This document shows positions 1 to 64,000 of a stretch of 64,000 bases of DNA, piece after piece. Within the stretch, counting starts at the first letter, position 1; the number at the start of each line of letters is the position of its first letter. A program made the translations under genes and the position numbers. A model generated the notes under the pieces. The model ran no database searches. It was not told where the DNA came from and worked only from the letters and a program-made list of their open reading frames with translations. This stretch comes from Anaerolineae bacterium (GTDB lineage Bacteria > Chloroflexota > Anaerolineae > Aggregatilineales > Aggregatilineaceae), in assembly GCA_018432315.1 (NCBI GenBank), contig JAHDLB010000021.1, forward strand, positions 62,001-126,000, written 5' to 3'.

Positions 1-129
1 AAAGTGTACAGGTGGCCCAGAATACCGTCAAATTCGGGCGCGGGCCAGCGGGCCGGGCGGCTCGTGCGCGGGGCGGCACGCTGCTATACTGGCGCCACCG
101 GTCGGACGAGCCGCGAAAGGACGGTGAAC

Positions 130-1314
130 ATGGGCGATTTCCGGTATGGTGTCGTGGGCGCGGGGCGGCAGGGCGTCGCCACCGCGTATGATATGGCCGC
201 GCAGGGCGGCGGGGCCAGCGTGCTCGTGATGGATCGCGATGCGGACGTGGCGCGCCGCGCCGCCGAGCGGATCAACCGGCTGCTGGGCCGGAGCGTCGCG
301 CAGGGGCGCCCACTGGACGCCCGCGACGGCGACGCCTTGGCCGCGGCGCTCGCCGGGCTGGACGTGTTTCTGTGCGGCACGCCGTTCGAGATGATCCCCC
401 AGGCGACGGAAGCGGCGCTGCGGGCCGGGGTGAGCATGGTGGACTATGGCGGGCACACGCCGACCGTGCTGGCCCAGCTCCAGCGCGACGCCGAGGCCAA
501 AGCGGCGGGCATCGCCGTCGTGCCGGACTGCGGCATGGGCCCCGGCATGAACAACACGCTGGGCGCGTACGCCGTCGAGCTGATGGAGGGCGAGGGATTA
601 GACCCGCGCGAGGTGTACCTGTGGGACGGCGGCCTGCCGCAGAACCCGGTCCCGCCGTGGAACTACCAGCTCACGTTCAACATCAACGGGCTGACCAACG
701 AGTATTACGGCGAGGTCGCATTTCTGCGCGGCGGCCAGATCACGATGGTTGGCGCGTTCGAGGAACTCGAACACCTGGCGTTCGACGGCGTCGGCGCGCT
801 GGAGGCGTTCACCACCACGGGCGGGACCAGCACCGCGCCGTACACCTTCGAGGGCCGGCTCCAGGTCTACCAGAACAAAACCTGCCGCTGGCCGGGCCAT
901 TACGCCACCTTCAAAGCCTACCAGCAGCTTGGCCTGTTCGAGCTGGAGCCGGTCATGGTCCAGGGGCAGCCCGTGGTCCCGCGCGAGGTGTTTCACGCGC
1001 TGCTGGCCCCCCAGATCAGCGCGCCGGTGGTCGAGGATGTGTGCGTCATGCGCGCCAAAGGCGTCGGGCTGGACGCCGGCGGGAGGCCCCGCGCCGTGAT
1101 CATCGACCTGGTCGATCGTTACGACCCGGCGACGGGCTTCACCGCCATGGAGCGCATCACCGGCTGGCACGCGGGCATCATGGCCGAGTTCATCGCGCGG
1201 GGGCAGGTGGCGCCGGGCGTCTGGCCGATGGAGCGGGCCGTCCCCGCCTCGACGTTCGTGGAAGCCGCGCGGGCGCGCGGGTTTGCGATCACAGTGCGGT
1301 GGGAAGACGCCTGA
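130..1314 (+). CDS. Saccharopine dehydrogenase-family oxidoreductase
   Basis: A 394-residue protein whose N-terminus reads as a Rossmann nucleotide-binding fold (GAGRQG directly after the first beta strand). It is followed by the long alpha/beta catalytic region typical of saccharopine dehydrogenase / lysine 6-dehydrogenase-like enzymes. The usual role is NAD(P)-dependent oxidation or reduction of an amino-acid or imino-acid substrate in the cytosol; the substrate cannot be told from sequence. The reading frame stays open upstream, but the ATG used here directly precedes the Rossmann strand and follows a GAAAGGA ribosome site, so upstream residues are excluded. A TATACT box at 85-90 could be its -10. 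It stands alone and is convergent with the dehydratase gene at 1352-3298. Length and motif fit the family; the specific function is uncertain. Confidence 0.85.
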   Translation: MGDFRYGVVGAGRQGVATAYDMAAQGGGASVLVMDRDADVARRAAERINRLLGRSVAQGRPLDARDGDALAAALAGLDVFLCGTPFEMIPQATEAALRAGVSMVDYGGHTPTVLAQLQRDAEAKAAGIAVVPDCGMGPGMNNTLGAYAVELMEGEGLDPREVYLWDGGLPQNPVPPWNYQLTFNINGLTNEYYGEVAFLRGGQITMVGAFEELEHLAFDGVGALEAFTTTGGTSTAPYTFEGRLQVYQNKTCRWPGHYATFKAYQQLGLFELEPVMVQGQPVVPREVFHALLAPQISAPVVEDVCVMRAKGVGLDAGGRPRAVIIDLVDRYDPATGFTAMERITGWHAGIMAEFIARGQVAPGVWPMERAVPASTFVEAARARGFAITVRWEDA

Positions 1315-1351
1315 CCCGCCTACAGCGGCGAGTCAGGCCGGTTGGAGCATA

Positions 1352-3298
1352 TCACTCTACGGTGACGGTTTCGCGCTGCACGACCGGAAGCTGGACCGGA
1401 GCCGGCGCGGACTCGTCGACGATGATCGCGCGCAACTGGTCGATCGGGCTGCTTTCGGCGCCAAGCCCGTCGCTCGCCAGCCGGCCCACCTGCTCCATGA
1501 ACTGCGACATGCGGCGCCCGTTGGTGGACGTGACAAGCTGCAGGATGTCGGGATGGACCGTCGGCAGCGTCTGCTCGACGTGGTCGTGCAGTTCTTCGTG
1601 CAGCTTCTCGCCGGGCCGCACGCCGGTGAACTCGATCGGGATGTCGATGTAGGGCCGCAGGCCGCGCATCCGGATCATGCGCTCGGCCAGGTCCAGAATG
1701 CGGACCTCATCGCCCATTTGCAGCATGAACAGGTCGTCGCCTTTGGTCAGGCAGGCGGCGTGAATGACCAGGTTCACCGCCTCGGGGATGGTCATGAAGT
1801 AGCGGCACATCTCCGGGTCGGTGACGGTCACCGGGCCGCCCGCGTCGATCTGCCGGTTGAAGGTCGGGACCACGCTGCCCCGGCTGTTCAACACGTTGCC
1901 GAAGCGCACCGAGGTATACAGCGTGCTGTTGTGGCATTTCTCGGCCAGGGCGTGCATCATCAACTCGCAGACGCGCTTGCTGGCGCCCATCACGCTGCTC
2001 GGATTCACAGCCTTGTCGGTCGAGATGAGCACGAACCGCTCCGCGCCAAATTCCATCGCCAGCTCGGCCACCTGGCGCGTGCCGCCCACGTTCACGCGGA
2101 TGGACTCGTCCGGGTAGTCTTCGAGCATGGGCACGTGCTTGTAGGCTGCCGCGTGGAAGATCACGCGAGGATGATGCTGCGCGAACACGCGCTCCAGCAC
2201 GGGGCGGCTGGTGATGTCGGCCAGAACGGGCACCAGCTTGTGCCGGTTCTCGTCGGTGATCAGCTCGGTGACCAGATCGTGCAGGCCGCTCTCGTTGTTG
2301 TCGAGCAGGATCAGCTTGACCGGCTCGTACTTGAGGATCTGGCGGCACAACTCGGAGCCGATCGACCCTGCCGCGCCGGTGACCAGGACCACTTTCTGCT
2401 GGACCGGCGACACGTCGACGCCTTCGTGCCAGCCGACGATCTGGCGGCCCAATAGGTCCTCGGGTTGGACGTCGCGCAGCACCGTCGCGCCCTTGTCCTC
2501 GCTGATCACGGCGAACACGTCGGGCATGACCTTGATGCGGGCTTTGGTTCGCTCGCAGTAGCTGAGGACGTCGCGGAATTCGGGGCCGGTGATGTTGTGC
2601 ACGGCGACCACGATCAGGTCCACATTGTGCGCCATGACGAGGCGCGGAATGTCGGCGCGGGCGCCGAGCACCTCGGACCCTTCGACGTAAAGATGCTGCT
2701 TGGCCGGATCGTCATCGACGAAGCCGACGACGCGGTAATCCGAGCCCGACGGGGCGCGGTGCTTCAAGCGCCAGGCGGTGGTCTGGCCGGCGTCGCCCGC
2801 GCCGACGATCAGCACGCGCGTTTCCTGGTTGGGGAATTCCTGCCGCCAGATGGCGCGCCAGCGCCACGTCGCGCCGCTGATCACCCGCGAGCGGTAGCGC
2901 ACCGTGACGAAGCCGATCAGCGAGAGGGTTTGCCCGACCAGCACCGCCGCCGTCGGCAGCGGGCGCGGCTCGATCGTGTAGTTGGCCGCCGCGATGATCA
3001 GCGCCGCCCCAACAGCCGCGCGGACGATGACCGTCACGTCGTGGCCGCTGGTGCGCATCCACAGGCGATGGTAGCCGCCCGACAGGTACAGGCAGATCAG
3101 CGTGATCGCAACTGCGAACGCCATGAAGCTGGCGCCCTGCCTGAGGTCGGGCATGTTGGTGGTGCGCGCGGAGTAGGCGATGTAGTAGGCGATCAGGATA
3201 ATGGCGGTGTCCATCGCGGCCAGCGGCGCAATGCGTTTGACATGGCGACCCGCGCGCTTGAAAAAGGTTCTGGTACTCATAGGGCGTTGAATACGCAT
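1352..3298 (-). CDS. Membrane-bound nucleoside-diphosphate-sugar 4,6-dehydratase (CapD/PglF/WbpM type)
   Basis: A polysaccharide-biosynthesis dehydratase with four predicted membrane spans in the first ~130 residues, a CoA-binding-like Rossmann domain (VLIVGAGDAGQ) and a C-terminal SDR domain with TGAAGSIGSE for NAD binding. The catalytic stretch STDKAVNPSSVMGASK carries Met where most SDR enzymes have Tyr, as is known for the long PglF/WbpM enzymes. These convert UDP-GlcNAc to a 4-keto-6-deoxy sugar for surface glycans or glycoprotein modification, at the inner face of the membrane. Possible starts are ATG at 3340, 3298 or 3280 (minus strand); none has an ideal ribosome site, and 3298 is chosen because GAGGG sits just upstream. 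It is 8 kb from the polysaccharide cluster, across the sugar operon. Function class is secure, the start is not. Confidence 0.88.
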   Translation of the reverse strand: MRIQRPMSTRTFFKRAGRHVKRIAPLAAMDTAIILIAYYIAYSARTTNMPDLRQGASFMAFAVAITLICLYLSGGYHRLWMRTSGHDVTVIVRAAVGAALIIAAANYTIEPRPLPTAAVLVGQTLSLIGFVTVRYRSRVISGATWRWRAIWRQEFPNQETRVLIVGAGDAGQTTAWRLKHRAPSGSDYRVVGFVDDDPAKQHLYVEGSEVLGARADIPRLVMAHNVDLIVVAVHNITGPEFRDVLSYCERTKARIKVMPDVFAVISEDKGATVLRDVQPEDLLGRQIVGWHEGVDVSPVQQKVVLVTGAAGSIGSELCRQILKYEPVKLILLDNNESGLHDLVTELITDENRHKLVPVLADITSRPVLERVFAQHHPRVIFHAAAYKHVPMLEDYPDESIRVNVGGTRQVAELAMEFGAERFVLISTDKAVNPSSVMGASKRVCELMMHALAEKCHNSTLYTSVRFGNVLNSRGSVVPTFNRQIDAGGPVTVTDPEMCRYFMTIPEAVNLVIHAACLTKGDDLFMLQMGDEVRILDLAERMIRMRGLRPYIDIPIEFTGVRPGEKLHEELHDHVEQTLPTVHPDILQLVTSTNGRRMSQFMEQVGRLASDGLGAESSPIDQLRAIIVDESAPAPVQLPVVQRETVTVE

Positions 3299-3375
3299 CC
3301 CTCGACTTTCCCCCCCAAAAAATTCCGACCGGCCCGGCAACCCTTAACGCCCGTCAGTTCCTCAACGATGTGACT

Positions 3376-3403
3376 ATTGTACAACAAGATTTTGGCTGCA
3401 CAA
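3376..3403 (-). promoter_or_regulatory. Possible promoter of the 4,6-dehydratase gene
   Basis: On the minus strand TTGTGC (3398-3403) and TACAAT (3376-3381) are separated by 16 bp, about 80 bp upstream of the likely start of the dehydratase. The surrounding 3360-3480 stretch is AT-rich in an otherwise GC-rich window, which fits a promoter region. An alternative TTGAAT/TATCAT pair lies slightly further upstream. Confidence 0.4.
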
Positions 3404-3497
3404 ATCTATGATACCAAACCCCATCCAACGGATTCAACACAGTCGTCACTTATTTTCTAAAATTTTTATAAGTTGGCGCGAGACATATAGAAACCAC

Positions 3498-3534
3498 AAA
3501 AAAACCAGCCGCCCGTGCTGCGCGGGTGACTGGT
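3498..3534 (-). terminator. Intrinsic terminator of the sugar-uptake operon
   Basis: Read on the minus strand, an ACCAG...CTGGT stem with an inner CCCG/CGGG pairing is followed directly by seven T residues (plus-strand A run at 3498-3504). It lies 38 bp after the stop codon of the DUF624 gene, the last gene of the lacI-led operon, and defines its 3' end. Confidence 0.75.
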
Positions 3535-3571
3535 CGGTGAGAGCCCGCCTGACATTTCACCAAATGGCGAG

Positions 3572-4198
3572 TCACGGGCTCGCGGTCGATCTCGCCCGGT
3601 AGCGTTCCAGTCGATCCCTCACGGCGGCGTTGGCGATTGCGGCGATGGCTCCCCACGTCAACAGCAGCCAGCACGCGACCAGCACCGTGCTGACCGCCGC
3701 CAACAGCGCGATCATGATCAACAGCGTGGTCGTGAACAGCGGATTTTGCAGGACCATCACCAGGGCGTTCCGGGCCGCGCCCAACACCGCCGGATCGCTC
3801 ATCTCGTAGTAGATCGGCCACGTATAGAGCAGCATGCCCAGCCAGGCCAGCGCCGCGACAAACCACAGCCCTTCGAGCAGCATCACCAGCGGCGTGTCGA
3901 TGCTGGCAAAGGCGATCAGGTTGTTGAAGTTGATCACGGCGAACAGGACATTCGCCGCGCCCCAGGGCAGCGAACGGCGGAAGTTGCCCCGGAAGGCTTC
4001 CCAAAACGCGGCCAGATCGGCCTCCGTGGGATCGGTGTGGGCCAGGTGGCCGACACGCATCAGCGCGCTGTACGCGGCGGGCGCGGTGATCACCGGCAGG
4101 CTCAGCGCCACGAACGCCAGGTTGGTCCACACGTAGGCATAGCCGAGGTTCCGGAAGTTCCCCAACCCCCGGAACGCCGCCCGCATGCCGTCCCACAT
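3572..4198 (-). CDS. DUF624 (YesL-like) membrane protein
   Basis: A 208-residue hydrophobic protein with about five predicted membrane helices. The N-terminal pattern (GLGNFRNLGYAYVWTNL) and overall layout resemble DUF624/YesL proteins. That family is repeatedly found beside ABC sugar transporters of the MalFGK type; its molecular role is not established, and an accessory role in carbohydrate uptake is only inferred from such neighbourhoods. Here it is the last gene of the operon, 43 bp after the second permease, and is followed by a strong terminator. The ATG at 4198 is the only start near a plausible ribosome site (GGAAAGGAAAC upstream on the minus strand). Confidence 0.8.
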   Translation of the reverse strand: MWDGMRAAFRGLGNFRNLGYAYVWTNLAFVALSLPVITAPAAYSALMRVGHLAHTDPTEADLAAFWEAFRGNFRRSLPWGAANVLFAVINFNNLIAFASIDTPLVMLLEGLWFVAALAWLGMLLYTWPIYYEMSDPAVLGAARNALVMVLQNPLFTTTLLIMIALLAAVSTVLVACWLLLTWGAIAAIANAAVRDRLERYRARSTASP

Positions 4199-4241
4199 CG
4201 GCCTGTTTCCTTTCCGCCGGGCATCGCGCCCTGGCGCGCGG

Positions 4242-5189
4242 CTATCCTTTCAGCCCGCTGTAGCTGACGCCCTCCACGAAGTAGCGCTGGAAGTAGAAGA
4301 AGATCAGCGCCAGCGGCAGCGTGGTGAGCACGGACCCGGCCAGGAACGCGTGCCAGCGCAGCGTTTCGCCGTACGCGCCGCGCAAAAAGCTGAGGCCCAG
4401 CGTCAACGTCCACAGGTCGCTGTCCCCGGACAGGATGAGCAGGGGCATCAGGAAATCGTTCCACGCCCCCTGAAAGCTGAAGATCGCCAGCGCCGTGAGG
4501 GCCGGCGTTGCCATCGGCAGCACGACGCGGAAGAACATGGTCAGCCGGTTCGCGCCATCCACCATCGCCGCCTCTTCGATTTCGTTGGGAATCGACTCGA
4601 AGAACTGCTTCATCAGGAAGATGCCAAACGCGTCGACTGCCAGCGGAACGATCAGCCCCTGGTAGGTGTTGAGCATCGACAGCTCTTTGAGGATGATGAA
4701 CCGCGGAATCAGCAAGACGATCGCCGGGACCATCATGGTCCCCAGGATAGTATAGAATACCAGCCGGTTGCCGGGAAACTTGAGGCGGGCCAGCGCATAC
4801 CCCGCCAGCGAGTCGAAGATCAGGCGCCCGATCGTGATCGCGACGGCGAAGATGGCCGTGTTGTACAGCCAGCGCGGCAGGTTGGCGTCGGCGATCTCTT
4901 CGTACCCTTCCAGCGTGGGGTTGAACGTCACCGCGCCGGAGACCTCCCCCGGCGACCGGGCGGCGCCCGTCTCGGTCTGGCACTCCGCGCCGAACGGCGG
5001 CACGGGAATGATCGAACGGGGGTAGGACTGCACGGCGGGCAGGCACTTGAACGAGTTCGCCACCGTGAACACGAACGGGAAAATCTCCAGCGCCGCAAAC
5101 ACGATCAGCACGGTCCACCCCACGACCGTCAGGGCGGTCATCAGGGGCGAGCGGCGTTCGTGCGGCGCGGTGGTCGTTGAGGCGGTCAT
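4242..5189 (-). CDS. Carbohydrate ABC transporter permease (MalG type)
   Basis: Inner-membrane permease of 315 residues with about six spans and the cytoplasmic EAA loop (EIEEAAMVDGANRLTMFFRV) that contacts the ATPase. It belongs to the MalG/CUT1 family that moves oligosaccharides delivered by a binding protein. The frame is open far upstream across the partner permease, but the ATG at 5189 has a clear GAGGAGAG ribosome site, 14 bp after the stop of the upstream permease. There is an unusual periplasmic stretch of roughly 50 residues after the first helix containing two Cys (CLPAVQ and ECQTE), which could form a disulphide. No ATPase is encoded in the operon, so a shared MsmK-like ATPase elsewhere is probable, as is common for CUT1 systems. 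Confidence 0.93.
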   Translation of the reverse strand: MTASTTTAPHERRSPLMTALTVVGWTVLIVFAALEIFPFVFTVANSFKCLPAVQSYPRSIIPVPPFGAECQTETGAARSPGEVSGAVTFNPTLEGYEEIADANLPRWLYNTAIFAVAITIGRLIFDSLAGYALARLKFPGNRLVFYTILGTMMVPAIVLLIPRFIILKELSMLNTYQGLIVPLAVDAFGIFLMKQFFESIPNEIEEAAMVDGANRLTMFFRVVLPMATPALTALAIFSFQGAWNDFLMPLLILSGDSDLWTLTLGLSFLRGAYGETLRWHAFLAGSVLTTLPLALIFFYFQRYFVEGVSYSGLKG

Positions 5190-5203
5190 CGGTACTCTCT
5201 CCT

Positions 5204-6316
5204 CTATACGTTCGCGCGTTCGCTCACGAACAACCGCTGCAGGAGCGTGAAGGCGAAAATGATCACGAACAGGATGATCGCCGTCGCGGCTGCCAGGCCC
5301 ATCGCCGACCGGTTGAAGCCGTTCTGGTAGACCATGTACGCGACGGTCAGGGTGGTCTTGGCCGGGCCGCCGCTCGAAATGACGTAGATCTGGTCGAACA
5401 CCTGGAAGCAGCCGATCAGGCCCAGCGTGACGACGAAGAACGTGGTGGGCCGCAGCAGGGGAACGGTAATCTGCCGGAAGATCCGCCAGGCGTTCGCGCC
5501 GTCGATGGCCGCCGCTTCGTACACCGACGACGGGATGTTTTGCAGCGCGGCCAGGAAGATCACCATCATCGTGCCGATCGTGGTCCAGGTGTTCAGGATC
5601 ATGATCGTGAGCATGGTCACGCTCGGCCCGCTGAGCCACTCCCAGGTCGTCAGGCCCAGGGACCGGTTGCTCGCCCAGTCGCCCACATTCGCGCGCGTGA
5701 CGCCGAACTGCTCGAGGATGATGTGAATCACCCCGCGCGGGTCGTCCAGCCAGTTGACGAACGAATTGCTGTCGTAGCCGGAGAAGACCGCGCCGATGGT
5801 CGTGTTGATCAGGCCGCCGCGCGTGAACATCCACATGAAGATGATGGAGATCACCACCGACGACGTGATCGACGGGAAGTAAAAGGCGGTGCGGAAAAAG
5901 CCCTTGGCCTTCAGCCAGCGCTGGTTGACGATCACGGCCAGGATCAGTGCCAGCAAGGTCTGGGTCGGCACCACGCCGAGCACGTAGTACGTGGTGTTTT
6001 TGAGCGAGATGAAGAAATCTCTCTGGCGGGTGGTGGCCTTGACGACGCGGCCATCGGCTTCGGTGTGCTCGCCCAACAGCAGGTCCCGGTAGTTGTCCAG
6101 GCCGACCTGCTCGTAAGCGCCTTCGTCGAAGACCGGGGTGATGCCATTCCAATCGGTGAAGCTCAGGTAAACCGCCGCCCCAATCGGAATGATCAGGAAG
6201 ACCAGGAAAATCACCAGGGCCGGCGCCATGAACATGTACCCGGTCAGGGCTTCCTGGCGCCGCTTGGCGGCCATCGTCGTGACTTTTGGCCGCGCCAAGA
6301 CTTGGGGTTGGGCCAT
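5204..6316 (-). CDS. Carbohydrate ABC transporter permease (MalF type)
   Basis: A 370-residue permease that pairs with the MalG-type protein encoded downstream. It has about six predicted membrane helices, a soluble periplasmic insertion after the first helix ([20 protein letters not shown] region) and the EAA loop ([19 protein letters not shown]). The start at 6316 (MAQPQVLA) is chosen over upstream in-frame ATGs because GAAGGAG lies 7 bp before it and the upstream residues do not look like protein. It begins 88 bp after the binding-protein gene, and that gap contains a perfect 12-bp hairpin. The substrate is inferred from the neighbouring GH65 phosphorylase to be an alpha-glucoside, not shown. 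Confidence 0.93.
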
Positions 6317-6356
6317 CCGTAATCTCCTTCGACAAACACTATTTGGCGTGCAGGTA

Positions 6357-6384
6357 TGCGCTCTCGCCATCGGGCGAGAGCGCA
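6357..6384 (-). promoter_or_regulatory. Perfect 12-bp stem-loop between binding-protein and permease genes
   Basis: TGCGCTCTCGCC and GGCGAGAGCGCA pair perfectly around a 4-nt loop. It sits 20 bp past the binding-protein stop and 40 bp before the permease start, without a T tract. By analogy with the malE-malF intergenic element, it probably protects the 3' end of the binding-protein mRNA so that this subunit is made in excess over the permeases. Confidence 0.65.
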
Positions 6385-6404
6385 TCAACTCAGTTGATCG
6401 GAGA

Positions 6405-7646
6405 TTACCGGGCCAAAACCTCCTCGGCCACGCCAATCGTATCGATGATCACGTCCTCCGCGAGGTACTGGCCCTCGAACGCCAGTTGCAGATCGGCGTT
6501 GAAGGTGTCGAACACATCCTGGAAGCCGACCGGGAACTGCCACTTGTGGGCATACTCCGCGCCGGCCAGGAAGCCCTCACCGATTTCGGGACCGATCGCT
6601 TCCAGCCACGTGTCCGCCGCGCTGATGGCCGGCGGGATCACGCCGAAGCCCTCTTCCGCGACCAGTTGCGAGCCTTCGGGGCCGGTCAGGAAGTTCGCCA
6701 GTTGCCAGGACTCGTCCGGGTAGTCATTGTTCGACGCGACGCCGTAGCACACGGTGAACACCATCGACGCCTGGCCGCCAGCGGGGTGCCTGGGCAGCTC
6801 GGTCACGCCCCAGTTCAGGTCCGGGAACTGCTCGACCAGGTAGGAGATCACCCAGTTGCCTTCCATCGCCAGCGCCACGCGGCCCTGGGCGAACGCCTCG
6901 CCGCCCCAGCCGGCATCGACCATCGAGGGCGGGCCGGCGATGCCGTCGTTCACCATGCCGATGTAGAACTCCAGCGCCTCACGCGCTTCGTCGCTGTCGA
7001 GGGTCACTTCGGTCCAGTCCTCGTTGAGGACCGATCCGCCAGCCTGGTACAGGAACGGCAGCCAGCGCTCGAAGTTGGGCGGGGTGACCAGGCCCAGGAC
7101 CTTCTGGCCTGCTTCGTTCTCGCCGGTCAGGGCTTCAGCCGCCGTGCGCAGATCGTCCCAGGTCCAGTCCGGCGTGGGGTAGTCGAGCCCTGCCGCATCG
7201 AACATATCTTTGTTATACTGGAGCGCCATGATCGAGAAGTCTTTGGGCGGGCAGTACAGAGTACCGTCGTAGGTAAACGCTTCCAGCAGCGACTCGTAGT
7301 GATCGTCCAGGTTCTCGATCATGCCTTCCCCCGATGCCAGCACACCGGCTTCGGCCCAGTCCGGCAGTTTGGAGCTGTCGACGTAGAATACGTTCGGCGA
7401 ATCACCGCTCGCGAAGGCGGCCTGAATCGTCGTGTCGTATTCCGGCACAAGCTGCACGTTCACCGAGATGTCGGGGTTGGCTGCCTCGAACGCCGCGACC
7501 TGCGCCAGCAGGGCGTCGTTTTCCTCGGTGGACGACGACCACCCCATCAGGGTGATCTCGACGTTCTGGCGGGCCAGCGCGGCGCCCGCCGCGGAAACGA
7601 CCAGGGCCAACACCACAACCAGGGTCAATACGCTGAGTTTACGCAT
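6405..7646 (-). CDS. Extracellular sugar-binding protein of the ABC transporter (family 1)
   Basis: A 413-residue family 1 solute-binding protein. It starts with a signal peptide (MRKLSV, hydrophobic core, AGAALARQ) and has no lipobox Cys, so it is probably secreted or anchored by an uncleaved helix, not lipid-modified. The mature part begins with the beta-alpha pattern typical of MalE-like proteins ([13 protein letters not shown]) and ends with [13 protein letters not shown]. Aromatic residues are frequent, as expected for sugar stacking. TAGGAGAG precedes the ATG. It lies 51 bp after the phosphorylase fusion and upstream of a stabilising hairpin. It delivers the operon's oligosaccharide to the two permeases. 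Confidence 0.92.
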
Positions 7647-7697
7647 CGTGTTCTCTCCTAAAGAACTTGATTGGATACGGTCGAATAGTCTTTGGCT

Positions 7698-10565
7698 TTA
7701 GCGTTCCGGTTTTCGAGTAAGTCGCGTTTCACCTCCTTGGGTTGTCTCCACGTGAACCCTCTCGCCACGATAGCGGATCGCAAACGATACACGTTTCCAG
7801 TGAGCGGGCAGGCGCGGCTTGACGACGATCTCCTCACCCGCCAGCCGCAAACCGGCAAATCCGAAGACGACCGCCTGCCACAGGCCGCCCGCCGACGCGG
7901 CGTGAATGCCGTCGTGGGCGTTGCCGCGCACGTCGTAGAGGTCGGCGCGGGCGGCCAGCATGAAGTGCTCGTAGGCTTCGTCCGGCTGGCCCATCTCGCA
8001 GGCGGCCCAGGCGTGGAAGCTCGGCCCCAGCGACGACCCGTAGCGGTGATCGGTGATGGGCATGTAGGTGTCCCAGTTCCGCTGCCACGTCCGGGCGTCG
8101 TACTCGTCGCGCAGCAAGCACAACAGCATGATCACGTCGGCCTGCTTGAGCACCTGGCTCTCGTTCGCGCCTTCGATCCCCAGCACGACCTGCATCGAGC
8201 GGTCCGTCCGCGCGATCGTCTCGGGATCGACCCGCTTGAGGTCGAAGAAGCCCTCGAACTGCACCATCAGCCCGGTGTCAGGATCGTGGTGGATGGTGAT
8301 GTGGTCGATCACGTCCTGCCAGTGGCGTGTGACGTCGCGGGTCAGGTCGAGCTGCTGGCGCAGGGCGCGCGCCTTGCCGGGGTGCCCGGCGTCCAGCCAG
8401 CCCAGCACGTCCAGCGCCGTCTGCAAATGCCACTGGGCCATGCGGTTGGTGTAGGTGTTGTTGTCGACGTGATCGTGATACTCGTCCGGGCCGATCACGT
8501 CGCGCAGGGCATAGCGGCGCTCGCCGTCGACCATCACCGGCTCGGCCCGGTCGCCCCAGAAGCGCGCCGTGTCCAGGATGATCTCGGCCCCGTAATCGCG
8601 CAGGAACGCGTCGTCGCCGGTGACCTGCCAGTACTGCATGATGGCGTAGGCGACATCCGCCGAGATGTGAATCTCGATGTCGCCCGTCCAGATGCGCACC
8701 AGGTGGCTGCCGTCGAAGCTGGGGACCCAGGTGGGCGTGACCTCGTCGCCGGTCGCCGCGCTTTCCCAGGCGAACTGGGCGCCGCTGTACCCGTTTTGGG
8801 CGGCTTTGCGGCGCGCGCCCGCCAGCGTGTGATAGCGATACAGCAGCATGTTGCGCGCCATCCGCGGCTGGGTATAGCTGAAGAACGGCAGGATGAAGAT
8901 CTCCGTGTCCCAGAACACGTGCCCGCGATAGCCCAAGCCGCTCAACGATTTCGCGCCGATGCTGACGCGCTCGTCGTGCTGCGGCGCGGCGATCAGCAGT
9001 TGGAACAGGTGAAACCGGATGGCGAGCTGGGCTTCGTCGTCGCCTTCGATGAGGACGTCGCAGTCCCGCCAGAGATCGTCCCAGGCGCGGACCTGCGCCG
9101 CGCGCAGCGCCTCGTAGGACTGCCCGGCCAGCGCCTCGACCGCGCGGCCCACCACACCGGCGGCGTCCGGCACGGCGTCGCGGCTGGCGGTGTAGCTCAC
9201 CAGCTTATCGACTTGCAGCGTCTGGGCTGCGTCGATTTCGCCCGACAGGATGAAACGCGGCTGGCCGGGGCACTGCTGGATGGTGGGCTCGATGGGCAGT
9301 GAGATGTCGATTGCTGCCGCCGCGGCCAGGTCGAGCGCGCTGTGGCGCGTGCGGCTGTGCAGCCAGAGGATGCCGCCGTCCGCCTGGCCCTGCGCGACGT
9401 GGTTCCAGTGCAGCAGGTCCTCGTTGGCGACGTGGCCGTCGATCCCGGTTTCGACGGTGATGCGGCAGGGCCGGTCGACCGGGGTGATCAGCACGCGGAG
9501 CGCCCCGATATGCTCGTGCGTGTAGCTGGCGAACCGCTCGAAGGTCAGGTCCACGACCGCGCCATGCGGCGCCCGCCAGCGTACTTCGCGGCTCAGGATG
9601 CCCTGGGCCATGTTCAGGTGGCGCTTGAAGCTCAGGCACTCGCCCCGGTCCAGCCGGAAGGGGTGCCCGTCGACGGCGATCGCCACGTCCAGCCAGTCGG
9701 GCAGGTTCGCCAGCTCGGTTTGCAGGATCGGGATGTCGTCGAAAATGCCGTGCGCCAGGGTCAGCGGGTGGTCGCCGGGATAGCCTTCCTCGAGGCTGCC
9801 CCGGCTGCAAAAGTAGCCGTTGCCCGTGGTGAAGACGGTTTCCATGTGGTGCTGGTTGTCCGCGCTGAAGCCGGACTGCGCTACTTCCCACGTGGCGGAG
9901 CGCGTCGCTGCCGCCTCGAGGTCGGCCATCTGGAGGCCGGCGAGGGTGTCGCGCCGGGGCAGCGGGCCGTACCTGCGCTCGACGCCGGCGAAGCGCCCGG
10001 CGGGCCCCAGGGCCAGGCAGGGCATTCCCGCGATCAGCGCCGCTTCGACTCCGGCGGCGGCGTCTTCGATCACCAGGCATTCGCTGGGCAGGACGTCGAG
10101 CCGCGCCGCGGCATAGCGGAACAGGTCCGGCGCGGGTTTCTGCCGCGTGACGCTGGCCCCGTCCGCCAGGACGTCCACGCGCCCGGCGATGCCCAGGCGG
10201 TCGAGGACGGAGGCGGCGTTATGGCTGGCCGACGCAATCGCGAGGCGAACGTTCGCCTGTTCGAGCAAAAAAAAGAGCGACTCCACACCCGGCAGCAGGT
10301 CCTGCGGCGTGATCTGGGCCAGCCGCGCCTGGTAATAGCGATTCTTGCGATCCATCATCTCCTGCATCCGGGCTTCCTCGACCCGCCGCCCCTTGAGCAG
10401 CATCAACAGCGACTCCCGGCGCGGCACGCCGCGCATGTGCTCGTTGGCGGCGCGGTCGAAGGGCAGGCCCTCTTCGTCGGCCAACTGCTTCCACGCCTGG
10501 TAGTGAAATTCGGCTGTGTCGACGATGACACCGTCCAGATCGCAGATCAGCGCTTTTAACGTCAT
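7698..10565 (-). CDS. Beta-phosphoglucomutase / GH65 disaccharide phosphorylase fusion
   Basis: A two-enzyme protein of 955 residues. Residues 1-215 are a HAD-family beta-phosphoglucomutase: DLDGVIVD carries the nucleophile Asp9 and general acid Asp11, and KPAPDLF and VIEDAAAG give the other HAD motifs. From about 225 it is a glycoside hydrolase family 65 phosphorylase: GHVFWDTEIF binds substrate, GPDEYHDHVDNN contains the catalytic acid Glu695, and SSLGPSFHAW is a phosphate-site motif. GH65 enzymes (maltose, trehalose, kojibiose or nigerose phosphorylases) invert configuration and release beta-glucose 1-phosphate, exactly what the fused mutase turns into glucose 6-phosphate. In-frame codons upstream of 10565 belong to the lacI region; ATG at 10565 has a TAGGGG site and lies 8 bp after lacI. 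The coding sequence contains an exact copy of the lacI operator. Which disaccharide is used cannot be read from sequence. Confidence 0.94.
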   Translation of the reverse strand: MTLKALICDLDGVIVDTAEFHYQAWKQLADEEGLPFDRAANEHMRGVPRRESLLMLLKGRRVEEARMQEMMDRKNRYYQARLAQITPQDLLPGVESLFFLLEQANVRLAIASASHNAASVLDRLGIAGRVDVLADGASVTRQKPAPDLFRYAAARLDVLPSECLVIEDAAAGVEAALIAGMPCLALGPAGRFAGVERRYGPLPRRDTLAGLQMADLEAAATRSATWEVAQSGFSADNQHHMETVFTTGNGYFCSRGSLEEGYPGDHPLTLAHGIFDDIPILQTELANLPDWLDVAIAVDGHPFRLDRGECLSFKRHLNMAQGILSREVRWRAPHGAVVDLTFERFASYTHEHIGALRVLITPVDRPCRITVETGIDGHVANEDLLHWNHVAQGQADGGILWLHSRTRHSALDLAAAAAIDISLPIEPTIQQCPGQPRFILSGEIDAAQTLQVDKLVSYTASRDAVPDAAGVVGRAVEALAGQSYEALRAAQVRAWDDLWRDCDVLIEGDDEAQLAIRFHLFQLLIAAPQHDERVSIGAKSLSGLGYRGHVFWDTEIFILPFFSYTQPRMARNMLLYRYHTLAGARRKAAQNGYSGAQFAWESAATGDEVTPTWVPSFDGSHLVRIWTGDIEIHISADVAYAIMQYWQVTGDDAFLRDYGAEIILDTARFWGDRAEPVMVDGERRYALRDVIGPDEYHDHVDNNTYTNRMAQWHLQTALDVLGWLDAGHPGKARALRQQLDLTRDVTRHWQDVIDHITIHHDPDTGLMVQFEGFFDLKRVDPETIARTDRSMQVVLGIEGANESQVLKQADVIMLLCLLRDEYDARTWQRNWDTYMPITDHRYGSSLGPSFHAWAACEMGQPDEAYEHFMLAARADLYDVRGNAHDGIHAASAGGLWQAVVFGFAGLRLAGEEIVVKPRLPAHWKRVSFAIRYRGERVHVETTQGGETRLTRKPER
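10243..10258. promoter_or_regulatory. Intragenic copy of the LacI-type operator
   Basis: AGGCGAACGTTCGCCT, a perfect 16-bp palindrome with the central CG typical of LacI-family sites, lies within the mutase part of the fusion gene. It is identical at all 16 positions to the site beside the operon promoter at 11654-11669, 1411 bp away. It probably serves as an auxiliary operator for repression by looping. Confidence 0.7.
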
Positions 10566-10573
10566 CGATGCCC

Positions 10574-11611
10574 CTAGCTTGGTTGGTAGCCCTGGCTGGA
10601 CTCGCGGATAATCAATTCGGGCGGCAGCAGCACCTGCCTCGCCTCGGACGTGTTCCCTTCCAACTGGTCGACCAGGATCTCGATCACGCGCTGCCCGACG
10701 TCCCAGGCGGGCTGGCGCAGCGTGGTCAGGCCCGGTCGCAAATAGACGATCACCGGCATGTCGTCGAAGCCGGTCACGGCGATATCGCGCCCGACGACCA
10801 GCCCCCGCTCGTCGATGGCGTGCATGGCGCCGATGGCGATCAGGTCGAAGACGGTCACGATGGCGGTGGGCCGCTGCCGCGCCGGCAGGGCCAGCAGCTC
10901 GTGCGCGGCGGCATAGCCATAGTCGTATTCCCCCGCGCCGCGCTTCACCCACGCCGGATCGACCGGGATGCCGGCCTCGTTCATCGCGTCCAGGTAGCCC
11001 GACAGGCGATCCGTCCCCACACGCGATTCTTCCGGCCACGCCAGCACGGCGATCCGCTCGTGCCCCTGGTTGAGCAGGTGCTTGACGACCAGCCGCACGC
11101 CCGCGCGCCCGTCGACATCGACGAACGAATAGGTGCAGTCGTCACAATGGGTGCGTCCAAACGCCACCAGGGGAATGTTCAACGCCTGCAGCGCCGGGAT
11201 GCGGCGATCGTCGTAGCCCAGGTCCGACAGGATGAACCCGTCCACGCGCCCGGAATACACCAGCTCCTCGTACGTCTTGGATGAATCCGTCCCTTCGGGC
11301 TGGGGAAACAGCAGGATGTGATAGCCGCGTTTTTCGGCGGCCTCGACCACGCTTTGCTCGAACTCTTCGAGAATGGGGCTGAGGAAGTTCTGGCGCGACG
11401 GCTGCCACGAGTAACCGATCAGGTGGCTGGCCTGCGTGCGGAGGTTCCGGGCGGTGACGTTGGGCCGGTAGCCCAGCTCCTCGACGGTGCGCTGCACGCG
11501 GGCGCGCACTTCGGGCGTCACCTGGATCTGGCCGCGGAGGATCTTGGAGACAGTCTGGTAGCTGACTCCGGCGTGTTTGGCGACATCTTTGAGCGTAACT
11601 TTTTTAGCCAT
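10574..11611 (-). CDS. LacI-family transcriptional repressor of the sugar operon
   Basis: A 345-residue regulator. Residues 1-50 form the LacI helix-turn-helix and hinge (TLKDVAKHAGVSYQTVSKILRG), followed by a periplasmic-binding-protein-like effector domain that binds a sugar. It is the first gene of the operon and is transcribed from a near-consensus promoter overlapping a palindromic operator. It therefore very likely represses itself and the downstream phosphorylase and transporter genes until the transported sugar or a derivative binds. The ATG at 11611 precedes the canonical KKVTLKDVA start of the family. The stop is 8 bp before the fusion gene. Confidence 0.93.
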   Translation of the reverse strand: MAKKVTLKDVAKHAGVSYQTVSKILRGQIQVTPEVRARVQRTVEELGYRPNVTARNLRTQASHLIGYSWQPSRQNFLSPILEEFEQSVVEAAEKRGYHILLFPQPEGTDSSKTYEELVYSGRVDGFILSDLGYDDRRIPALQALNIPLVAFGRTHCDDCTYSFVDVDGRAGVRLVVKHLLNQGHERIAVLAWPEESRVGTDRLSGYLDAMNEAGIPVDPAWVKRGAGEYDYGYAAAHELLALPARQRPTAIVTVFDLIAIGAMHAIDERGLVVGRDIAVTGFDDMPVIVYLRPGLTTLRQPAWDVGQRVIEILVDQLEGNTSEARQVLLPPELIIRESSQGYQPS

Positions 11612-11653
11612 GAGGCCACTTGTTTAAATAAAGTCTATCGGCCAGCACGCGTC

Positions 11654-11669
11654 AGGCGAACGTTCGCCT
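11654..11669. promoter_or_regulatory. Primary LacI-type operator of the sugar operon
   Basis: AGGCGAACGTTCGCCT is a perfect 16-bp palindrome 43 bp upstream of lacI. It begins 7 bp after the -10 box (minus strand), so bound repressor would cover the transcription start. The same 16 bases recur at 10243-10258. Confidence 0.82.
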
Positions 11670-11676
11670 AACCTCA

Positions 11677-11705
11677 ATTAAAGGCGATTTCAGCACGTTT
11701 GTCAA
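11677..11705 (-). promoter_or_regulatory. Sigma70-type promoter of the lacI-led sugar operon
   Basis: On the minus strand TTGACA (11700-11705), a 17-bp spacer and TTTAAT (11677-11682) form a near-consensus promoter. The predicted start falls at about 11670, at the edge of the operator. Confidence 0.82.
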
Positions 11706-11825
11706 GCCAAATCTAAGAGTTGCCGGGATTCTCCGCTGCCGGGCGGCGAGGATCGCGCCATTGCGGGCGCGCGGCAGCCGGTGGAACATCCGAACATAAC
11801 CCTAACACTTTGGCGCCCGGCGGCG

Positions 11826-11855
11826 TTGTCCTCGATCGGCTTTTGGTGCCACAAT
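11826..11855 (+). promoter_or_regulatory. Possible promoter of the polysaccharide ligase gene
   Basis: TTGTCC (11826-11831) and CACAAT (11850-11855) are separated by 18 bp, about 30 bp before the start of the O-antigen-ligase gene. The match is moderate only. Confidence 0.35.
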
Positions 11856-11887
11856 ACCCGTGTCATCATCGAGCGGAGTGGCGGGCT

Positions 11888-14407
11888 ATGCGTTCAACGT
11901 TGGCTCATATCGCGGTCGTCTTCTTCATCGTCTACGCGTCGCTTTTTGGGGGCGTGGTCGAGTGGCATCCCATCCTCAAGATCGTTCACCAACTGGGCAG
12001 CGCGTTCGTCGTCGCGGCCTGGCTCGTCAGCCTCGCACTCCGCAAGCGCCCCTTCCCGGTCACGCGGATCGACGGGCCGCTGTGGGCGCTCGGCGGCGGG
12101 TGGCTGGTGGCGGCGCTGTTCGGCGAGGGCCTGCGCGTCAGCTTCGAGTTCATCTGGGTCACGTTCATCCACATCATGCTGTTCTTCATCGCCGTCGACC
12201 TGATGCGGAGCGGTAAGCGGCGGTGGCTGTTCGAAGGGCTGTTTTTCACCGGCGGCGTGGTCGTCATCCTGGGCGCGGTGGAGATGCTGCTGTGGTATTT
12301 TGGCGTCCCGGTCCTGCCGGGAATCAGCGGCCAGTCGTGGCCGGAGGTCGGCGGCTTTTTTTCCATCCCGCCGGTCATTCACGAGCTGAGCGCGCCGCTC
12401 AACCACAACAACCCCACCGGGGCCTTCACGGTCATCCTCATCCCCGTGGCCCTGGCCTGGAGCAACACGAGCCGCGAAACCGATCTCAAGTGGGGCCTGC
12501 GCGCCCTGGCGGCGGGGTTGCTGGGCGTGTTGATCCTGACACAGTCACGGGGCGCTTACCTGGCGCTGGCCGCGCTGGTGGCGTTCATGGCGCTGATCTG
12601 GCTGCTGCGGCCCGACGTGCGCGCGCGGTTTCCCCGGCGCGTGCAGCCGTTGGTGTCACCGGGCATGGTGCTGGCCCTGGCGACGCTGGGGGGAATCGTC
12701 GCGTGCGTCATCCTGTACCAGATCATCATCGCCCCCAGCCATCCCAACCCGAACGACGTCGCCCGCCTGGACCTGTGGTACAGCGCCGTCCGCATTTTCG
12801 AAGACTACCCGCTGACCGGGATCGGGCCGCTGCAGTTCAAGGGGATTCGCCTGTTTTACGGCAACTGGGACTATTCCCAGGGCTATCTCTCCCTGGACCA
12901 CGCGCACAACATCGTCTTCAACATCCTGGCCGAGGGGGGCGTCCTGCTGGTCGCCCTGGCGCTGTGGGTCGTGGTCCGCGCCGGGCGGATCTGGTGGGCC
13001 GCGTGGACCCATGCCCCCCAGTCGGTTCGGCGGCGGTTGGAAGGCATCCTGGCCGCGGTGTTGGCGTTCAGCGTGCACAACATGGTCGACGCGTTCATCC
13101 AGACGCAGTTCATCGTCCCCCTGGCGATCTTTCTCGCGTACACCGTCGCGCACGATGCAGCCCCCGCGCCCCACACGGCAGCGCGGCCCCGCCGCGTCGC
13201 CGCGCCCAATGTGCGGTTCGCCCTGGCCGCGACCGTGCTGGTAGGCGGGCAGATCGCGTTCATCCCCATTCACCGGGGGGCGGTGAAACAACAGCAGGCC
13301 AGCGTGCACATGGCGCAGGGCCGCATGGTGGAGGCACTCGACAGGGTCCGCGAAGCGCAAGACGCCGATCCCTGGCTGGACCTGTACGTGCTGGAGGAAG
13401 CGGTCATTTTGGGCGAGCTTGCCGCTGACGCGCCGGACGTCTACCTGGCGGATGCCATCGCCGCCTTCGAAGACAGCCTTCAGCGCAACGCGATCTGGGA
13501 TGCCGGGTGGCACAACCTCGCGGCGCTGTACGCGCAAGCCGGCGACTACCGGCGCGCCATAGACGCCGCGACGAAAGCCTACCGCATACGGCCCCCGCTG
13601 GTCGATTACCAGCTCAAACTGGGCGAGTACTACGAGCTTGCCGGGGACGTTGACATGGCCCGCGCCGCCTACCGCGAAGCGCTGGGCGACCATCCCTGGC
13701 TCGCGGCGTCGGCTTTCTGGCACGACCCGGCGCAGCCCGACCGACCGGCATTCCTGGAAGATGCCATCGCGCATTACGCCGGCACCGAAACCGGCATCAG
13801 CCTGCTGGTCTATTCGGGCGCGATCGAGCGCATCCCCGCCCTGGGCGATCCGGCTCCGGCGGAGGTCGAAGAGCAGTTGCGCGTCTTGTGGCCGGACGCG
13901 AGCGGATCGCCCTGCGTTTACTGTTTCTACGTGCAGGACAACGCGCTGCTCTTGCGGGCGGAGACGCTGCTCCACACCGGGCAGCTCACGCCGGATCTCG
14001 CCGACCGCGTCGAAACACTGGCGCGCAAGGCGATCTTCACCGGCGCTTCGAAGAGCGAATGGGGCTGGTATATCCTGGTGCGCCTCGCCGAGCAGCAGGA
14101 TCTCACCGGCGACGAGATCGCGCTCTACCTGGCACGCGCGGCGGCGTTCCCCAAAGACTACCGTCTCGGCTTCGACGGCGTGTACCGGATGCGGGGAACG
14201 TTGGACATCCTGCCGCAGGCGCGCGTCCCGGTGATGAGCCCGATAGCCTACGAGCCGTGGCTGAAACTGGCCGAGTGGGAAGCCGGGCGGGGCAACGTCG
14301 ACGAGGCGCGCGAGCGCTATGACATGATCCTGAAAGCCGACCCCCACGCGCCGACCGTACCCGAGCGGATCGCGGACCTGTCAGCCTCCGGCGAGCGTGC
14401 CGGCTGA
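11888..14407 (+). CDS. O-antigen ligase/polymerase-type membrane protein with C-terminal TPR region
   Basis: An 839-residue protein. The first ~480 residues carry about 12 predicted membrane helices with Wzy_C-type signatures: an SRGAYLAL stretch and the loop DHAHNIVFNILAEGGVL with its conserved His and Gly. The rest is soluble and alpha-helical, with TPR-like repeats (for example IDAATKAYRIRPPLVDYQLKLG and GNVDEARERYDMILKADP). Such proteins polymerise repeat units or transfer glycan to an acceptor at the outer face of the membrane, and the TPR part probably binds partners. The start MRSTLAHIA is taken because the preceding open frame is not protein-like and GGAG lies upstream. It opens the plus-strand polysaccharide cluster. 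Ligase versus polymerase cannot be separated by sequence. Confidence 0.85.
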   Translation: MRSTLAHIAVVFFIVYASLFGGVVEWHPILKIVHQLGSAFVVAAWLVSLALRKRPFPVTRIDGPLWALGGGWLVAALFGEGLRVSFEFIWVTFIHIMLFFIAVDLMRSGKRRWLFEGLFFTGGVVVILGAVEMLLWYFGVPVLPGISGQSWPEVGGFFSIPPVIHELSAPLNHNNPTGAFTVILIPVALAWSNTSRETDLKWGLRALAAGLLGVLILTQSRGAYLALAALVAFMALIWLLRPDVRARFPRRVQPLVSPGMVLALATLGGIVACVILYQIIIAPSHPNPNDVARLDLWYSAVRIFEDYPLTGIGPLQFKGIRLFYGNWDYSQGYLSLDHAHNIVFNILAEGGVLLVALALWVVVRAGRIWWAAWTHAPQSVRRRLEGILAAVLAFSVHNMVDAFIQTQFIVPLAIFLAYTVAHDAAPAPHTAARPRRVAAPNVRFALAATVLVGGQIAFIPIHRGAVKQQQASVHMAQGRMVEALDRVREAQDADPWLDLYVLEEAVILGELAADAPDVYLADAIAAFEDSLQRNAIWDAGWHNLAALYAQAGDYRRAIDAATKAYRIRPPLVDYQLKLGEYYELAGDVDMARAAYREALGDHPWLAASAFWHDPAQPDRPAFLEDAIAHYAGTETGISLLVYSGAIERIPALGDPAPAEVEEQLRVLWPDASGSPCVYCFYVQDNALLLRAETLLHTGQLTPDLADRVETLARKAIFTGASKSEWGWYILVRLAEQQDLTGDEIALYLARAAAFPKDYRLGFDGVYRMRGTLDILPQARVPVMSPIAYEPWLKLAEWEAGRGNVDEARERYDMILKADPHAPTVPERIADLSASGERAG

Positions 14408-14466
14408 CGCTCATGAAAACCGTCTGAAATTTCCCCGCGCAGGCCGATCGCGGAAGATAATTATCG

Positions 14467-14472
14467 TATACT
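14467..14472 (+). promoter_or_regulatory. Possible -10 element before the priming phosphotransferase
   Basis: TATACT lies 59 bp upstream of the start codon in an AT-rich gap. It directly follows the perfect palindrome GATAATTATC (14456-14465). No good -35 is visible, so a promoter needing an activator is possible. Confidence 0.3.
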
Positions 14473-14530
14473 AAAGAACGTAAAGAAAACGTTGAGGCAG
14501 AGGCGTCTCTGCGACCGGGATTGCATCCTC

Positions 14531-15940
14531 ATGAGCAAACAGTTCAGCCTGCGATTCACCCTGTTTCTCTTTTTGTCGGACGTGGTGCTGGTGTGCCTGG
14601 CGCTGTTCCTGGCGACGCAGGTCCGCTACGTCGTGCCCCTGGGCCGCGATCTGGGCGACAACATCGGCGAGAACGTCCCTCACGCCGTCTACGGGCTGGC
14701 CGCCATCATCTGGGCGATCACGTTCCTGACGCTCAACGCCTACGATCCTCGCGAAATCTCGTTCCTGAGCAAAGAGCTGGTCAAAGTTGTCGAGGCGTCG
14801 CTGTTTGCGTGGCTCATCCTGGCGGGCGTGTTGTATTTCAGCTATCGCGACATTTCGCGCTTGCTCATCCTCTATTTCTTCGGCCTCGACGTGCTGCTGG
14901 TCATCCTGCATCGCATCGTGCTGCGCGCCGGGTTTCTCTCGCGAAACGGTTACCGCTACCACACGCGGCGCGTGTTGATCGTGGGCACGGGGGAGATCGC
15001 AACGGCGGTCGCGCGCTCGGTGCGCGAGCACGCGTGGATGGGGCTGGTCGTCGCGGGGTTCGTGGGGCCGGAGCACGGCGACGAGGCGATCGACGGCAAG
15101 ATCCTCGGCACGATCGATGAGACGCTCGACGTGGCTGTGCGCCACGATATCGAGGAGGTCGTCATCGCGCTGCCGCGTGACGATGCCCACAACACGCGCC
15201 AGCTCATCTACAAACTCCAGGCGCTGCCGGTGAACATCCGGCTCATCCCCGACTACTTCGATTTGGTCTTTCTGCGCCTCGACTTCGAGAGCTTCAGCGG
15301 GATGCCGCTGCTCACCCTCAAGGAGCCGGTGCTCGATCCGTTCCAACGGATCGAGAAGCGCGCGTTCGACCTGATCGTGACGGGGCTGGTGCTCATTCCG
15401 GCGCTGCCCATCATGGCGCTGATCGCGCTGGCGATCCGGCTGGACAGCCCTGGCCCCATCCTGTTCAGGCAAAAACGGGTTGGCGAGGGGGGCGTCCCGT
15501 TCACCATCCTCAAGTTCCGCACCATGCGCCAGGATGCCGAGCAACTCCAGGCGAATCACAATCACGTTGACGACGAGGGGAACGTCATCCACAAGCACGA
15601 AGACGATCCGCGCGTGACGCGGGTGGGGCGTTTTCTGCGCCGCACCAGCTTCGACGAACTGCCCCAGTTGTTCAACATCCTGCTCGGGCAGATGAGCCTC
15701 GTCGGGCCGCGCCCGGAGATGCCGTGGCTGGTGGACATGTACGAACCCTGGCAGCGCAAGCGCTTCGAGGTGCCGCAGGGGCTCACCGGGTGGTGGCAGA
15801 TCAACGGGCGCAGCGACAAGCCGATGCACTTGCACACCGAAGACGACCTGTACTATATTCAGCACTATTCTCTGCTCCTCGACGTCAAAATCCTGCTGCG
15901 CACGATCAAAGCCGTTGTCCTGGGCCATGGAGCCTTCTGA
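14531..15940 (+). CDS. Undecaprenyl-phosphate sugar phosphotransferase (polyprenyl glycosylphosphotransferase)
   Basis: A 469-residue membrane protein of the WbaP/CpsE type. It has four N-terminal helices, a cytoplasmic CoA-binding-like domain ([17 protein letters not shown]) and a C-terminal bacterial sugar transferase domain. That domain starts at [10 protein letters not shown] and contains LKFRTM, the [20 protein letters not shown] region and QMSLVGPRP. These enzymes start polysaccharide assembly by transferring sugar 1-phosphate from a nucleotide sugar to the lipid carrier on the cytoplasmic face. The ATG at 14531 begins the first helix (MSKQFSLRF). WecG/TagA follows after 15 bp, then a flippase, which is a standard order for a Wzx/Wzy pathway. 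Confidence 0.93.
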
Positions 15941-15955
15941 CCAATTGGAGATGCT

Positions 15956-16747
15956 GTGTCACGCTGCCCGTCACTTCCCCGCACGAACATCCTGGGCGCA
16001 GGCGTCAGCGCCATCACCATGCAGCAGGCGCTGGACCAGGTCGCGTGCTGGATCGAGGAACGGCGGCGCGCTTACGTCGTCGTCGCTAACGTCCATACGG
16101 TGATGGAAACCCAGTCCAGGCCGGGCTACCGGGCGATCGTCAACCGGGCGGACCTGGTCACGCCCGACGGGATGCCGCTGGTGGTGCTGAGCCGCCGGTT
16201 GGGGCATCACCCGGTCGAGCGGGTGTATGGGCCGGACCTGATGCTGGCGTTGAGCGCGCTCTCGGCGCAGCGCGGCTACCGGCAGTATTATTTTGGCGGC
16301 GCCGAAGGCACGCCCGAGCGCCTGGCCGGGATGCTCGGCCAGCAGTTCCCCGACCTGCCCATTGCCGGCACGTATTCGCCGCCGTTTCGCCCGCTCAGCG
16401 CCGATGAAGATCGCGCCGTCGTCGATCGAATCAATGAGGCTGACCCGGACATTGTGTGGGTGGGGCTTGGCTGCCCCAAGCAGGATATCTGGATGGCCGA
16501 GCACCGCGACCGGTTGAATGCCCCGGTGCTGATCGGCGTGGGAGCGGCGTTCGATTTTCTGTCCGGGCAGAAGCAGCAGGCCCCGCGCTGGATGATGCGC
16601 CATAGCCTGGAGTGGTTGTACCGGCTGCTGCAGGAGCCGCGCCGCCTGTGGCGGCGGTACCTGGTTTATAATCCGTTGTTTGTCGTTCTCGTGCTCCTCC
16701 AGATCGCCAGACTGCGGCAGATTCCCCTGCCCGATGGGCAGGACTGA
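15956..16747 (+). CDS. WecG/TagA/CpsF-family glycosyltransferase
   Basis: A 263-residue GT26-family transferase. It shows the family hallmarks: an N-terminal VVANVHTVMETQ stretch, TPDGMPLV, RVYGPDL, YYFGGAEGTPE, VGLGCPKQD and a C-terminal LEWLYRLLQEPRRLWRRYL tail that contacts the membrane. It adds the second sugar (classically N-acetyl-mannosaminuronate or ManNAc) to the lipid-linked first sugar. The start is GTG at 15956, with TTGGAG 5 bp upstream. Its 3' end overlaps the flippase start by 14 bp, so the two are probably translated together. Confidence 0.92.
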   Translation: MSRCPSLPRTNILGAGVSAITMQQALDQVACWIEERRRAYVVVANVHTVMETQSRPGYRAIVNRADLVTPDGMPLVVLSRRLGHHPVERVYGPDLMLALSALSAQRGYRQYYFGGAEGTPERLAGMLGQQFPDLPIAGTYSPPFRPLSADEDRAVVDRINEADPDIVWVGLGCPKQDIWMAEHRDRLNAPVLIGVGAAFDFLSGQKQQAPRWMMRHSLEWLYRLLQEPRRLWRRYLVYNPLFVVLVLLQIARLRQIPLPDGQD

Positions 16748-18086
16748 CAGCGTGCCAAGGACCCGACGCGTGCGATCGTTCAGGATTTCGCTTCCCCGGC
16801 AGGACCACGGTCGATACGTGCGGTGGGCGCGTAAGGGCACGCTCGCCGTGCTGGACCAGGGCCTGTTCTCCGGTTCCAACTTCGTGGTGAGCGTGCTGCT
16901 GGCGCGCTGGATGTCCGAGAGCGACTACGGGGCGTATTCCGTCGCGTATTCGATCTTTTTGCTGGTTTCCGGGTTCTACAACGTCTTGCTGCTGGAGCCG
17001 ATGGCGATTTTTGGGTCTGTCCAGCATTTCGGCCACTTTGTCGCCTACCTCAAACAACTCACACAACTGCATATGCGGGGGGGCGTATTCACAAGCGCCG
17101 GGCTGCTCATTGCGGCTGGTATAACCTATGGATACGCTCCAGACTCAGCACTCGTTGGCGCGTTTTTGGGGCTGGGTCTTGGGCACAGTCTGATCCTGTT
17201 TTTCTGGCTCACTCGCCGGGCATGTTACGTTCATGGGCAGACTGGCCGGGCGTTAAGCGGCACACTGCTCTATTCTTTGTTTTTGCTCATTGGAACGGCT
17301 GTTTTGCACCAACTGCATATCCTGACGCCACTTTCGATTCTCGTGTGGAACGGGATAGCAGGGGTAGCTGCCGGCATGCTATTGGTGCATTTGCTGCGCA
17401 AAGACCACCTGGCGCTGGCCTCTCTGCTTGTTAGCCGGGATGTTCTTCGTCAAAACTGGGTTTATGGTCGTTGGTTACTGTTTTCGGCGGCGCTGTATTG
17501 GCTCTCCGGCAACGCTTACTTTGTTGTGACCGGTACATTGCTGAGCCTGGAGGATGTCGCGGCCCTGAAAGCCCTGCAAAACCTGATCAACCCGATCCTT
17601 CAAATTCTTGTGGCCATGAATTTGTTGTTTTTTCCCTGGGCGACACGGCGCTATGATCAACACGGTGCAGGCATATTGATGCGCGACCTGGGGGTATTTA
17701 CCGTCTTGCTGCTCGGATTTTCGACAACGTTTTTGCTGTTGATGATCGTTTTGGGGAAACCCGTGTTTACGCTGCTTTACAATGGCAGATTTGCAGACAG
17801 CCGTTGGTTACTGCCCGGTATGGCGCTGATCCCGGTTCTGACCAGCGTCATATCAATCTGGATCATGGGCCTGAAGATTATTGGCAAGACGCTGTTTGTT
17901 CCTATCGTGGATGCCGTCGGCGCAGTAGTGACCTTGACCGCTGGTTTGTGGTTGGTGACCACCTATGCTTTGAAGGGAGCCGTAGGCGGGCTGATCCTCA
18001 GCGCCGGGCTGCGTATCCCGGTTCTGCTGCTGATGGGCATGTGGTTGATTTATACCGCGCGCAAACGTATTGCAGAAAATTCGTGA
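16734..18086 (+). CDS. Polysaccharide flippase (Wzx-like, MOP superfamily)
   Basis: About 450 residues with 12 or more predicted membrane helices. The N-terminal pattern (VLDQGLFSGSNFVVSVLLARWMSESDYG) is characteristic of Wzx/MATE-type lipid-linked oligosaccharide exporters. The likely job is to flip the assembled repeat unit across the membrane for the Wzy-type protein encoded upstream. ATG 16734 overlaps the WecG/TagA gene; GTG 16752 is an alternative start. Codon and base usage become distinctly more AT-rich within this gene (from about 17.0 kb), unlike the genes before it. Confidence 0.85.
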   Translation: MGRTDSVPRTRRVRSFRISLPRQDHGRYVRWARKGTLAVLDQGLFSGSNFVVSVLLARWMSESDYGAYSVAYSIFLLVSGFYNVLLLEPMAIFGSVQHFGHFVAYLKQLTQLHMRGGVFTSAGLLIAAGITYGYAPDSALVGAFLGLGLGHSLILFFWLTRRACYVHGQTGRALSGTLLYSLFLLIGTAVLHQLHILTPLSILVWNGIAGVAAGMLLVHLLRKDHLALASLLVSRDVLRQNWVYGRWLLFSAALYWLSGNAYFVVTGTLLSLEDVAALKALQNLINPILQILVAMNLLFFPWATRRYDQHGAGILMRDLGVFTVLLLGFSTTFLLLMIVLGKPVFTLLYNGRFADSRWLLPGMALIPVLTSVISIWIMGLKIIGKTLFVPIVDAVGAVVTLTAGLWLVTTYALKGAVGGLILSAGLRIPVLLLMGMWLIYTARKRIAENS

Positions 18087-18095
18087 GGTAAAAAC

Positions 18096-19013
18096 ATGCC
18101 GTGTCTTAAACGGTACGTGCTGCGCATTCGCCAATCATTCAGTCGTTCGGATATGCGGCAATCGCCGGTAAAGGCCTTATGGCGGCGTGCCTGGTGGAAA
18201 ATACGCTGGCGGTTGAATCATTCGCTATGGCCGATGACATTGAGCGGAGATGTCCCCGTTTTGGTGCCGCGGACGGGGGCCGGTGCGCTGATCTATTACC
18301 TGGGCAACAGCGAGCCCGCGATCGCTCAATTTATAACGCGCTTTTTACACCCCGGCCAGGTGGTGTTCGATGTGGGGGCACACCTGGGTGAATACACGCT
18401 GCTTGCTGCGCACCGCGTGGGTAGCACGGGGCGGGTGTATGCTTTCGAACCCAATCCAGAAATGGCCGAAGTCCTGCGGCGCAACGTGATGTTAAACCAG
18501 GTGACGCAGGTGCATGTATTTGAGACCGCTGCAGCCGACCATGACGGCGAAGCCGCTTTTGAGCTGCACCGTGAAGCGTCAATCTCGGCGCTGCTTTCTC
18601 GCACGGCTGATCGCAAGGACATTACCCGGACTATTCAGGTTCCCATCCGATCTCTGGATTCGGTATGGGAATGGATGGGCAATCTACCGGTGAATTTGAT
18701 CAAGATCGACGTGGAAGGAGCAGAACTGGAGGTGCTCAAAGGGGCTACACGTTTGCTCAAGCAACCGCCAGATTACGCTCCTGTGTTAGTCTTCGAATAC
18801 AGCCCGCGAAATTATGCGCGCTTTGGCCACACAGGAGCTGATGTGCTTGAATACCTTCATCAGTACGGGTATGTTTTTTTTCGCTGCGAGGCGTGGGGGG
18901 TATTAGTGCCGTCTTTGATATCGGAGCTGGTCAGTGTCCCGCGTGAATCACTGCTTAACTTGATCGCCGCTAAAGAGATTCGTGCAGAGGATTTTTATGT
19001 CGATTCAACTTGA
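18096..19013 (+). CDS. FkbM-family methyltransferase
   Basis: A 305-residue protein with a class I SAM-binding core: motif I VVFDVGAHLGEYTLLAA, acidic motif VYAFEPNPEMAEVLRRN, and the FkbM signatures IKIDVEGAELEVLKGA and LVFEYSP near the C-terminus. FkbM proteins O-methylate sugars or related hydroxyl groups, so it probably decorates the polysaccharide repeat unit. The N-terminal ~60 basic residues precede the domain. It lies 9 bp after the flippase and overlaps the next glycosyltransferase by 17 bp. Its GC content is lower than that of the flanking clusters. Confidence 0.87.
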   Translation: MPCLKRYVLRIRQSFSRSDMRQSPVKALWRRAWWKIRWRLNHSLWPMTLSGDVPVLVPRTGAGALIYYLGNSEPAIAQFITRFLHPGQVVFDVGAHLGEYTLLAAHRVGSTGRVYAFEPNPEMAEVLRRNVMLNQVTQVHVFETAAADHDGEAAFELHREASISALLSRTADRKDITRTIQVPIRSLDSVWEWMGNLPVNLIKIDVEGAELEVLKGATRLLKQPPDYAPVLVFEYSPRNYARFGHTGADVLEYLHQYGYVFFRCEAWGVLVPSLISELVSVPRESLLNLIAAKEIRAEDFYVDST

Positions 19014-19929
19014 AACACCGATCGCCTTTATCATCTTCAAACGTCCCAACACCACACAGCGCGTTTTTGAGGTAATCCGTCAGGCACGCCCCAGGCAGTT
19101 GTTTGTTATTGCCGACGGGCCGCGCACGCCCGAAGAAGCGCCGCGTTGTGAAGCGGCTCGCGCCATCATTGACACTGTGGATTGGGACTGCGACGTGCGA
19201 ACGGACTATGCCGAAACGAACATGGGGTTGAAGCGCCGCGTTTCGAGCGGTATCGATTGGGTGTTTTCCCAGGTCGAAGAAGCGATCATCCTTGAAGATG
19301 ACTGTCTGCCCGATATAACCTTTTTTCGCTTCTGCGAAGAGTTGTTGAGCTATTACCGCGATGAGCCGCGCGTGATGCATATCAGCGGGAACAATTTTCT
19401 GCGCGGACGTGTGTCCATCGACACGAGTTACTATTTTTCGCGCCATCCGCACATTTGGGGATGGGCAACGTGGCGTAGGGCGTGGCAACATTACGATGCT
19501 GATATGAAATTGTGGCGTGAAAGTAGGAAGAAACACCAATATTTGACACCGTTTTCCAGCCAACACGAGCGCAACTACCGGCGCTTTATCTGGAATAAGG
19601 TCATTGCGGGGAAAACCGACACATGGTCCGCTCAATGGGTGTTTGCCTGCGCAGTACAGAATGGATATGCTGTTACGCCTAACGTGAACCTTGTTTCGAA
19701 CATAGGCGCGGGAGCTGACGCTTCGAATACGTTCAGGAAACGCCTGATTCATGAGCTGGAAACCGCGCCTATGATCTTTCCCTTACGCTCTCCCGAGACC
19801 ATCGCTATCAACGAGAAAGCTGATTCAATATCAGTGCGTGACGCCATTCTCAACGCACCGTCCGGGAACGTTCTTCTCGATTCTGCTCGTAGTATCGCCA
19901 AGCATCTCTTATGGGCAATCAGGCGGTGA
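18997..19929 (+). CDS. GT-A type glycosyltransferase (HlpA / GNT-I-like)
   Basis: A 310-residue transferase with an N-terminal nucleotide-sugar fold (PIAFIIFKRPNTTQRVFEVI), a conserved AETNMGLKRR stretch and the metal-binding motif ILEDDCLPD, followed by PHIWGWATWRRAW. These resemble bacterial proteins annotated hemolytic protein HlpA-like and the eukaryotic GNT-I family. It probably adds one sugar to the cytoplasmic lipid-linked oligosaccharide. The ATG at 18997 has AGAGGA 6 bp upstream; GTG 18982 is an alternative. Its stop TGA overlaps the next start ATG (TGATG), which indicates translational coupling. Donor and acceptor are unknown. Confidence 0.8.
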   Translation: MSIQLETPIAFIIFKRPNTTQRVFEVIRQARPRQLFVIADGPRTPEEAPRCEAARAIIDTVDWDCDVRTDYAETNMGLKRRVSSGIDWVFSQVEEAIILEDDCLPDITFFRFCEELLSYYRDEPRVMHISGNNFLRGRVSIDTSYYFSRHPHIWGWATWRRAWQHYDADMKLWRESRKKHQYLTPFSSQHERNYRRFIWNKVIAGKTDTWSAQWVFACAVQNGYAVTPNVNLVSNIGAGADASNTFRKRLIHELETAPMIFPLRSPETIAINEKADSISVRDAILNAPSGNVLLDSARSIAKHLLWAIRR

Positions 19930-20714
19930 TGGCTGTGAACTTCAAACAATGTCCAGTATGCGACGCACCGATAAGGGTGCTCTGGCCCACCGTAGCGGTA
20001 TGGCGATGCACAAACTGCAAGTTGCTCATGCGCAACCCGCAACCTACTGAGCAAGAATTGGGCAACCTGTATGATGGAAGCTGGACCGCCCCCGAAGAGA
20101 ATTCGCGCGAGACAGGAGGAACTAACTCCTATCTGGCAGGCCATTATGCAGCACAGCTACTTCACTCTCTCCGGTTACCGAGCTTTGCTGGCTTGACCAT
20201 TCTAGATTTTGGGGCAGGACGAGGGGCAACAGCCGCCGCGCTGGCGTCTTTAGGGGCGCGCGTGGTAGCGGTCGAACCGTTTGGCTACGCATATCTCCAG
20301 CAGCGTGGAATAAGCGTGTTTCAACAACTGGCCGACATCCCGCAAGGGACCCGCTTCGACGGCATTGTGTCGATTGATGTGATAGAGCACTTGCCCACTC
20401 CAGTGGAGACGATCGGCCAGCTTGGGCCGTATCTTTCGGATAATGGCTGGTTGTTCTTGGCGACACCGAATGTTGCTGGAATCAGTTGCAGGGTGAAGCG
20501 GGCCGCGTGGAAAGAAGTGCGTAATCCGGGCCATCTGTACCTTTTTTCTCCCCAGAATCTCGAACTGTTGCTCTCGAAAGCGGGATACAGCCGCCCACGT
20601 CGCCTGCGATGGTATATACAATACAGCGCCAATCCCGCACACCGCGCGTTACACACTGTTCTACAAAGCTTTGTTGTGGATGGTGAACCGTACTATCTGG
20701 CCTACAAATCATGA
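19929..20714 (+). CDS. Class I SAM-dependent methyltransferase with N-terminal zinc ribbon
   Basis: A 261-residue protein beginning with a CPVC...CTNC zinc-ribbon pair, followed by a Rossmann methyltransferase core (TILDFGAGRGATAAALA, VVAVEPFG, FDGIVSIDVIEHLPTP, LFLATPN). This architecture (zinc ribbon plus Methyltransf_23) is common in polysaccharide clusters, where it modifies sugars. The TGATG overlap with the preceding gene decides the start at 19929; ATG at 19911 has no ribosome site. It overlaps the following GT4 gene by 4 bp. It belongs to the AT-richer block. Confidence 0.87.
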   Translation: MAVNFKQCPVCDAPIRVLWPTVAVWRCTNCKLLMRNPQPTEQELGNLYDGSWTAPEENSRETGGTNSYLAGHYAAQLLHSLRLPSFAGLTILDFGAGRGATAAALASLGARVVAVEPFGYAYLQQRGISVFQQLADIPQGTRFDGIVSIDVIEHLPTPVETIGQLGPYLSDNGWLFLATPNVAGISCRVKRAAWKEVRNPGHLYLFSPQNLELLLSKAGYSRPRRLRWYIQYSANPAHRALHTVLQSFVVDGEPYYLAYKS

Positions 20715-21868
20715 GAATCCTGATCGCGCACAATTTCTATCAGCAACCGGGGGGCGAGGACGAGAGCTTTCGGAGCGAGACGGCCTTACTCGAAGATCGC
20801 GGACACACGGTCATTCGCTATACCCAGCACAATGACGCGTTCGCCTCGATGAATTCGCTGCGGGCTGCCCAGGTTACGTTCTGGAACCGGCGTGTCTACA
20901 ACGAGCTGCGCGCCTTGATTCGCCGCGAGCGACCAGACGTTGCCCACTTTCAGAACACGTTTCCCCTGATCTCTCCCGCTGCTTACTACGCTGCGCGCGC
21001 TGCGAGGGTGCCCGTGGTACAGACTCTGCGCAATTACCGGCTGTTGTGCCCCAGCGCTGTCTGCTTCCGAGAGGGGCAGGTCTGCGAGCTCTGCGCGCAG
21101 CGCCACCTCAAATGGCCGGGCGTGCGATACGCGTGTTATCGCCAGAGCCGACTCGCGACGGCAGTGGTTGCGCTGATGCTGGTGTCGCACCACTACGCCG
21201 GCACGTGGCAGCGCGCCGTCGATCGCTACATCGTGCTGACGGAGTTTGCGCGGCAGAAGTTCGTCGCCAATGGCCTGCCCGCCGGCAAAATCGCGATCAA
21301 GCCCAACTTCGTGCATCCCGCCCCCGCCGCAGGGGACGGCACCGGCGGTTACGCGTTGTTCATCGGGCGGCTGTCGCCCGAAAAGGGGATCGAAACGATG
21401 CTGGAAGCCTGGCAAACCCATGCGCCAGGGCTGCCGCTCAGGCTGATTGGCGACGGCCCGCTCCGCGAGCGGGTCCAGCAGGCCGCCGCGCAGCATCCCG
21501 CCATCACCTGGTTGGGAAGACAGCCCAATGAGCAGGTTTACTCCTGGCTGCAACATGCGACCTGCCTCGTGTTCCCTTCGTTGTGTTACGAGGGGATGCC
21601 GCGTGTGATCATCGAAGCGTTCGCCACGGGCACGCCGGTGATCGCGTCCAACCTGGGAGCAGCCGCAGAAATGATTCAGGATGGGGAGACAGGGCTGCAC
21701 TTCCGCGCAGGTGATGCCCACGATCTGGCGGTGAAAGCCGCGCAGGTGTTCGAGCAGCCGGGCGATAGTCGACAGATGGGCAAGGCAGCGCGGGAGGAAT
21801 TCGAGGCAAACTACACCGCCGAACGCAACTACGAACAACTGATGGCGATCTACGAGCAGATCGTGTGA
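20711..21868 (+). CDS. Glycosyltransferase family 4 protein
   Basis: A 385-residue GT-B transferase. The N-terminal half has the PGGEDES and DVAHFQNTFPLISPAAYYAA acceptor-side patterns and a four-Cys insert (LLCPS, CELCAQRH, RYACYR) that may bind a metal. The C-terminal half has the donor-side signatures YALFIGRLSPEKG, LRLIGDGPL, VFPSLCYEGMPRVIIEAFATGTPVIAS with the E-x7-E type motif. It starts inside the previous gene's stop (ATGA overlap). It closes the polysaccharide cluster, where GC content returns to the local average. Sugar specificity is unknown. Confidence 0.9.
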   Translation: MRILIAHNFYQQPGGEDESFRSETALLEDRGHTVIRYTQHNDAFASMNSLRAAQVTFWNRRVYNELRALIRRERPDVAHFQNTFPLISPAAYYAARAARVPVVQTLRNYRLLCPSAVCFREGQVCELCAQRHLKWPGVRYACYRQSRLATAVVALMLVSHHYAGTWQRAVDRYIVLTEFARQKFVANGLPAGKIAIKPNFVHPAPAAGDGTGGYALFIGRLSPEKGIETMLEAWQTHAPGLPLRLIGDGPLRERVQQAAAQHPAITWLGRQPNEQVYSWLQHATCLVFPSLCYEGMPRVIIEAFATGTPVIASNLGAAAEMIQDGETGLHFRAGDAHDLAVKAAQVFEQPGDSRQMGKAAREEFEANYTAERNYEQLMAIYEQIV

Positions 21869-21900
21869 CGGTGGCGAGGCAAACGCGGCCCACAACGAAA

Positions 21901-21928
21901 GAACCAGCGGGCGGATGCTGGTTCGTTT
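21901..21928. terminator. Bidirectional terminator between the GT4 gene and the tRNA pair
   Basis: GAACCAGC (21901-21908) pairs with GCTGGTTC (21917-21924) around an 8-nt loop. It is followed by GTTT on the plus strand and by TTTCGTT on the minus strand. It sits between the convergent GT4 gene and tRNA-CAU gene and could end both transcripts. Confidence 0.6.
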
Positions 21929-21942
21929 CACGTCAAATATAG

Positions 21943-22015
21943 TGGGCCTGGCAGGATTCGAACCTGCGACCGACCGGTTATGAGCCGGCTGCTCTAACCG
22001 CTGAGCTACAGGCCC
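21943..22015 (-). tRNA. tRNA with anticodon CAU (probably tRNA-Ile2, lysidine type; otherwise elongator Met)
   Basis: A 73-nt cloverleaf: acceptor GGGCCTG/CAGGCCC, D arm with AGCTCAGCGGTTAGAGCAG, anticodon loop CTCATAA (anticodon CAT), T arm GCAGG-TTCGAAT-CCTGC, no encoded CCA. The D-loop length and the CGGTCGC variable region resemble bacterial tRNA-Ile2, whose C34 is changed to lysidine by TilS. An elongator tRNA-Met cannot be excluded by eye. Confidence 0.92.
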
Positions 22016-22022
22016 AGGGGCC

Positions 22023-22045
22023 AAAAACGCCCGGTGAGCCGGGCG
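22023..22045 (-). terminator. Intrinsic terminator after tRNA-Gly
   Basis: On the minus strand CGCCCGG-CTCA-CCGGGCG is followed by TTTTT. It lies just after the tRNA-Gly gene and before the tRNA-CAU gene, so it could uncouple the two or act as a processing spacer. Confidence 0.55.
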
Positions 22046-22050
22046 CCGGA

Positions 22051-22121
22051 AGCGGGCAACGGGACTCGAACCCGTGATGACAGCTTGGAAGGCTGTTGTG
22101 TTACCGCTACACCATGCCCGC
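22051..22121 (-). tRNA. tRNA-Gly (anticodon UCC)
   Basis: A 71-nt cloverleaf: acceptor GCGGGCA/TGCCCGC, anticodon stem ACAGC/GCTGT with loop CTTCCAA (anticodon TCC), T arm ACGGG-TTCGAGT-CCCGT. CCA is not encoded. It lies upstream of the tRNA-CAU gene on the same strand. Confidence 0.96.
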
Positions 22122-22131
22122 GTCACCCCTA

Positions 22132-22160
22132 ATCTTACCCGAACCGTGCCCGCTTGACAA
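22132..22160 (-). promoter_or_regulatory. Promoter of the tRNA-Gly / tRNA-CAU unit
   Basis: On the minus strand TTGTCA (22155-22160), a 17-bp spacer and TAAGAT (22132-22137) end 10 bp before the 5' end of tRNA-Gly. Confidence 0.65.
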
Positions 22161-22252
22161 TAGGATGTTCGCGGGAGGCCGGCGCCCCGCGCGCCTGGGA
22201 TGGGCATTGCCCGACCCGGCGGCGATCCGTCCCCGCCGCGCCAGACTCACCC

Positions 22253-22280
22253 TTGCAACGCGGCGCAGGCGTGCTATAAT
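22253..22280 (+). promoter_or_regulatory. Promoter of secG
   Basis: TTGCAA (22253-22258), a 16-bp spacer and a perfect TATAAT (22275-22280) lie about 34 bp before the secG start codon. Confidence 0.7.
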
Positions 22281-22313
22281 CGCCCCGCTTGACACCGAGG
22301 AGAAAGACTCAAC

Positions 22314-22550
22314 ATGTCCGTACAAGACGCACTGCAATTCATCCAGATTTTGACCTCCATCGCCCTGATCGTCGTGATCGTCCTCCAGGCTCAAGGGCAG
22401 GGGCTGGGCGGTCTGTTCGGCGGTTCGGACAGCATGGGAATCACCAAGACTCGCCGCGGCCTGGAAAAAACCCTGTTCCAGATCACGGTCGGGCTGTCGG
22501 TCGCGTTTTTGGGCAACGCCATCATCCAACTGCTGATTCAGAAGATCTGA
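22314..22550 (+). CDS. secG: Preprotein translocase subunit SecG
   Basis: A 78-residue protein with two hydrophobic helices (IQILTSIALIVVIVLQA and a C-terminal one) separated by the glycine-rich linker QGQGLGGLFGGSDS and an arginine-containing cytoplasmic loop. This is the normal SecG size and layout. SecG sits beside SecYE and helps SecA-driven export. A GAGGAGAAAG ribosome site precedes the ATG. It is followed after about 40 bp by a hairpin, then by the gene for a peptide-type binding protein. Confidence 0.93.
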   Translation: MSVQDALQFIQILTSIALIVVIVLQAQGQGLGGLFGGSDSMGITKTRRGLEKTLFQITVGLSVAFLGNAIIQLLIQKI

Positions 22551-22592
22551 CCGGCCCGCGCAGACCAGCAAACCAATCACGATCACATGGGG

Positions 22593-22632
22593 GGTGTTTT
22601 GCATGCGTGCAGAACACCTCGTTGTGTTTCAG
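22593..22632 (+). terminator. Hairpin after secG, possible weak terminator or attenuator
   Basis: GGTGTTTTGC (22593-22602) pairs with GCAGAACACC (22609-22618) with one G-T pair, followed by the T-rich TCGTTGTGTTT. It may partly separate secG from the binding-protein gene, whose ribosome site starts directly after it. Confidence 0.4.
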
Positions 22633-22641
22633 GAGGAGCTT

Positions 22642-24567
22642 ATGCTGAAGGGACTACGCTGGCCGTTTCTCGCCCTGGTGATGGCGAGCATCTTGATGGC
22701 GCTCGCGCTGATCGCCCAGCCCGACGAGACGCCGCAGGCCGCCCAGACGGCCCCCACCAGCACGCCCGCGCCCACCGACCCATCCCCGGAACCCTCGCCC
22801 GAGCCCGCGCTCGACACCCAACCGCTGCCGCCCAACCCGACGCCGGTCCCGCCCGAATCGATCCTGGTCGAGGCGCTGGTCGGCCAGATCAGCAAGCTCA
22901 ACCCGCTGCTGGCGACGTATAACCCGGTCGACCGGGACATCACCGCGCTCATCTTCGAGGGGCTGACCGCCGCCAACGAATACGGCGAGATCGTGCCCGA
23001 CCTGGCCGAATCCTGGACGATCTCGGACGATGGCTTGGTGTACATCGTCGTCCTGCGCCAGGATATCCTGTGGCAGGACGGCATCCCCTTCACGGCGCAA
23101 GACGTCGCGTTCACGTTCGATCTGCTCAGCAATCCCCTCTTCCCCGGCGCGCCGGAGCTGCATGAATTCTGGCGGACGGTCGAGGTCGAGGCGCTCGACG
23201 AGTTCCTGGTTCGCTTTCGCCTGACGCAGCCGCTGGCGTCGTTCCTCGACCAGCTCCGGATCGGGATCGTCCCGGAGCACGCGCTGCGCGGCGCGCCGGT
23301 CGAGGCGCTGGGACAGCACCGCTTCAACCTGGCGCCGATCGGCACCGGCCCGTACCAGATCGAGACGCTCACCGCGTCCAACGGCCAGATCGACGGCATC
23401 CAGCTTCGCGCCGCGCCGGTCTACCGCCAGCGTCCCGAGGGCGCCGAAGGGTTCGCGCTCGACCGGATCGTCTTCCGGACCTATCCGGACTTCCGGTCCG
23501 CGCTGGACGCGTACGACCGGGGCGAAGTGAACAGCCTCGGGCGCGTGCCGCCTGCGCGGCAGGAACAGGCCCAGCAGGTTCCCGGCCTCAGCCTGTACAC
23601 GGCCATCGAGCCGCACGTCGGCGTGCTGATCTACAACTGGCAGCGCGACTCGGTCTGGTTCTTGCGCAATCTGCGCGTGCGGCTGGCGCTGGCCCATGCC
23701 GTGGACCGGGCAACCCTGGTCGCAACGCACCTCGGCGGGCGCGCGATTTTGGCCGATAGCCCGCTGCTGCCCAACTCGTGGGCCTACCGGCCCGGCGAGT
23801 GGCCGGCCTACGACATGGGGCTGGCACAGGGCGTCCTGGAAACGGCCCGCTCGGTGCTGGACTCGCCGCCCGCCCCGCCCGAAGACGAGGCCGAGTCTGA
23901 AGCGACAGACGAGCCCGCCGAAGAAGCCGCTCCCGATGGCGAAAGCGAGCCGCCGGCGGACGGTGACGGTGGTGCCCCGCCCGACGCCGAGGGTGAGCCA
24001 CCCGCCGAGCCGGCTGAAGACGCCACCGCCGAGCCGACCGAACAAGCGCCCGAGCCCGAAGCGCCGCCCGCCCTGGCGATCACCATCCTGACGCCGGACG
24101 ATCCCGCGCTGGAAGGGCTGGCGCAGGACGTCGCGGCGAGCTGGAGCCAACTCGGCTTCACGACCGCGGTCGAGGCGGTCGACGCGGCGACGTTCCAGGG
24201 CCGCCTGGAAGCGGGCGATTTCGACGCGGCAGTCGTCGAGCTGAGCTTCGAGCCGAACGCCGATCCCGACCCGTACGTGTTCTGGCACCAGGGGCAGGCG
24301 GAGAGCGGCCAGAACTTCGGCGGCATGGACGACCGCCGCGTGAGCGAGGCGCTGGAGACGGCCCGCCGCGAGCCGTACGGGATCAACCGCATCGGGCATT
24401 ACGAGCGCTTTCAGGCGCTTTTCGCGGAGCGCGCGCCGGCCATCGTGCTCTACTACCCGCTGTACATCTACGCCGCCGACGAGCGGCTGGAAGGCGTCCA
24501 GATCGGGTTCATGAGCGCGCCCAGCGACCGGTTCCAGACGATCCAGGACTGGCGCTTCAGCGGGTGA
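22642..24567 (+). CDS. Peptide/nickel-type ABC transporter substrate-binding protein (family 5) with acidic insertion
   Basis: A 641-residue SBP_bac_5 protein. It has an N-terminal hydrophobic anchor (residues 8-25), then a Thr/Pro/Glu linker, then the family-5 fold: VGQISKLNPLLATYNPVDRDITALIFEGL, VPDLAESW, DDGLVYIVVLRQDILWQDG and GTGPYQIE. Residues about 408-484 are a low-complexity insertion dominated by Glu, Pro, Ala and Asp inside the second half of the fold. The protein then resumes with ITILTPDDP and NADPDPYVFWHQ. The usual role is to capture peptides or similar ligands outside the cell. No permease or ATPase gene lies nearby, so it is an orphan subunit here. ATG 22642 follows AGGAGGAG. 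No Cys lipobox is seen; it seems membrane-anchored by its helix. Confidence 0.88.
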   Translation: MLKGLRWPFLALVMASILMALALIAQPDETPQAAQTAPTSTPAPTDPSPEPSPEPALDTQPLPPNPTPVPPESILVEALVGQISKLNPLLATYNPVDRDITALIFEGLTAANEYGEIVPDLAESWTISDDGLVYIVVLRQDILWQDGIPFTAQDVAFTFDLLSNPLFPGAPELHEFWRTVEVEALDEFLVRFRLTQPLASFLDQLRIGIVPEHALRGAPVEALGQHRFNLAPIGTGPYQIETLTASNGQIDGIQLRAAPVYRQRPEGAEGFALDRIVFRTYPDFRSALDAYDRGEVNSLGRVPPARQEQAQQVPGLSLYTAIEPHVGVLIYNWQRDSVWFLRNLRVRLALAHAVDRATLVATHLGGRAILADSPLLPNSWAYRPGEWPAYDMGLAQGVLETARSVLDSPPAPPEDEAESEATDEPAEEAAPDGESEPPADGDGGAPPDAEGEPPAEPAEDATAEPTEQAPEPEAPPALAITILTPDDPALEGLAQDVAASWSQLGFTTAVEAVDAATFQGRLEAGDFDAAVVELSFEPNADPDPYVFWHQGQAESGQNFGGMDDRRVSEALETARREPYGINRIGHYERFQALFAERAPAIVLYYPLYIYAADERLEGVQIGFMSAPSDRFQTIQDWRFSG

Positions 24568-24613
24568 TCGGGCCGGGACCGGGGGTTCTCCGGCGCGATT
24601 TTGGGATTCAGTC

Positions 24614-24641
24614 TTGACATGCGGCGCAAGCACGCTACAAT
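24614..24641 (+). promoter_or_regulatory. Promoter of tRNA-Leu
   Basis: TTGACA (24614-24619), a 16-bp spacer and TACAAT (24636-24641) end 13 bp before the tRNA 5' end. Confidence 0.78.
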
Positions 24642-24654
24642 GAGCATACACAGC

Positions 24655-24739
24655 GCCGAAGTGGCGGAATTGGCAGACGCGCTACGTTCAGGGCGTAGTC
24701 CTCATTACGGGGGTGTGGGTTCGACTCCCACCTTCGGCA
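24655..24739 (+). tRNA. tRNA-Leu (anticodon CAG)
   Basis: An 85-nt class II tRNA with acceptor GCCGAAG/CTTCGGC, anticodon stem CTACG/CGTAG with loop TTCAGGG (anticodon CAG), a long variable arm and T arm GTGGG-TTCGACT-CCCAC. CCA is encoded at 24740-24742, unlike the two minus-strand tRNAs nearby. Confidence 0.97.
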
Positions 24740-24745
24740 CCAGAC

Positions 24746-24776
24746 GACCCAGGTTGGACACCAGCCTGGGTCTTTT
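24746..24776 (+). terminator. Intrinsic terminator of tRNA-Leu
   Basis: GACCCAGG (24746-24753) pairs with CCTGGGTC (24765-24772), extended by TTGG/CCAG inside, and is followed by TTTT. Confidence 0.8.
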
Positions 24777-24832
24777 CGTTGCCCGGATCGGTGCGTTGTG
24801 GTACGTTTGAGTTTGTTATCGAGGAACAGACC

Positions 24833-25291
24833 GTGACCGACGAGTTCACCACCGACGCCGCGCCGTCCCGGCCTCCGCGCCGCGAGCGGCCCCAGCAAAT
24901 CTCCAGCCTGCAGATCGTCTTCGCGGCGATTCTGTCGATCGGCCTGCTGCTGGTGATCAATTTCAGCGGGCGCATCGCGCGCGGCCAGCAGATGGACAAC
25001 GAGCGCGCGCGGCTCCAGGCGACGATCGACGTGCTGGCGACGCAGCACATCGACCTGCTCAAGCAGCGCGATTATGCCGCCAGCGAGACGTACATCGAGC
25101 AGTGGGCGCACACCGAGGGCAAGCTCGTGCGCGAGGACGAGGTGCTGGTCATCCCGGTGCCGGTCGGCGAGGAGCCGAGCACGCCCACGCCGCCCCCGCC
25201 GGTCTTCGTCAGCGCGCCGCGCTCCGAACCGGAGACGCCCAACTGGCACCTGTGGTGGAACCTCTTTTTCGATGGCGAGCCGCCCTTCTAG
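24833..25291 (+). CDS. FtsB/DivIC-family septum formation initiator-like protein
   Basis: A 152-residue bitopic protein. A cytoplasmic Pro/Arg-rich tail (~25 residues) is followed by one membrane helix (LQIVFAAILSIGLLLVINF), then a short coiled coil (QQMDNERARLQATIDVLATQHIDLLKQRD) and the FtsB-like end WAHTEGKLVREDEVLVIPVP. FtsB/DivIC proteins link early and late divisome proteins (with FtsL and FtsQ) in the periplasm. The C-terminus adds a Pro-rich stretch. The start is GTG 24833, with GAGGA 7 bp upstream; the open frame before it runs through the tRNA and is not coding. A DUF1028 gene follows after 16 bp. Confidence 0.82.
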   Translation: MTDEFTTDAAPSRPPRRERPQQISSLQIVFAAILSIGLLLVINFSGRIARGQQMDNERARLQATIDVLATQHIDLLKQRDYAASETYIEQWAHTEGKLVREDEVLVIPVPVGEEPSTPTPPPPVFVSAPRSEPETPNWHLWWNLFFDGEPPF

Positions 25292-25307
25292 GCCGGGCAG
25301 AGATCCC

Positions 25308-26183
25308 ATGAACACACCCACCCTGCACACCTTTTCGATTGTGGCCCACGACCCCGCCGCGCGGGCATGGGGCGTCGCCGTGGCGAGCAAATTCCTGGCG
25401 GCGGGCGCCCTGGTGAGCTGGGCCCGCGCCGGAGCGGGCGCGGTGGCGACGCAGGCGTTCGCCAAGGTGGGCTTTGGCCCCGCCGGGCTGGACCTGATGG
25501 CGGGCGGACTGAGCGCCCAGGAGACGCTCGATCGCCTGCTGCGCGACGATCCCCTGCGGGACCGGCGGCAGGTGGCCTGTGTGGACGCGGAGGGGCGCAG
25601 CGCCGCCTTCACCGGCGAGGGCTGTTTCGCCTGGGCGGGCCACCGGACCGGGGACGGCTACGCCTGCCAGGGCAACATTCTGACCGGGCCGGAGACGCTC
25701 GACGCGATGGCCGCCGCGTTCGAGGCGGCCCCCGGCGACCTGGGCGCGCGGCTGGGCGCGGCGCTGGCAGCGGGTGACGCTGCGGGAGGCGACCGGCGCG
25801 GCAAACAATCGGCGGCGGTGCTGGTCGTCACGCCGGGCGGCGGCTACGGCGACGACAACGATCGCTACCTCGACTTGCGCGTCGACGACGATCCCGACCC
25901 GGTCGGGCGGCTGGCCGGGCTGCTCAAGCTGCACGACCTCTATTTCGGCCAGACCGACCCGGCGCGCCTGATCCCCATCGACGCGGCGCTGGCCCGCGAG
26001 CTTCAGGCGCTGCTGGCCCGGCTGGGCTATTACCAGGGGCCGGTCGATGGCGCGTGGAGCGGCGCGACCATCGACGCGTTCTGGGCGTTCGTGGGCACCG
26101 AGAACCTCGAAGAGCGCTGGTCGCCGGACGACGCTCACCGCCTCGACCCCGTGATCCTCGACTTCATCCGCGAGCGCTTCTAA
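25308..26183 (+). CDS. DUF1028 protein with C-terminal peptidoglycan-binding-like domain
   Basis: A 291-residue protein. Residues 1-200 match DUF1028, an Ntn-hydrolase-like family: HTFSIVAHDPAARAWGVAVASKFLAAGALVSWARAGAGAVATQAFA, GPAGLDLMAGG, GYACQGNILTG and KQSAAVLVV. The last ~75 residues (LARELQALLARLGYYQGPVDG) look like a peptidoglycan-binding fold, a combination common in DUF1028 proteins. No biochemical role is established. There is no signal peptide, so it is presumably cytosolic. It is 16 bp from the gene before it and 1 bp from the DUF309 gene after it, so it is probably in one transcript with both. Confidence 0.88.
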   Translation: MNTPTLHTFSIVAHDPAARAWGVAVASKFLAAGALVSWARAGAGAVATQAFAKVGFGPAGLDLMAGGLSAQETLDRLLRDDPLRDRRQVACVDAEGRSAAFTGEGCFAWAGHRTGDGYACQGNILTGPETLDAMAAAFEAAPGDLGARLGAALAAGDAAGGDRRGKQSAAVLVVTPGGGYGDDNDRYLDLRVDDDPDPVGRLAGLLKLHDLYFGQTDPARLIPIDAALARELQALLARLGYYQGPVDGAWSGATIDAFWAFVGTENLEERWSPDDAHRLDPVILDFIRERF

Positions 26184-26184
26184 C

Positions 26185-26964
26185 ATGACTCGCCTCACCA
26201 TCGCGCTGGTCGGAGGGCCGGATTGGGCCGGCCCGATCGCGCCCCTGCTGCGCGATCGCGGCTTCGACGTGCTGCGGTGCGACGACCGCGCGCGCCTCGT
26301 GGACCTGCTCGCCGACCGGCACGCCGCCCTCGCCCTGGTCGATGGCGCGCTGCCCGACTGGCCCGGCTGGGTGGCGCGCATCAAGACCGACCAGGCCACG
26401 CGCCGGATCCCCGTCCTGGTGGTCGCGCGCGATCTGTCGCCGGAGCGGGCGGCGGGGGCGGGCGCGAATGGCGTGCTGGCCCCCGGCACGCCGGACGGCG
26501 GCTGGCTGGATCGGATCGGCGAGCTGGCGCGCGGGCTGGACCCGGCAGATGCCGAGACGCTCGCCTGCCAGTGCCGGGACGCGCTGCCGCCGCTGGCCCG
26601 GCTGGGCGTGGAGAAGTTCAACGCGGGCGCCTACTACGCCCAGCACGACGCCTTCGAGGAATTGTGGATGGCCGAAACCGGCCCGGTGCGCGAGCTGTAC
26701 CGGGCGATCCTGCAGGTGGGGGTGGCGTACTATCACGTCACGCGGGGCAACCACGCCGGGGCGCTCAAGATGCTGCGCCGCAGCGTGCAGTGGCTGGCGC
26801 TGCTGCCGGACGTCTGCCAGGGCGTGGACGTGCGCCGCCTGGAAGCCGACGCGGCACGCGTGCGTGGGGAACTCGAAGCGATGGGCCCGGCGGCCATCGC
26901 TTCGTTCGACCGGGCGCTGCTGCAGCCCGTCCGGTTGGTCTCAGGTGACGACTCGCCCCGCTAG
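26185..26964 (+). CDS. Pseudo-receiver fused to DUF309
   Basis: A 259-residue protein. Residues 1-115 fold like a response-regulator receiver (Asp53 in LALVDGALPDW lies at the phospho-acceptor position). However, the acidic pair after strand 1 (IALVGGPD) is weak, and the conserved Lys near strand 5 is missing (GVLAPGT). Residues 140-250 are DUF309, with its signature FNAGAYYAQHDAFEELWM followed by GPVRELYRAILQVGVAYYHV. DUF309 proteins are small helical proteins of unknown function. The fusion suggests a signalling or protein-interaction role rather than classic phosphotransfer. It starts 1 bp after the DUF1028 stop. Confidence 0.83.
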   Translation: MTRLTIALVGGPDWAGPIAPLLRDRGFDVLRCDDRARLVDLLADRHAALALVDGALPDWPGWVARIKTDQATRRIPVLVVARDLSPERAAGAGANGVLAPGTPDGGWLDRIGELARGLDPADAETLACQCRDALPPLARLGVEKFNAGAYYAQHDAFEELWMAETGPVRELYRAILQVGVAYYHVTRGNHAGALKMLRRSVQWLALLPDVCQGVDVRRLEADAARVRGELEAMGPAAIASFDRALLQPVRLVSGDDSPR

Positions 26965-27075
26965 CTTCTCAGGCGGCGCTCGCCCCACCGGGCCACGTTA
27001 TCACCTGGTCGCCCCGTCCGGGCGGTTCGCATGCAGCAGGGGGCCGCCCCTTCAAGCTACCAGGACCAGAGGGCG

Positions 27076-27966
27076 TCAATCAGCACGCAGGAGGATCGTC
27101 CGCCCATAGGGGTCTTGCACCTCCAGAGCTATTCCGCCATCCGGTTGGCTGATGCGATTGATGGATGTTGTGTAACCTTTTTCCCAGTCCGTCGCCCAGC
27201 CGAGTCCCTGGCGCGCCTGCGAAAAGTGTCCCCAGACTTTGCCAAAGCCCAGGATTGGACTGAACATTCCGGCGGGTGGCGTTTCGCTCACCGGGTTATC
27301 CGGCAGGGCGCCATACTGGAGCGAACCATAATGTTCCGTCACGCCGTTCGCATACAGCACCCAGATCGAGCCGGTTTCCGGCCAATAGAGCATGCTGCCG
27401 CGTTCGAATGTCTGCATGGCGGCGGGCATCGTAGCACCGTCTTGCAGGCTGTCTACCGGGCGGACCGTTTCCACGTACCCCCAGCTCCCGTCTTCGCGGA
27501 TCAGCAGTCGTGCCCGAATCGGCAGGGCAACCGCCACCTGCCATAGTCCGCCCGCCGTGAAACCGGCTGATTGGAAGGTGGTGGTGTAACTCACTTCGTC
27601 GGTTGTCGCCCAACCAAGCTGCGCGCGCACCTCTGCGAAGTTGCCCCACACCCGTCCAAACCCACGAACCGGTTTGATCAGTTGATACGTCCGTGGCGCC
27701 TGTTGAACAGGCGGCGTCTCGCTCACCGGGTTATCCGGCAGATTCCGGTACTGGTCCTCCGGATAATACGTGGCGATCCAACCGTCATGGGCAAATACCC
27801 AGATACCGCCCGTATCCGCCCGCCAAAGCATATACCCGTTTTCGTACTGCTGGAAGGCGGCCTGGGTGGTCCCTTCGCCGATTCCACTGTCCGCCGAAAC
27901 TGGTTGTCCGAATGTCAGCAGCGATATCCCCAGCACCAGCAGAAAAACACTTGCGGTTCTCATCAA
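27076..27966 (-). CDS. Secreted two-repeat protein of unknown function
   Basis: A 296-residue protein with a signal peptide (MMRTASVFLLVLGISLLTFG, cleavage probably after PVSA). The mature part is two copies of a ~125-residue repeat: each starts with an F/Y-E-x-G-x-M-L-W/Y motif (YENGYMLWRADTGGIWVF; FERGSMLYWPETGSIWVL), continues through LPDNPVSETPP, and ends with GFGxVWGxF and LGWAT. The repeat recalls short aromatic-rich extracellular modules seen in secreted Chloroflexota proteins, but I do not recognise a named family. A 23-bp DNA sequence is repeated exactly (27284-27306 and 27719-27741) where it codes for LPDNPVSE. It is probably exported and may bind a surface or glycan. Confidence 0.7.
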   Translation of the reverse strand: MMRTASVFLLVLGISLLTFGQPVSADSGIGEGTTQAAFQQYENGYMLWRADTGGIWVFAHDGWIATYYPEDQYRNLPDNPVSETPPVQQAPRTYQLIKPVRGFGRVWGNFAEVRAQLGWATTDEVSYTTTFQSAGFTAGGLWQVAVALPIRARLLIREDGSWGYVETVRPVDSLQDGATMPAAMQTFERGSMLYWPETGSIWVLYANGVTEHYGSLQYGALPDNPVSETPPAGMFSPILGFGKVWGHFSQARQGLGWATDWEKGYTTSINRISQPDGGIALEVQDPYGRTILLRAD

Positions 27967-28100
27967 CCTGTCCTTTCCACCAGATTCGCTGAGTGCCTGG
28001 ATATACCATACTGATTAGGACAAGCACGATGCTGAACGACAACTCTACGCTTCGCCTACCCCAGCCGGGCTTTCCGGAAGCGTTCATGAGGCTGTTGGGG

Positions 28101-28128
28101 GGTCGACAGATTCACGAACCTGTCGACC
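28101..28128. promoter_or_regulatory. Perfect 9-bp inverted repeat upstream of the secreted-repeat gene
   Basis: GGTCGACAG and CTGTCGACC are separated by 10 bp, in the gap 79 bp after the stop of the minus-strand glycosidase-like gene and about 135 bp before the start of the next minus-strand gene. No T tract follows, so an operator or RNA stability element is as likely as a terminator. The rest of the 28000-28206 gap shows no gene. Confidence 0.4.
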
Positions 28129-28206
28129 TGTCCCATGTCATTTGCCCGTGACACGTTCGAACGAGGGGGATTGGTGACGGTGACCTGGCTGGCGGGTGCG
28201 GCTCGG

Positions 28207-29481
28207 CTAGGGCAGATCGCGCGGGCGGATGAGCGTCACGTAGTCGCCGCTGTTGACCGGGATGATGATCTCCGTCACCGGGACGCCGTTCCGGTCGGCG
28301 TAGGCGCCGGGGACCGGCAGCGTCACCGGGCCATCGCTCCAGTTCAGAAAGACGAGGCCGCCTTCGTGGGGCCGGGTCCACACGTTCGGCTGGATCTCCT
28401 CCGCCGGGCCGGTATGCCAGCCCAACGCGTGCTTCATCTCGGCGTAGTACGCTTCCGGCAGCGCGTTGGGGGTCACGCCGGCGTGTGGTCCGAAGAACGA
28501 GTTATCCCCGCGCCCGATCAGGTAGGCCATGTAGGCGTTGCGCACGTGGTCCTCGACGCGGTTGTCCATCGGGATGAGCGACCGGACCAGCGTCACCCGG
28601 CCCTGCTCGCCGAACCAGATCAGGCGGCGCAGCACCTTGAGGCTGTCCGCCTTCCGGTAACCGACGGTCAGATCGGCTTGCGGAAAGCCCTCCGCCATCA
28701 GCCCGTCGATGTCGGCCCATACCTCGGTAAACGTGCTTTCATCGGCCAGCGATCCGCTGTTGGCGATGATGTGGATATCCGGGGCCAGCTCTTTGACGCG
28801 CCGGAAGAAATACATCACCGACTCGCGGTATTCTTCCTCCGACTGGGGGAATGGCGCGTCCCAGCCCGTGGACGGTTCGAAAATGCTCTGCATGAAGATC
28901 GCGTTGTCGATGCCGATCCAGATGTTTTCATACGGGTACGGCTCGCCGGTGGACGGGTTCGCCAGCAGCCGCCGGCGCACGTAATCGTCGATCCAGAAGT
29001 CGATGAACCGGTCGTCGCCGACGTTCACCGCCTGGCGCGGCCCGTTCTGCTCGTCGACGAACGCCACCACCGGCTGGCCGCCTGCCGTGATCAGCATCGA
29101 TGGGCGGCCCGCCGCGACCTCCGCGTTGTTGAAGGCGACGAATTCGTTCCACGGGAACCAGGCATAGCCATTTTGGTCGTGATAGCTGAACTGCGTCAGG
29201 CGGCCCAGCGGAATCTTCAAGGCTTCGGGCTGCATCTGTGGGGCGAAGCTGTCGGTGTGCTGCGGGGTGAAGACCAGCGCGCCCAGCTCGGGCAGGTCCG
29301 CGGGGCTGGGCCACAGAAAGTAAAATCCGCGCTCCGTGTTCATCACCCACCGGTTGGACGCCGCCTCCGCGCTCGAAGCAGGCGCGGCGAGCCGGTCCGC
29401 CCCGGGGCCGGAATCCACCACGCCGGCGAACGCCAGCGCCCCCACCATCACGATCAGGATTACACGCAAAACCGTCATCAC
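28207..29481 (-). CDS. Putative secreted glycoside hydrolase (TIM-barrel, GHL15-like)
   Basis: A 424-residue protein with a signal peptide (residues 1-20, ending near AFAGVVDS). The mature part runs IWIGIDNAIFM, DIHIIANSGSL, VWADIDGLMAEGF and RLIWFGEQGRVTLVRSLIP, a strand/helix succession like TIM-barrel glycosidases of the hypothetical family 15/GH114 type. The Asp and Glu residues in WIGIDN and DGLMAEGF are candidates for catalysis. A short C-terminal beta domain follows (GGLVFLNWSDGPVTLPVPG). It is exported and probably acts on polysaccharide outside the cell; the substrate is unknown. Family assignment is by resemblance only. A possible promoter lies upstream at 29549-29577. Confidence 0.65.
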   Translation of the reverse strand: MMTVLRVILIVMVGALAFAGVVDSGPGADRLAAPASSAEAASNRWVMNTERGFYFLWPSPADLPELGALVFTPQHTDSFAPQMQPEALKIPLGRLTQFSYHDQNGYAWFPWNEFVAFNNAEVAAGRPSMLITAGGQPVVAFVDEQNGPRQAVNVGDDRFIDFWIDDYVRRRLLANPSTGEPYPYENIWIGIDNAIFMQSIFEPSTGWDAPFPQSEEEYRESVMYFFRRVKELAPDIHIIANSGSLADESTFTEVWADIDGLMAEGFPQADLTVGYRKADSLKVLRRLIWFGEQGRVTLVRSLIPMDNRVEDHVRNAYMAYLIGRGDNSFFGPHAGVTPNALPEAYYAEMKHALGWHTGPAEEIQPNVWTRPHEGGLVFLNWSDGPVTLPVPGAYADRNGVPVTEIIIPVNSGDYVTLIRPRDLP

Positions 29482-29548
29482 ACTGCCACCTCGCCCTGGT
29501 TTTTAAGGTTACCAATAACAGATGGATCGTCTTGACCCACGTAGGCAG

Positions 29549-29577
29549 ATTGTAGCCGAATCAGCTACCGGCACCAA
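29549..29577 (-). promoter_or_regulatory. Possible promoter of the glycosidase-like gene
   Basis: Minus-strand TTGGTG (29572-29577), 17-bp spacer and TACAAT (29549-29554), about 70 bp before the start. The remaining 29578-29876 gap (300 bp) is non-coding; 29720-29800 is AT-rich and may hold the plus-strand promoter of the DUF3891 gene. Confidence 0.42.
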
Positions 29578-29876
29578 TTTTCCAATCCTCGCGCCCGGCT
29601 CAGGTGAGGGGGCAGTGGCTCAGCCGCCCCTGGGCCACCGCCAATCTGACGTGCTGCCTCGCTCGATAGGCGCGTGACCATCCGGCACCTCCCCCTTCTT
29701 GCTGCCGGACAGCGGTGAGTATTCAATCTCTTTAGCAAAATCGTAAATAGATTTCTTCATAAAATCAAGGGATATAGGTTAATATATGGCCGGATTCCAG
29801 CCTCCTATATCGCAGGTCAAGACTGCCGACTTGCGCTAAAATACTGCCGTATTCGAACACGGGAAGGATTACAGGG

Positions 29877-30662
29877 ATGATTCGACGCGAAGAATCCGAC
29901 TCTTTCTGGCTGATTCACCAGGCTGCACACGCATTCATTTCGGGCCAGATCGCCGGACACTGGATCGGGCAGGACGCCGCGACCCCGTCCCTGCGCGAGG
30001 AGCTGATCATCGCCGCCACCTGCCACGACGCCGGGTGGGCACGCGCCGAGCGCTCCCCCCAGATCAACGCCCAGGGCCAGCCGCGCACCTTCACCGAGAT
30101 GGACATGGACGATCACTTCGTGATCTGGACCGACAGCATCAACGCCGTTTTCGTCCAGAACCGCTATGCGGGCCTGCTCACCAGCCTGCACTGCTCGGAC
30201 CTGTACCAGAAGCGGCTGCGCTTCCTGGCCGATCCGCCGCCGGCGCGCGCCCGGATTCACGACTTTCTGGACGAGCGCCGGGCGTGGGAAGAGAACCTGA
30301 TCGGCGCGCTGTCCGGCCACCCGCGCTACGCGCTGGCCGTCGAGGAGAAGGCGCTGGCGCACAACCTGCGCCTGCTGCAAGTGTGGGACTACCTCTCGCT
30401 GGTGATCTGCATGCGCGCCGTCCACGAGCAAACGCTCGAAGATGTGCCCCTCGACGGCGGCGAGCGCGTGCTGCTGCGCATTGCGGGCAGCGGGCCGCGC
30501 GGCATGACGCTCGATCCCTTCCCGCTGGACGGGCCGCTGACGCTGTGGATCGACGCGCGGCAGATCCCCGGCGTGCCGTTCGACAGCGACGAAGCGCTGC
30601 GCCGCGTGTTGGAAGGGGTGCCCTACAAACCCCTGGTGTTCGAGATTGGCCCGGCCAGTTGA
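29877..30662 (+). CDS. DUF3891 family protein
   Basis: A 261-residue cytosolic protein matching DUF3891: an N-terminal FWLIHQAAHAFISGQIAGHW, then CHDAGWARAE, the YAGLLTSLHCSDLY motif, and a conserved LLQVWDYLSLVIC near residue 170. The ordered His and Asp residues (HQ, HD, LH) resemble HD-type metal phosphohydrolases, but no activity has been shown for the family. It begins at ATG 29877 with AAGGA upstream and ends 19 bp before a LuxR-type regulator gene. Confidence 0.87.
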   Translation: MIRREESDSFWLIHQAAHAFISGQIAGHWIGQDAATPSLREELIIAATCHDAGWARAERSPQINAQGQPRTFTEMDMDDHFVIWTDSINAVFVQNRYAGLLTSLHCSDLYQKRLRFLADPPPARARIHDFLDERRAWEENLIGALSGHPRYALAVEEKALAHNLRLLQVWDYLSLVICMRAVHEQTLEDVPLDGGERVLLRIAGSGPRGMTLDPFPLDGPLTLWIDARQIPGVPFDSDEALRRVLEGVPYKPLVFEIGPAS

Positions 30663-30681
30663 CGCTCTGCAGGAGAATACC

Positions 30682-31437
30682 ATGATCGGCAAAACCAACC
30701 TCAAAGTGCTGGTGCTGGATACCGACTATTACGCCCGGCAGGCGATCAACAGCTACCTGGCCTGGGACCGGCGCACCCGCGTCGTGCACCTGGCCGAGAC
30801 GATGGAGTCGGTCGTCGATTACGTGCGGCGCGTGCCCGAAACCGAGTGGCCGGACGTCGTGTTGTTGGACGCGCAGGCCGCCAATACGCCGCAAGAACTG
30901 GCGGAGCTGGTCAAGCATATCGAGGACACGATCCCCGACGTGATGACGCTGGTGCTCGACCGGAAGCTGGACATGGATGCGCTGCGCGCGTGCGTGAAGG
31001 CGCGCGTCAACGGGTACCTGCTGCGCGACGAGCTGCGCATCCGGATCGCGTGGGCCATCGTGTGGGCCCAGGAACACGATTTCGTCGTCACCCAGAGCGT
31101 GAAAGACGCGCTCAAGGACGAATTCGAAGGGCGGTTGTTCCGCGCCCGCGTCGTGCCGGACCGCCGCGTCTATCCCGAACTCACCGAGCGCATCCGGCAG
31201 GCACTGCAATTGTGCGTGGTCGAGGGCATGTCCGCCGAGCTGGCCGCCGACGAGATGGGCATCAGCCCGCACACCGTCCGCAGCTACATCAAACAGGGCT
31301 ACCGCATCCTCGAAGCGTACGACGATACCGTCTACCCGCCGGACATGAGCCCGCAGGAGCGCGCCTTCATGCGCTTCACGGCGCTGGTCGAGGACGAGAA
31401 GAACGTCCAACCGGCGAGCAACGCGCCAGAGCCCTAG
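30682..31437 (+). CDS. LuxR/NarL-type DNA-binding response regulator, receiver partly degenerate
   Basis: A 251-residue regulator. Residues 1-125 are a receiver-like domain: KVLVLDTDYYARQAINSYL supplies the acidic residues and DVVLLDAQ the phospho-acceptor Asp. The conserved Lys of the GYLLKD motif is Arg (GYLLRDEL), so phosphorylation may be altered. Residues 165-220 form a LuxR-type helix-turn-helix (EGMSAELAADEMGISPHTVRSYIKQGYRIL). ATG 30682 has a CAGGAGA site. No sensor kinase gene adjoins it; it is likely co-transcribed with the DUF3891 gene. Targets are unknown. Confidence 0.85.
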   Translation: MIGKTNLKVLVLDTDYYARQAINSYLAWDRRTRVVHLAETMESVVDYVRRVPETEWPDVVLLDAQAANTPQELAELVKHIEDTIPDVMTLVLDRKLDMDALRACVKARVNGYLLRDELRIRIAWAIVWAQEHDFVVTQSVKDALKDEFEGRLFRARVVPDRRVYPELTERIRQALQLCVVEGMSAELAADEMGISPHTVRSYIKQGYRILEAYDDTVYPPDMSPQERAFMRFTALVEDEKNVQPASNAPEP

Positions 31438-31531
31438 CCGCCCGCGCCGGGTCACCGCCGCCGGGCATGGCGAACGAGGTGGAGGTGCGCGCATTTTTTG
31501 CAATAATCTACACACGAATCGACACACGCCA

Positions 31532-31567
31532 GTTGAAACGAAGCGCCAATGCGCGTAATATTTCAAC
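31532..31567. repeat. Inverted repeat in the gap before ccmF
   Basis: GTTGAAA (31532-31538) and TTTCAAC (31561-31567) enclose a small GCGC-CAAT-GCGC hairpin. It lies about 95 bp after the response-regulator stop and lacks a T tract. The 31438-31819 gap holds this element, a TATTAT box at 31653-31658 and the folded leader below, but no gene. Confidence 0.4.
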
Positions 31568-31702
31568 GGCTATTGATGTAAAATGCCACTTTGCGCCCAA
31601 AAAGGCACCTTTTGTCACGGGTGCGGATGTGGAAAGGGCTGTCGAGATCGAGTATTATATCTTATGAATTTTTAGGAAATAGAACGTTCATCGTCGGAAA
31701 GC

Positions 31703-31794
31703 ACAGGCAGCAAGCGCGGCAGTTTGCGCGAGTCAGTTCCCGGCTAGAGGGGGGGAGCGACTGCTGACGCATTCGGTCATCGCTTGCTGCTTGT
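31703..31794 (+). promoter_or_regulatory. Structured 5' leader of the ccm operon
   Basis: ACAGGCAGCAAGCG (31703-31716) can pair with CGCTTGCTGCTTGT (31781-31794) over 14 bp with one G-T pair. The loop holds a smaller TGAC/GTCA hairpin. It ends 12 bp before the ccmF ribosome site (CAGGAGA). It matches no riboswitch I know and may be a protein-binding leader or chance folding. Confidence 0.35.
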
Positions 31795-31819
31795 CTGTTA
31801 TTTATCAGGAGACCACGCC

Positions 31820-33931
31820 ATGATCGCTGAGATCGGCATCATCGCAACTGGCCTGGCGTTTGTGGCGGCAGTGTACGCGATCGTCGCGGCGCTGGTGGGC
31901 ATGACGACCCGCCGCGACGCGCTGGTGACGAGCGCCCGCAACGCTGCCATTGCCACTTTCCCCCTGCTGACCGTGTCGTGCGGGCTGTTGGTCTACGCCA
32001 TGCTCGACCACGACTACAGCATCGCCTACGTCTGGCAGACCACCGACAACAACACGCCCGCCTTCTACCTGGTTACCGGGCTGTGGGGCAGCCAGGCCGG
32101 GTCGCTGTTGTTCTGGTCGTGGCTGATGAGCGGCTTCGCGGCTGCCGCGCTGCTGCTCAACTGGCGGACCGAGCGCCGCCTGATGCCCTACGTCATCGCC
32201 GTGACGATGGCGACGCTCGGCTTTTTCCTGATCCTGAATAATTTCATCGAGAACCCGTTCGAGCGTTATTGGGTCACGCCGGAGACGGGGCGCATCCAGC
32301 CCGCGCTGTTCGCCCCGGCAGGGGGCGAGGTGTTCCACCCGGCGGACGGCAACGGCCTGAACCCGCTGCTGCGCCACCTGGGCATGGTGATCCACCCGCC
32401 GATGCTGTACCTGGGCTTCGTCGGCTTCACCATCCCGTTCGCGTTTGCCTTTGCGGCGCTGGCAACCGGGCAGCTTGGCTCCGGCTGGCTGCACGCCACG
32501 CGCCGGTGGGCGCTGGTCGCGTGGCTGTTCCTCAGCCTGGGGCTGCTGCTCGGCGGGCGCTGGGCGTACGACGTGCTCGGCTGGGGCGGCTATTGGGGCT
32601 GGGACCCGGTCGAGAACGCGGCACTGCTGCCCTGGCTGACCGGCACGGCTTTCCTACACAGCGCCGTCGTGCAAGAAAAGCGCGGCATGCTCAAGTTCTG
32701 GAACATGCTGCTGATCATCATGACCTTCCTGCTGGTCGTGCTGGGCACCTTTGCCACACGCAGCGGAGTCGTCAGCAGCGTGCACAGCTTCGCCGAATCC
32801 GAGATCGGGCGCCCGATGTTCGCGTTCCTCGGCCTCTCGATGCTGGCGAGCATCGCCCTGCTGGCCTGGCGCCAGGAGCGCGGCGACCTGCGCGGCGCGG
32901 ATGAGCTGGACTCGGTCTTCAGCCGCGAGAGCTTCTTCCTGCTCAACAACTGGATGTTCCTGGGCCTGACGGTCGTTGTGCTGTGGGGCTCGTGGGCCGA
33001 AGCGATCACCACGATCCTGGTCGACCTGGGCCTGCGCGACACGATCATCAACCTGGGGCCGGACTACTACCCGCCGGTCGTGCGCCCGTTCCTGATCGGG
33101 ATCTTCATCCTGATGGGCATCGCGCCGCTGGCCGCGTGGCGCCGCTCGACCGCCGAGCGCCTGGGCCGCGCCCTGATCGTGCCCACCGCGCTGGCTGTCG
33201 CGCTGATGGCCTACCTCGTCGCGACCGGCACCGACAGCCCGTGGGCGCTGTTGGGCTATGGGCTGGTCACTTTTGCCGGCCTCGCTACCCTGGCCGAGAT
33301 CTGGAAAGGCATGGCGGCCCGGCACCGGCGCGGCGAGAATTACCTCGCGGCGCTGCTGGCGCTCGTCCGGCGCGACCGGCGGCGTTATGGCGGCTACTTC
33401 ATTCACCTGGGCATGGTCGTCATGGGCATCGGCGTGATCGGCAGCTCCGGCTTCCAGAAGACGACGATGCAGACGCTCAACGTGGGCGACCGCCTGACGT
33501 TGGGCCACTACGAGCTTCAGCATAACGGGCTGTACGAAGCTCAGGCCGAAGATGGCCGCACCATGATCGTGGCGCGGACGGCGGTCTACAGGGATGGCGA
33601 GCTGGTCGCCAACGTGCGCCCGCGGCGCGACATCTTCATGACGACCGATCCCGCGACGGGCATGCCCACGCCGGGCACCAATATGAGCATTCCCGGCAAC
33701 TACAGCACCGTTGCTGAGGACTTCTACGCGATTATCACGCACTGGAACGGCAACACGGTCACCTTCCGCGCCTACCTGAATCCGCTGATCAGTTTCGTGT
33801 GGATGGGGGGCTTCGTCCTGATCATCGGGACGATGGTCGCGCTGTGGCCGTCGCGCCAGCCGGACGCGGTTACGCGCAAGCTGGCGGTGCCGTCCGGGCA
33901 TGCCGGCGCGCGCGCCGGGGGAGGGGACTAG
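31820..33931 (+). CDS. ccmF: Heme lyase subunit CcmF
   Basis: A 703-residue integral membrane protein with about 14 helices. It carries the tryptophan-rich WWD heme-binding signature (WGGYWGWDPVENAALLPWL), the preceding HPPMLYLGFVGF loop with a conserved His, and further conserved segments such as TRSGVVSSVHSF. CcmF with CcmH attaches heme to CXXCH motifs of apocytochromes outside the membrane (system I). The start MIAEIG follows CAGGAGA at the end of a structured leader. Stop TAG and the ATG of ccmH are adjacent, so they are translated as a unit. Confidence 0.96.
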   Translation: MIAEIGIIATGLAFVAAVYAIVAALVGMTTRRDALVTSARNAAIATFPLLTVSCGLLVYAMLDHDYSIAYVWQTTDNNTPAFYLVTGLWGSQAGSLLFWSWLMSGFAAAALLLNWRTERRLMPYVIAVTMATLGFFLILNNFIENPFERYWVTPETGRIQPALFAPAGGEVFHPADGNGLNPLLRHLGMVIHPPMLYLGFVGFTIPFAFAFAALATGQLGSGWLHATRRWALVAWLFLSLGLLLGGRWAYDVLGWGGYWGWDPVENAALLPWLTGTAFLHSAVVQEKRGMLKFWNMLLIIMTFLLVVLGTFATRSGVVSSVHSFAESEIGRPMFAFLGLSMLASIALLAWRQERGDLRGADELDSVFSRESFFLLNNWMFLGLTVVVLWGSWAEAITTILVDLGLRDTIINLGPDYYPPVVRPFLIGIFILMGIAPLAAWRRSTAERLGRALIVPTALAVALMAYLVATGTDSPWALLGYGLVTFAGLATLAEIWKGMAARHRRGENYLAALLALVRRDRRRYGGYFIHLGMVVMGIGVIGSSGFQKTTMQTLNVGDRLTLGHYELQHNGLYEAQAEDGRTMIVARTAVYRDGELVANVRPRRDIFMTTDPATGMPTPGTNMSIPGNYSTVAEDFYAIITHWNGNTVTFRAYLNPLISFVWMGGFVLIIGTMVALWPSRQPDAVTRKLAVPSGHAGARAGGGD

Positions 33932-34492
33932 ATGCTGCGACAGACAAGCCTGCAAACGGCGCTGCTGGCCGGGATGGCCGTGCTGCTGGCGCTGCTGGCG
34001 CCGCTGGCGGTCGAGGTCGCGCCGGTGCGCGCCCAGGGCGGCGAGTTCGATCTGCCGCCCGGCGTCACCTGGGACGAGGTGAACTCGATCGCCCGCCGGA
34101 TGTACTGCGACGTGTGCGAGGGCATCCCGCTGGACGAGTGCGAGAGCGTGGCCTGCCGCCGCTGGCGCGAGGAGATCGCGCGGTTGTTGGGCGAGGGCTG
34201 GACCCGCGATGAGATCATGGATCACTTTGTCGAGCGCTATGGCGCGGACGTGGCCGCGCTGCCGCGCAGCACTGCCGACCGGATTCTGGCGTTCGCCACC
34301 CCGGCGGCGATCGTGCTGATCATCGGCTTGATCGGCGCGCTGCAAGTCCGCCAGTTTCGCCGGCGCGGCCAGCAAACCGGGGAAGTCGTGCGCCGGTCGG
34401 GGAGCCGCTTGCAGGCGCGCCCCGTCCCGGACGACGTCGATCCCGCCTATCTGGAACGTTTGGAACGCGAGTTAGAGGGTCTTGAATCATGA
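33932..34492 (+). CDS. ccmH: Cytochrome c maturation thiol protein CcmH
   Basis: A 186-residue protein with an N-terminal export/anchor helix (residues 8-25), a CcmH helical domain and a C-terminal membrane helix (AAIVLIIGLIGALQV). The redox pair Cys59-Cys62 (RRMYCDVCEG) corresponds to the LRCxxC motif. Two additional cysteines follow at 70 and 75 (DECESVAC), which the usual family lacks. CcmH reduces or holds the apocytochrome CXXCH for heme ligation. It directly abuts ccmF and overlaps ccmG by 4 bp. Confidence 0.9.
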   Translation: MLRQTSLQTALLAGMAVLLALLAPLAVEVAPVRAQGGEFDLPPGVTWDEVNSIARRMYCDVCEGIPLDECESVACRRWREEIARLLGEGWTRDEIMDHFVERYGADVAALPRSTADRILAFATPAAIVLIIGLIGALQVRQFRRRGQQTGEVVRRSGSRLQARPVPDDVDPAYLERLERELEGLES

Positions 34493-35133
34493 GCGAGAAC
34501 GAGTTGACCAACAGCCCACCCCCACAGTCCGATCTGCCCGACTGGCTGGAACAGATGGCCGGGGGCCAGCCGCAGGAAGGGGACGAACCGGTCCAGCAGC
34601 GATTCTCGGCGTTCGGCGTCACGGCCATCCTGATCATCGTCGGCCTGCTCTTCGTCATCGGGTACGCGCTCTACCAGCGCAACCAGTCCACGCCGACCGA
34701 AGGCCCGGCGCCGGAATTCAGCGTGACGGTGTTCGATGCTGAGCAGTTGGAGCGCCAGGGCGAACGCTTGAATCTGGCCGACTTTCGGGGTAACGTCGTG
34801 GTGATCAATTTCTGGGCCAGCTACTGCCTGCCCTGCCGCGACGAGGCGCCCGTGTTCGAGCGCGTCTGGCGTGAGTACCGCGATCAAGGCGTGGTGTTCC
34901 TGGGCATCAACACCGACGATATCGAGCGCGACGCGATGGCCTATATGGCCGAGTTCGATATCACCTATCCCAACGCGCCGGATCAGGGAGGCCGCATCGA
35001 AGACCAGTATCGCATCACCGGCATTCCAGAGACGTTCGTGATCAACGCCGACGGTGAAATCACCTGGCATATCCCCGCTCCGGCCAGCGAGCGGGAACTG
35101 CGCGCCGAGATCGAGCGCGCCTTGCAGAGCTGA
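34489..35133 (+). CDS. ccmG: Membrane-anchored thioredoxin-like protein (CcmG/ResA type)
   Basis: A 214-residue thiol-disulphide protein. An acidic N-terminal tail (~40 residues) precedes one membrane helix (VTAILIIVGLLFVIGYALY) and an extracytoplasmic AhpC/TSA-type thioredoxin fold: VVINFWASYCLPCRDEAP with active-site Cys113 and Cys116, VFLGINTDD, and the cis-Pro loop GIPETFVI. CcmG/ResA keeps apocytochrome cysteines reduced. It begins in the ATGA overlap with ccmH, which fits cluster function. Confidence 0.92.
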   Translation: MSENELTNSPPPQSDLPDWLEQMAGGQPQEGDEPVQQRFSAFGVTAILIIVGLLFVIGYALYQRNQSTPTEGPAPEFSVTVFDAEQLERQGERLNLADFRGNVVVINFWASYCLPCRDEAPVFERVWREYRDQGVVFLGINTDDIERDAMAYMAEFDITYPNAPDQGGRIEDQYRITGIPETFVINADGEITWHIPAPASERELRAEIERALQS

Positions 35134-35158
35134 TGCGTACTCAAAGTGAAGTCTATCG

Positions 35159-35542
35159 ATGTCTGTAACGAGCCTGATCATCGCTGTCGTCCTGGTGGGA
35201 ACGGTCGTCTTCGCGACCCTGCTCCCCTTGCTCGAAAGCCGGCCCGCGCCCCAGAAACGCCGTTCGGGGCGCGGCACGCTGCACCAAAACCAGGTCATCG
35301 AAATTCTGTGGGATGAAAAAATGCGCGTCCTGCGGTCCATCCGCGACCTGGATTTCGACTACGATATGGACAAACTGCCCGATGCGACCTACCAGGCCCA
35401 GCGCCTGCACCTGATCCGGCTGGCCTGGGCGATCACCCAGCGCCTGGACGATCTGGAGGCCGAGGTGGCGGTGCAGGACGCCCGTATCGAGGAAGCCGTC
35501 GCCGCGTTTCGCCAATCGAGCGCGGCAGCCAAAGCGAAATGA
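35159..35542 (+). CDS. Small membrane protein with CcmI-like helical motif
   Basis: A 127-residue protein: one N-terminal membrane helix (SLIIAVVLVGTVVFATLLPLL), a basic patch, then a helical region VLRSIRDLDFDYDMDKLPDATYQAQRL and a further amphipathic helix. The middle motif resembles the stretch of CcmI proteins (L.EL..D...GK....Y), and a related motif ends the neighbouring cytochrome lipoprotein. Its place between ccmG and the cytochrome gene supports a role in apocytochrome handling, as for CcmI. It lacks the TPR part of classical CcmI. Assignment is tentative. Confidence 0.65.
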   Translation: MSVTSLIIAVVLVGTVVFATLLPLLESRPAPQKRRSGRGTLHQNQVIEILWDEKMRVLRSIRDLDFDYDMDKLPDATYQAQRLHLIRLAWAITQRLDDLEAEVAVQDARIEEAVAAFRQSSAAAKAK

Positions 35543-35578
35543 CGCTGATTCAACACTGGGATAACCGGATTGCCATCT

Positions 35579-37441
35579 ATGTCTGATTCGACTGTTCATC
35601 GGTATTGGTTTGTCGTCGCCCTTGTGCTGGCCCTGGCGCTGAGCGCGTGCGGCGTGAATATGTCCGGCGAGCCGAAAGTCATCGACGAGATCGAGATTCT
35701 GCCGCAGCCCACCCAGCCGCCCACGCAAACGCCCGCGCCCACCGCTGAGGACGCCGCGGCTGAGGAGGAGGCCACCGCGCCCGCCGACGAGCCCGCGGAT
35801 TCCACGCCGGAAGCGCCGGCAGCGGCAGGGGATTCGCTCGCTAACCTGGACGCCGCCGACTTCGACCAGGGGTTCCAGGTTTACCTGGCCGAGTGCGCCT
35901 CATGCCACGGCGCCCAGGACGGCGTCGGGCCGCCGCTGGCGGGCATGGCCGAACGGGCCGCCGAGCGCGTCGAGGGCCAGTCTGCGGCGGATTACCTGTA
36001 CCAGTCCATCGTCGACCCGGCGGCCTACGTCGTCGAGGGCTACCAGAACATCATGCCCGGCGGCTATGCCGACCAGCTCAGCGAGCAGGAACTCAACAGC
36101 CTGGTGAAGTTCATGCTGGAATTCACCCCCGAGTCGATGATGGCCGGGACGGGCGCGAACCAGGCCAGTGTCCCGCCCGCTGACGACGCGTCGGAAACCA
36201 CCGGGGACGCCGCGCCGGAAGAGACGCTCACCGTCCGCGGGCGGCTGGTGCAGGGTACGATTGGCGGCGACCCGCTGCCCGGCGATCTGCCGCTCGACCT
36301 GTACGTGCTGGACTCGCACGGCGAGCTGGTCGACATCTACGAGACGACCTCGACGGACGATCACACGTTCGAGTTCACCGATGTGGCGCGCGGGCGCGGC
36401 TATATCTACCTCGTCCAGACAGACTATGCCGACGTTCCCCAGGGCGCGCAGATTCCGTCCATCCAGGGCAACGAGCAGGCGCTCGAAACCGAGATCATCC
36501 TCTACGAACGCACGACCGACCGGTCGTCGGTGGCGGTGCGCTGGGCGCAGATGCTGATCAACTTCGCGCCGATCGAGGAGTTCGGCCTGGAAGTGTGGCT
36601 GCGGCTGGAGCTGGCGAACACCGGCGACGAAATCGTCGCCACCGACGAGGTCGCGGCCAACAACTGGCCGGTGTCGGTCGAGATCGAGCTGCCGGTGGGC
36701 GCGTTCGGCATCCAGCCCATGCAGACCGAAGGCAGCCAGCGGTACGAAGTGATCGTCGAGGAGGGCGTGCCCATCGTCAAGGATACGTGGCCGCTGCGCC
36801 CCGGGCAGACCCACTCGATCACCGTGGCGTATTACCTGCCGTACAGCGACGGCGCCGTGCTGGAGCAGGGATTCGGTTACCCGGTGCTCGATGCGACGGT
36901 GCTGGTGCCCAACGATACGGTCACCTTCGCCAGCGACCAGCTCGACACCGAGGGCGACTGGCGCTACCGCGTGATGGCGGGCGGCGCGCGCGTCAGCGAG
37001 CTGGCGCCGGGCGAGGAAATCGATCCGGAGCGCGATTTTTCGCTGGTGAGAGCGCACGACCTGCTCCAGCCGCTGCGCGCCGACGATCACCTGGTCTTCG
37101 AGCTGATCGGCACGCCCACCCGCACGCTCGACGTGATGACGGCGGATAGCTCGTCCGGCGGCTCCGATACGGACCCGTTGCCTTACATCCTGGCCGGGGC
37201 GGGGCTGGCGGTGATCGCCCTGGCGGGCGTGTTGTGGTGGCGCCAGCGCGGCGCGCCGGAGGCGCCGGTCGATACGTGGCAGCCGCCCGACGCGTCGGCG
37301 GGCAAAGAGGCGATCCTGAAGACGATCGCGGACCTGGACAACGCCTACGAGGCCGGGTTCATGGACGAGGAAACCTACCTGCGGCGGCGGGCGCTGCTCA
37401 AGGAACGCCTGATCCCGCTGATGGACGACGACGAATCCTAG
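35579..37441 (+). CDS. Composite cytochrome c lipoprotein with C-terminal membrane helix
   Basis: A 620-residue extracytoplasmic protein. The lipobox LALSAC gives lipid-attached Cys24. An acidic Pro/Thr/Glu linker follows, then a class I cytochrome c domain with the heme motif CASCH (Cys106, Cys109, His110) and a probable Met ligand in QNIMPGGYAD. Next come a carboxypeptidase-regulatory-like beta domain (~210-320) and a further beta domain (~320-525), then a membrane helix (LPYILAGAGLAVIALAGVLWW). A cytosolic helical tail (ILKTIADLDNAYEAGFMDEE) resembles the CcmI-like motif of the preceding gene. It is probably a substrate or dedicated partner of the ccm system encoded around it. The ATG at 35579 is preferred over TTG 35570. 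Function unknown. Confidence 0.8.
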   Translation: MSDSTVHRYWFVVALVLALALSACGVNMSGEPKVIDEIEILPQPTQPPTQTPAPTAEDAAAEEEATAPADEPADSTPEAPAAAGDSLANLDAADFDQGFQVYLAECASCHGAQDGVGPPLAGMAERAAERVEGQSAADYLYQSIVDPAAYVVEGYQNIMPGGYADQLSEQELNSLVKFMLEFTPESMMAGTGANQASVPPADDASETTGDAAPEETLTVRGRLVQGTIGGDPLPGDLPLDLYVLDSHGELVDIYETTSTDDHTFEFTDVARGRGYIYLVQTDYADVPQGAQIPSIQGNEQALETEIILYERTTDRSSVAVRWAQMLINFAPIEEFGLEVWLRLELANTGDEIVATDEVAANNWPVSVEIELPVGAFGIQPMQTEGSQRYEVIVEEGVPIVKDTWPLRPGQTHSITVAYYLPYSDGAVLEQGFGYPVLDATVLVPNDTVTFASDQLDTEGDWRYRVMAGGARVSELAPGEEIDPERDFSLVRAHDLLQPLRADDHLVFELIGTPTRTLDVMTADSSSGGSDTDPLPYILAGAGLAVIALAGVLWWRQRGAPEAPVDTWQPPDASAGKEAILKTIADLDNAYEAGFMDEETYLRRRALLKERLIPLMDDDES

Positions 37442-37493
37442 CGCCTGTTGGCGGGCTGCGCGTTCGGCGGCCTGCCAGAGCTGCGACACGACG

Positions 37494-38210
37494 ATGATCG
37501 AAATTCGCAAACTGACCAAGACCTTTGGCCTGAACCCCGTCCTGCGCGGGCTGGACCTGGACGTCGAGCGCGGCCAGTTCCTGGCGCTGCTGGGCCCCAA
37601 CGGCTCCGGCAAGACGACGCTGCTGCGCATCCTGGCGGCGCTGTCGCGGCCCACCGGCGGTACGGTCCGCATCGGCGGCTGGGACCTGCCCGCCGAGGCC
37701 GACTTCGTGCGGGCGCAGTTGGGCGTGGTGAGCCACCTGCCGCTGTTGTACGACACGCTCACCGCCGAGGAAAACCTGCTGCTCTTCGCGCGGCTGTACG
37801 ACCTGCCCGCCGAGGAGCGCCGCCCGCGCGTGGATGCGGTCCTGGAGCGCGTCGGGTTGAAGCGGCGGGCGCGCGACGTGGTGCGGACCTTCAGCCGGGG
37901 GATGCAGCAGCGGCTGGCGATCGCGCGCGCCATCCTGCACGACCCGGCGATTCTGCTGCTCGACGAGCCGTATACCGGCCTGGACCAGGATGCTGCCGCG
38001 CTGCTCGACACGCTGCTGCGCGAGGTGGCGGTCGGCGGGCGCACGGTGGTCATGACGACTCATGACCTGCGCCGGGGCCATGCCCTCGCCGACCGGATCG
38101 CGATCCTGAGCCGGGGCAAGATCGCGCTGGACAGCCCGTGCGCGGATATCGATCCCGACGCGCTGCCCGCGCTGTATTCCGACGTGACAGGAGCCGCCAC
38201 TACACGATGA
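37494..38210 (+). CDS. ccmA: Heme-exporter ATPase CcmA
   Basis: A 238-residue ABC ATPase with Walker A (GPNGSGKTT), Q-loop (VVSHLPLLYD region), signature TFSRGMQQRLAIARA, Walker B LLLDEPYTGLD and the H-loop His in MTTHD. With CcmB and CcmC it drives transfer of heme to the extracytoplasmic chaperone in system I maturation. It starts 52 bp after the cytochrome lipoprotein and overlaps ccmB by 4 bp (ATGA), indicating coupling. Confidence 0.92.
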   Translation: MIEIRKLTKTFGLNPVLRGLDLDVERGQFLALLGPNGSGKTTLLRILAALSRPTGGTVRIGGWDLPAEADFVRAQLGVVSHLPLLYDTLTAEENLLLFARLYDLPAEERRPRVDAVLERVGLKRRARDVVRTFSRGMQQRLAIARAILHDPAILLLDEPYTGLDQDAAALLDTLLREVAVGGRTVVMTTHDLRRGHALADRIAILSRGKIALDSPCADIDPDALPALYSDVTGAATTR

Positions 38211-38956
38211 GCGCCGAACCAACCGCCACCTCCGAAAAGACTCAGGCTGCGGCCCCCGCGCGCGCCGCCCGGCAGCGCCCCGTGACGCGCTACTGGCAGG
38301 CGGTGGGCGCGATCGCGTGGAAGGACCTGCGCGCCGAGATTCGCAGCCGCGAGCTGATCAACTCGATGGTCCTGTTCACGCTGATGACGGTCATGGTCTT
38401 CAGCCTGGCGCTGGAGCTGGACTCCGACGCCCGCCAGAACGTCGTGGCCGGGGTGCTGTGGGTGACGGTCGTCTTCGCCGGGATGCTGGGCTTCAGCCGC
38501 AGCCTCGCCGCCGAGCACGATCGCGGCAGCCTGGACGCGCTGCTGCTGGCGCCCATCGACCGCAGCGCCCTGTTCTTCGGCAAGATGATCGGCAACCTGT
38601 TGTTCGTGCTGGTGATCAGCTTCGTGCTGATGCTGCTGCTCACGGTGATGTTCAACATCAGCCTGATCGAGCCGCTGCTGGTCGTGATGCTGCTGTTGGG
38701 GAGCGTCGGTTTCACGACCATCGGCACGCTGATCGCCAGCATGAGCGTGCACGCCCGCGCGCGCGAGACGCTGCTGCCGATCCTGCTGCTGCCGGTGTCG
38801 CTGCCGCTGCTGATCAGCGCCGTGCGGGGCAGCGCGGCCATCCTCAACGAGATGCCGTCCGAGGACTGGCTGCCGTGGATTCAACTGCTGGCCGTGGCCG
38901 ACGTGATCTTCCTGGCGGCGGCTTACAGCCTGTTCGGTTTCATCGTCGAAGAGTGA
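38207..38956 (+). CDS. ccmB: Heme-exporter membrane subunit CcmB
   Basis: A 249-residue membrane protein with six predicted helices. The CcmB signatures are AIAWKDLRAEIRSRELINSM in the N-terminal cytoplasmic segment, SLAAEHDRGSLDALLLAP and GFTTIGTLIASM. It forms the channel partner of CcmA. It starts in the ATGA overlap with ccmA. An extra ~35-residue Ala/Arg-rich N-terminal tail precedes the conserved part. Confidence 0.92.
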   Translation: MSAEPTATSEKTQAAAPARAARQRPVTRYWQAVGAIAWKDLRAEIRSRELINSMVLFTLMTVMVFSLALELDSDARQNVVAGVLWVTVVFAGMLGFSRSLAAEHDRGSLDALLLAPIDRSALFFGKMIGNLLFVLVISFVLMLLLTVMFNISLIEPLLVVMLLLGSVGFTTIGTLIASMSVHARARETLLPILLLPVSLPLLISAVRGSAAILNEMPSEDWLPWIQLLAVADVIFLAAAYSLFGFIVEE

Positions 38957-38983
38957 TCATCTGGAATAAACACGGCTTACGTA

Positions 38984-38989
38984 TACAAT
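38984..38989 (+). promoter_or_regulatory. Possible internal -10 element before ccmC
   Basis: TACAAT in the 123-bp gap between ccmB and ccmC, with CTGGAA 17 bp upstream as a weak -35. It may allow separate expression of ccmC-ccmD. Confidence 0.3.
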
Positions 38990-39079
38990 ATTAGACGGCA
39001 CCATCCGGGCAGCGCGATCCGACCGCGCGTGACCATCGAGAGAGATCGTTCGCATCGTTTGACCGAGGAGCAGATCGTC

Positions 39080-39796
39080 ATGGCTTATCCTTCACAACGC
39101 ACGCGCCTCCTCCAGGGGCTGACCGTGGCGACGGTCGTTTTGTTCGCCATCGCCCTGTACCTGGCGCTGTTCTGGGTGGGCCCAGAACGCACGCAGGGCG
39201 AAGTTCAGCGTGTTTTCTACGTGCACCTGGGCTCGTTCCTGGGCGCCTTCCTCTCCTTCACGGCCACCGTCGTGGCGGGGATCGCCTACCTGCGCACGCG
39301 CCACCCCAAATGGGACACGCTCGGCCTTGCCAGCGTCGAGATCGGGCTGGGGCTGTCCGCGATCACGGTGATCACCGGCATGACCTGGGCCAAGCCGATC
39401 TGGAATACATGGTGGACGTGGGACCCGCGCCTGACCAGCGTGGCGATCATGTGGTTGGCCTACGCGGCCTATCTCATGCTGCGGTCGGGCATCGAGGACC
39501 CGGAGCGCCAGCGGCGGTTTGCCGCGGTGTACGGGATCATCGCCTTCGCCAGCGTGCTGTTCACGATCATCATCGTGCGCGTCCGGCCCGACACGATTCA
39601 CCCGGTCGTGGCCGGTCCCACCCAGGCCGACCCGACGGGCAGCTTTGACGTGACCGACCGCATTCGCGACACCCTGTTTTTCAACCTGTTCACCTTCGCC
39701 GTCATCACGGCTGTGTTGATCTGGCATCGCATCCGGCTCGAGAACCTGGTCCAGCGGGTGTCACGGCGCAAGATGGAACTGCTCGCGGAGCTGTAG
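39080..39796 (+). CDS. ccmC: Heme-handling protein CcmC
   Basis: A 238-residue membrane protein with six helices and the tryptophan-rich heme-binding loop WNTWWTWDPRLTS. Flanking histidines lie in FYVHLGSF and TIHPVVAGP. CcmC loads heme on the chaperone CcmE in classical system I. The start at 39080 (MAYPSQRT) has GAGGAG upstream; an in-frame GTG at 39029 is an alternative. ccmD follows after 17 bp. No ccmE gene is found in the cluster. Confidence 0.94.
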   Translation: MAYPSQRTRLLQGLTVATVVLFAIALYLALFWVGPERTQGEVQRVFYVHLGSFLGAFLSFTATVVAGIAYLRTRHPKWDTLGLASVEIGLGLSAITVITGMTWAKPIWNTWWTWDPRLTSVAIMWLAYAAYLMLRSGIEDPERQRRFAAVYGIIAFASVLFTIIIVRVRPDTIHPVVAGPTQADPTGSFDVTDRIRDTLFFNLFTFAVITAVLIWHRIRLENLVQRVSRRKMELLAEL

Positions 39797-39813
39797 TCAG
39801 TAAGGGAAATGTG

Positions 39814-40062
39814 ATGCCTGACAATATCGAATATATGTACATGGGCTACGCCGCCATGGCGATCATCATGCTGGCGATGATCGGCTGGATCTACTGGCGC
39901 TACCGGCTGGCCGCCCACGAGGAGCAGTTGGTGGACCAGTTCGAGGCCGAAGAACGCGCCGAGCGTGCCGCCGCCGGGCGGGCAGGGGCGCGCCCGGTCC
40001 CCGAGGCGGGCGCCGACGCGCCGGCAGTCGTGGCGAATTCGCCGCTCTCCGAAGAATCCTGA
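39814..40062 (+). CDS. ccmD: CcmD-like small membrane protein
   Basis: An 82-residue protein with a short extracytoplasmic N-terminus, a single membrane helix (YAAMAIIMLAMIGWIYWRY) and a charged cytoplasmic helix (EEQLVDQFEAEERAERAAAG), the layout of CcmD. CcmD assists release of holo-CcmE from CcmABC. Position immediately after ccmC supports the assignment, since the sequence alone is poorly conserved. It is longer than most CcmD proteins by an Ala/Pro tail. ATG 39814 or the preceding GTG 39811 may be used. Confidence 0.75.
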   Translation: MPDNIEYMYMGYAAMAIIMLAMIGWIYWRYRLAAHEEQLVDQFEAEERAERAAAGRAGARPVPEAGADAPAVVANSPLSEES

Positions 40063-40081
40063 GCGGCGCTGAGATAATTGT

Positions 40082-40102
40082 AGGGGCGCAGCGCGCGCCC
40101 CT
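40082..40102. terminator. GC-rich hairpin between convergent genes
   Basis: AGGGGCGC and GCGCCCCT pair around a 5-nt loop, 20 bp after ccmD and 50 bp from the convergent nuclease stop. T tracts are poor on both sides, so termination would be weak. Confidence 0.4.
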
Positions 40103-40152
40103 GTTCGGGACTGCGTGAGGGCCGGTGTGCGCCTCGGGGACCGGGCGCGCCG

Positions 40153-41556
40153 TCACGCGACGACGAACGACTCGTGCAGCTCTGGCACGTCGACCTGTTC
40201 GTACCCGGCTTCCGATTGCAGCGCCGACTGGAGCGCCAGCGCGGCGTCCTCTTCGCCGTGAACCAGGAACGTGCGGCGCGGCTTCTTGGTGATGGCCTCC
40301 GCCCAGGCGAGCAGCTCGTCGCGGTCCGCGTGGCCGGAAAAGCCGTTGAGCACCTCGACCCTCGCCTTGAGCTGGTATTCCTCGCCGAAGATGCGCACCA
40401 CCGGCTCGCGCTCCACCAACCGGCGGCCCAGCGTGTGGGGCGCCTGCCATCCCACGATCAGAATAGTATTGTCCGGGTCTTCGATCCGGTTGCGCAGATG
40501 GTGCAGGATGCGCCCCGTCTCGGCCATGCCGCTCGCGCTGATCACGATGAACGGCTCGCGCATGAAGTTCAGTTCTTTGCTCTGCTCGACCGAGCGCGTG
40601 TACCGCAGTGAATCGAACCCAAACGGATCGCCTTCGGCCAGCATGAAATCGCGGATCTCGGCGTCGTAGGCTTCGGGGTGGAGCCGGAAGACCGAGGTCG
40701 TGTTGATCGCCAGCGGGCTGTCGACGAACACGGGGAGCTGCGGGATATCGCGCTGGACCATCAGCTTGTGCAGCGAATAGACGAGCTGCTGCGTGCGCCC
40801 GACGGCGAAGGCGGGAATGATCACCGCGCCGCCGCGCTTGTACGTCTCGTTGACAATTTTTTCGAGCTTGCCCTCCGACGCCATATACGGCTCGTGCGTG
40901 CGGTTGCCGTAGGTGCTTTCCAGGATGAGCACGTCGGCGTGCTCGACCTGCTCCGGGTCGCGGATGATCGGGATGCCCACGCGGCCCAGGTCGCCGCTGA
41001 AGACGAGGCGCACGTCGCGCCCGGCGTCGCGGTCCTCGATGTCGAGCGCGACGATCGCGCTGCCGAGCATGTGGCCCGCGTCCAGAAACGTCACGGTGAC
41101 GCCCGGTGCTACTTCGCGCGGGCGGTGGTAGCCGATGGCGTTGAAGTATTCCAGGCTGGTGACGGCGTCCTCGACCGTGTACAGCGGGTCGATCGGCGGC
41201 TGGTCTTTGCGGGCGCGTTTCTTGTTGACGAACTCGGCGTCGCGCTCCTGGATGTGACCGCTGTCCAGCAGCATCGTCGAGCACAGGTCGCGCGTGGCGA
41301 ACGTGCACAGGATGTCGCCCCGAAAGCCGCTCTTGACCAGGTTGGGCAGGTTGCCGCTGTGGTCGATGTGGGCGTGGCTGAGGATGACGGCATCGATGGA
41401 TGACGCATCGAAGGGAAGATTGCGGTTGCGATCGAACGATTCGCGGCGCGGGCCTTGATACAGCCCGCAGTCGAGCAGCAGCCGCTGCCCGTTGACCTCG
41501 ATCAGATGCTGCGACCCGGTGACGGTTCGTGCTGCGCCATGAAATGTGATTTTCAT
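40153..41556 (-). CDS. Metallo-beta-lactamase/beta-CASP family ribonuclease
   Basis: A 467-residue cytosolic protein of the RNA-processing beta-CASP group. Metal motif HAHIDHSG begins at His61. GHMLGSA, FSGDLG, ILESTYGNRTHE, the beta-CASP segment around PVFVDSPLA, a SASGMAETGR box, GFSGHADRDEL and the terminal VHGE are all present. Relatives are CPSF-like endonucleases and YSH1-type proteins that cut or trim RNA. ATG 41556 is chosen because the conserved MKITFHGAARTVTGS start follows GAGG; the upstream open frame is not conserved-looking. An RNase D-like gene lies 52 bp upstream, so the two may act together in RNA turnover. Confidence 0.93.
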   Translation of the reverse strand: MKITFHGAARTVTGSQHLIEVNGQRLLLDCGLYQGPRRESFDRNRNLPFDASSIDAVILSHAHIDHSGNLPNLVKSGFRGDILCTFATRDLCSTMLLDSGHIQERDAEFVNKKRARKDQPPIDPLYTVEDAVTSLEYFNAIGYHRPREVAPGVTVTFLDAGHMLGSAIVALDIEDRDAGRDVRLVFSGDLGRVGIPIIRDPEQVEHADVLILESTYGNRTHEPYMASEGKLEKIVNETYKRGGAVIIPAFAVGRTQQLVYSLHKLMVQRDIPQLPVFVDSPLAINTTSVFRLHPEAYDAEIRDFMLAEGDPFGFDSLRYTRSVEQSKELNFMREPFIVISASGMAETGRILHHLRNRIEDPDNTILIVGWQAPHTLGRRLVEREPVVRIFGEEYQLKARVEVLNGFSGHADRDELLAWAEAITKKPRRTFLVHGEEDAALALQSALQSEAGYEQVDVPELHESFVVA

Positions 41557-41608
41557 CAGAGCCTCTTCGATCTCTTGCGGCAAAAGCGAATAGTGCGCCG
41601 GCTGCCGG

Positions 41609-42775
41609 TCAGGTTGAGTCGTCGGTGTCGGCGTGGGCCAGCACGTCCAGTAAATCCGCGCCATACGTCGCGCGGCGCCAGGGGCCAAGCCCTGGAATGT
41701 CGTCCAGCTCTTCCAGGCGGGTCGGGCTGCGGTGCGCCAGCGCCCACAGCGTCTCGCGCGGGACGATCACGTCGGACTCGACGCCGCGCGCGGCGGCGCG
41801 GTGCTTGCGCCAGGTGTGCAGCGCCTTGTAACGCGCCTGCACGTCCGGGGCGGGCGGGGGCGTCCGGCGCGGCGGACGCGGCGGATCGGCCTGGCGACCG
41901 CGCGCGATGCTCTCGACAATCGCCACCCCAAACCGCCGGACTTGCAGCGAACTCAGCCCCTTGATGCCCACCAGATCATCGACCCGGCGCGGGGCGATCC
42001 GCGCCAGCTCGGCCAGCACCGCGTCGCTGAAGATTTTCACCGGCGGACAGTCGCGCTGGCGGGCCAACGAATCGCGCAGCAGGTACAACTCGCGGACCAG
42101 CGCCATCTGGTCGCGCCGCAGGTCCTGCGCCTGGTGAATGCGCCAGTAGCCTTCCGGGTCGAAGTTGAACTCGGCGGGCGGCAGATCGGCCAGCGCGGCG
42201 AACGTCTCCGCCGCTTCTTCCAGGCGATCCTGCGCGGTCAGCTCGGCCAGCAGGCGATCGCGCAGCGCCGGCAGGTAGTGCGTGTCCATCTGCGCGTACA
42301 GAAGCTGGTCTGCCGCCAGCGGGCGCGCGGCCCAGTTGGCCCGCTGGAAGCGCTTGTTGGCGCGGACGCCGAACTGGTCGGCCAGGATGTTGCCCAGCCC
42401 CACCGCCGCCCAGCCACAGATCCGCGCGGCGAGCATCGTGTCGAAGATCGCGGCGAAGGTGAAGTCGAAGTCGCGCTTCAGGGTCATGATGTCGTATTCG
42501 GCGGCGTGGAAGACGATCTCGATGTCCGGGTCGGCCAGCAGGTCGCCCAGCGGGCTCAGGTCGTCGATCGCCAGCGGATCGATGATAGTGTCCTGCTCGC
42601 GGGTGGACATCTGGATGAGGCATACCTGCTCGTAATAGGCGTACAGGCTGTTGGATTCGGTGTCCACGGCCAGCAGCGAGTGGGTCTTCAGTTCGTCGAC
42701 CAGGCGCCGCAGGTCGCGAGTATGGCGGATAGTGCGAGCCGGTTTCAGGCCAGGCGGAGCAGGGTTCACAGCCAC
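41609..42775 (-). CDS. RNase D-like 3'-5' exonuclease with HRDC domains
   Basis: A 388-residue protein. Residues 25-200 are a DEDDy exonuclease: LLAVDTES holds Asp38 and Glu40, HAAEYDI the second Asp, and YAQMDTHYL the Tyr/Asp pair. A first HRDC domain lies near 215-295, and after a Pro-rich linker a second at about 310-385 (LEELDDIPGLGPW), as in RNase D. It trims tRNA and other RNA 3' ends. The start is GTG 42775 behind an AGGGG site and overlaps the corA stop by 10 bp, so it is likely coupled to CorA translation. The beta-CASP nuclease follows. Confidence 0.92.
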   Translation of the reverse strand: MAVNPAPPGLKPARTIRHTRDLRRLVDELKTHSLLAVDTESNSLYAYYEQVCLIQMSTREQDTIIDPLAIDDLSPLGDLLADPDIEIVFHAAEYDIMTLKRDFDFTFAAIFDTMLAARICGWAAVGLGNILADQFGVRANKRFQRANWAARPLAADQLLYAQMDTHYLPALRDRLLAELTAQDRLEEAAETFAALADLPPAEFNFDPEGYWRIHQAQDLRRDQMALVRELYLLRDSLARQRDCPPVKIFSDAVLAELARIAPRRVDDLVGIKGLSSLQVRRFGVAIVESIARGRQADPPRPPRRTPPPAPDVQARYKALHTWRKHRAAARGVESDVIVPRETLWALAHRSPTRLEELDDIPGLGPWRRATYGADLLDVLAHADTDDST

Positions 42776-43683
42776 CCCCTATGGCGAAAATAAAGCAGCA
42801 TGGACAGCGCGATGGAAAACATCAACCCGATCACCATCATGAAGGCGTCGGGGTGCTCTTGCAGCGGCAGGAATACGTTCATTCCGTAGATCCCGCTGAT
42901 CAGCGTCAGCGGCAGCATGATGACCGAGATCACGGTGAGAATCTGCATGACCTCGTTCAGGCGATAGCTCACCAGCGCGTTCGCCATATCCGCGATACCG
43001 TTGATCACCTCCAGGTGATCCTCGACGACTTCCCACTCCTTCACCACGTGGTCCAGGATGTCGCCAAAGTAGACGTCCAGCTCCTCGCGGATGAACGGGC
43101 GGTCGACCTTCTCCAGGTTTTCGACGATGGCGATCTGCGGGCGAATGATGCGGCGCAGGGCGATGATGTCGCGGCGAATGAACGAGAGATCCTGCATGAC
43201 CTGGCGCGAGTCCTCGATGAAGATCTCCTCTTCCAGGTGGCGGATGTTGGCATCCACTTTGTACAGAATCGGCAGAATATAGTCCACCAGGCGGTCGACA
43301 ACGCCGTAGAAGATCTTACTGGCCCCGCGCCCCATGAACTGCTCGCGGACTTCGGGGTTGGTCTGGACCTGCTCGAACAGGTGGCGCAGCGGCTTGAGCG
43401 AGCCGTCGCTGGCCGTGACGAGATAGCCGCTGCCCACGAACATATCGACTTCGGCGGCACGGCTCACCCGCTGCACCGGGTCCCATAGCGGAAACTGCAT
43501 GACGACGAACAGGTAATCGTCATATTCGTCCAGTTTCGGACGCTCGATCCGGCTCTGCAAGTCTTCCAGGTCGAGCGGGTGAAAATGGGGAAACATCTCC
43601 CGGAGCTGGTGGATGTCCTCGGGCGTGACACGTTCGATGTTGACCCACGTGACGCGCCCGTGTTGGATGATCTGAGTTGCCAT
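42766..43683 (-). CDS. corA: CorA-family magnesium/divalent cation transporter
   Basis: A 305-residue protein. The N-terminal cytoplasmic alpha/beta domain (residues 1-235) ends in a long helix. It is followed by two membrane helices and the pore signature YGMNVF between them. The C-terminus is short and basic (LYFRHRGWL), as usual for CorA. It takes up Mg2+ (or Co2+, Ni2+) as a pentamer. The start ATG 43683 (MATQIIQHGRVTWVNI) has no ribosome site; a promoter placed immediately upstream suggests leaderless mRNA. The open frame further upstream is not protein-like. It shares a transcript with RNase D and probably the beta-CASP nuclease. Confidence 0.94.
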   Translation of the reverse strand: MATQIIQHGRVTWVNIERVTPEDIHQLREMFPHFHPLDLEDLQSRIERPKLDEYDDYLFVVMQFPLWDPVQRVSRAAEVDMFVGSGYLVTASDGSLKPLRHLFEQVQTNPEVREQFMGRGASKIFYGVVDRLVDYILPILYKVDANIRHLEEEIFIEDSRQVMQDLSFIRRDIIALRRIIRPQIAIVENLEKVDRPFIREELDVYFGDILDHVVKEWEVVEDHLEVINGIADMANALVSYRLNEVMQILTVISVIMLPLTLISGIYGMNVFLPLQEHPDAFMMVIGLMFSIALSMLLYFRHRGWL

Positions 43684-43690
43684 GGGGCCA

Positions 43691-43719
43691 ATTATGGCGT
43701 GACGGGCGTTTCCCGGCAA
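43691..43719 (-). promoter_or_regulatory. Promoter of corA, probably giving leaderless mRNA
   Basis: Minus-strand TTGCCG (43714-43719), 17-bp spacer and CATAAT (43691-43696). A start point about 7 bp downstream falls at 43684, directly at the ATG at 43683, and no ribosome site precedes that ATG. Confidence 0.5.
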
Positions 43720-43805
43720 CCAACAGGAGTCTGCCGGGCGCGCGCGGGCAAATGTCAACGATTTGATTCGTTTATGAAGAATTCGTGAAAGCCACGCCTG
43801 GCTTA

Positions 43806-43834
43806 TTGATTTCACAATTCGTCCATGCTACTAT
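43806..43834 (+). promoter_or_regulatory. Promoter of the Flp pilin gene
   Basis: TTGATT (43806-43811), 17-bp spacer and TACTAT (43829-43834), in AT-rich DNA, leave a leader of about 57 nt before the ribosome site-bearing start. Confidence 0.65.
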
Positions 43835-43897
43835 AGGGTCACCTTGTCAATCTAATCGACAATTATCAACCAATCTATCTACCAAGGAGAAATCATC

Positions 43898-44044
43898 ATG
43901 ATGTACCTTCCGCGTGAAGAGGGCCAGGGCCTCGTAGAGTACGCTCTGATCCTCGTTCTGGTCGCCGTCGTGGTCATTATCATTCTGGCCCTGCTTGGCC
44001 CGGCCATCGGCAACATCTTCTCGAACATCATCACCAACCTGTAA
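43898..44044 (+). CDS. Flp/Fap-type pilin
   Basis: A 48-residue protein too short for most gene calls. A short basic/acidic head (MMYLPREEGQGLVEYALIL) carries the G-x-x-L-V-E-Y-A-L type IVb pilin processing region with Glu at position +5, followed by a hydrophobic helix (VAVVVIIILALLGPAIGNIF). Flp pilins are processed by a TadV-type peptidase and assembled by Tad machinery into adhesive pili. AAGGAG precedes the ATG; a second ATG directly follows. It has its own promoter and a strong terminator and no tad genes nearby, so the assembly machinery must be elsewhere. The single-gene unit suggests high expression. Confidence 0.9.
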   Translation: MMYLPREEGQGLVEYALILVLVAVVVIIILALLGPAIGNIFSNIITNL

Positions 44045-44065
44045 TCGTCCGCGTTTTTCAGTCGA

Positions 44066-44096
44066 GAAGCCTCGCCCTGTGCGGGGCTTCTTTTTT
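44066..44096 (+). terminator. Strong intrinsic terminator of the pilin gene
   Basis: GAAGCCTCGC (44066-44075) pairs with GCGGGGCTTC (44081-44090) with one G-T pair and a 5-nt loop, followed by six T residues. Confidence 0.9.
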
Positions 44097-44192
44097 GGGC
44101 CACCATACCTTCCAGCGGTCGAGAACCGTAGGGCGAGTCCGGCGCTTTTTTGTTACACTAGTGCGGCTAACGACGGTAGAAGGAGTGATGGT

Positions 44193-44990
44193 ATGCGTGT
44201 GTCGTATCGAAGCGGGTTGGTAGCTGTGATCGCAGGACTGCTCTTGAGCGCGTGTGGCGCTTTTTCAGGGGGACCGAGTGTGGGCGATCTGGAGACGCAG
44301 AACGCCCAACTGCAAGCGACGATCAACGAGATGGGCACCCCGGCGGCCACCCTGGCCGCGCTCGAGATGACGGCAGACCGGGGCATCGTGCTCCAGGCCG
44401 AAGCGAACAACGCAGCCGCCACCGCGGTGGCCGCCCAGGCGACGCTGACGATGCTCCAGCTTGGCGGCTCGGGGATGGTGAACCAGCCGACTCCGGCCCC
44501 TGGCGGGGGCGGCTCTCCGGCGGACGGGCAGGTTCCGGCAGGCGCGCCGACGCCGGCGGGCCAGGCGTCCAATTTCTCGAACACCACGACGGCCACGGGC
44601 CGCGACGATCTCGACTGCCCACTGGGCGAAACTGCCGTATTCGAGGCCACCGAGGACACCATCTACGTGATCGCCCGCATCGCCGATCTGCCCGCCGGCT
44701 CGACCCTCAGCGCGCGGTGGTATGCCAACGGCTCGATGTTCTTCGACGATGCTCAATGCTGGGTGCCCCAGCAGGATTGGGTCGACGTGTGTGCCTACTG
44801 CTCGATAGTGCCCGATGGCCCGACCTTCCCCACGGGGAGCTGGATGGTCGAGATGCTGCTCGACGGCCAGTTGATGTCACAGACGCAGTTCCAGGTCATC
44901 GACTCGACGCAGCAGGACACCGGCGCGACCGGTGACGGCACAACCGGGGACGGCACGACCGGCGAGGAAACCGGCGACACGAATGGGTAG
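44193..44990 (+). CDS. Lipoprotein of unknown function
   Basis: A 265-residue lipoprotein: signal peptide and lipobox LLLSAC (Cys about 21), a short coiled coil (SVGDLETQNAQLQATINEM) with an Ala-rich helix, a Gly/Pro/Ala linker, then a ~120-residue beta-rich globular domain (LDCPLGETAVFEATEDTIYVIAR...) containing four cysteines in CPLG, QCWVPQ and CAYCS. A Gly/Thr/Asp tail ends it (repeats of TGDGT). It is exported and anchored at the outer face of the membrane. I do not recognise the domain. ATG 44193 follows AGAAGGAG. An extended -10 (TGTTACACT) lies at 44151-44159. Confidence 0.75.
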   Translation: MRVSYRSGLVAVIAGLLLSACGAFSGGPSVGDLETQNAQLQATINEMGTPAATLAALEMTADRGIVLQAEANNAAATAVAAQATLTMLQLGGSGMVNQPTPAPGGGGSPADGQVPAGAPTPAGQASNFSNTTTATGRDDLDCPLGETAVFEATEDTIYVIARIADLPAGSTLSARWYANGSMFFDDAQCWVPQQDWVDVCAYCSIVPDGPTFPTGSWMVEMLLDGQLMSQTQFQVIDSTQQDTGATGDGTTGDGTTGEETGDTNG

Positions 44991-45032
44991 CGCGCCGCGC
45001 CGCCCGGTGAACCCCCAATCGAGTGACCCGAC

Positions 45033-45068
45033 GAACGCCCCACGCACGCCAGCGCCGGGGCGTTCTTT
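45033..45068 (+). terminator. Terminator-like hairpin after the lipoprotein gene
   Basis: GAACGCCCC (45033-45041) pairs with GGGGCGTTC (45057-45065) across a 15-nt loop, followed by TTT. It separates the lipoprotein from the TlpA gene. Confidence 0.6.
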
Positions 45069-45164
45069 GCTGGGGGATGCAACCGGCGGCGCGGCGCTGC
45101 ATCTAAAAACACGAGATCGTCCGAACGCAAAGACAGCTTACTCAGGAACCCAGGACCTTTTTGT

Positions 45165-45746
45165 ATGGCAAAACGAAAAAGACACTCCACACGCCAGAAA
45201 ACCAACTTTCTCCCGCTGGCGATTCTCGCCGTCCTGGTGATAGCCGGCGCGGGCCTGATCTTCGTGGCCGCGACCCGCGACAGCGCCGGCGCCGACGAGA
45301 ACGCCGCGTCGCAGCCGGGGAGCCAGGTCGTGCAGCCGCGCCAGGGCGACTTCACGCTGCCGGGGCTGGACCGCGAGATCGCGCTGGCCGATTTCCGCGG
45401 CAGCTACGTGCTGCTCAACTTCTGGGCGACGTGGTGCCCGCCGTGCAAGGCCGAGATGCCCGATCTCAACGCCTATCACCAGGCGCACCAGGACGCCAAC
45501 TTCACCGTGCTGGCCGTCAACGTGATGGAAGACGCGGCGCCGGTCGAGGACTTCATCGCCCGGAACGGGTTCAGCTTCCCCGTGGCGCTCGACAGCACGG
45601 GAACCGTTTTCGAGCAGTACGCCGGGAGCAGCCTGCCCAGCTCGTTTTTGATCGGGCCGGATGGCGCGCTGGTCAAGGCGTGGCCGCCGGGCATGATCGA
45701 CCGCGCCACACTCGACCGCGACGTAACCCCATTGTTGGAAGGATAA
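45165..45746 (+). CDS. TlpA/ResA-family thiol-disulphide oxidoreductase
   Basis: A 193-residue membrane-anchored thioredoxin. A basic head is followed by one helix (LPLAILAVLVIAGAGLIFVAA) and an extracytoplasmic thioredoxin domain with WATWCPPCKAEMPDL (Cys91, Cys94) and the cis-Pro region SLPSSFLI. It reduces disulphides outside the membrane and could serve cytochrome maturation or other exported proteins; it is distinct from the CcmG-like protein at 34489. No good ribosome site is seen. A small Cys-containing protein is encoded 4 bp later. Confidence 0.9.
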   Translation: MAKRKRHSTRQKTNFLPLAILAVLVIAGAGLIFVAATRDSAGADENAASQPGSQVVQPRQGDFTLPGLDREIALADFRGSYVLLNFWATWCPPCKAEMPDLNAYHQAHQDANFTVLAVNVMEDAAPVEDFIARNGFSFPVALDSTGTVFEQYAGSSLPSSFLIGPDGALVKAWPPGMIDRATLDRDVTPLLEG

Positions 45747-45750
45747 TCCT

Positions 45751-46074
45751 ATGGCCCGCGCCAACGTTCACGCCGGGATCTGCGGCTTTCACACCGTCGT
45801 CGAGGCGCGCGCCACCGACGATCCGCGCCGCGTCGAGCTGACCATCGAAAGCGAGTGCGGCGCCATCCGCAAGCTGGCCGAATCGCTCACCGAGGTCGAC
45901 CCGTTCCGCGAGTTCACCTTTCGCCGCGACATGCCGCTGACGCTGGAGAAAGCCGCCGAGTTCTGCTCTCACGCGGCCTGCCCGGTGCCGTCGGGCATCA
46001 TCAAGACGGTCGAGGTGGCCGCCGGGCTGGCGCTGCCCGCCGACGTGACCATCACCTTTTCGCCAACGGAATAA
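45751..46074 (+). CDS. DUF6951-like small protein
   Basis: A 107-residue cytosolic protein. Conserved-looking features are HAGICGFHTVVEA at the N-terminus and three more Cys (ECGAIR, FCSHAACPVP), which could hold a metal or iron-sulphur cofactor. The pattern agrees with DUF6951, a family without known function. It follows the TlpA gene after 4 bp, so a redox-linked role is possible but unproven. Confidence 0.75.
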   Translation: MARANVHAGICGFHTVVEARATDDPRRVELTIESECGAIRKLAESLTEVDPFREFTFRRDMPLTLEKAAEFCSHAACPVPSGIIKTVEVAAGLALPADVTITFSPTE

Positions 46075-46158
46075 CCGCCGCCACCCTGACCGGCCCGGCA
46101 CCTTCGCGCGCGATTCGTGCTAGAATGACGCTGCGCTTTTCACCGAGGGGAGTCAACC

Positions 46159-46593
46159 ATGGCCGGATCGATCCGCCTGGTGGAGCGGGTGCCCACTGTG
46201 GCCGAACACGCCGCCCTGTTCGAAGGGGTGGGCTGGAGGCCCTACGCGCCGCAGGCCGCCGAGATCGCGCTCCGCAATTCGCTGTTCGCCGTGCTGGCCT
46301 ATGATGGCGACCGCCCGATCGGGATGGGCCGCGTCGTCGGCGATGGCGGCAAGTTCTTCTACATTCAGGATTTCGCCGTGCTGCCAGGCTGGCAGGGCCG
46401 GGGCGTGGGCCGCCTGATGATGGACCGGCTGATGGGCTGGATCGCGGATAACGCGCCACACGAGCCGTTCGTGGGGCTGTTCTCCACCGAGGTCGCCATG
46501 GCCTTTTACGCCAAATATGGCTTCGAGCAGCACCTCGACGCGCTGACCGGCATGTGGACCGTCCTGCCGGTGGACCACACCGGGGGCGCCTGA
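46159..46593 (+). CDS. GNAT-family N-acetyltransferase
   Basis: A 144-residue acyltransferase with the acetyl-CoA binding motif A VLPGWQGRGVGRLMMDRLM and motif B near FYAKYGFEQ. The preceding strands (FAVLAYDGDRPIGMGRVVGD) complete the GNAT core. It transfers an acetyl group to an amine; the substrate cannot be predicted. GAGGGGAG lies before the ATG and a TAGAAT box 33 bp upstream. It is convergent with the glycosyltransferase gene. Confidence 0.92.
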   Translation: MAGSIRLVERVPTVAEHAALFEGVGWRPYAPQAAEIALRNSLFAVLAYDGDRPIGMGRVVGDGGKFFYIQDFAVLPGWQGRGVGRLMMDRLMGWIADNAPHEPFVGLFSTEVAMAFYAKYGFEQHLDALTGMWTVLPVDHTGGA

Positions 46594-46623
46594 CCACGCC
46601 GCCGGGCGTCGCGCGGGGCGGCA

Positions 46624-48552
46624 TCACCCCGCCGGGACGATCACCGGGCCGATGCCCACCTGCGGCGAGGTCCCGCCATCCGGCCCCGTGACGAGCATCG
46701 GCGCGCCGGTTTCGGTGTCCAGCACCGACAGGCTGAACGCCCACTCGCCGGGCGCGGGATTCTCGCCCAGCGGAACGGTCACCGTATCGACGAACGTCCG
46801 CCCCGGCGACCAGCAGCTCGGCGGATAGTTCCAGTTCAGCGGGTTCCAGGTGATGGCTTCCTCGGGCGGCGCGTCCGGGCCGAGGCGCAGCAGCGAGAGC
46901 GCGTAGGGCCGCTCGACGGGCGCTTCGGCCCGCCAGTACAGGTGCAGGGTGACGCTCCCCGGCGCCGTCTCGACCGTCATGCCAACCAGCGTGATCGCGT
47001 CCTCGCCACGCCGGAAGGTGCTGTCGCTGGCGAAAGCCGGGGCGCTCGCTGCCGGGGGCGCCTGGGCTGGCTCGGTGAGCCCGGTGAAGTTCGCCCGCAG
47101 AAAACCGGCCATCACCAGCACGATGGCCGCCTGCACCGCCAGGAAGGCGACCTGCTCGCGCCGCCGGAACCCGGCCAGCACGTCCGCCGCCAGCAGCACC
47201 CACACCGGCGCGAAGAACAACCACACCCGCCCGGTTTCGCCGCGCGCCGTCCCGCTCAGCACCAGGATCGCCAGCGCCAGCGCCGCCGCCCCGGCCATCA
47301 CGTCGCCGGGCGCGAGTGACGCTCGCCCGGCCCGGCGCAGCCGGGCGATCCGCCAGATCGCCAGCCCGGCCACCGGCACCCCGACGAAGATGAACATGTC
47401 GTAAGTATGCATGACCAGCCACGGCCAGTAGGGCCGGTACATGTCGTAATGCTGGTCGAGCGACGTTCGCGCCAGCTCCCACGGTGACAGGCCGCCCAGC
47501 GCCCAGGTGATCACCCAGACCGACGCGCACCCGATCCCGAACGCGACCAGGTCGCGCAGCGCGGCGCGGGGTTGGGCCGGGGGCCGCGCCAGCCGCCAGC
47601 CCAGGATGATCAGCCCGGCGAGCAGGCCCAGCGGCACCAGCGACAGGTTGAACAGCATCCCCACCGACAGGGCGAATCCTCCCACAGCGAGCCAGCGGGG
47701 CCGCTCGCGCAGCAGGCCGCGCCACACGCCCAGCAGCACCAGCAGCGCGATCAGCGGGTAGAACACGTTGAAACGCGGCTGGAAGATCGCCAGGCCGGGC
47801 ACCAGCGCCCACATTACCACCGCCAGCCGCGCCCGTTCCCGGTCCCAGACCAGCGCCCCCAGCCGGTAGAGCGGCGCCACGCCCAGCGCGGCCCACAGCG
47901 GCATCGCCATCTGGAGCCACGCGCTCGCCATCTCGGCGTCCGTCCAGGTCATCATGAACAGGTTCTGGCACTGCAAGGGGCGCACCACCCCGCCGAGCCG
48001 GTCCGCCAGCGGCGGCGCGGCGTCCAACAGGCTGGCGCCCGCGTCGTAGGCGGCCAGCAGCCCTGGCGGGCTGAGCGTCACGCCGCCCGGCGGCTCGATG
48101 TTGGCGTGCGCGCGGTACGTCGCGACGAAGTCCGGCCAGTGGCGCAGTGTGTGATCCAGGTCGCTCGCCAGCGCCGCGGCGTACTGGTAACCGCCGGTGA
48201 CGACCGACGCCGACCGCGTGAACAGCAGGAACAGCGGGCGCCCCTCCAGCGTGAGCAGCAGCAGCCACAGCAGCGCCGCCCCGGTGAAGCTCCAGGCGAT
48301 CAGGCGGACGGGGTAGCGGTCGCGCGGGGCGCGGTCCAACAGGCGCGCCGCCCCGGCCACGTAGATCGCCAGCGCCAGCGCGCAGGGGACGACCCAGGCC
48401 CAGCGCGGGGCTGCATAGGGCCAGATCCAGCGGCCCAGCAGTGGAATCCAGGGCACATCGCCGCGCAGCCACGGCAGCAGGTCCGCCGCCAGCGCCACGG
48501 CGAACAGCCCGCCCAACGCGAGGATCAGGGTGAACGCGCGCGATCGGTTCAC
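46624..48552 (-). CDS. Polytopic glycosyltransferase-like membrane protein (PMT/GT39 type)
   Basis: A 642-residue protein with about 12 predicted membrane helices over residues 1-470, and large extracytoplasmic loops after helix 3 (VTGGYQYAAALASDLDHTL...). It ends in a C-terminal beta-sandwich-like domain of ~150 residues (VTLHLYWRAEAPVERPYALSL). This layout is typical of dolichyl/undecaprenyl-phosphate-sugar-dependent transferases and of several unnamed Chloroflexota GT-C proteins. It probably transfers a sugar outside the membrane. The start is GTG 48552 (no ATG nearby). It lies downstream of rimO after a terminator. Confidence 0.72.
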   Translation of the reverse strand: MNRSRAFTLILALGGLFAVALAADLLPWLRGDVPWIPLLGRWIWPYAAPRWAWVVPCALALAIYVAGAARLLDRAPRDRYPVRLIAWSFTGAALLWLLLLTLEGRPLFLLFTRSASVVTGGYQYAAALASDLDHTLRHWPDFVATYRAHANIEPPGGVTLSPPGLLAAYDAGASLLDAAPPLADRLGGVVRPLQCQNLFMMTWTDAEMASAWLQMAMPLWAALGVAPLYRLGALVWDRERARLAVVMWALVPGLAIFQPRFNVFYPLIALLVLLGVWRGLLRERPRWLAVGGFALSVGMLFNLSLVPLGLLAGLIILGWRLARPPAQPRAALRDLVAFGIGCASVWVITWALGGLSPWELARTSLDQHYDMYRPYWPWLVMHTYDMFIFVGVPVAGLAIWRIARLRRAGRASLAPGDVMAGAAALALAILVLSGTARGETGRVWLFFAPVWVLLAADVLAGFRRREQVAFLAVQAAIVLVMAGFLRANFTGLTEPAQAPPAASAPAFASDSTFRRGEDAITLVGMTVETAPGSVTLHLYWRAEAPVERPYALSLLRLGPDAPPEEAITWNPLNWNYPPSCWSPGRTFVDTVTVPLGENPAPGEWAFSLSVLDTETGAPMLVTGPDGGTSPQVGIGPVIVPAG

Positions 48553-48594
48553 GGTCTTCGTCCCGGCAGAATCGCAGAATCAAGTCACAGAATC

Positions 48595-48619
48595 AAAAAG
48601 AGCGCGACACAGCGCTCTC
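48595..48619 (-). terminator. Intrinsic terminator of rimO
   Basis: Minus strand AGAGCGC-TGTGTC-GCGCTCT followed by a T run (plus-strand A run 48595-48599), 26 bp after the rimO stop. Confidence 0.78.
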
Positions 48620-48644
48620 TACGATAGCACGAGTTGGGGGGATG

Positions 48645-50066
48645 TCAATCGCGCGGGCCGAGGATGGTCCCCGGCGCGATCACCTGCTGGGGGACCAGAT
48701 CGGGCGTGGCGACCAGATCATAGACCATCGCCCCGGTGACGCGCACCGGCACGAATTCCCCGGTCGGCAGCTCGCCCTCGATCAGCACGTACCCGTCGAT
48801 CTCCGGCGCGTCGCGGTACGAGCGCGCCAGGCTGATGATCTCGCCGGTCGGGTTGCCGTCTTCGTCGGCGGCTTCGGCGTGGCCCTCGACCAGCACGTCC
48901 AGCGTCCGCCCGACCAGCGCCTGGTTGCGCGCCAGGCTGATTGGCTGCTGGACGCTCATCAGCAGGTCGCGGCGGTCGGCCTTGATCGCCTCGTCCACCT
49001 GATCGGGCAGATCGGCGGACGGCGTGCCCGGCTCGAAGCTGTAGGTGAAGCAGCCCACGCGGTCGAACTGCATCGCCTCGACGAACTGCATCAGCGTCTC
49101 GAATTCCTGGTCCGTCTCGCCGGGGTAGCCGACGATGAACGTGGTCCGGATCGCCAGATCGGGCATGGCGGCGCGCATCTTGCCGATCGTCGTGTGGACC
49201 CAGTCGACGTTGGCCGGGCGGCGCATCCGCAGCAGGGTGGCCCGGTCGGCGTGCTGGAGCGGGATGTCGAGATAGGGCACGATCTGGCGGTGGGTCGCCA
49301 TCGTCTCGATCAGGCGGTCGGTCACGTAGCCGGGATAGGCGTACATGACGCGAATCCAGGGCACGTCCGGCACGGCGGCAACGAGCTGGTCGAGCAGCGC
49401 CGCCAGCCCGTCTTTCTGACCCAGGTCGTGGCCGTAATCGGTCGTGTCCTGGGCGATCAGGATCAGCTCCTGCACGCCGCCGTCGCGCAGGCGCCGCGCC
49501 TCGTCGAGGATGCGATCCGCCGGGCGGCTGACCGCCGTGCCCTTGATGGCCGGGATCGCGCAGAAGGCGCACGGGCGGCGGCAGCCATCCGCGATCTTGA
49601 GATAGGCGCTGGCCCCCTGCACCGCGACCCGGCTCACGCCGCGCTCGTCGGTGCCCACCGTCACGGCCTCGTCGGGCAGGTGGTAGACCGGCTCCGGGTG
49701 TTTGCGCGCCCGCAGCCGCCGCACGAGGTCGACGATGTCCATCCAGCGGCGAGTGCCGATCACGCCGTCCAGCCCCGGCACCTGGCGCGGCAGGTCGCGC
49801 CCGTAGCGCTGCGAGAGGCACCCCGCGGCGATCAGGTACTGGTTCGGCGCTTTGTGGGCGGCCAGCTCGCGCAGCGCGTCGAGACTTTCCTGGCGGGCGG
49901 ATTCGATGAAGCCGCAGGTGTTGACGATCAGCACCTCGGCGCGGCGGGCGTCGTCCGTGCCGCGCAGGCCCGCCCCTTCGAGCAGGGCGGCCATCGAGTC
50001 GGAGTCGACGGTGTTTTTCGAGCAGCCGAGGCTGAGCAGATAATAGGCGTTCGAGCGTTGGGACAT
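48645..50066 (-). CDS. rimO: Ribosomal protein S12 methylthiotransferase RimO
   Basis: A 473-residue radical-SAM enzyme. The N-terminal MTTase domain has LGCSKNTVDSDSM, NTCGFIESARQES and AAGCLSQRY, whose three Cys bind one iron-sulphur cluster. The radical-SAM domain has CRRPCAFCAIP for the second cluster. A TRAM domain closes the protein (residues ~400-473). LGCSKNxVDS distinguishes RimO from the MiaB relatives. It adds a methylthio group to Asp of ribosomal protein S12. ATG 50066 gives the standard start; upstream in-frame codons are outside the family. It is divergent from rpmJ. Confidence 0.94.
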   Translation of the reverse strand: MSQRSNAYYLLSLGCSKNTVDSDSMAALLEGAGLRGTDDARRAEVLIVNTCGFIESARQESLDALRELAAHKAPNQYLIAAGCLSQRYGRDLPRQVPGLDGVIGTRRWMDIVDLVRRLRARKHPEPVYHLPDEAVTVGTDERGVSRVAVQGASAYLKIADGCRRPCAFCAIPAIKGTAVSRPADRILDEARRLRDGGVQELILIAQDTTDYGHDLGQKDGLAALLDQLVAAVPDVPWIRVMYAYPGYVTDRLIETMATHRQIVPYLDIPLQHADRATLLRMRRPANVDWVHTTIGKMRAAMPDLAIRTTFIVGYPGETDQEFETLMQFVEAMQFDRVGCFTYSFEPGTPSADLPDQVDEAIKADRRDLLMSVQQPISLARNQALVGRTLDVLVEGHAEAADEDGNPTGEIISLARSYRDAPEIDGYVLIEGELPTGEFVPVRVTGAMVYDLVATPDLVPQQVIAPGTILGPRD

Positions 50067-50198
50067 ACCGGCACCCACCCACAGATTTTTTACGATACGG
50101 ATTAGAACAAAGGCTATCATACCGGATTCGCGGGCGGGATGCGAGGGTGAGATCGCCCGCGCCCGGCGCTTCGCCCTGGATTTTGCGCCGATTTCGTT

Positions 50199-50204
50199 TA
50201 TAAT
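50199..50204 (+). promoter_or_regulatory. -10 element of the rpmJ promoter
   Basis: A perfect TATAAT about 90 bp before the rpmJ start. A candidate -35 (CTGGAT, 50176-50181, 17-bp spacer) is weak. Confidence 0.45.
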
Positions 50205-50296
50205 AGGCGGGCGGGTGCGTCCCGATCGTTTCAAGTTCCCTATCCCCGGCGGCGTCGGGCGATAGTTAAAAAATCTACCGGGGAGGTGAGGTTCTC

Positions 50297-50413
50297 ATGA
50301 AGGTACGGTCGTCTGTACGCAAGATGTGCGACAAGTGTTATTTTGTCCGCCGCAATGGCCGCCTGTACGTGATGTGCTCGGCCTATCCGAAGCACAAACA
50401 GCGCCAGGGCTAG
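50297..50413 (+). CDS. rpmJ: Ribosomal protein L36 (bL36)
   Basis: A 38-residue protein with the full L36 pattern: [14 protein letters not shown] start, zinc ligands Cys11, Cys14, Cys27 and His33, and the end [10 protein letters not shown]. It is a structural part of the large ribosomal subunit. GGGGAGGTGAGG gives a strong ribosome site. It stands alone here rather than in the usual infA-rpmJ-rpsM cluster, with its own -10 box and terminator. Confidence 0.98.
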
Positions 50414-50437
50414 TTTGCGCCGTTTGGCACGTCTCCT

Positions 50438-50460
50438 AACGAGCCTCACCGGCTCGTTTT
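50438..50460 (+). terminator. Terminator of rpmJ
   Basis: AACGAGCC (50438-50445) and GGCTCGTT (50451-50458) form an 8-bp stem with a 5-nt loop ending in TTTT. Confidence 0.78.
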
Positions 50461-50611
50461 GATTCCGGTCGGTCTTCTCCCCAATTTTGTGCCATAATGG
50501 AATCATGATCGCGCGGGATGGGCGCGGTTGGGCCCCCACCGTGGCATTGCGGCACGGATTCGCGCGGGCAATCCCACAAAAATAGAATTAAGGAAACCAG
50601 GAGGGCGAACG

Positions 50612-53011
50612 ATGACATTCCAGATTCGCAAAGCAGGCGTCGTCGGTTCTGGCACCATGGGGAGCGGAATCGCGGCCCTGCTGGCCGGAATCGGCGTGCC
50701 GGTGGTCCTGTTGGACATCCCCGCGCCGGACAGCGCGCCGGGCGATCCCCCCCCGCAGCGCAACGCCGTCGTGCTCAAGAACCTGCAAACCCTCGAAAAA
50801 AGCCGCCCCGCCCAGCTCTATCACCCCACCGACCTGAACCTGATCACCCCCGGCAACCTTGAAGACGATCTCGACCAACTGGGCGACGCCGATTGGATCA
50901 TCGAGGCCATCGTCGAGAACCTGGCGATCAAGCGCGATCTGATGGCGCGGCTGGACGCTCTGCGCAAGCCGGGCGCGATTGTCTCGACCAACACCAGCGG
51001 CCTGTCCATCGACGCCATCGCCGAGGAGCGCAGCGAGGACTTCCAGCGCCATTTTCTGGGCACGCATTTCTTCAACCCGCCGCGCTACCTTGCCCTGCTG
51101 GAGATCATCCCCCAACCGCGGACCGATCCCGCCGTGCTCGACTTCATGGCGGCCTACGGCGAGCGCATCCTGGGCAAGGGCGTCGTGCGCTGCAAGGACA
51201 CGCCCAACTTCATCGCCAACCGCTTCATCAGCGTGGCGGGCACGTTCGGCGTCAATTACGCGCTCGATCACGGCTACTCCGTCGCCGAGGTGGACAACCT
51301 GACCGGCCCCTTGATCGGGCGGCCCAAGACGGCGACCTTCCGCCTGCTGGACCTGATCGGCACGGACATCATGGCGCACGTCAACCAGAATCTGGTCGAG
51401 GCCATCCCTCACGACGAGTCGCGCGCGGTGCTGGAACACGCCGGGTCGCGCGCGCTGCTGGCCGCCATGCTGGAGCGCGGGCTGTTGGGCAACAAGGCGG
51501 GCCAGGGGTTCTACAAGCGCGTGGACCAGCCCGACGGCACCCGCGAGTTCTGGACGCTGAACCCGGCCACGCTCGACTACGAGTCGCCGGAGAAGGTCCG
51601 CTTCGCGAGCGTGGGCGAGTTCCGCACGATCGACGACACCGGCGCGCGCATCAAGGCCCTGGTGAACGCGGACGACCGCGCCGGGGAATACCTGTGGCAC
51701 CTGCACGCCTTTTACCTGACCTACGCCGCGCGGCGCCTGGGCGAGATCGCCGACGACATCCCATCGATCGACAACGCGAACAAGTGGGGCTTCAACCACG
51801 AGCTGGGCCCGTTCGAGATCTGGGACGCGCTGGGCGTGGCGGAGACGATCCCGCGCATGGAGGCGGACGGTTACGCGGTGGCCGGCTGGGTCAAGGACAT
51901 GGTCGCCGGAGGGTGCCCGGCCTTCTACCAGCGCGACGATCACGGCGTGGTGATCGGCGTCTACGACCCGGCGCGGAAAGCATACGCCCCGCTGGACAAA
52001 GACCCGCGCGCCGTCGTCATTCGCGACCTGCGCGCTGCCGGGAAGCGCATCGAGGGCCGGGCGGGCGCGTCGCTGATCGACATGGGCGACGGCGTGGGCC
52101 TGTTGGAATTTCACAGCAAGGCCAACGCCATCGACGACGACATCATCGCCATGGGCTGGAAGGCGCTCGACCGCCTGCGGTCCGATTTCGACGCGCTGGT
52201 GATCGGCAACCAGGGCGAGCACTTCAGCGCGGGCGCGAACATCTTCCTGATCGCGATGCTGGCCCAGCAGGGCGAATGGGACCGGATCGAGGCCATCACG
52301 CGCGAGCTGCAAGACCTGTTCCAGGCGCTACGCTACGCGCCCAGGCCGGTCGTCACGGCGCCGTTTGGCATGGCGCTGGGCGGTGGGGCCGAGTTCGCCA
52401 TGGCCGGGACGCGCGCCGTGGCCCACGCCGAGCTGTACATCGGGCTGGTGGAGATGGGCGTGGGCCTGCTGCCGGCGGGCACCGGCTGCAAGGAAATGCT
52501 CCGCCGCAAGGTCAACCCGGTCATGCAGACGCCCAACGCCGACGCGCTGCCGCACGTGCAGCAGGTCTTCGAGCAGATCGCCCTGGCGAAAGTGTCCGAA
52601 AGCGCCCGGGGGGCGCGCGACATGGGCTTTTTGACGCCCGCCGACCGGATCGTGCTCAACAAGGGGCACCTGCTGGGCGAGGCCAAGCGCGAGGCGCTGC
52701 ACCTGGCGGCCAGCGGGTATACGCCGCCCCCGCCGGGGATGGTGTGGGCCGCCGGGCGCGACACGCTGGCCGCGCTGCGCATCGGCGTGTACACGCTGCT
52801 CGAAGGCGGGTTCGCCACCGAGCACGACGCGCGCATCGCGGACGCCATCGCTTATGTGTTGTGCGGCGGCGATCTGTCGGAGCCGGGATGGGTGCCCGAA
52901 CAGGTGATCCTGGACCTGGAGCGCGCCGCGTTCGTCGAGCTGTGCCACGAGCCAAAGACGCTCGAGCGCATCGCGCACATGCTGCAATACGGCAAACCAC
53001 TGCGCAACTAA
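50612..53011 (+). CDS. fadN: 3-hydroxyacyl-CoA dehydrogenase / enoyl-CoA hydratase multienzyme (FadN/FadB-like)
   Basis: A 799-residue fatty-acid oxidation enzyme. Residues 1-190 form the NAD-binding domain (AGVVGSGTMGSGIAALLAGIG), 195-320 the hydroxyacyl-CoA dehydrogenase C-terminal domain (KDTPNFIANRF, FYKRVDQPDG). From ~365 comes a second such domain (NKWGFNHELGPFEIWD), and from ~490 an enoyl-CoA hydratase-like part with GEHFSAGANI and FGMALGGGAEFAMAG (oxyanion-hole loops). This order matches Bacillus FadN. It oxidises the 3-hydroxyacyl-CoA and probably hydrates the enoyl-CoA. ATG 50612 has a GGAGG-like site (CAGGAGG). It begins an apparent four-gene operon with the kinase, thiolase and hydrolase genes. 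Confidence 0.92.
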   Translation: MTFQIRKAGVVGSGTMGSGIAALLAGIGVPVVLLDIPAPDSAPGDPPPQRNAVVLKNLQTLEKSRPAQLYHPTDLNLITPGNLEDDLDQLGDADWIIEAIVENLAIKRDLMARLDALRKPGAIVSTNTSGLSIDAIAEERSEDFQRHFLGTHFFNPPRYLALLEIIPQPRTDPAVLDFMAAYGERILGKGVVRCKDTPNFIANRFISVAGTFGVNYALDHGYSVAEVDNLTGPLIGRPKTATFRLLDLIGTDIMAHVNQNLVEAIPHDESRAVLEHAGSRALLAAMLERGLLGNKAGQGFYKRVDQPDGTREFWTLNPATLDYESPEKVRFASVGEFRTIDDTGARIKALVNADDRAGEYLWHLHAFYLTYAARRLGEIADDIPSIDNANKWGFNHELGPFEIWDALGVAETIPRMEADGYAVAGWVKDMVAGGCPAFYQRDDHGVVIGVYDPARKAYAPLDKDPRAVVIRDLRAAGKRIEGRAGASLIDMGDGVGLLEFHSKANAIDDDIIAMGWKALDRLRSDFDALVIGNQGEHFSAGANIFLIAMLAQQGEWDRIEAITRELQDLFQALRYAPRPVVTAPFGMALGGGAEFAMAGTRAVAHAELYIGLVEMGVGLLPAGTGCKEMLRRKVNPVMQTPNADALPHVQQVFEQIALAKVSESARGARDMGFLTPADRIVLNKGHLLGEAKREALHLAASGYTPPPPGMVWAAGRDTLAALRIGVYTLLEGGFATEHDARIADAIAYVLCGGDLSEPGWVPEQVILDLERAAFVELCHEPKTLERIAHMLQYGKPLRN

Positions 53012-53044
53012 GGGTCACGTGCCAAGCAAGAAAGGACCATGGGC

Positions 53045-56000
53045 ATGGTCAAACCCGATGAGCAGGGCCAGCCCGCCTATCACTGGATTCTGTTCGACCA
53101 GATGGCGCGGCTGACCGGCTATCCGCTCCAGAGGTTCACGGAGGACGCGACCTTCTGGCAGACCCTCATTCACCCCGAGGACTGCCCGCGCGCCCTCGAA
53201 GCCCTGGCCCAATTGGCGACGCTCGACGGCATCGAAACGGAATACCGCCTGACCACTGCCGGCGGTGACGAGATCTGGGTGCGCGATTCGCGGAGCGTCC
53301 TGCACGATCCCGGCCAGCCGCCCCTGGTCTACGGCGTGATCAGCGACATCACGCGGCACAAACAGGCCGAAGAAGCGCTCCACCGCGCCAACCGGGCGTA
53401 TCGCGCGCTCAGCGACTGCAACCAGACGATGGTCCGCGCGACGGACGAAACGGGCCTGCTCAACGACATCTGCGCGACCATCGTCCGCTCCGGCGGCTAC
53501 CGGATGGCCTGGGTTGGCTATCCAAGCAGCGAGTTGGATGTTCCGCTGGCGCCGGTGGCCTGGGCCGGGCACGAAGCCGGGTTCTTCGCCGCCGCCAGCT
53601 TCGAGATCCCCGCTTCGCCGGGCCACACCTGCCCGACCGCCCAGGCGCTGAGCACCATGCAGCCTGCCATCGTGCGCGACATCGCCCACGCGGACGGCAT
53701 CCCTTGGCAGGCGGAAGCGTTGCAGCGCGACTACCGCTCGGCGATCATCCTGCCGCTGGCGATGGACGGCGATCCCCTCGGCGCGCTGACCGTATACGCT
53801 GACGAGCCGGACGCGTTCGATCCCGAAGAAGTGGCGCTGCTCGGCGAGTTGGCGGGCGACCTGTCGTATGGCATCGCGGCCCTGCGCAATCGCCGCGAGC
53901 GCGAGCTGGCCGAAGAACGGCTGCGCCAGAGCGAATACAACATCCGGACGCTGATCGAAAACACGCAAGAGGCGATCTGGTCGCTGGACCGCGACCTGCA
54001 CCTGGTCACCAGGAATCAACAATTTTGCGACCTGATCGAGCGATTGTTTGGCTTCGTCCCTCAGATCGGGATGTCGAATCTGGTCTTCCTGCAGGACGAT
54101 GAGCGGCGTTTGTGGGCATCGGCATACCGGCGCGCGCTGGACGGCGAGCAGTTCGCCATCGAGCGCACCTACAGCCTCGAGACCGAGCAGATCGCGGTCG
54201 AAGTGGCGCTCAACCCCATCCTGTCGGATGCGGGCGACGTGACCGGGATCGTGCTGTTCGCGCGCGACGTCACCGAGCGCAACCGGAAAGAAGCCGCCCT
54301 GCACGAGTTGAACGCCCGCCTGTTGAAGCACAACCGCGAGCTGATCGCCCTCAACCAGGCCGGGCGCGAGCTGACCGCCACGCTCGATCCGCAGACGATC
54401 TATCGCGTGCTGTACCGGTCCGTTGCCTGGCGGTTGTTCGCCGCCCCGCATTTCGTGGTTGCGCTCTACGACGATGCCCGCCGCACGGTCACCTGTGCCT
54501 ATGCCGTCCTCGACGGCGAGGAAGTCGATCCGGCCCGGTTCGCCCCCTTGCCGCTCGGCGAAGGCCCGTACAGCGCGACGATCCTCAGCCGCAAGCCGCG
54601 CGTCGTGGATCGCCCGGCCCAGGACACGGACGCGACTCGCCGGGGCTTCTTCGTGCAGGCCGGAAGCGACGCCGGGCCGCTGTCCGCGATCTACGTGCCG
54701 ATGATCAGCAGCGACCAGGTGATCGGCGTGATCAGCGTGCAGAAGGCCGGGGCCGGCGCGTTTGACGAGGCCGACATCACGCTGCTGTCGATTGCCGCCA
54801 ACCAGGCGGCCAACACCATCCACAACGCGAGCCTGTACGACGCCGCGCAGCGCCATGCCACCGAGCTTGAGGCGCAGGCTCACCGCCTGAGCCTGGTGAA
54901 CCGGGTGGCGACGCGGCTGGCCCAGACGCTCGAGCTGCCCGAAATCTACGACATCGCGCTGACCGAGCTGGCCGCCATACTCAAGACTTCGTTCAGCGGC
55001 CTGCTGCTGTTCGAGGATGCCGAGATGGGGCGCCTGGTGGCCGACACGCATCCCTCGCTGGCGGGCAAACTCGAGATCACCATTCCGATCAAGGACAATC
55101 CCTCGATCGAGGTCGTGCGGCGCACCCACAAGCCGCTGGTGTCCGAAGATGTCCTCAACGATCCGGCCTTCGCGCCCGCGTGGGATGCGCTGCGCGCGCG
55201 CGGCACCCGGTCGCTGATCATCGCGCCGCTGGTAGTTGGCAGCGAGGTCATCGGCACGCTGGGCATGGACTCGACCAAGCTGCGCACGTTCAGCCCGACC
55301 GAGATCGAGCTGACGGAAACCATCGCCAACCAGGTATCGCTGGCGATCGCCAAAGCCCGGCTGTACGAGGCCGAGCGCGAGCAGCGCGCCCTGGCCGAAG
55401 CGCTACGCGATACCGCCGGCGCCATGAACAGCACGCTGAATTTCGACGAGGTGCTCGACCGCATCCTCTCGAATATTGGCCGCGTGGTCCCGCACGACGC
55501 CGCCAATATCATGCTGGTCGAGAAAGACAAGGTCCGCATCGTGCGCGGTCACGGGTACGCCAGCTTTGGGTTCGGCGAGTACGTGGCGAACTGGGTTTTC
55601 TCGCCGGAAGACCGCCCCATCATCCAGCAGGTCCTGGAGACGGGTGAGGGCTACGCCGTCCAGGATCGCCTGAACGATCCCAACTGGATCGACGTCCCCG
55701 AAGACCGCTGGATTCGGGCCTCGCTCAAGGTGCCGATCCGCTCCGATAACGAGATCATCGGGATTCTGAACCTGGATAACGCCCATCCCGGCACGTTCAC
55801 TTCGGACGATTACGAGCGGCTGCAGGCGTTCATCGACCAGGCGGCGGTCGCGATTCAGAATGCGCGGCTGTTCGCCGCCGAGCGCGAGCAGCGCGCGCTG
55901 GCCGAAACGCTGCGCGACACGGCATCGCTGATCAACCGCTCGCTGGAGCTGGACGACGTGCTCGAGCGCATTCTCGAAAACGTGGGGCGCGTCGTCCCGC

Positions 56001-58510
56001 ACGACGCCGCGAATATCATGTTCATCGAAGACGGGGTCGCGCGCGTGGTTCGGTCGCGCGGTTTCGCCGAGCGCGGGCTGGGCGAGTGGATCAAAGGGCT
56101 GCGCTACGTGGCCGCCGACGTCAAAATCTGGCAGCACATGCTCGCCACCGGCGAGCCGTTCGCCGTGGCCGATACGCGCGCCGATCCTTCCTGGGCCCCC
56201 CTGCCGCAAGAGGATTGGATCGGCTCGACGGTCAAAGCGCCGATCCGGCTGGAGCAGCAGATTTTCGGCATCCTGCACCTGGACAGCGCCGCCCCGAACG
56301 CGTTCAGCGAGGCGGACGCCGGGCGCTTGCAGGCGTTCGCCGACCAGGTCGCGATTGCCATCCGCCGGGCGCAGGCCTTCGCCGCCGAGCGCGAGCAGCG
56401 CACGCTGGCCGAGGCGCTGAGCCAGGCCGTCGCGGTGGTCAACAGCACGCTGGATTTCGACGACGTGCTCGACCGGCTGCTGTCGACCATCGAGCGGATC
56501 GCGCCCCACGACACTGCCGACATCCTGCTGATCGAGGACGGCGTCGCGCGGGTCGTGCGCACCTATCCGTCGCCCCACGAAGCCACCGAGCAGCAGGGAG
56601 TGCTGGACGTCCGCCTCAAGGTTGACGAAGTGGCCAACCTGCGCACGATGGTCGAGACCCGGCGGCCCCTGGTGATCGCCGAGACGCGCGAGTATCCCGG
56701 CTGGGTACGCTGGCCGGAAATCGAATGGCTGCGCGCGCAGGCTGCCGCGCCCATCGCCCAGGGCGACGAGGTGATCGGCTTTTTGACGTTGAACAGCCGC
56801 ACGCCCGGCTTTTTCACGCCGGAACAGGGCGAGCGGCTGCAAGCCTTCGCCGATCAGGCCGCGGTCGCGCTCAAGAATGCGCAGTTGTTCAAGGCCGTCC
56901 AGCAGCACCTGGCCGAGTTGGACGCTCTGCGGCGGATCACGCTCGACATCACCGGCCAGCTCGATCTGGCCTCGCTGCTGCAGGCGATGGTCGAGCGCGC
57001 GATGGAGTTGTTACAAGGCCAGTCGGGCGGCGTCTACCTGGTCCGCGAGGACCTCCACATGCTGGAATGGGTGGTCAAGGCCGGCCCCTCGCCGATCGCC
57101 ATTGGCACGCGGTTGGGATACGGCGAAGGGCTGTCGGGCCGGGTGTGGGCGCAGGACAGGTCGTTGATCGTGGAGCACTATGGCGAATGGGAGGGCCGCG
57201 CGGCGTTTTACAACCCGGATTATCACCTCAGCTCGGTCGTCGGCGTACCGATCAAGTGGGGCGAGGAGTTTCTGGGCGTGATCGTCATCGATGCGCTGGT
57301 CGAGCACGGCGACCGGCATTTCACCGACGGCGACGCGCACCTGCTCGGCCTGCTGGCGAACCAGGCCGCGATCGCGATCAAGAACGCCCGGCTGTTCGAA
57401 GAGATCCACTCGCACGCGGCCCAGCTCGAGCAGCGCGTCCGCGAGCGCACCGCCGAGCTGGAGGCCCAGCGCAGCCAGCTCCAGACCATTCTGGACACGC
57501 TGGGCGAAGGCGTGGTGCACACGATTGGCCCGCAGATAGTCTACACCAACCAGGCGTTCTGTGACCTGTTTGGCTTCACCCCGGACGCGGTCCTTACCCG
57601 GTCCGAGGACGTGATGGCGCACATCTTCGCGCTGGTGGAGGACAGAGAACGGATGCGGGAGGCGGTCGAGGACACCATCCGGCGCGGCGAAAGCTGGCGG
57701 GACGAGATGCGGCTCCAGCGCAAGGACGGCAGCGCCTTCGACGCGGCCATGACCGCCACCCAGGTCCCCCGCGCGGAACCGGATCGCCAGCGCGGCACGG
57801 TCATCATCTTCCGCGACATCAGCCAGCAGAAGGCGCTCCAGGACCAGAAAGACCGGTTCATCGCCAGCGCCTCGCACGAGCTGCGGACGCCCCTGGCGAA
57901 CATCAAGACGCGCCTGTACCTGATCCAGCGCCAGCCGGACCAGCTCCAGCATCACCTGGCGATCCTGGAGCGGGTGACCAACAACATGACCGAGCTGATC
58001 GAAAACCTGCTGGACGTCTCGCGCTTCGAGCGGGGAATCATCCCCCTGCGGCGGCAGCGCGTGGTGCTGCAAGACCTCATCCGCGACGTGGTCAGCATCC
58101 AGCAGGCGGAGGCCGAGCACAAAGACGTCGCGCTCGTGGCCCGGCTGCCCGCCGCCCCGCTGGCGGCTTCGATCGATCCGCAGCGCATCGCCCAGGTGAT
58201 CACCAACCTGATCGTGAACGCCATCAACTACACGCCGCCGGACGGGCAGGTGACCATCGACATGGCGCGCGACGGCGACCGCGCCGTCATCCGCGTGCAC
58301 GACACCGGGATCGGCATCGAGGCCGGCACGCTGGAGCACGTCTTCGAGCCGTTTTTCCGCGCCAACCAGGTTGCGGCAGGCGGCACGGGGCTGGGCCTGA
58401 CCATCGCCCGCGAGATCGTAACCCTGCACGGCGGCGAGATCGCTGCCACCAGCGAAGCCGGGCAGGGCAGCACATTCACCGTCAAACTAGATTTGGAGGA
58501 GGCAGACTGA
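53045..58510 (+). CDS. Giant multi-PAS/GAF cytosolic hybrid-less sensor histidine kinase
   Basis: About 1,821 residues without membrane segments. In order: PAS (1-110, apparently lacking its first strand), GAF (118-280), PAS (298-420), six further GAF domains (435-1455), a coiled coil, PAS (1480-1600), HisKA with SASHELRTPLANIK (phospho-His about residue 1611) and HATPase_c with NLIVNAINYTPP, DTGIGI, FEPFFRA and GGTGLGL. Three GAF-unit boundaries, each marked by AEREQRALAEA-like sequence, lie exactly 507 bp apart (55370, 55877, 56384), showing tandem duplication. It should sense small ligands or redox states and phosphorylate a regulator not encoded nearby. AAAGGA lies 8 bp before ATG 53045 (ATG 53039 is too close). 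The stop overlaps the thiolase start (TGATG). Confidence 0.92.
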   Translation: MVKPDEQGQPAYHWILFDQMARLTGYPLQRFTEDATFWQTLIHPEDCPRALEALAQLATLDGIETEYRLTTAGGDEIWVRDSRSVLHDPGQPPLVYGVISDITRHKQAEEALHRANRAYRALSDCNQTMVRATDETGLLNDICATIVRSGGYRMAWVGYPSSELDVPLAPVAWAGHEAGFFAAASFEIPASPGHTCPTAQALSTMQPAIVRDIAHADGIPWQAEALQRDYRSAIILPLAMDGDPLGALTVYADEPDAFDPEEVALLGELAGDLSYGIAALRNRRERELAEERLRQSEYNIRTLIENTQEAIWSLDRDLHLVTRNQQFCDLIERLFGFVPQIGMSNLVFLQDDERRLWASAYRRALDGEQFAIERTYSLETEQIAVEVALNPILSDAGDVTGIVLFARDVTERNRKEAALHELNARLLKHNRELIALNQAGRELTATLDPQTIYRVLYRSVAWRLFAAPHFVVALYDDARRTVTCAYAVLDGEEVDPARFAPLPLGEGPYSATILSRKPRVVDRPAQDTDATRRGFFVQAGSDAGPLSAIYVPMISSDQVIGVISVQKAGAGAFDEADITLLSIAANQAANTIHNASLYDAAQRHATELEAQAHRLSLVNRVATRLAQTLELPEIYDIALTELAAILKTSFSGLLLFEDAEMGRLVADTHPSLAGKLEITIPIKDNPSIEVVRRTHKPLVSEDVLNDPAFAPAWDALRARGTRSLIIAPLVVGSEVIGTLGMDSTKLRTFSPTEIELTETIANQVSLAIAKARLYEAEREQRALAEALRDTAGAMNSTLNFDEVLDRILSNIGRVVPHDAANIMLVEKDKVRIVRGHGYASFGFGEYVANWVFSPEDRPIIQQVLETGEGYAVQDRLNDPNWIDVPEDRWIRASLKVPIRSDNEIIGILNLDNAHPGTFTSDDYERLQAFIDQAAVAIQNARLFAAEREQRALAETLRDTASLINRSLELDDVLERILENVGRVVPHDAANIMFIEDGVARVVRSRGFAERGLGEWIKGLRYVAADVKIWQHMLATGEPFAVADTRADPSWAPLPQEDWIGSTVKAPIRLEQQIFGILHLDSAAPNAFSEADAGRLQAFADQVAIAIRRAQAFAAEREQRTLAEALSQAVAVVNSTLDFDDVLDRLLSTIERIAPHDTADILLIEDGVARVVRTYPSPHEATEQQGVLDVRLKVDEVANLRTMVETRRPLVIAETREYPGWVRWPEIEWLRAQAAAPIAQGDEVIGFLTLNSRTPGFFTPEQGERLQAFADQAAVALKNAQLFKAVQQHLAELDALRRITLDITGQLDLASLLQAMVERAMELLQGQSGGVYLVREDLHMLEWVVKAGPSPIAIGTRLGYGEGLSGRVWAQDRSLIVEHYGEWEGRAAFYNPDYHLSSVVGVPIKWGEEFLGVIVIDALVEHGDRHFTDGDAHLLGLLANQAAIAIKNARLFEEIHSHAAQLEQRVRERTAELEAQRSQLQTILDTLGEGVVHTIGPQIVYTNQAFCDLFGFTPDAVLTRSEDVMAHIFALVEDRERMREAVEDTIRRGESWRDEMRLQRKDGSAFDAAMTATQVPRAEPDRQRGTVIIFRDISQQKALQDQKDRFIASASHELRTPLANIKTRLYLIQRQPDQLQHHLAILERVTNNMTELIENLLDVSRFERGIIPLRRQRVVLQDLIRDVVSIQQAEAEHKDVALVARLPAAPLAASIDPQRIAQVITNLIVNAINYTPPDGQVTIDMARDGDRAVIRVHDTGIGIEAGTLEHVFEPFFRANQVAAGGTGLGLTIAREIVTLHGGEIAATSEAGQGSTFTVKLDLEEAD

Positions 58511-59688
58511 TGCGCGAAGCGGTCATCGTCGCTATGTCGCGCACGGCAGTAGGCCGTGCCAAGAAAGGCACCACGCGCACCACGCGCCCCGAGGCGCTGG
58601 TGACGGCGGTCATCCGCGCCGTTCTCGACCAGACGGCGGGCAAGCTCGATCCCGCCGCGATCGACGACGTGATCCTGGGCTGTGCCATGCCCGAGGGTCC
58701 CCAGGGCCTGAACCTGGCGCGGGCGGTGGCGCTCCAGGCCGGGCTGCCGGTCCACGTGCCGGGCCAGACCGTCAACCGCTTCTGTTCGAGCGGGCTGCAA
58801 ACCATCGCCACCGCCGCCGAGCGGATCATCGCCAATGGCGCGGACATCATCATCGCCGGGGGCGTCGAGACGATGAGCCTCGTCCCCATGACCGGCTTTC
58901 GCATCAGCCCGTACCTGGAGGCGGTCGAGCATCAGCCGGAGATCTACATGGGCATGGGGCTGACCGCCGAGCGCGTCGCCGAGCAGTACGGCATCGCCCG
59001 CGAAGACCAGGACATCTTCGCCTATCACAGCCACCAGAAAGCCGCCGCTGCCGCCGACAGCGGCAAGTTCGCCGAGGAGATCGCGCCGGTGACGTTCGAC
59101 GAGGTGCGGCTGGTGGATGGGCAGCGCCACGTCGAGGCGATCACCTTCGACCAGGACGAGCATCTTCGCCGCGACACGACCGTCGAGGCGCTCGCCAAGC
59201 TGCGCCCGGTCTTCAAGCAGAACGGCACCGTCACGCCGGGCAACGCCAGCCCGCTCAGCGACGGCGCCGCCGCCGTGATCGTGATGGAAGCGGGCACCGC
59301 GGCCCGCCTGGGCCTGACGCCGGTCGCGCGGTTCGTGGGGTTCGACGTGGCGGGCGTCCCGCCGGAGATCATGGGGATCGGGCCGGTCGCCGCCGTGCCG
59401 CGCGTGCTCAAGCGGGCCGGGCTGTCGCTCGACGACATGGACGTGATCGAGCTGAACGAAGCGTTCGCGGCGCAGTCGCTGGCCGTGATCCGCGAGCTGG
59501 GGCTGAATACCGAGATCGTCAACGTCAACGGCGGCGCGATCGCGCTGGGGCACCCGCTGGGCTGTACCGGGGCCAAGCTGGCCGTCCAACTGCTGCACGA
59601 GCTGCGCCGCCGCCAGCAGCGCTATGGCATGGTGACGATGTGCATCGGCGGCGGCCAGGGCGCGGCGGGCATCTTCGAGCGCGTGTGA
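58510..59688 (+). CDS. fadA: Acetyl-CoA acyltransferase (thiolase, FadA type)
   Basis: A 392-residue thiolase. The nucleophile Cys lies in TVNRFCSSGLQ, the second His/Cys motifs in GGAIALGHPLGCTGAK and TMCIGGGQGAAG, and NEAFAAQ completes the family signature. It cleaves 3-ketoacyl-CoA with CoA to acetyl-CoA and a shortened acyl-CoA. It works with the FadN-like enzyme of the same apparent operon, the two genes being separated by the giant kinase. The start ATG 58510 is part of the kinase stop codon (TGATG), with GGAGGA upstream. The hydrolase gene follows after 8 bp. Confidence 0.95.
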   Translation: MREAVIVAMSRTAVGRAKKGTTRTTRPEALVTAVIRAVLDQTAGKLDPAAIDDVILGCAMPEGPQGLNLARAVALQAGLPVHVPGQTVNRFCSSGLQTIATAAERIIANGADIIIAGGVETMSLVPMTGFRISPYLEAVEHQPEIYMGMGLTAERVAEQYGIAREDQDIFAYHSHQKAAAAADSGKFAEEIAPVTFDEVRLVDGQRHVEAITFDQDEHLRRDTTVEALAKLRPVFKQNGTVTPGNASPLSDGAAAVIVMEAGTAARLGLTPVARFVGFDVAGVPPEIMGIGPVAAVPRVLKRAGLSLDDMDVIELNEAFAAQSLAVIRELGLNTEIVNVNGGAIALGHPLGCTGAKLAVQLLHELRRRQQRYGMVTMCIGGGQGAAGIFERV

Positions 59689-59696
59689 GACCGGCC

Positions 59697-60656
59697 ATGA
59701 AATCACTCAACGTCCTCATCGTACACGGCATCGGCTGGGGCGGGCGCGATACCGGCTACGCGCGCCCCTTACAGGACGGCATCCGGCGCGGCTTCGATCA
59801 GGCGATCCGCCAGTTGCGCCTGCGCGACGTCGACGGGCGGGCGGCCAGGTCCCGGCACGCGCTGCGCTTCGAGGCTGCGCTGTGGGACGCGGTCACCCAG
59901 AAACCTCAGGACGCGCTGCTGCGCGTGATGTTCGGGCGAACCGGCCTGTTCGGGCGGCTCAAGCTGACGATCACCTTCCGGCGCAACCTGGTCGCGCTGT
60001 TGGGCGACGTGATCGCCTACGAGTGCGACCCCAACAACGCCGTCTACCAGGCGATTCACCGCGAGGTCGAGCGGGCGGTGGACCGGCTCAGCGAGGCGAG
60101 CGCGCCGGAACGGGGCGCGGGCGACCCCGCGCCGCTGACCATCGTCGGGCACAGCCTGGGCAGCGTGATCGCCTCGGATTACGTGTGGGACCACACGCGG
60201 CGCGGCGCGCAGCCGCACGTCCTGCCGGAAGCCGGCCTGTCGCTGGTCAACTTCGTGGCGATGGGCTCGCCGATGGCGCTCTACAGCCTGCGCAACAACG
60301 CCTACGGCCAGCGTTCCAGCATCACCGAAGCGCTGGACAGCCCGATCACCGTCGAGCCGGACGGCGGGCTGTGGCTCAACCTGTTCGACCCGCAGGACCC
60401 GATCGCGTTCCCACTGGAGCCGATCGAGTCCTACCGGGCGGCGGGCGTGATCGACCGGGCCGTGGGGGCGGGCAACTGGCTCACCGGCTGGAACCTGCTC
60501 AGCCACACGGGCTACTGGCGCTGCGAGGAAGCGGGGCGGCTGGTGGGCCGCAAGCTGGCGCTGGACTGGGCCCGCGCGAACAGCCCGCGCTTCGCCGAGC
60601 GGGACTACGAGCGCGCGCTGGCCGCCTATCGCAAAGAGCTGCGCCGCAAGCCGTAA
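59697..60656 (+). CDS. Alpha/beta-hydrolase-fold protein
   Basis: A 319-residue cytosolic protein. NVLIVHGIGWGG gives the oxyanion strand, and LTIVGHSLGSVIASDYVW carries the nucleophile Ser of the G-x-S-x-G elbow (GHSLGS). An Asp in LFDPQDPIAF and a His in LLSHTGYW could complete the triad. The family may be esterase/lipase-like; the substrate is unknown. ATG 59697 is 8 bp after the thiolase stop, so it is likely co-transcribed with the fatty-acid oxidation genes, which fits a role in acyl-ester hydrolysis. Confidence 0.8.
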   Translation: MKSLNVLIVHGIGWGGRDTGYARPLQDGIRRGFDQAIRQLRLRDVDGRAARSRHALRFEAALWDAVTQKPQDALLRVMFGRTGLFGRLKLTITFRRNLVALLGDVIAYECDPNNAVYQAIHREVERAVDRLSEASAPERGAGDPAPLTIVGHSLGSVIASDYVWDHTRRGAQPHVLPEAGLSLVNFVAMGSPMALYSLRNNAYGQRSSITEALDSPITVEPDGGLWLNLFDPQDPIAFPLEPIESYRAAGVIDRAVGAGNWLTGWNLLSHTGYWRCEEAGRLVGRKLALDWARANSPRFAERDYERALAAYRKELRRKP

Positions 60657-60683
60657 AAAAGGCACCGCCCCGGTGTGGGGCGG
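60655..60683 (-). terminator. Terminator of the MFS gene (minus strand)
   Basis: Minus-strand CCGCCCC-ACACC-GGGGCGG followed by TGCC and six T residues (plus-strand A run 60655-60660). The convergent plus-strand hydrolase ends at 60656 and can use the same stem. Confidence 0.7.
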
Positions 60684-60691
60684 CGGCGGGG

Positions 60692-61957
60692 CTATTTTAG
60701 GCCGCGGACCGAGAAGGCCCGGCGCTGGCGGGTGGGCCGCCCGAACAGGTCGAGCGGGGTCAGCAGCGCCGCGATCACGCGCAGGCCGGTGCCGATCAAC
60801 AGCACCGCCGTCAGGTCGATCGCGCTGCTGGCGAGTTGGCTGCCCACCATCGGCCCGATGAAGATCGACAGCATCACGATCTGGTTGTAGAGCGTCGAGT
60901 AGGGCGTCAGGCTGTCGGCGGGCGTGCTCTCGCTGAAGAAGGCGAACAGGCTGATCGCCGCCACCGTCCAGCCCGCGCCGGACAGCGCCGAGGCGATCAG
61001 CGTGACCGGCAGGTAGGGGGTCAGCGCCAGGACGAGGCTCGACACGGCGGTGACGAACATGCCCGCCGCGATGGTGGGCCGGGTGCCGATCCGCCGCACG
61101 ATCTGGTTCGTGAAGGCGGCCATGATGGCGGCGGCGGCCAGCTCGGCCACGGCGAAGATCGACATGAACCCCTCGTCCGCGCCCAGCCCGTTGACCAGGT
61201 GCAGCGGGATGATCGGCGCCAGCGTGAAGAACGAGATGTGCATGATCATAGAGATGAACGCCACGCGCTGGAAGTCCGGCGATTTCCACGGCTTGACGGA
61301 CGCCACCGCGCCCGGCTCCACGGGGAGCGGCTCCGGCGCCAGCGCCTGGATACGCTGCACGTTCAGGTAGCTCATCAGCGAGAAGGCGAACGCCGCCAGG
61401 AACATCACCTGGTAGTTGAGCGGGAAGGCCACCTCTTCGAGCCACACGCCAAAGGCCAGCGTCGCCGCGCCCACCGTCACGTTGAAGATCAGCGACCGGC
61501 GGCTCATCAAGGCGGTGAGGCGGGTGTTCTCGACGCTCTCGCGCAGCATCACCAGGAACAGCACCGACGAGATGCCCTGCGGGATGGCCGGCAGCGACAC
61601 CGCCAGGATCAACCATAGCGGCTGCAACGGCGCCGGCAGAAACGGCGTGAAGACCGGCAGCAGGAACATCAGGCGGTAGCCCAGGCTCGGCCAGAGAACC
61701 GCCTGGACGGTCGTCGCGTGGCGGCGGCGCCACCATGCCGACAGCCCGGACGTTGCCAGGGCGATGATCGCGGGCAGCGCCGCCAGCCAGCCGAGCAGCA
61801 TGGGGCTGGCATCGAGCCGGATGGCGTACACCGAGAGAAACCGCGACGTGGCCGGGACGGCGAGTCCGAACCAGGCAATGTCAAGAACCAGGTGATGGAA
61901 GTTACGCTCTGCCTGTTCGGTAGTGGTCAGTGATGATGATTCGTCTGTGTTGTCCAT
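60692..61957 (-). CDS. Major facilitator superfamily transporter
   Basis: A 421-residue membrane protein with about 12 predicted helices in two halves split by a cytoplasmic loop (ALAPEPLPVEPGAVASVKPWKSPDF). Typical features are RFLSVYAIRLDASPMLLGWLAA near helix 1-2 and R-rich loops (WWRRRHA, RRIGTRP). It exchanges a small solute or exports a drug-like compound; no substrate-specific motif was recognised. The start ATG 61957 (MDNTDESSS) follows a leader with a terminator-like hairpin at 62016-62036 and a promoter with a perfect TTGACA. Confidence 0.85.
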   Translation of the reverse strand: MDNTDESSSLTTTEQAERNFHHLVLDIAWFGLAVPATSRFLSVYAIRLDASPMLLGWLAALPAIIALATSGLSAWWRRRHATTVQAVLWPSLGYRLMFLLPVFTPFLPAPLQPLWLILAVSLPAIPQGISSVLFLVMLRESVENTRLTALMSRRSLIFNVTVGAATLAFGVWLEEVAFPLNYQVMFLAAFAFSLMSYLNVQRIQALAPEPLPVEPGAVASVKPWKSPDFQRVAFISMIMHISFFTLAPIIPLHLVNGLGADEGFMSIFAVAELAAAAIMAAFTNQIVRRIGTRPTIAAGMFVTAVSSLVLALTPYLPVTLIASALSGAGWTVAAISLFAFFSESTPADSLTPYSTLYNQIVMLSIFIGPMVGSQLASSAIDLTAVLLIGTGLRVIAALLTPLDLFGRPTRQRRAFSVRGLK

Positions 61958-62012
61958 CTTTATGAAGTTCCGTCGCCCTGTGGCGTCTGATCAATCGGAC
62001 CTCATAAAAAAT

Positions 62013-62036
62013 AAAAAACCCTCGCCTGGTGGGTTT
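62013..62036 (-). promoter_or_regulatory. Possible attenuator in the MFS leader
   Basis: Minus strand AAACCC (62031-62036 on plus) and GGGTTT (62016-62021) pair around 9 nt and are followed by a T-rich run of TTTTTATTTTTT type. It lies between a promoter and the MFS start, so a transcript would meet it before coding begins. Confidence 0.5.
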
Positions 62037-62069
62037 GTCGTGGCAGATATTATTATGTGTCGGTTCACT

Positions 62070-62098
62070 CATAATGATCAGGCCACTTTTCAAAACTG
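62070..62098 (-). promoter_or_regulatory. Likely promoter of the MFS leader transcript
   Basis: A perfect minus-strand TTGACA, complementary to plus-strand TGTCAA at about 62097-62102, with GATCAT 17 bp downstream. Coordinates are approximate to a few bases. Transcription would run toward the hairpin at 62013-62036. Confidence 0.4.
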
Positions 62099-62209
62099 TC
62101 AAGATACAAATATTGGGGTGTGGGAGAATGTCGCGGGCAGCGGTGCGGCCTTTTTCGTGCCGGGTATGTTACATTTGAGATAGACCGATCTAATCCAACG
62201 GAATCGCCT

Positions 62210-63565
62210 ATGGCCCGGAGTACCCCGTCCATCCAACGACCGCCGTTCATCGCCGCGCCGCTGGCCGCCGCCCGGCGCCTGAGTCGCTGGGCGTGGAAGG
62301 CGGTGGTGCGGCTCGCCCTGCTGATCGTCCTGCTGGCGCTGCTGGGCGATGGCCGGATCCGCGACACGTCGCTGCGCGCCCAGGTAACGGCGCTGGCCCG
62401 CCCGCACCTGTTCGATTACGTCGGCTGGGAGATCGACGCGCTGTGGGCCAAAGCGCGCGAGGCGCTGTTGGGCGCGGGTCCATACCTGGACGAAGACGAG
62501 GCGCGCGCCCAGGTGGTGGACTATTTCGCCCTGCTGGACCAGGCGCGGCAGATCGAAGCCGGGATCGAGGCGGTCTACACCGATCCGGCAGTCGACGACC
62601 CCGCCGCCGAGGCATCCGCCTTGAGCGCGGAGCGCGACGCCCTGCGCGCTCGACTGGCCGAGCGCCAGCCGCTGGTCGAGAGCATCCTCGAAAGCCAGGT
62701 GTCCGCCGTGCTGGCCGATGAGGGATTCGGGCTGTTGGGGCAGGTGCTGCCGCCGGTATCGATGCACGTGACGCCGGTGCCGACGCTGCTGGTCGTCTCC
62801 CCGCGCGACCGGATCGAGTTCGCCGTCGATCTCAACCTGGACGCGCTGCCGGTTGACGAGCGCGAGGCGCTGGAGGCGCGGATCGACCGCGAGCTGGGCG
62901 TGTCGTCGCTGGTCGTGCCGCTGGGCGGGCTGAGCATGTATCCCAGCATGGTCGTCGAGACGGCGAGCATCGCCCGCGCCGTCGAGGTGACGGCTCACGA
63001 GTGGGCGCACCACTACCTGTTCTTCTATCCGTTGGGCTGGGAATACACGCGGCAGGCCGAGACGCGCATCCTCAACGAGACGGCGGCGACGTTCTTTGGC
63101 CGCGAGGTCGCGCTCAAGGTAATGGCGCGCTATTACCCGGACGTCCCCCCGCCCGTCTACCCGTCCTTCCGCGCGCCGCCCGCCCCGCCCGCCGGCGACG
63201 AGTCCCCCTCGCGCGACTCGGACGCGCCGGGGCCGTTCGACTACGCCCAGGAGCTGAACCTGACGCGCGTCCAGGTCGATTTTCTGCTGGGGCAGGGCAT
63301 GGTCGAGGCGGCGGAGACGGTCATGGAATACCGGCGGCGCGAATTCGTGCGCCACGGCTACGCGATCCGCAAGCTCAACCAGGCGTATTTCGCGTTCTAC
63401 GGCGGCTATCAGGGCGAGCCCGGCGCGGGCGGCGCGGACCCGATCGGGCCGGGGCTGGAAGAACTGCGCGCCCTCAGCCCGGACCTGCGCGCCTGGATGG
63501 GCACCGTCCGCGCGATCACCACCCGCGCCGAGCTGCTGGCCGCGCTGGACGCGGCGCGCGGCTGA
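62210..63565 (+). CDS. Membrane-anchored HEWAHH metalloprotease-like protein
   Basis: A 451-residue protein. One N-terminal membrane helix (AVVRLALLIVLLALLG) is followed by a helical region (residues 60-180), an alpha/beta part and the zincin motif HEWAHHY (first His at residue 263), in a stretch VTAHEWAHHYLFFYPLGW. An RILNETAATFFG stretch with conserved Glu follows. The H-E-x-x-H pattern indicates a zinc-dependent peptidase, and the Glu in NETA could be the third ligand. The end contains QAYFAFYGGYQGEPGAGG, also repetitive in aromatic and Gly residues. No named family was recognised. ATG 62210 is chosen as the first Met before the helix; upstream in-frame codons are non-coding-like. Confidence 0.75.
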   Translation: MARSTPSIQRPPFIAAPLAAARRLSRWAWKAVVRLALLIVLLALLGDGRIRDTSLRAQVTALARPHLFDYVGWEIDALWAKAREALLGAGPYLDEDEARAQVVDYFALLDQARQIEAGIEAVYTDPAVDDPAAEASALSAERDALRARLAERQPLVESILESQVSAVLADEGFGLLGQVLPPVSMHVTPVPTLLVVSPRDRIEFAVDLNLDALPVDEREALEARIDRELGVSSLVVPLGGLSMYPSMVVETASIARAVEVTAHEWAHHYLFFYPLGWEYTRQAETRILNETAATFFGREVALKVMARYYPDVPPPVYPSFRAPPAPPAGDESPSRDSDAPGPFDYAQELNLTRVQVDFLLGQGMVEAAETVMEYRRREFVRHGYAIRKLNQAYFAFYGGYQGEPGAGGADPIGPGLEELRALSPDLRAWMGTVRAITTRAELLAALDAARG

Positions 63566-63575
63566 GCCAACGCAA

Positions 63576-63599
63576 ACGCCCGGCAGGCCAACCGGGCGT
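63576..63599. terminator. Hairpin between convergent genes
   Basis: ACGCCCGG (63576-63583) and CCGGGCGT (63592-63599) pair around 8 nt, 10 bp after the metalloprotease stop and 36 bp from the stop of the convergent M20 gene. T tracts are poor, so it is a moderate terminator for both. Confidence 0.5.
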
Positions 63600-63634
63600 C
63601 GCTCGTTTCATCGCAGAACGGGGCAACAGCGCCG

Positions 63635-64000
63635 TTACACCGCGTCCATGTCCCAATCGCACAACAGTTTGGCGACCAGGGCCGCCCGGCGCGGCAGCGT
63701 GCGGATCGCCACCTGCTCGTGGACCGCGTGCATGCCCACGCCGCCCGCCCCCAGGCCGTCCAGCGTGGGGATGCCCATCGCGGCGGTGAAGTTGCCGTCG
63801 CTGGCGCCGCCGCTGCCGTCCTCGCGCAGCTCCAGGCCCAGCGTCGCGGCGATGGCCTGTGCGTGGCGCGTGGCGCGGACCATCTGCTCGTTGAACTCCA
63901 TCGGCCCGCGGTCGATCCCGCCCTCGACGATCACATCCGCGCCGGGCAGGACGGGCGTCAGATGCTGGATGGCATCGTCCACGCGCCGCGCCTCCGCCGC
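63635..64000 (-). CDS. M20-family metallopeptidase, C-terminal part (cut by window edge)
   Basis: About 120 residues of an M20/M28-like amidohydrolase or carboxypeptidase end. The pattern GSGGASDGNFTAAMGIPTLDGLGAGGVGMHAVHEQV is the family's C-terminal metal and substrate region (SDGN and the final His), with LPRRAALVAKLL closing the fold. The frame continues to the right edge with no start in view, so the N-terminal part lies beyond the window. It probably hydrolyses N-acyl amino acids or peptides. It is convergent with the metalloprotease gene. Confidence 0.85.
   Translation of the reverse strand, partial: AAEARRVDDAIQHLTPVLPGADVIVEGGIDRGPMEFNEQMVRATRHAQAIAATLGLELREDGSGGASDGNFTAAMGIPTLDGLGAGGVGMHAVHEQVAIRTLPRRAALVAKLLCDWDMDAV

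Follow-up and report, generated by a model that had tools for sequence, protein, structure and literature searches.

Comparison of related Chloroflexota shows that a hairpin of about 90 bases lying directly upstream of ccmF is conserved in its predicted shape rather than in its sequence, and this hairpin is probably an undescribed control element of the cytochrome c assembly genes. On balance, we favour the view that it is a family-specific, cis-acting 5′-UTR hairpin of the ccmF operon that either binds a protein or stabilises the mRNA.

The ccmF leader and its hairpin

The element was found in the window, the whole 64-kb stretch of DNA analysed here, which derives from a genome of 5.69 Mb (G000). 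The first-pass annotation had singled out the gap preceding ccmF, and the gap, inverted repeat, TATTAT box, 14-bp pairing and inner hairpin that it described are all present where it had placed them. The features of the locus, with coordinates numbered within the window, are as follows.

30646-31437, response-regulator/LuxR-like ORF directly upstream of the gap
31438-31819, + strand, 382-nt gap upstream of ccmF, flanked by the end of the preceding ORF (31437) and the ccmF ATG (31820)
31532-31567, + strand, inverted repeat GTTGAAA/TTTCAAC, outside the conserved element
31630-31635, + strand, −35-like box TGGAAA (spacer of 17; TGGCAN-like in relatives)
31653-31658, + strand, −10-like box TATTAT
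31703-31794, + strand, conserved RNA hairpin element of 92 nt (covariance model R1; comparative evidence)
31703-31716, + strand, 5′ arm of the outer stem P1, ACAGGCAGCAAGCG
31736-31758, + strand, apical hairpin P4, in which GTTCCC (31736-31741) pairs with GGGAGC (31753-31758)
31781-31794, + strand, 3′ arm of the outer stem P1, CGCTTGCTGCTTGT
31807-31811, + strand, ribosome-binding site AGGAG of ccmF, read by eye
31820-33931, + strand, ccmF, the first operon gene after the leader (Pfam PF01578 and PF16327)
33932-34492, + strand, CcmH, opening the gene run 33932-38210 that follows ccmF
34489-35133, + strand, thioredoxin-like protein, putatively of CcmG type from position and domain
35159-35542, + strand, 127-aa ORF
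35579-37441, + strand, cytochrome c domain protein
37494-38210, + strand, ABC ATPase, putatively of CcmA type from position and domain

Judged by eye, the ORFs beyond 38210 look like CcmB and CcmC. The product of the ORF preceding the gap is response-regulator-like, with a LuxR/sigma-4-like HTH and a receiver domain that falls below the Pfam cut-off; several relatives have ccmE at that place.

P1 comprises 14 bp including one G-U pair, closes a 92-nt irregular hairpin and ends 12 nt before the AGGAG. When G-U pairs and loops of up to 100 nt are allowed, dinucleotide shuffling of the gap produces a perfect 14-bp hairpin in 22 of 1000 trials, and the 64-kb window contains 14 hairpins of the same kind. 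Fold z-scores are −1.69 for the whole gap and −1.36 for 31680-31822, and the exactly excised hairpin, with ends picked from the fold itself, reaches −4.0. Judged from the window sequence alone the hairpin is mildly unusual and the evidence weak, whereas comparison with relatives provides strong and decisive evidence.

Distribution and linkage to ccmF

CcmF relatives were detected in 58 of 61 genomes, and the DNA before ccmF was examined in 14 of the family's 18 genomes. Nine genomes spanning four genera (G000, G001, G004, G007, G012, G013, G014, G015 and G017) carry the element in a shared layout, with CAGGCAGC on the 5′ side and its partner on the 3′ side enclosing a CCC...AGGGGG core. R1 matches exactly one site per genome in these 9 of 18 family genomes, always directly before ccmF, with E-values from 1e-15 to 3e-7; the model was built from the same nine members, which makes these scores partly circular, but not the uniqueness of the site in each genome. 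A hairpin with an R1 score at chance level occupies the same place before ccmF in G002 and G010, which we regard as weak look-alikes, and the element is absent from G006, G008 and G011 despite a readable ccmF start. It is, therefore, absent or diverged in 5 of the 14 family leaders examined and is not essential for ccmF. On the CcmF tree, the presence/absence label requires three changes, and the element may have been gained once, early, and later lost.

The look-alikes at loci L007, L014, L018 and L019 score 9.6-10.7 bits with R1 (E 1.8-3.2) and were excluded from membership. L018 and L019, from another family (f4), have at 1376-1419, between ccmE and ccmF, a short hairpin (AGGCAGCAGGCG/CGTCTGCTGTCT) that scores 10.6 bits with R1 (E 1.9); this is possibly a distant relative of the element, or chance.

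Searches with R1 were extended to class, order and phylum samples, which overlap and contain family members. The order sample (154 genomes) yielded nine family matches plus two weak ones (E 0.018 and 0.030), the class sample (396 genomes) yielded two family matches plus four weak ones (E 0.031-0.046), and in the phylum sample (400 genomes) G000 alone was detected at E ≤0.01. The weak matches are within chance for that many genomes, and no convincing copy of the element was found by R1 outside the family in these samples; plasmid records gave no match.

In five of the nine members (L006, L009, L010, L011 and L015) ccmE is the upstream neighbour, while no ccmE was detected in the loci of the window, L004 (where 506 nt upstream were covered), L005 or L012; in the window's own genome ccmE is on the same contig, some 63 kb away. 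Since the upstream neighbour varies, the element belongs to ccmF and not to the preceding gene. The distance from its 3′ end to ccmF ranges from 25 to 105 nt across the nine members.

Comparative evidence for an RNA structure

To assess pairing between the two sides of the hairpin, each 5′ half was joined to every 3′ half among seven distinct members, leaving out the near-copies L005 and L011. As few as 20 of the 5040 permutations were as good as the true combinations for the whole element, 16 when the outer arms were removed and 17 with a midpoint cut, compared with 648-3385 of 5040 when the test was applied to eight stretches taken from these genomes as controls (seven within ccmF and one upstream). 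An alignment of P1 and P4 made by hand reveals changes on both sides of the apical helix (GTT/AGC, AGGC/GCCT, CGGCCA/TGGCTG and CAGCCG/CGGCTG), where the CCC...AGGGGG core is common to members and the flanking helix pairs vary by genus. In P1, the pair changes are C-G to U-A (L007) and G-C to A-U (L014), counting those two look-alikes, together with several G-U pairs, and one broken pair (L010) was found across the nine members. Earlier use of RNAalifold on a sequence-only MAFFT alignment, which misaligned the inner helices, had given a small covariation term (−0.59), and this approach was replaced by the covariance model and the swapped-half tests. The first-pass annotation had staked its proposal on conservation and covariation of the stems among relatives, and when this was checked the main stem proved to be kept, with compensatory changes.

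Thermodynamic predictions are mixed. For L004 and L005, the exact element gives modest fold z-scores (−1.3 to −1.6), and in predicted folds of whole leaders P1 has a probability of at least 0.87 in five of the nine members and of at most 0.09 in the other four (L004, L006, L009 and L011), where other pairings are preferred.

The letters of the P1 5′ arm are nearly constant and further conserved letters are present in the apical loop. A constant arm is what might be expected of a DNA-level feature, that is, two inverted AGGCAGC operator copies or a cruciform in place of an RNA structure. We consider this unlikely, as the arms are approximately 65-70 bp apart, most of the differences still allow G-U pairing on the sense strand, the antisense strand folds worse than the sense strand in seven of seven members, and the inner helices co-change. 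It is similarly improbable that the hairpin is a functionless leftover of a mobile or repeated sequence, as its patchy occurrence in family leaders might imply, given that each genome has a single copy and that pairing is preserved while letters change across four genera.

Transcription and possible modes of action

A TATNAT-like box ends 34-44 nt before the element in all nine members and is preceded, 17-18 nt upstream, by a TGGCA/TGGAA-like box; in L009 and L011 these boxes were picked by eye, the script having ranked others first. Given these promoter-like boxes, the element is probably part of the 5′ UTR. From them we infer that the hairpin is transcribed; its effect on the operon would be exerted in cis. 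Transcription of the ccmF operon would start from a promoter at about 31630-31658, and the mRNA would bear, some 30-40 nt from its 5′ end, a long irregular hairpin composed of a GC-rich outer stem of the CAGGCAGC/GCUGCCUG type and the CCC...AGGGGG apical core. In the searched loci of relatives, no counterpart was detected for the inverted repeat at 31532-31567, which had been counted as part of the leader; the window's own copies are the only ones.

Other sites were observed upstream. In genus g5 (L006, L015 and L004), the −10 box is located within a palindrome (like GGCATATTATTATGCC) just upstream of the element, possibly an operator over the promoter, and in L006 (z −1.97) and L015 (z −2.92) the 83 nt preceding the element are predicted to fold well. 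The sequence TTTGTCAC, a possible activator site, was seen by eye some 40 nt before the −10-like box in the window (31611-31618) and in L009, L010 and L011 (genus g2).

No Rfam family matched the element in the window at the gathering score, in agreement with the initial statement that the leader fits no known riboswitch class, and nothing was detected at the element in 11 loci at E-values up to 10. The Chloroflexi-1 (RF01698) and pan (RF01749) motifs, which are likewise structured RNAs reported from Chloroflexi (PMC2864571), were among neither set of matches. The HRC-8-4 motif is likewise a candidate structured RNA, found in Rhodobacterales next to operons for cytochrome c oxidase (cco), and its authors see a vague resemblance to the HMP-PP and guanidine-IV riboswitches; by this description it is set apart from the ccmF element by phylum and by associated genes (PMC8632094). 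In SAR11, ccmC transcripts increase under sulfur limitation, and the accessible text of that study ties no riboswitch to ccmC (PMC5069961). Within the parts available of a mostly open-access literature on ccmF and riboswitches, Chloroflexi structured RNAs, and heme riboswitches with cytochrome c maturation, no description of the element was found.

Three further classes found no support: a leader-peptide attenuator, because no short ORF is shared by 11 leaders; an intrinsic terminator, because the stem in the window has no following T run; and a LoaP/RfaH-type antitermination leader, because G000, G001 and G014 each have one NusG-domain match. Processive antitermination through a specialised NusG paralog that recognises the hairpin would suit its place at the start of a long operon, and a second NusG-domain protein is encoded in G004, G007, G013 and G015, yet the single NusG in three element-bearing genomes makes this a very remote prospect; G012 and G017, in which no NusG was found, are presumably incomplete assemblies.

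A metabolite riboswitch, responding for example to heme or a redox cofactor, could control the cytochrome c maturation operon, and a structured, conserved 5′ leader (its transcription inferred as above) does precede this heme-handling operon; letters are conserved in its 5′ arm and apical loop, it has no Rfam match, and folds compete in four of nine leaders. However, we found no expression platform of the expected kinds. There is no terminator-like site (stem plus T run) in 31400-31850 of the window, and in the predicted whole leaders the ribosome site is hardly paired with the element in seven of nine members (≤0.01; 0.30-0.34 in L009 and L011). The variable spacing to ccmF, the single simple hairpin and the single gene site per genome also argue against a riboswitch, which we regard as improbable. 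Quite unlikely, too, is an RNA particular to this lineage that senses a ligand or redox state and switches the whole System I operon, with the competing folds as its two states. The earlier suggestion of an RNA regulatory leader is thus upheld with regard to the conserved main stem downstream of a conserved promoter-like pair, but not with regard to a riboswitch expression platform, and nothing in the analysis points to the sensing of heme or iron that it had proposed.

Since neither a switchable terminator nor a mask over the ribosome site was found, action after initiation is favoured over a metabolite riboswitch. Most likely, the hairpin would act once transcription is under way, by offering an RNA-binding protein a place to attach or by setting mRNA lifetime as a 5′ stem. 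Stabilising 5′-UTR stem-loops of bacterial mRNAs, such as that of E. coli ompA, are located near the 5′ end and need not touch the ribosome site. The ccmF element resembles them in its inferred position near the mRNA 5′ end and in requiring no contact with the ribosome site, but differs in its conserved loop and 5′ arm letters, which suggest that it may be recognised by a protein rather than serving as a plain stabilising stem.

The element is, therefore, a compact candidate cis-acting RNA from a little-studied phylum, tied to the machinery of heme attachment. Should heme supply or redox state indeed prove to be sensed by the hairpin, cytochrome c assembly would have a route of control through RNA.
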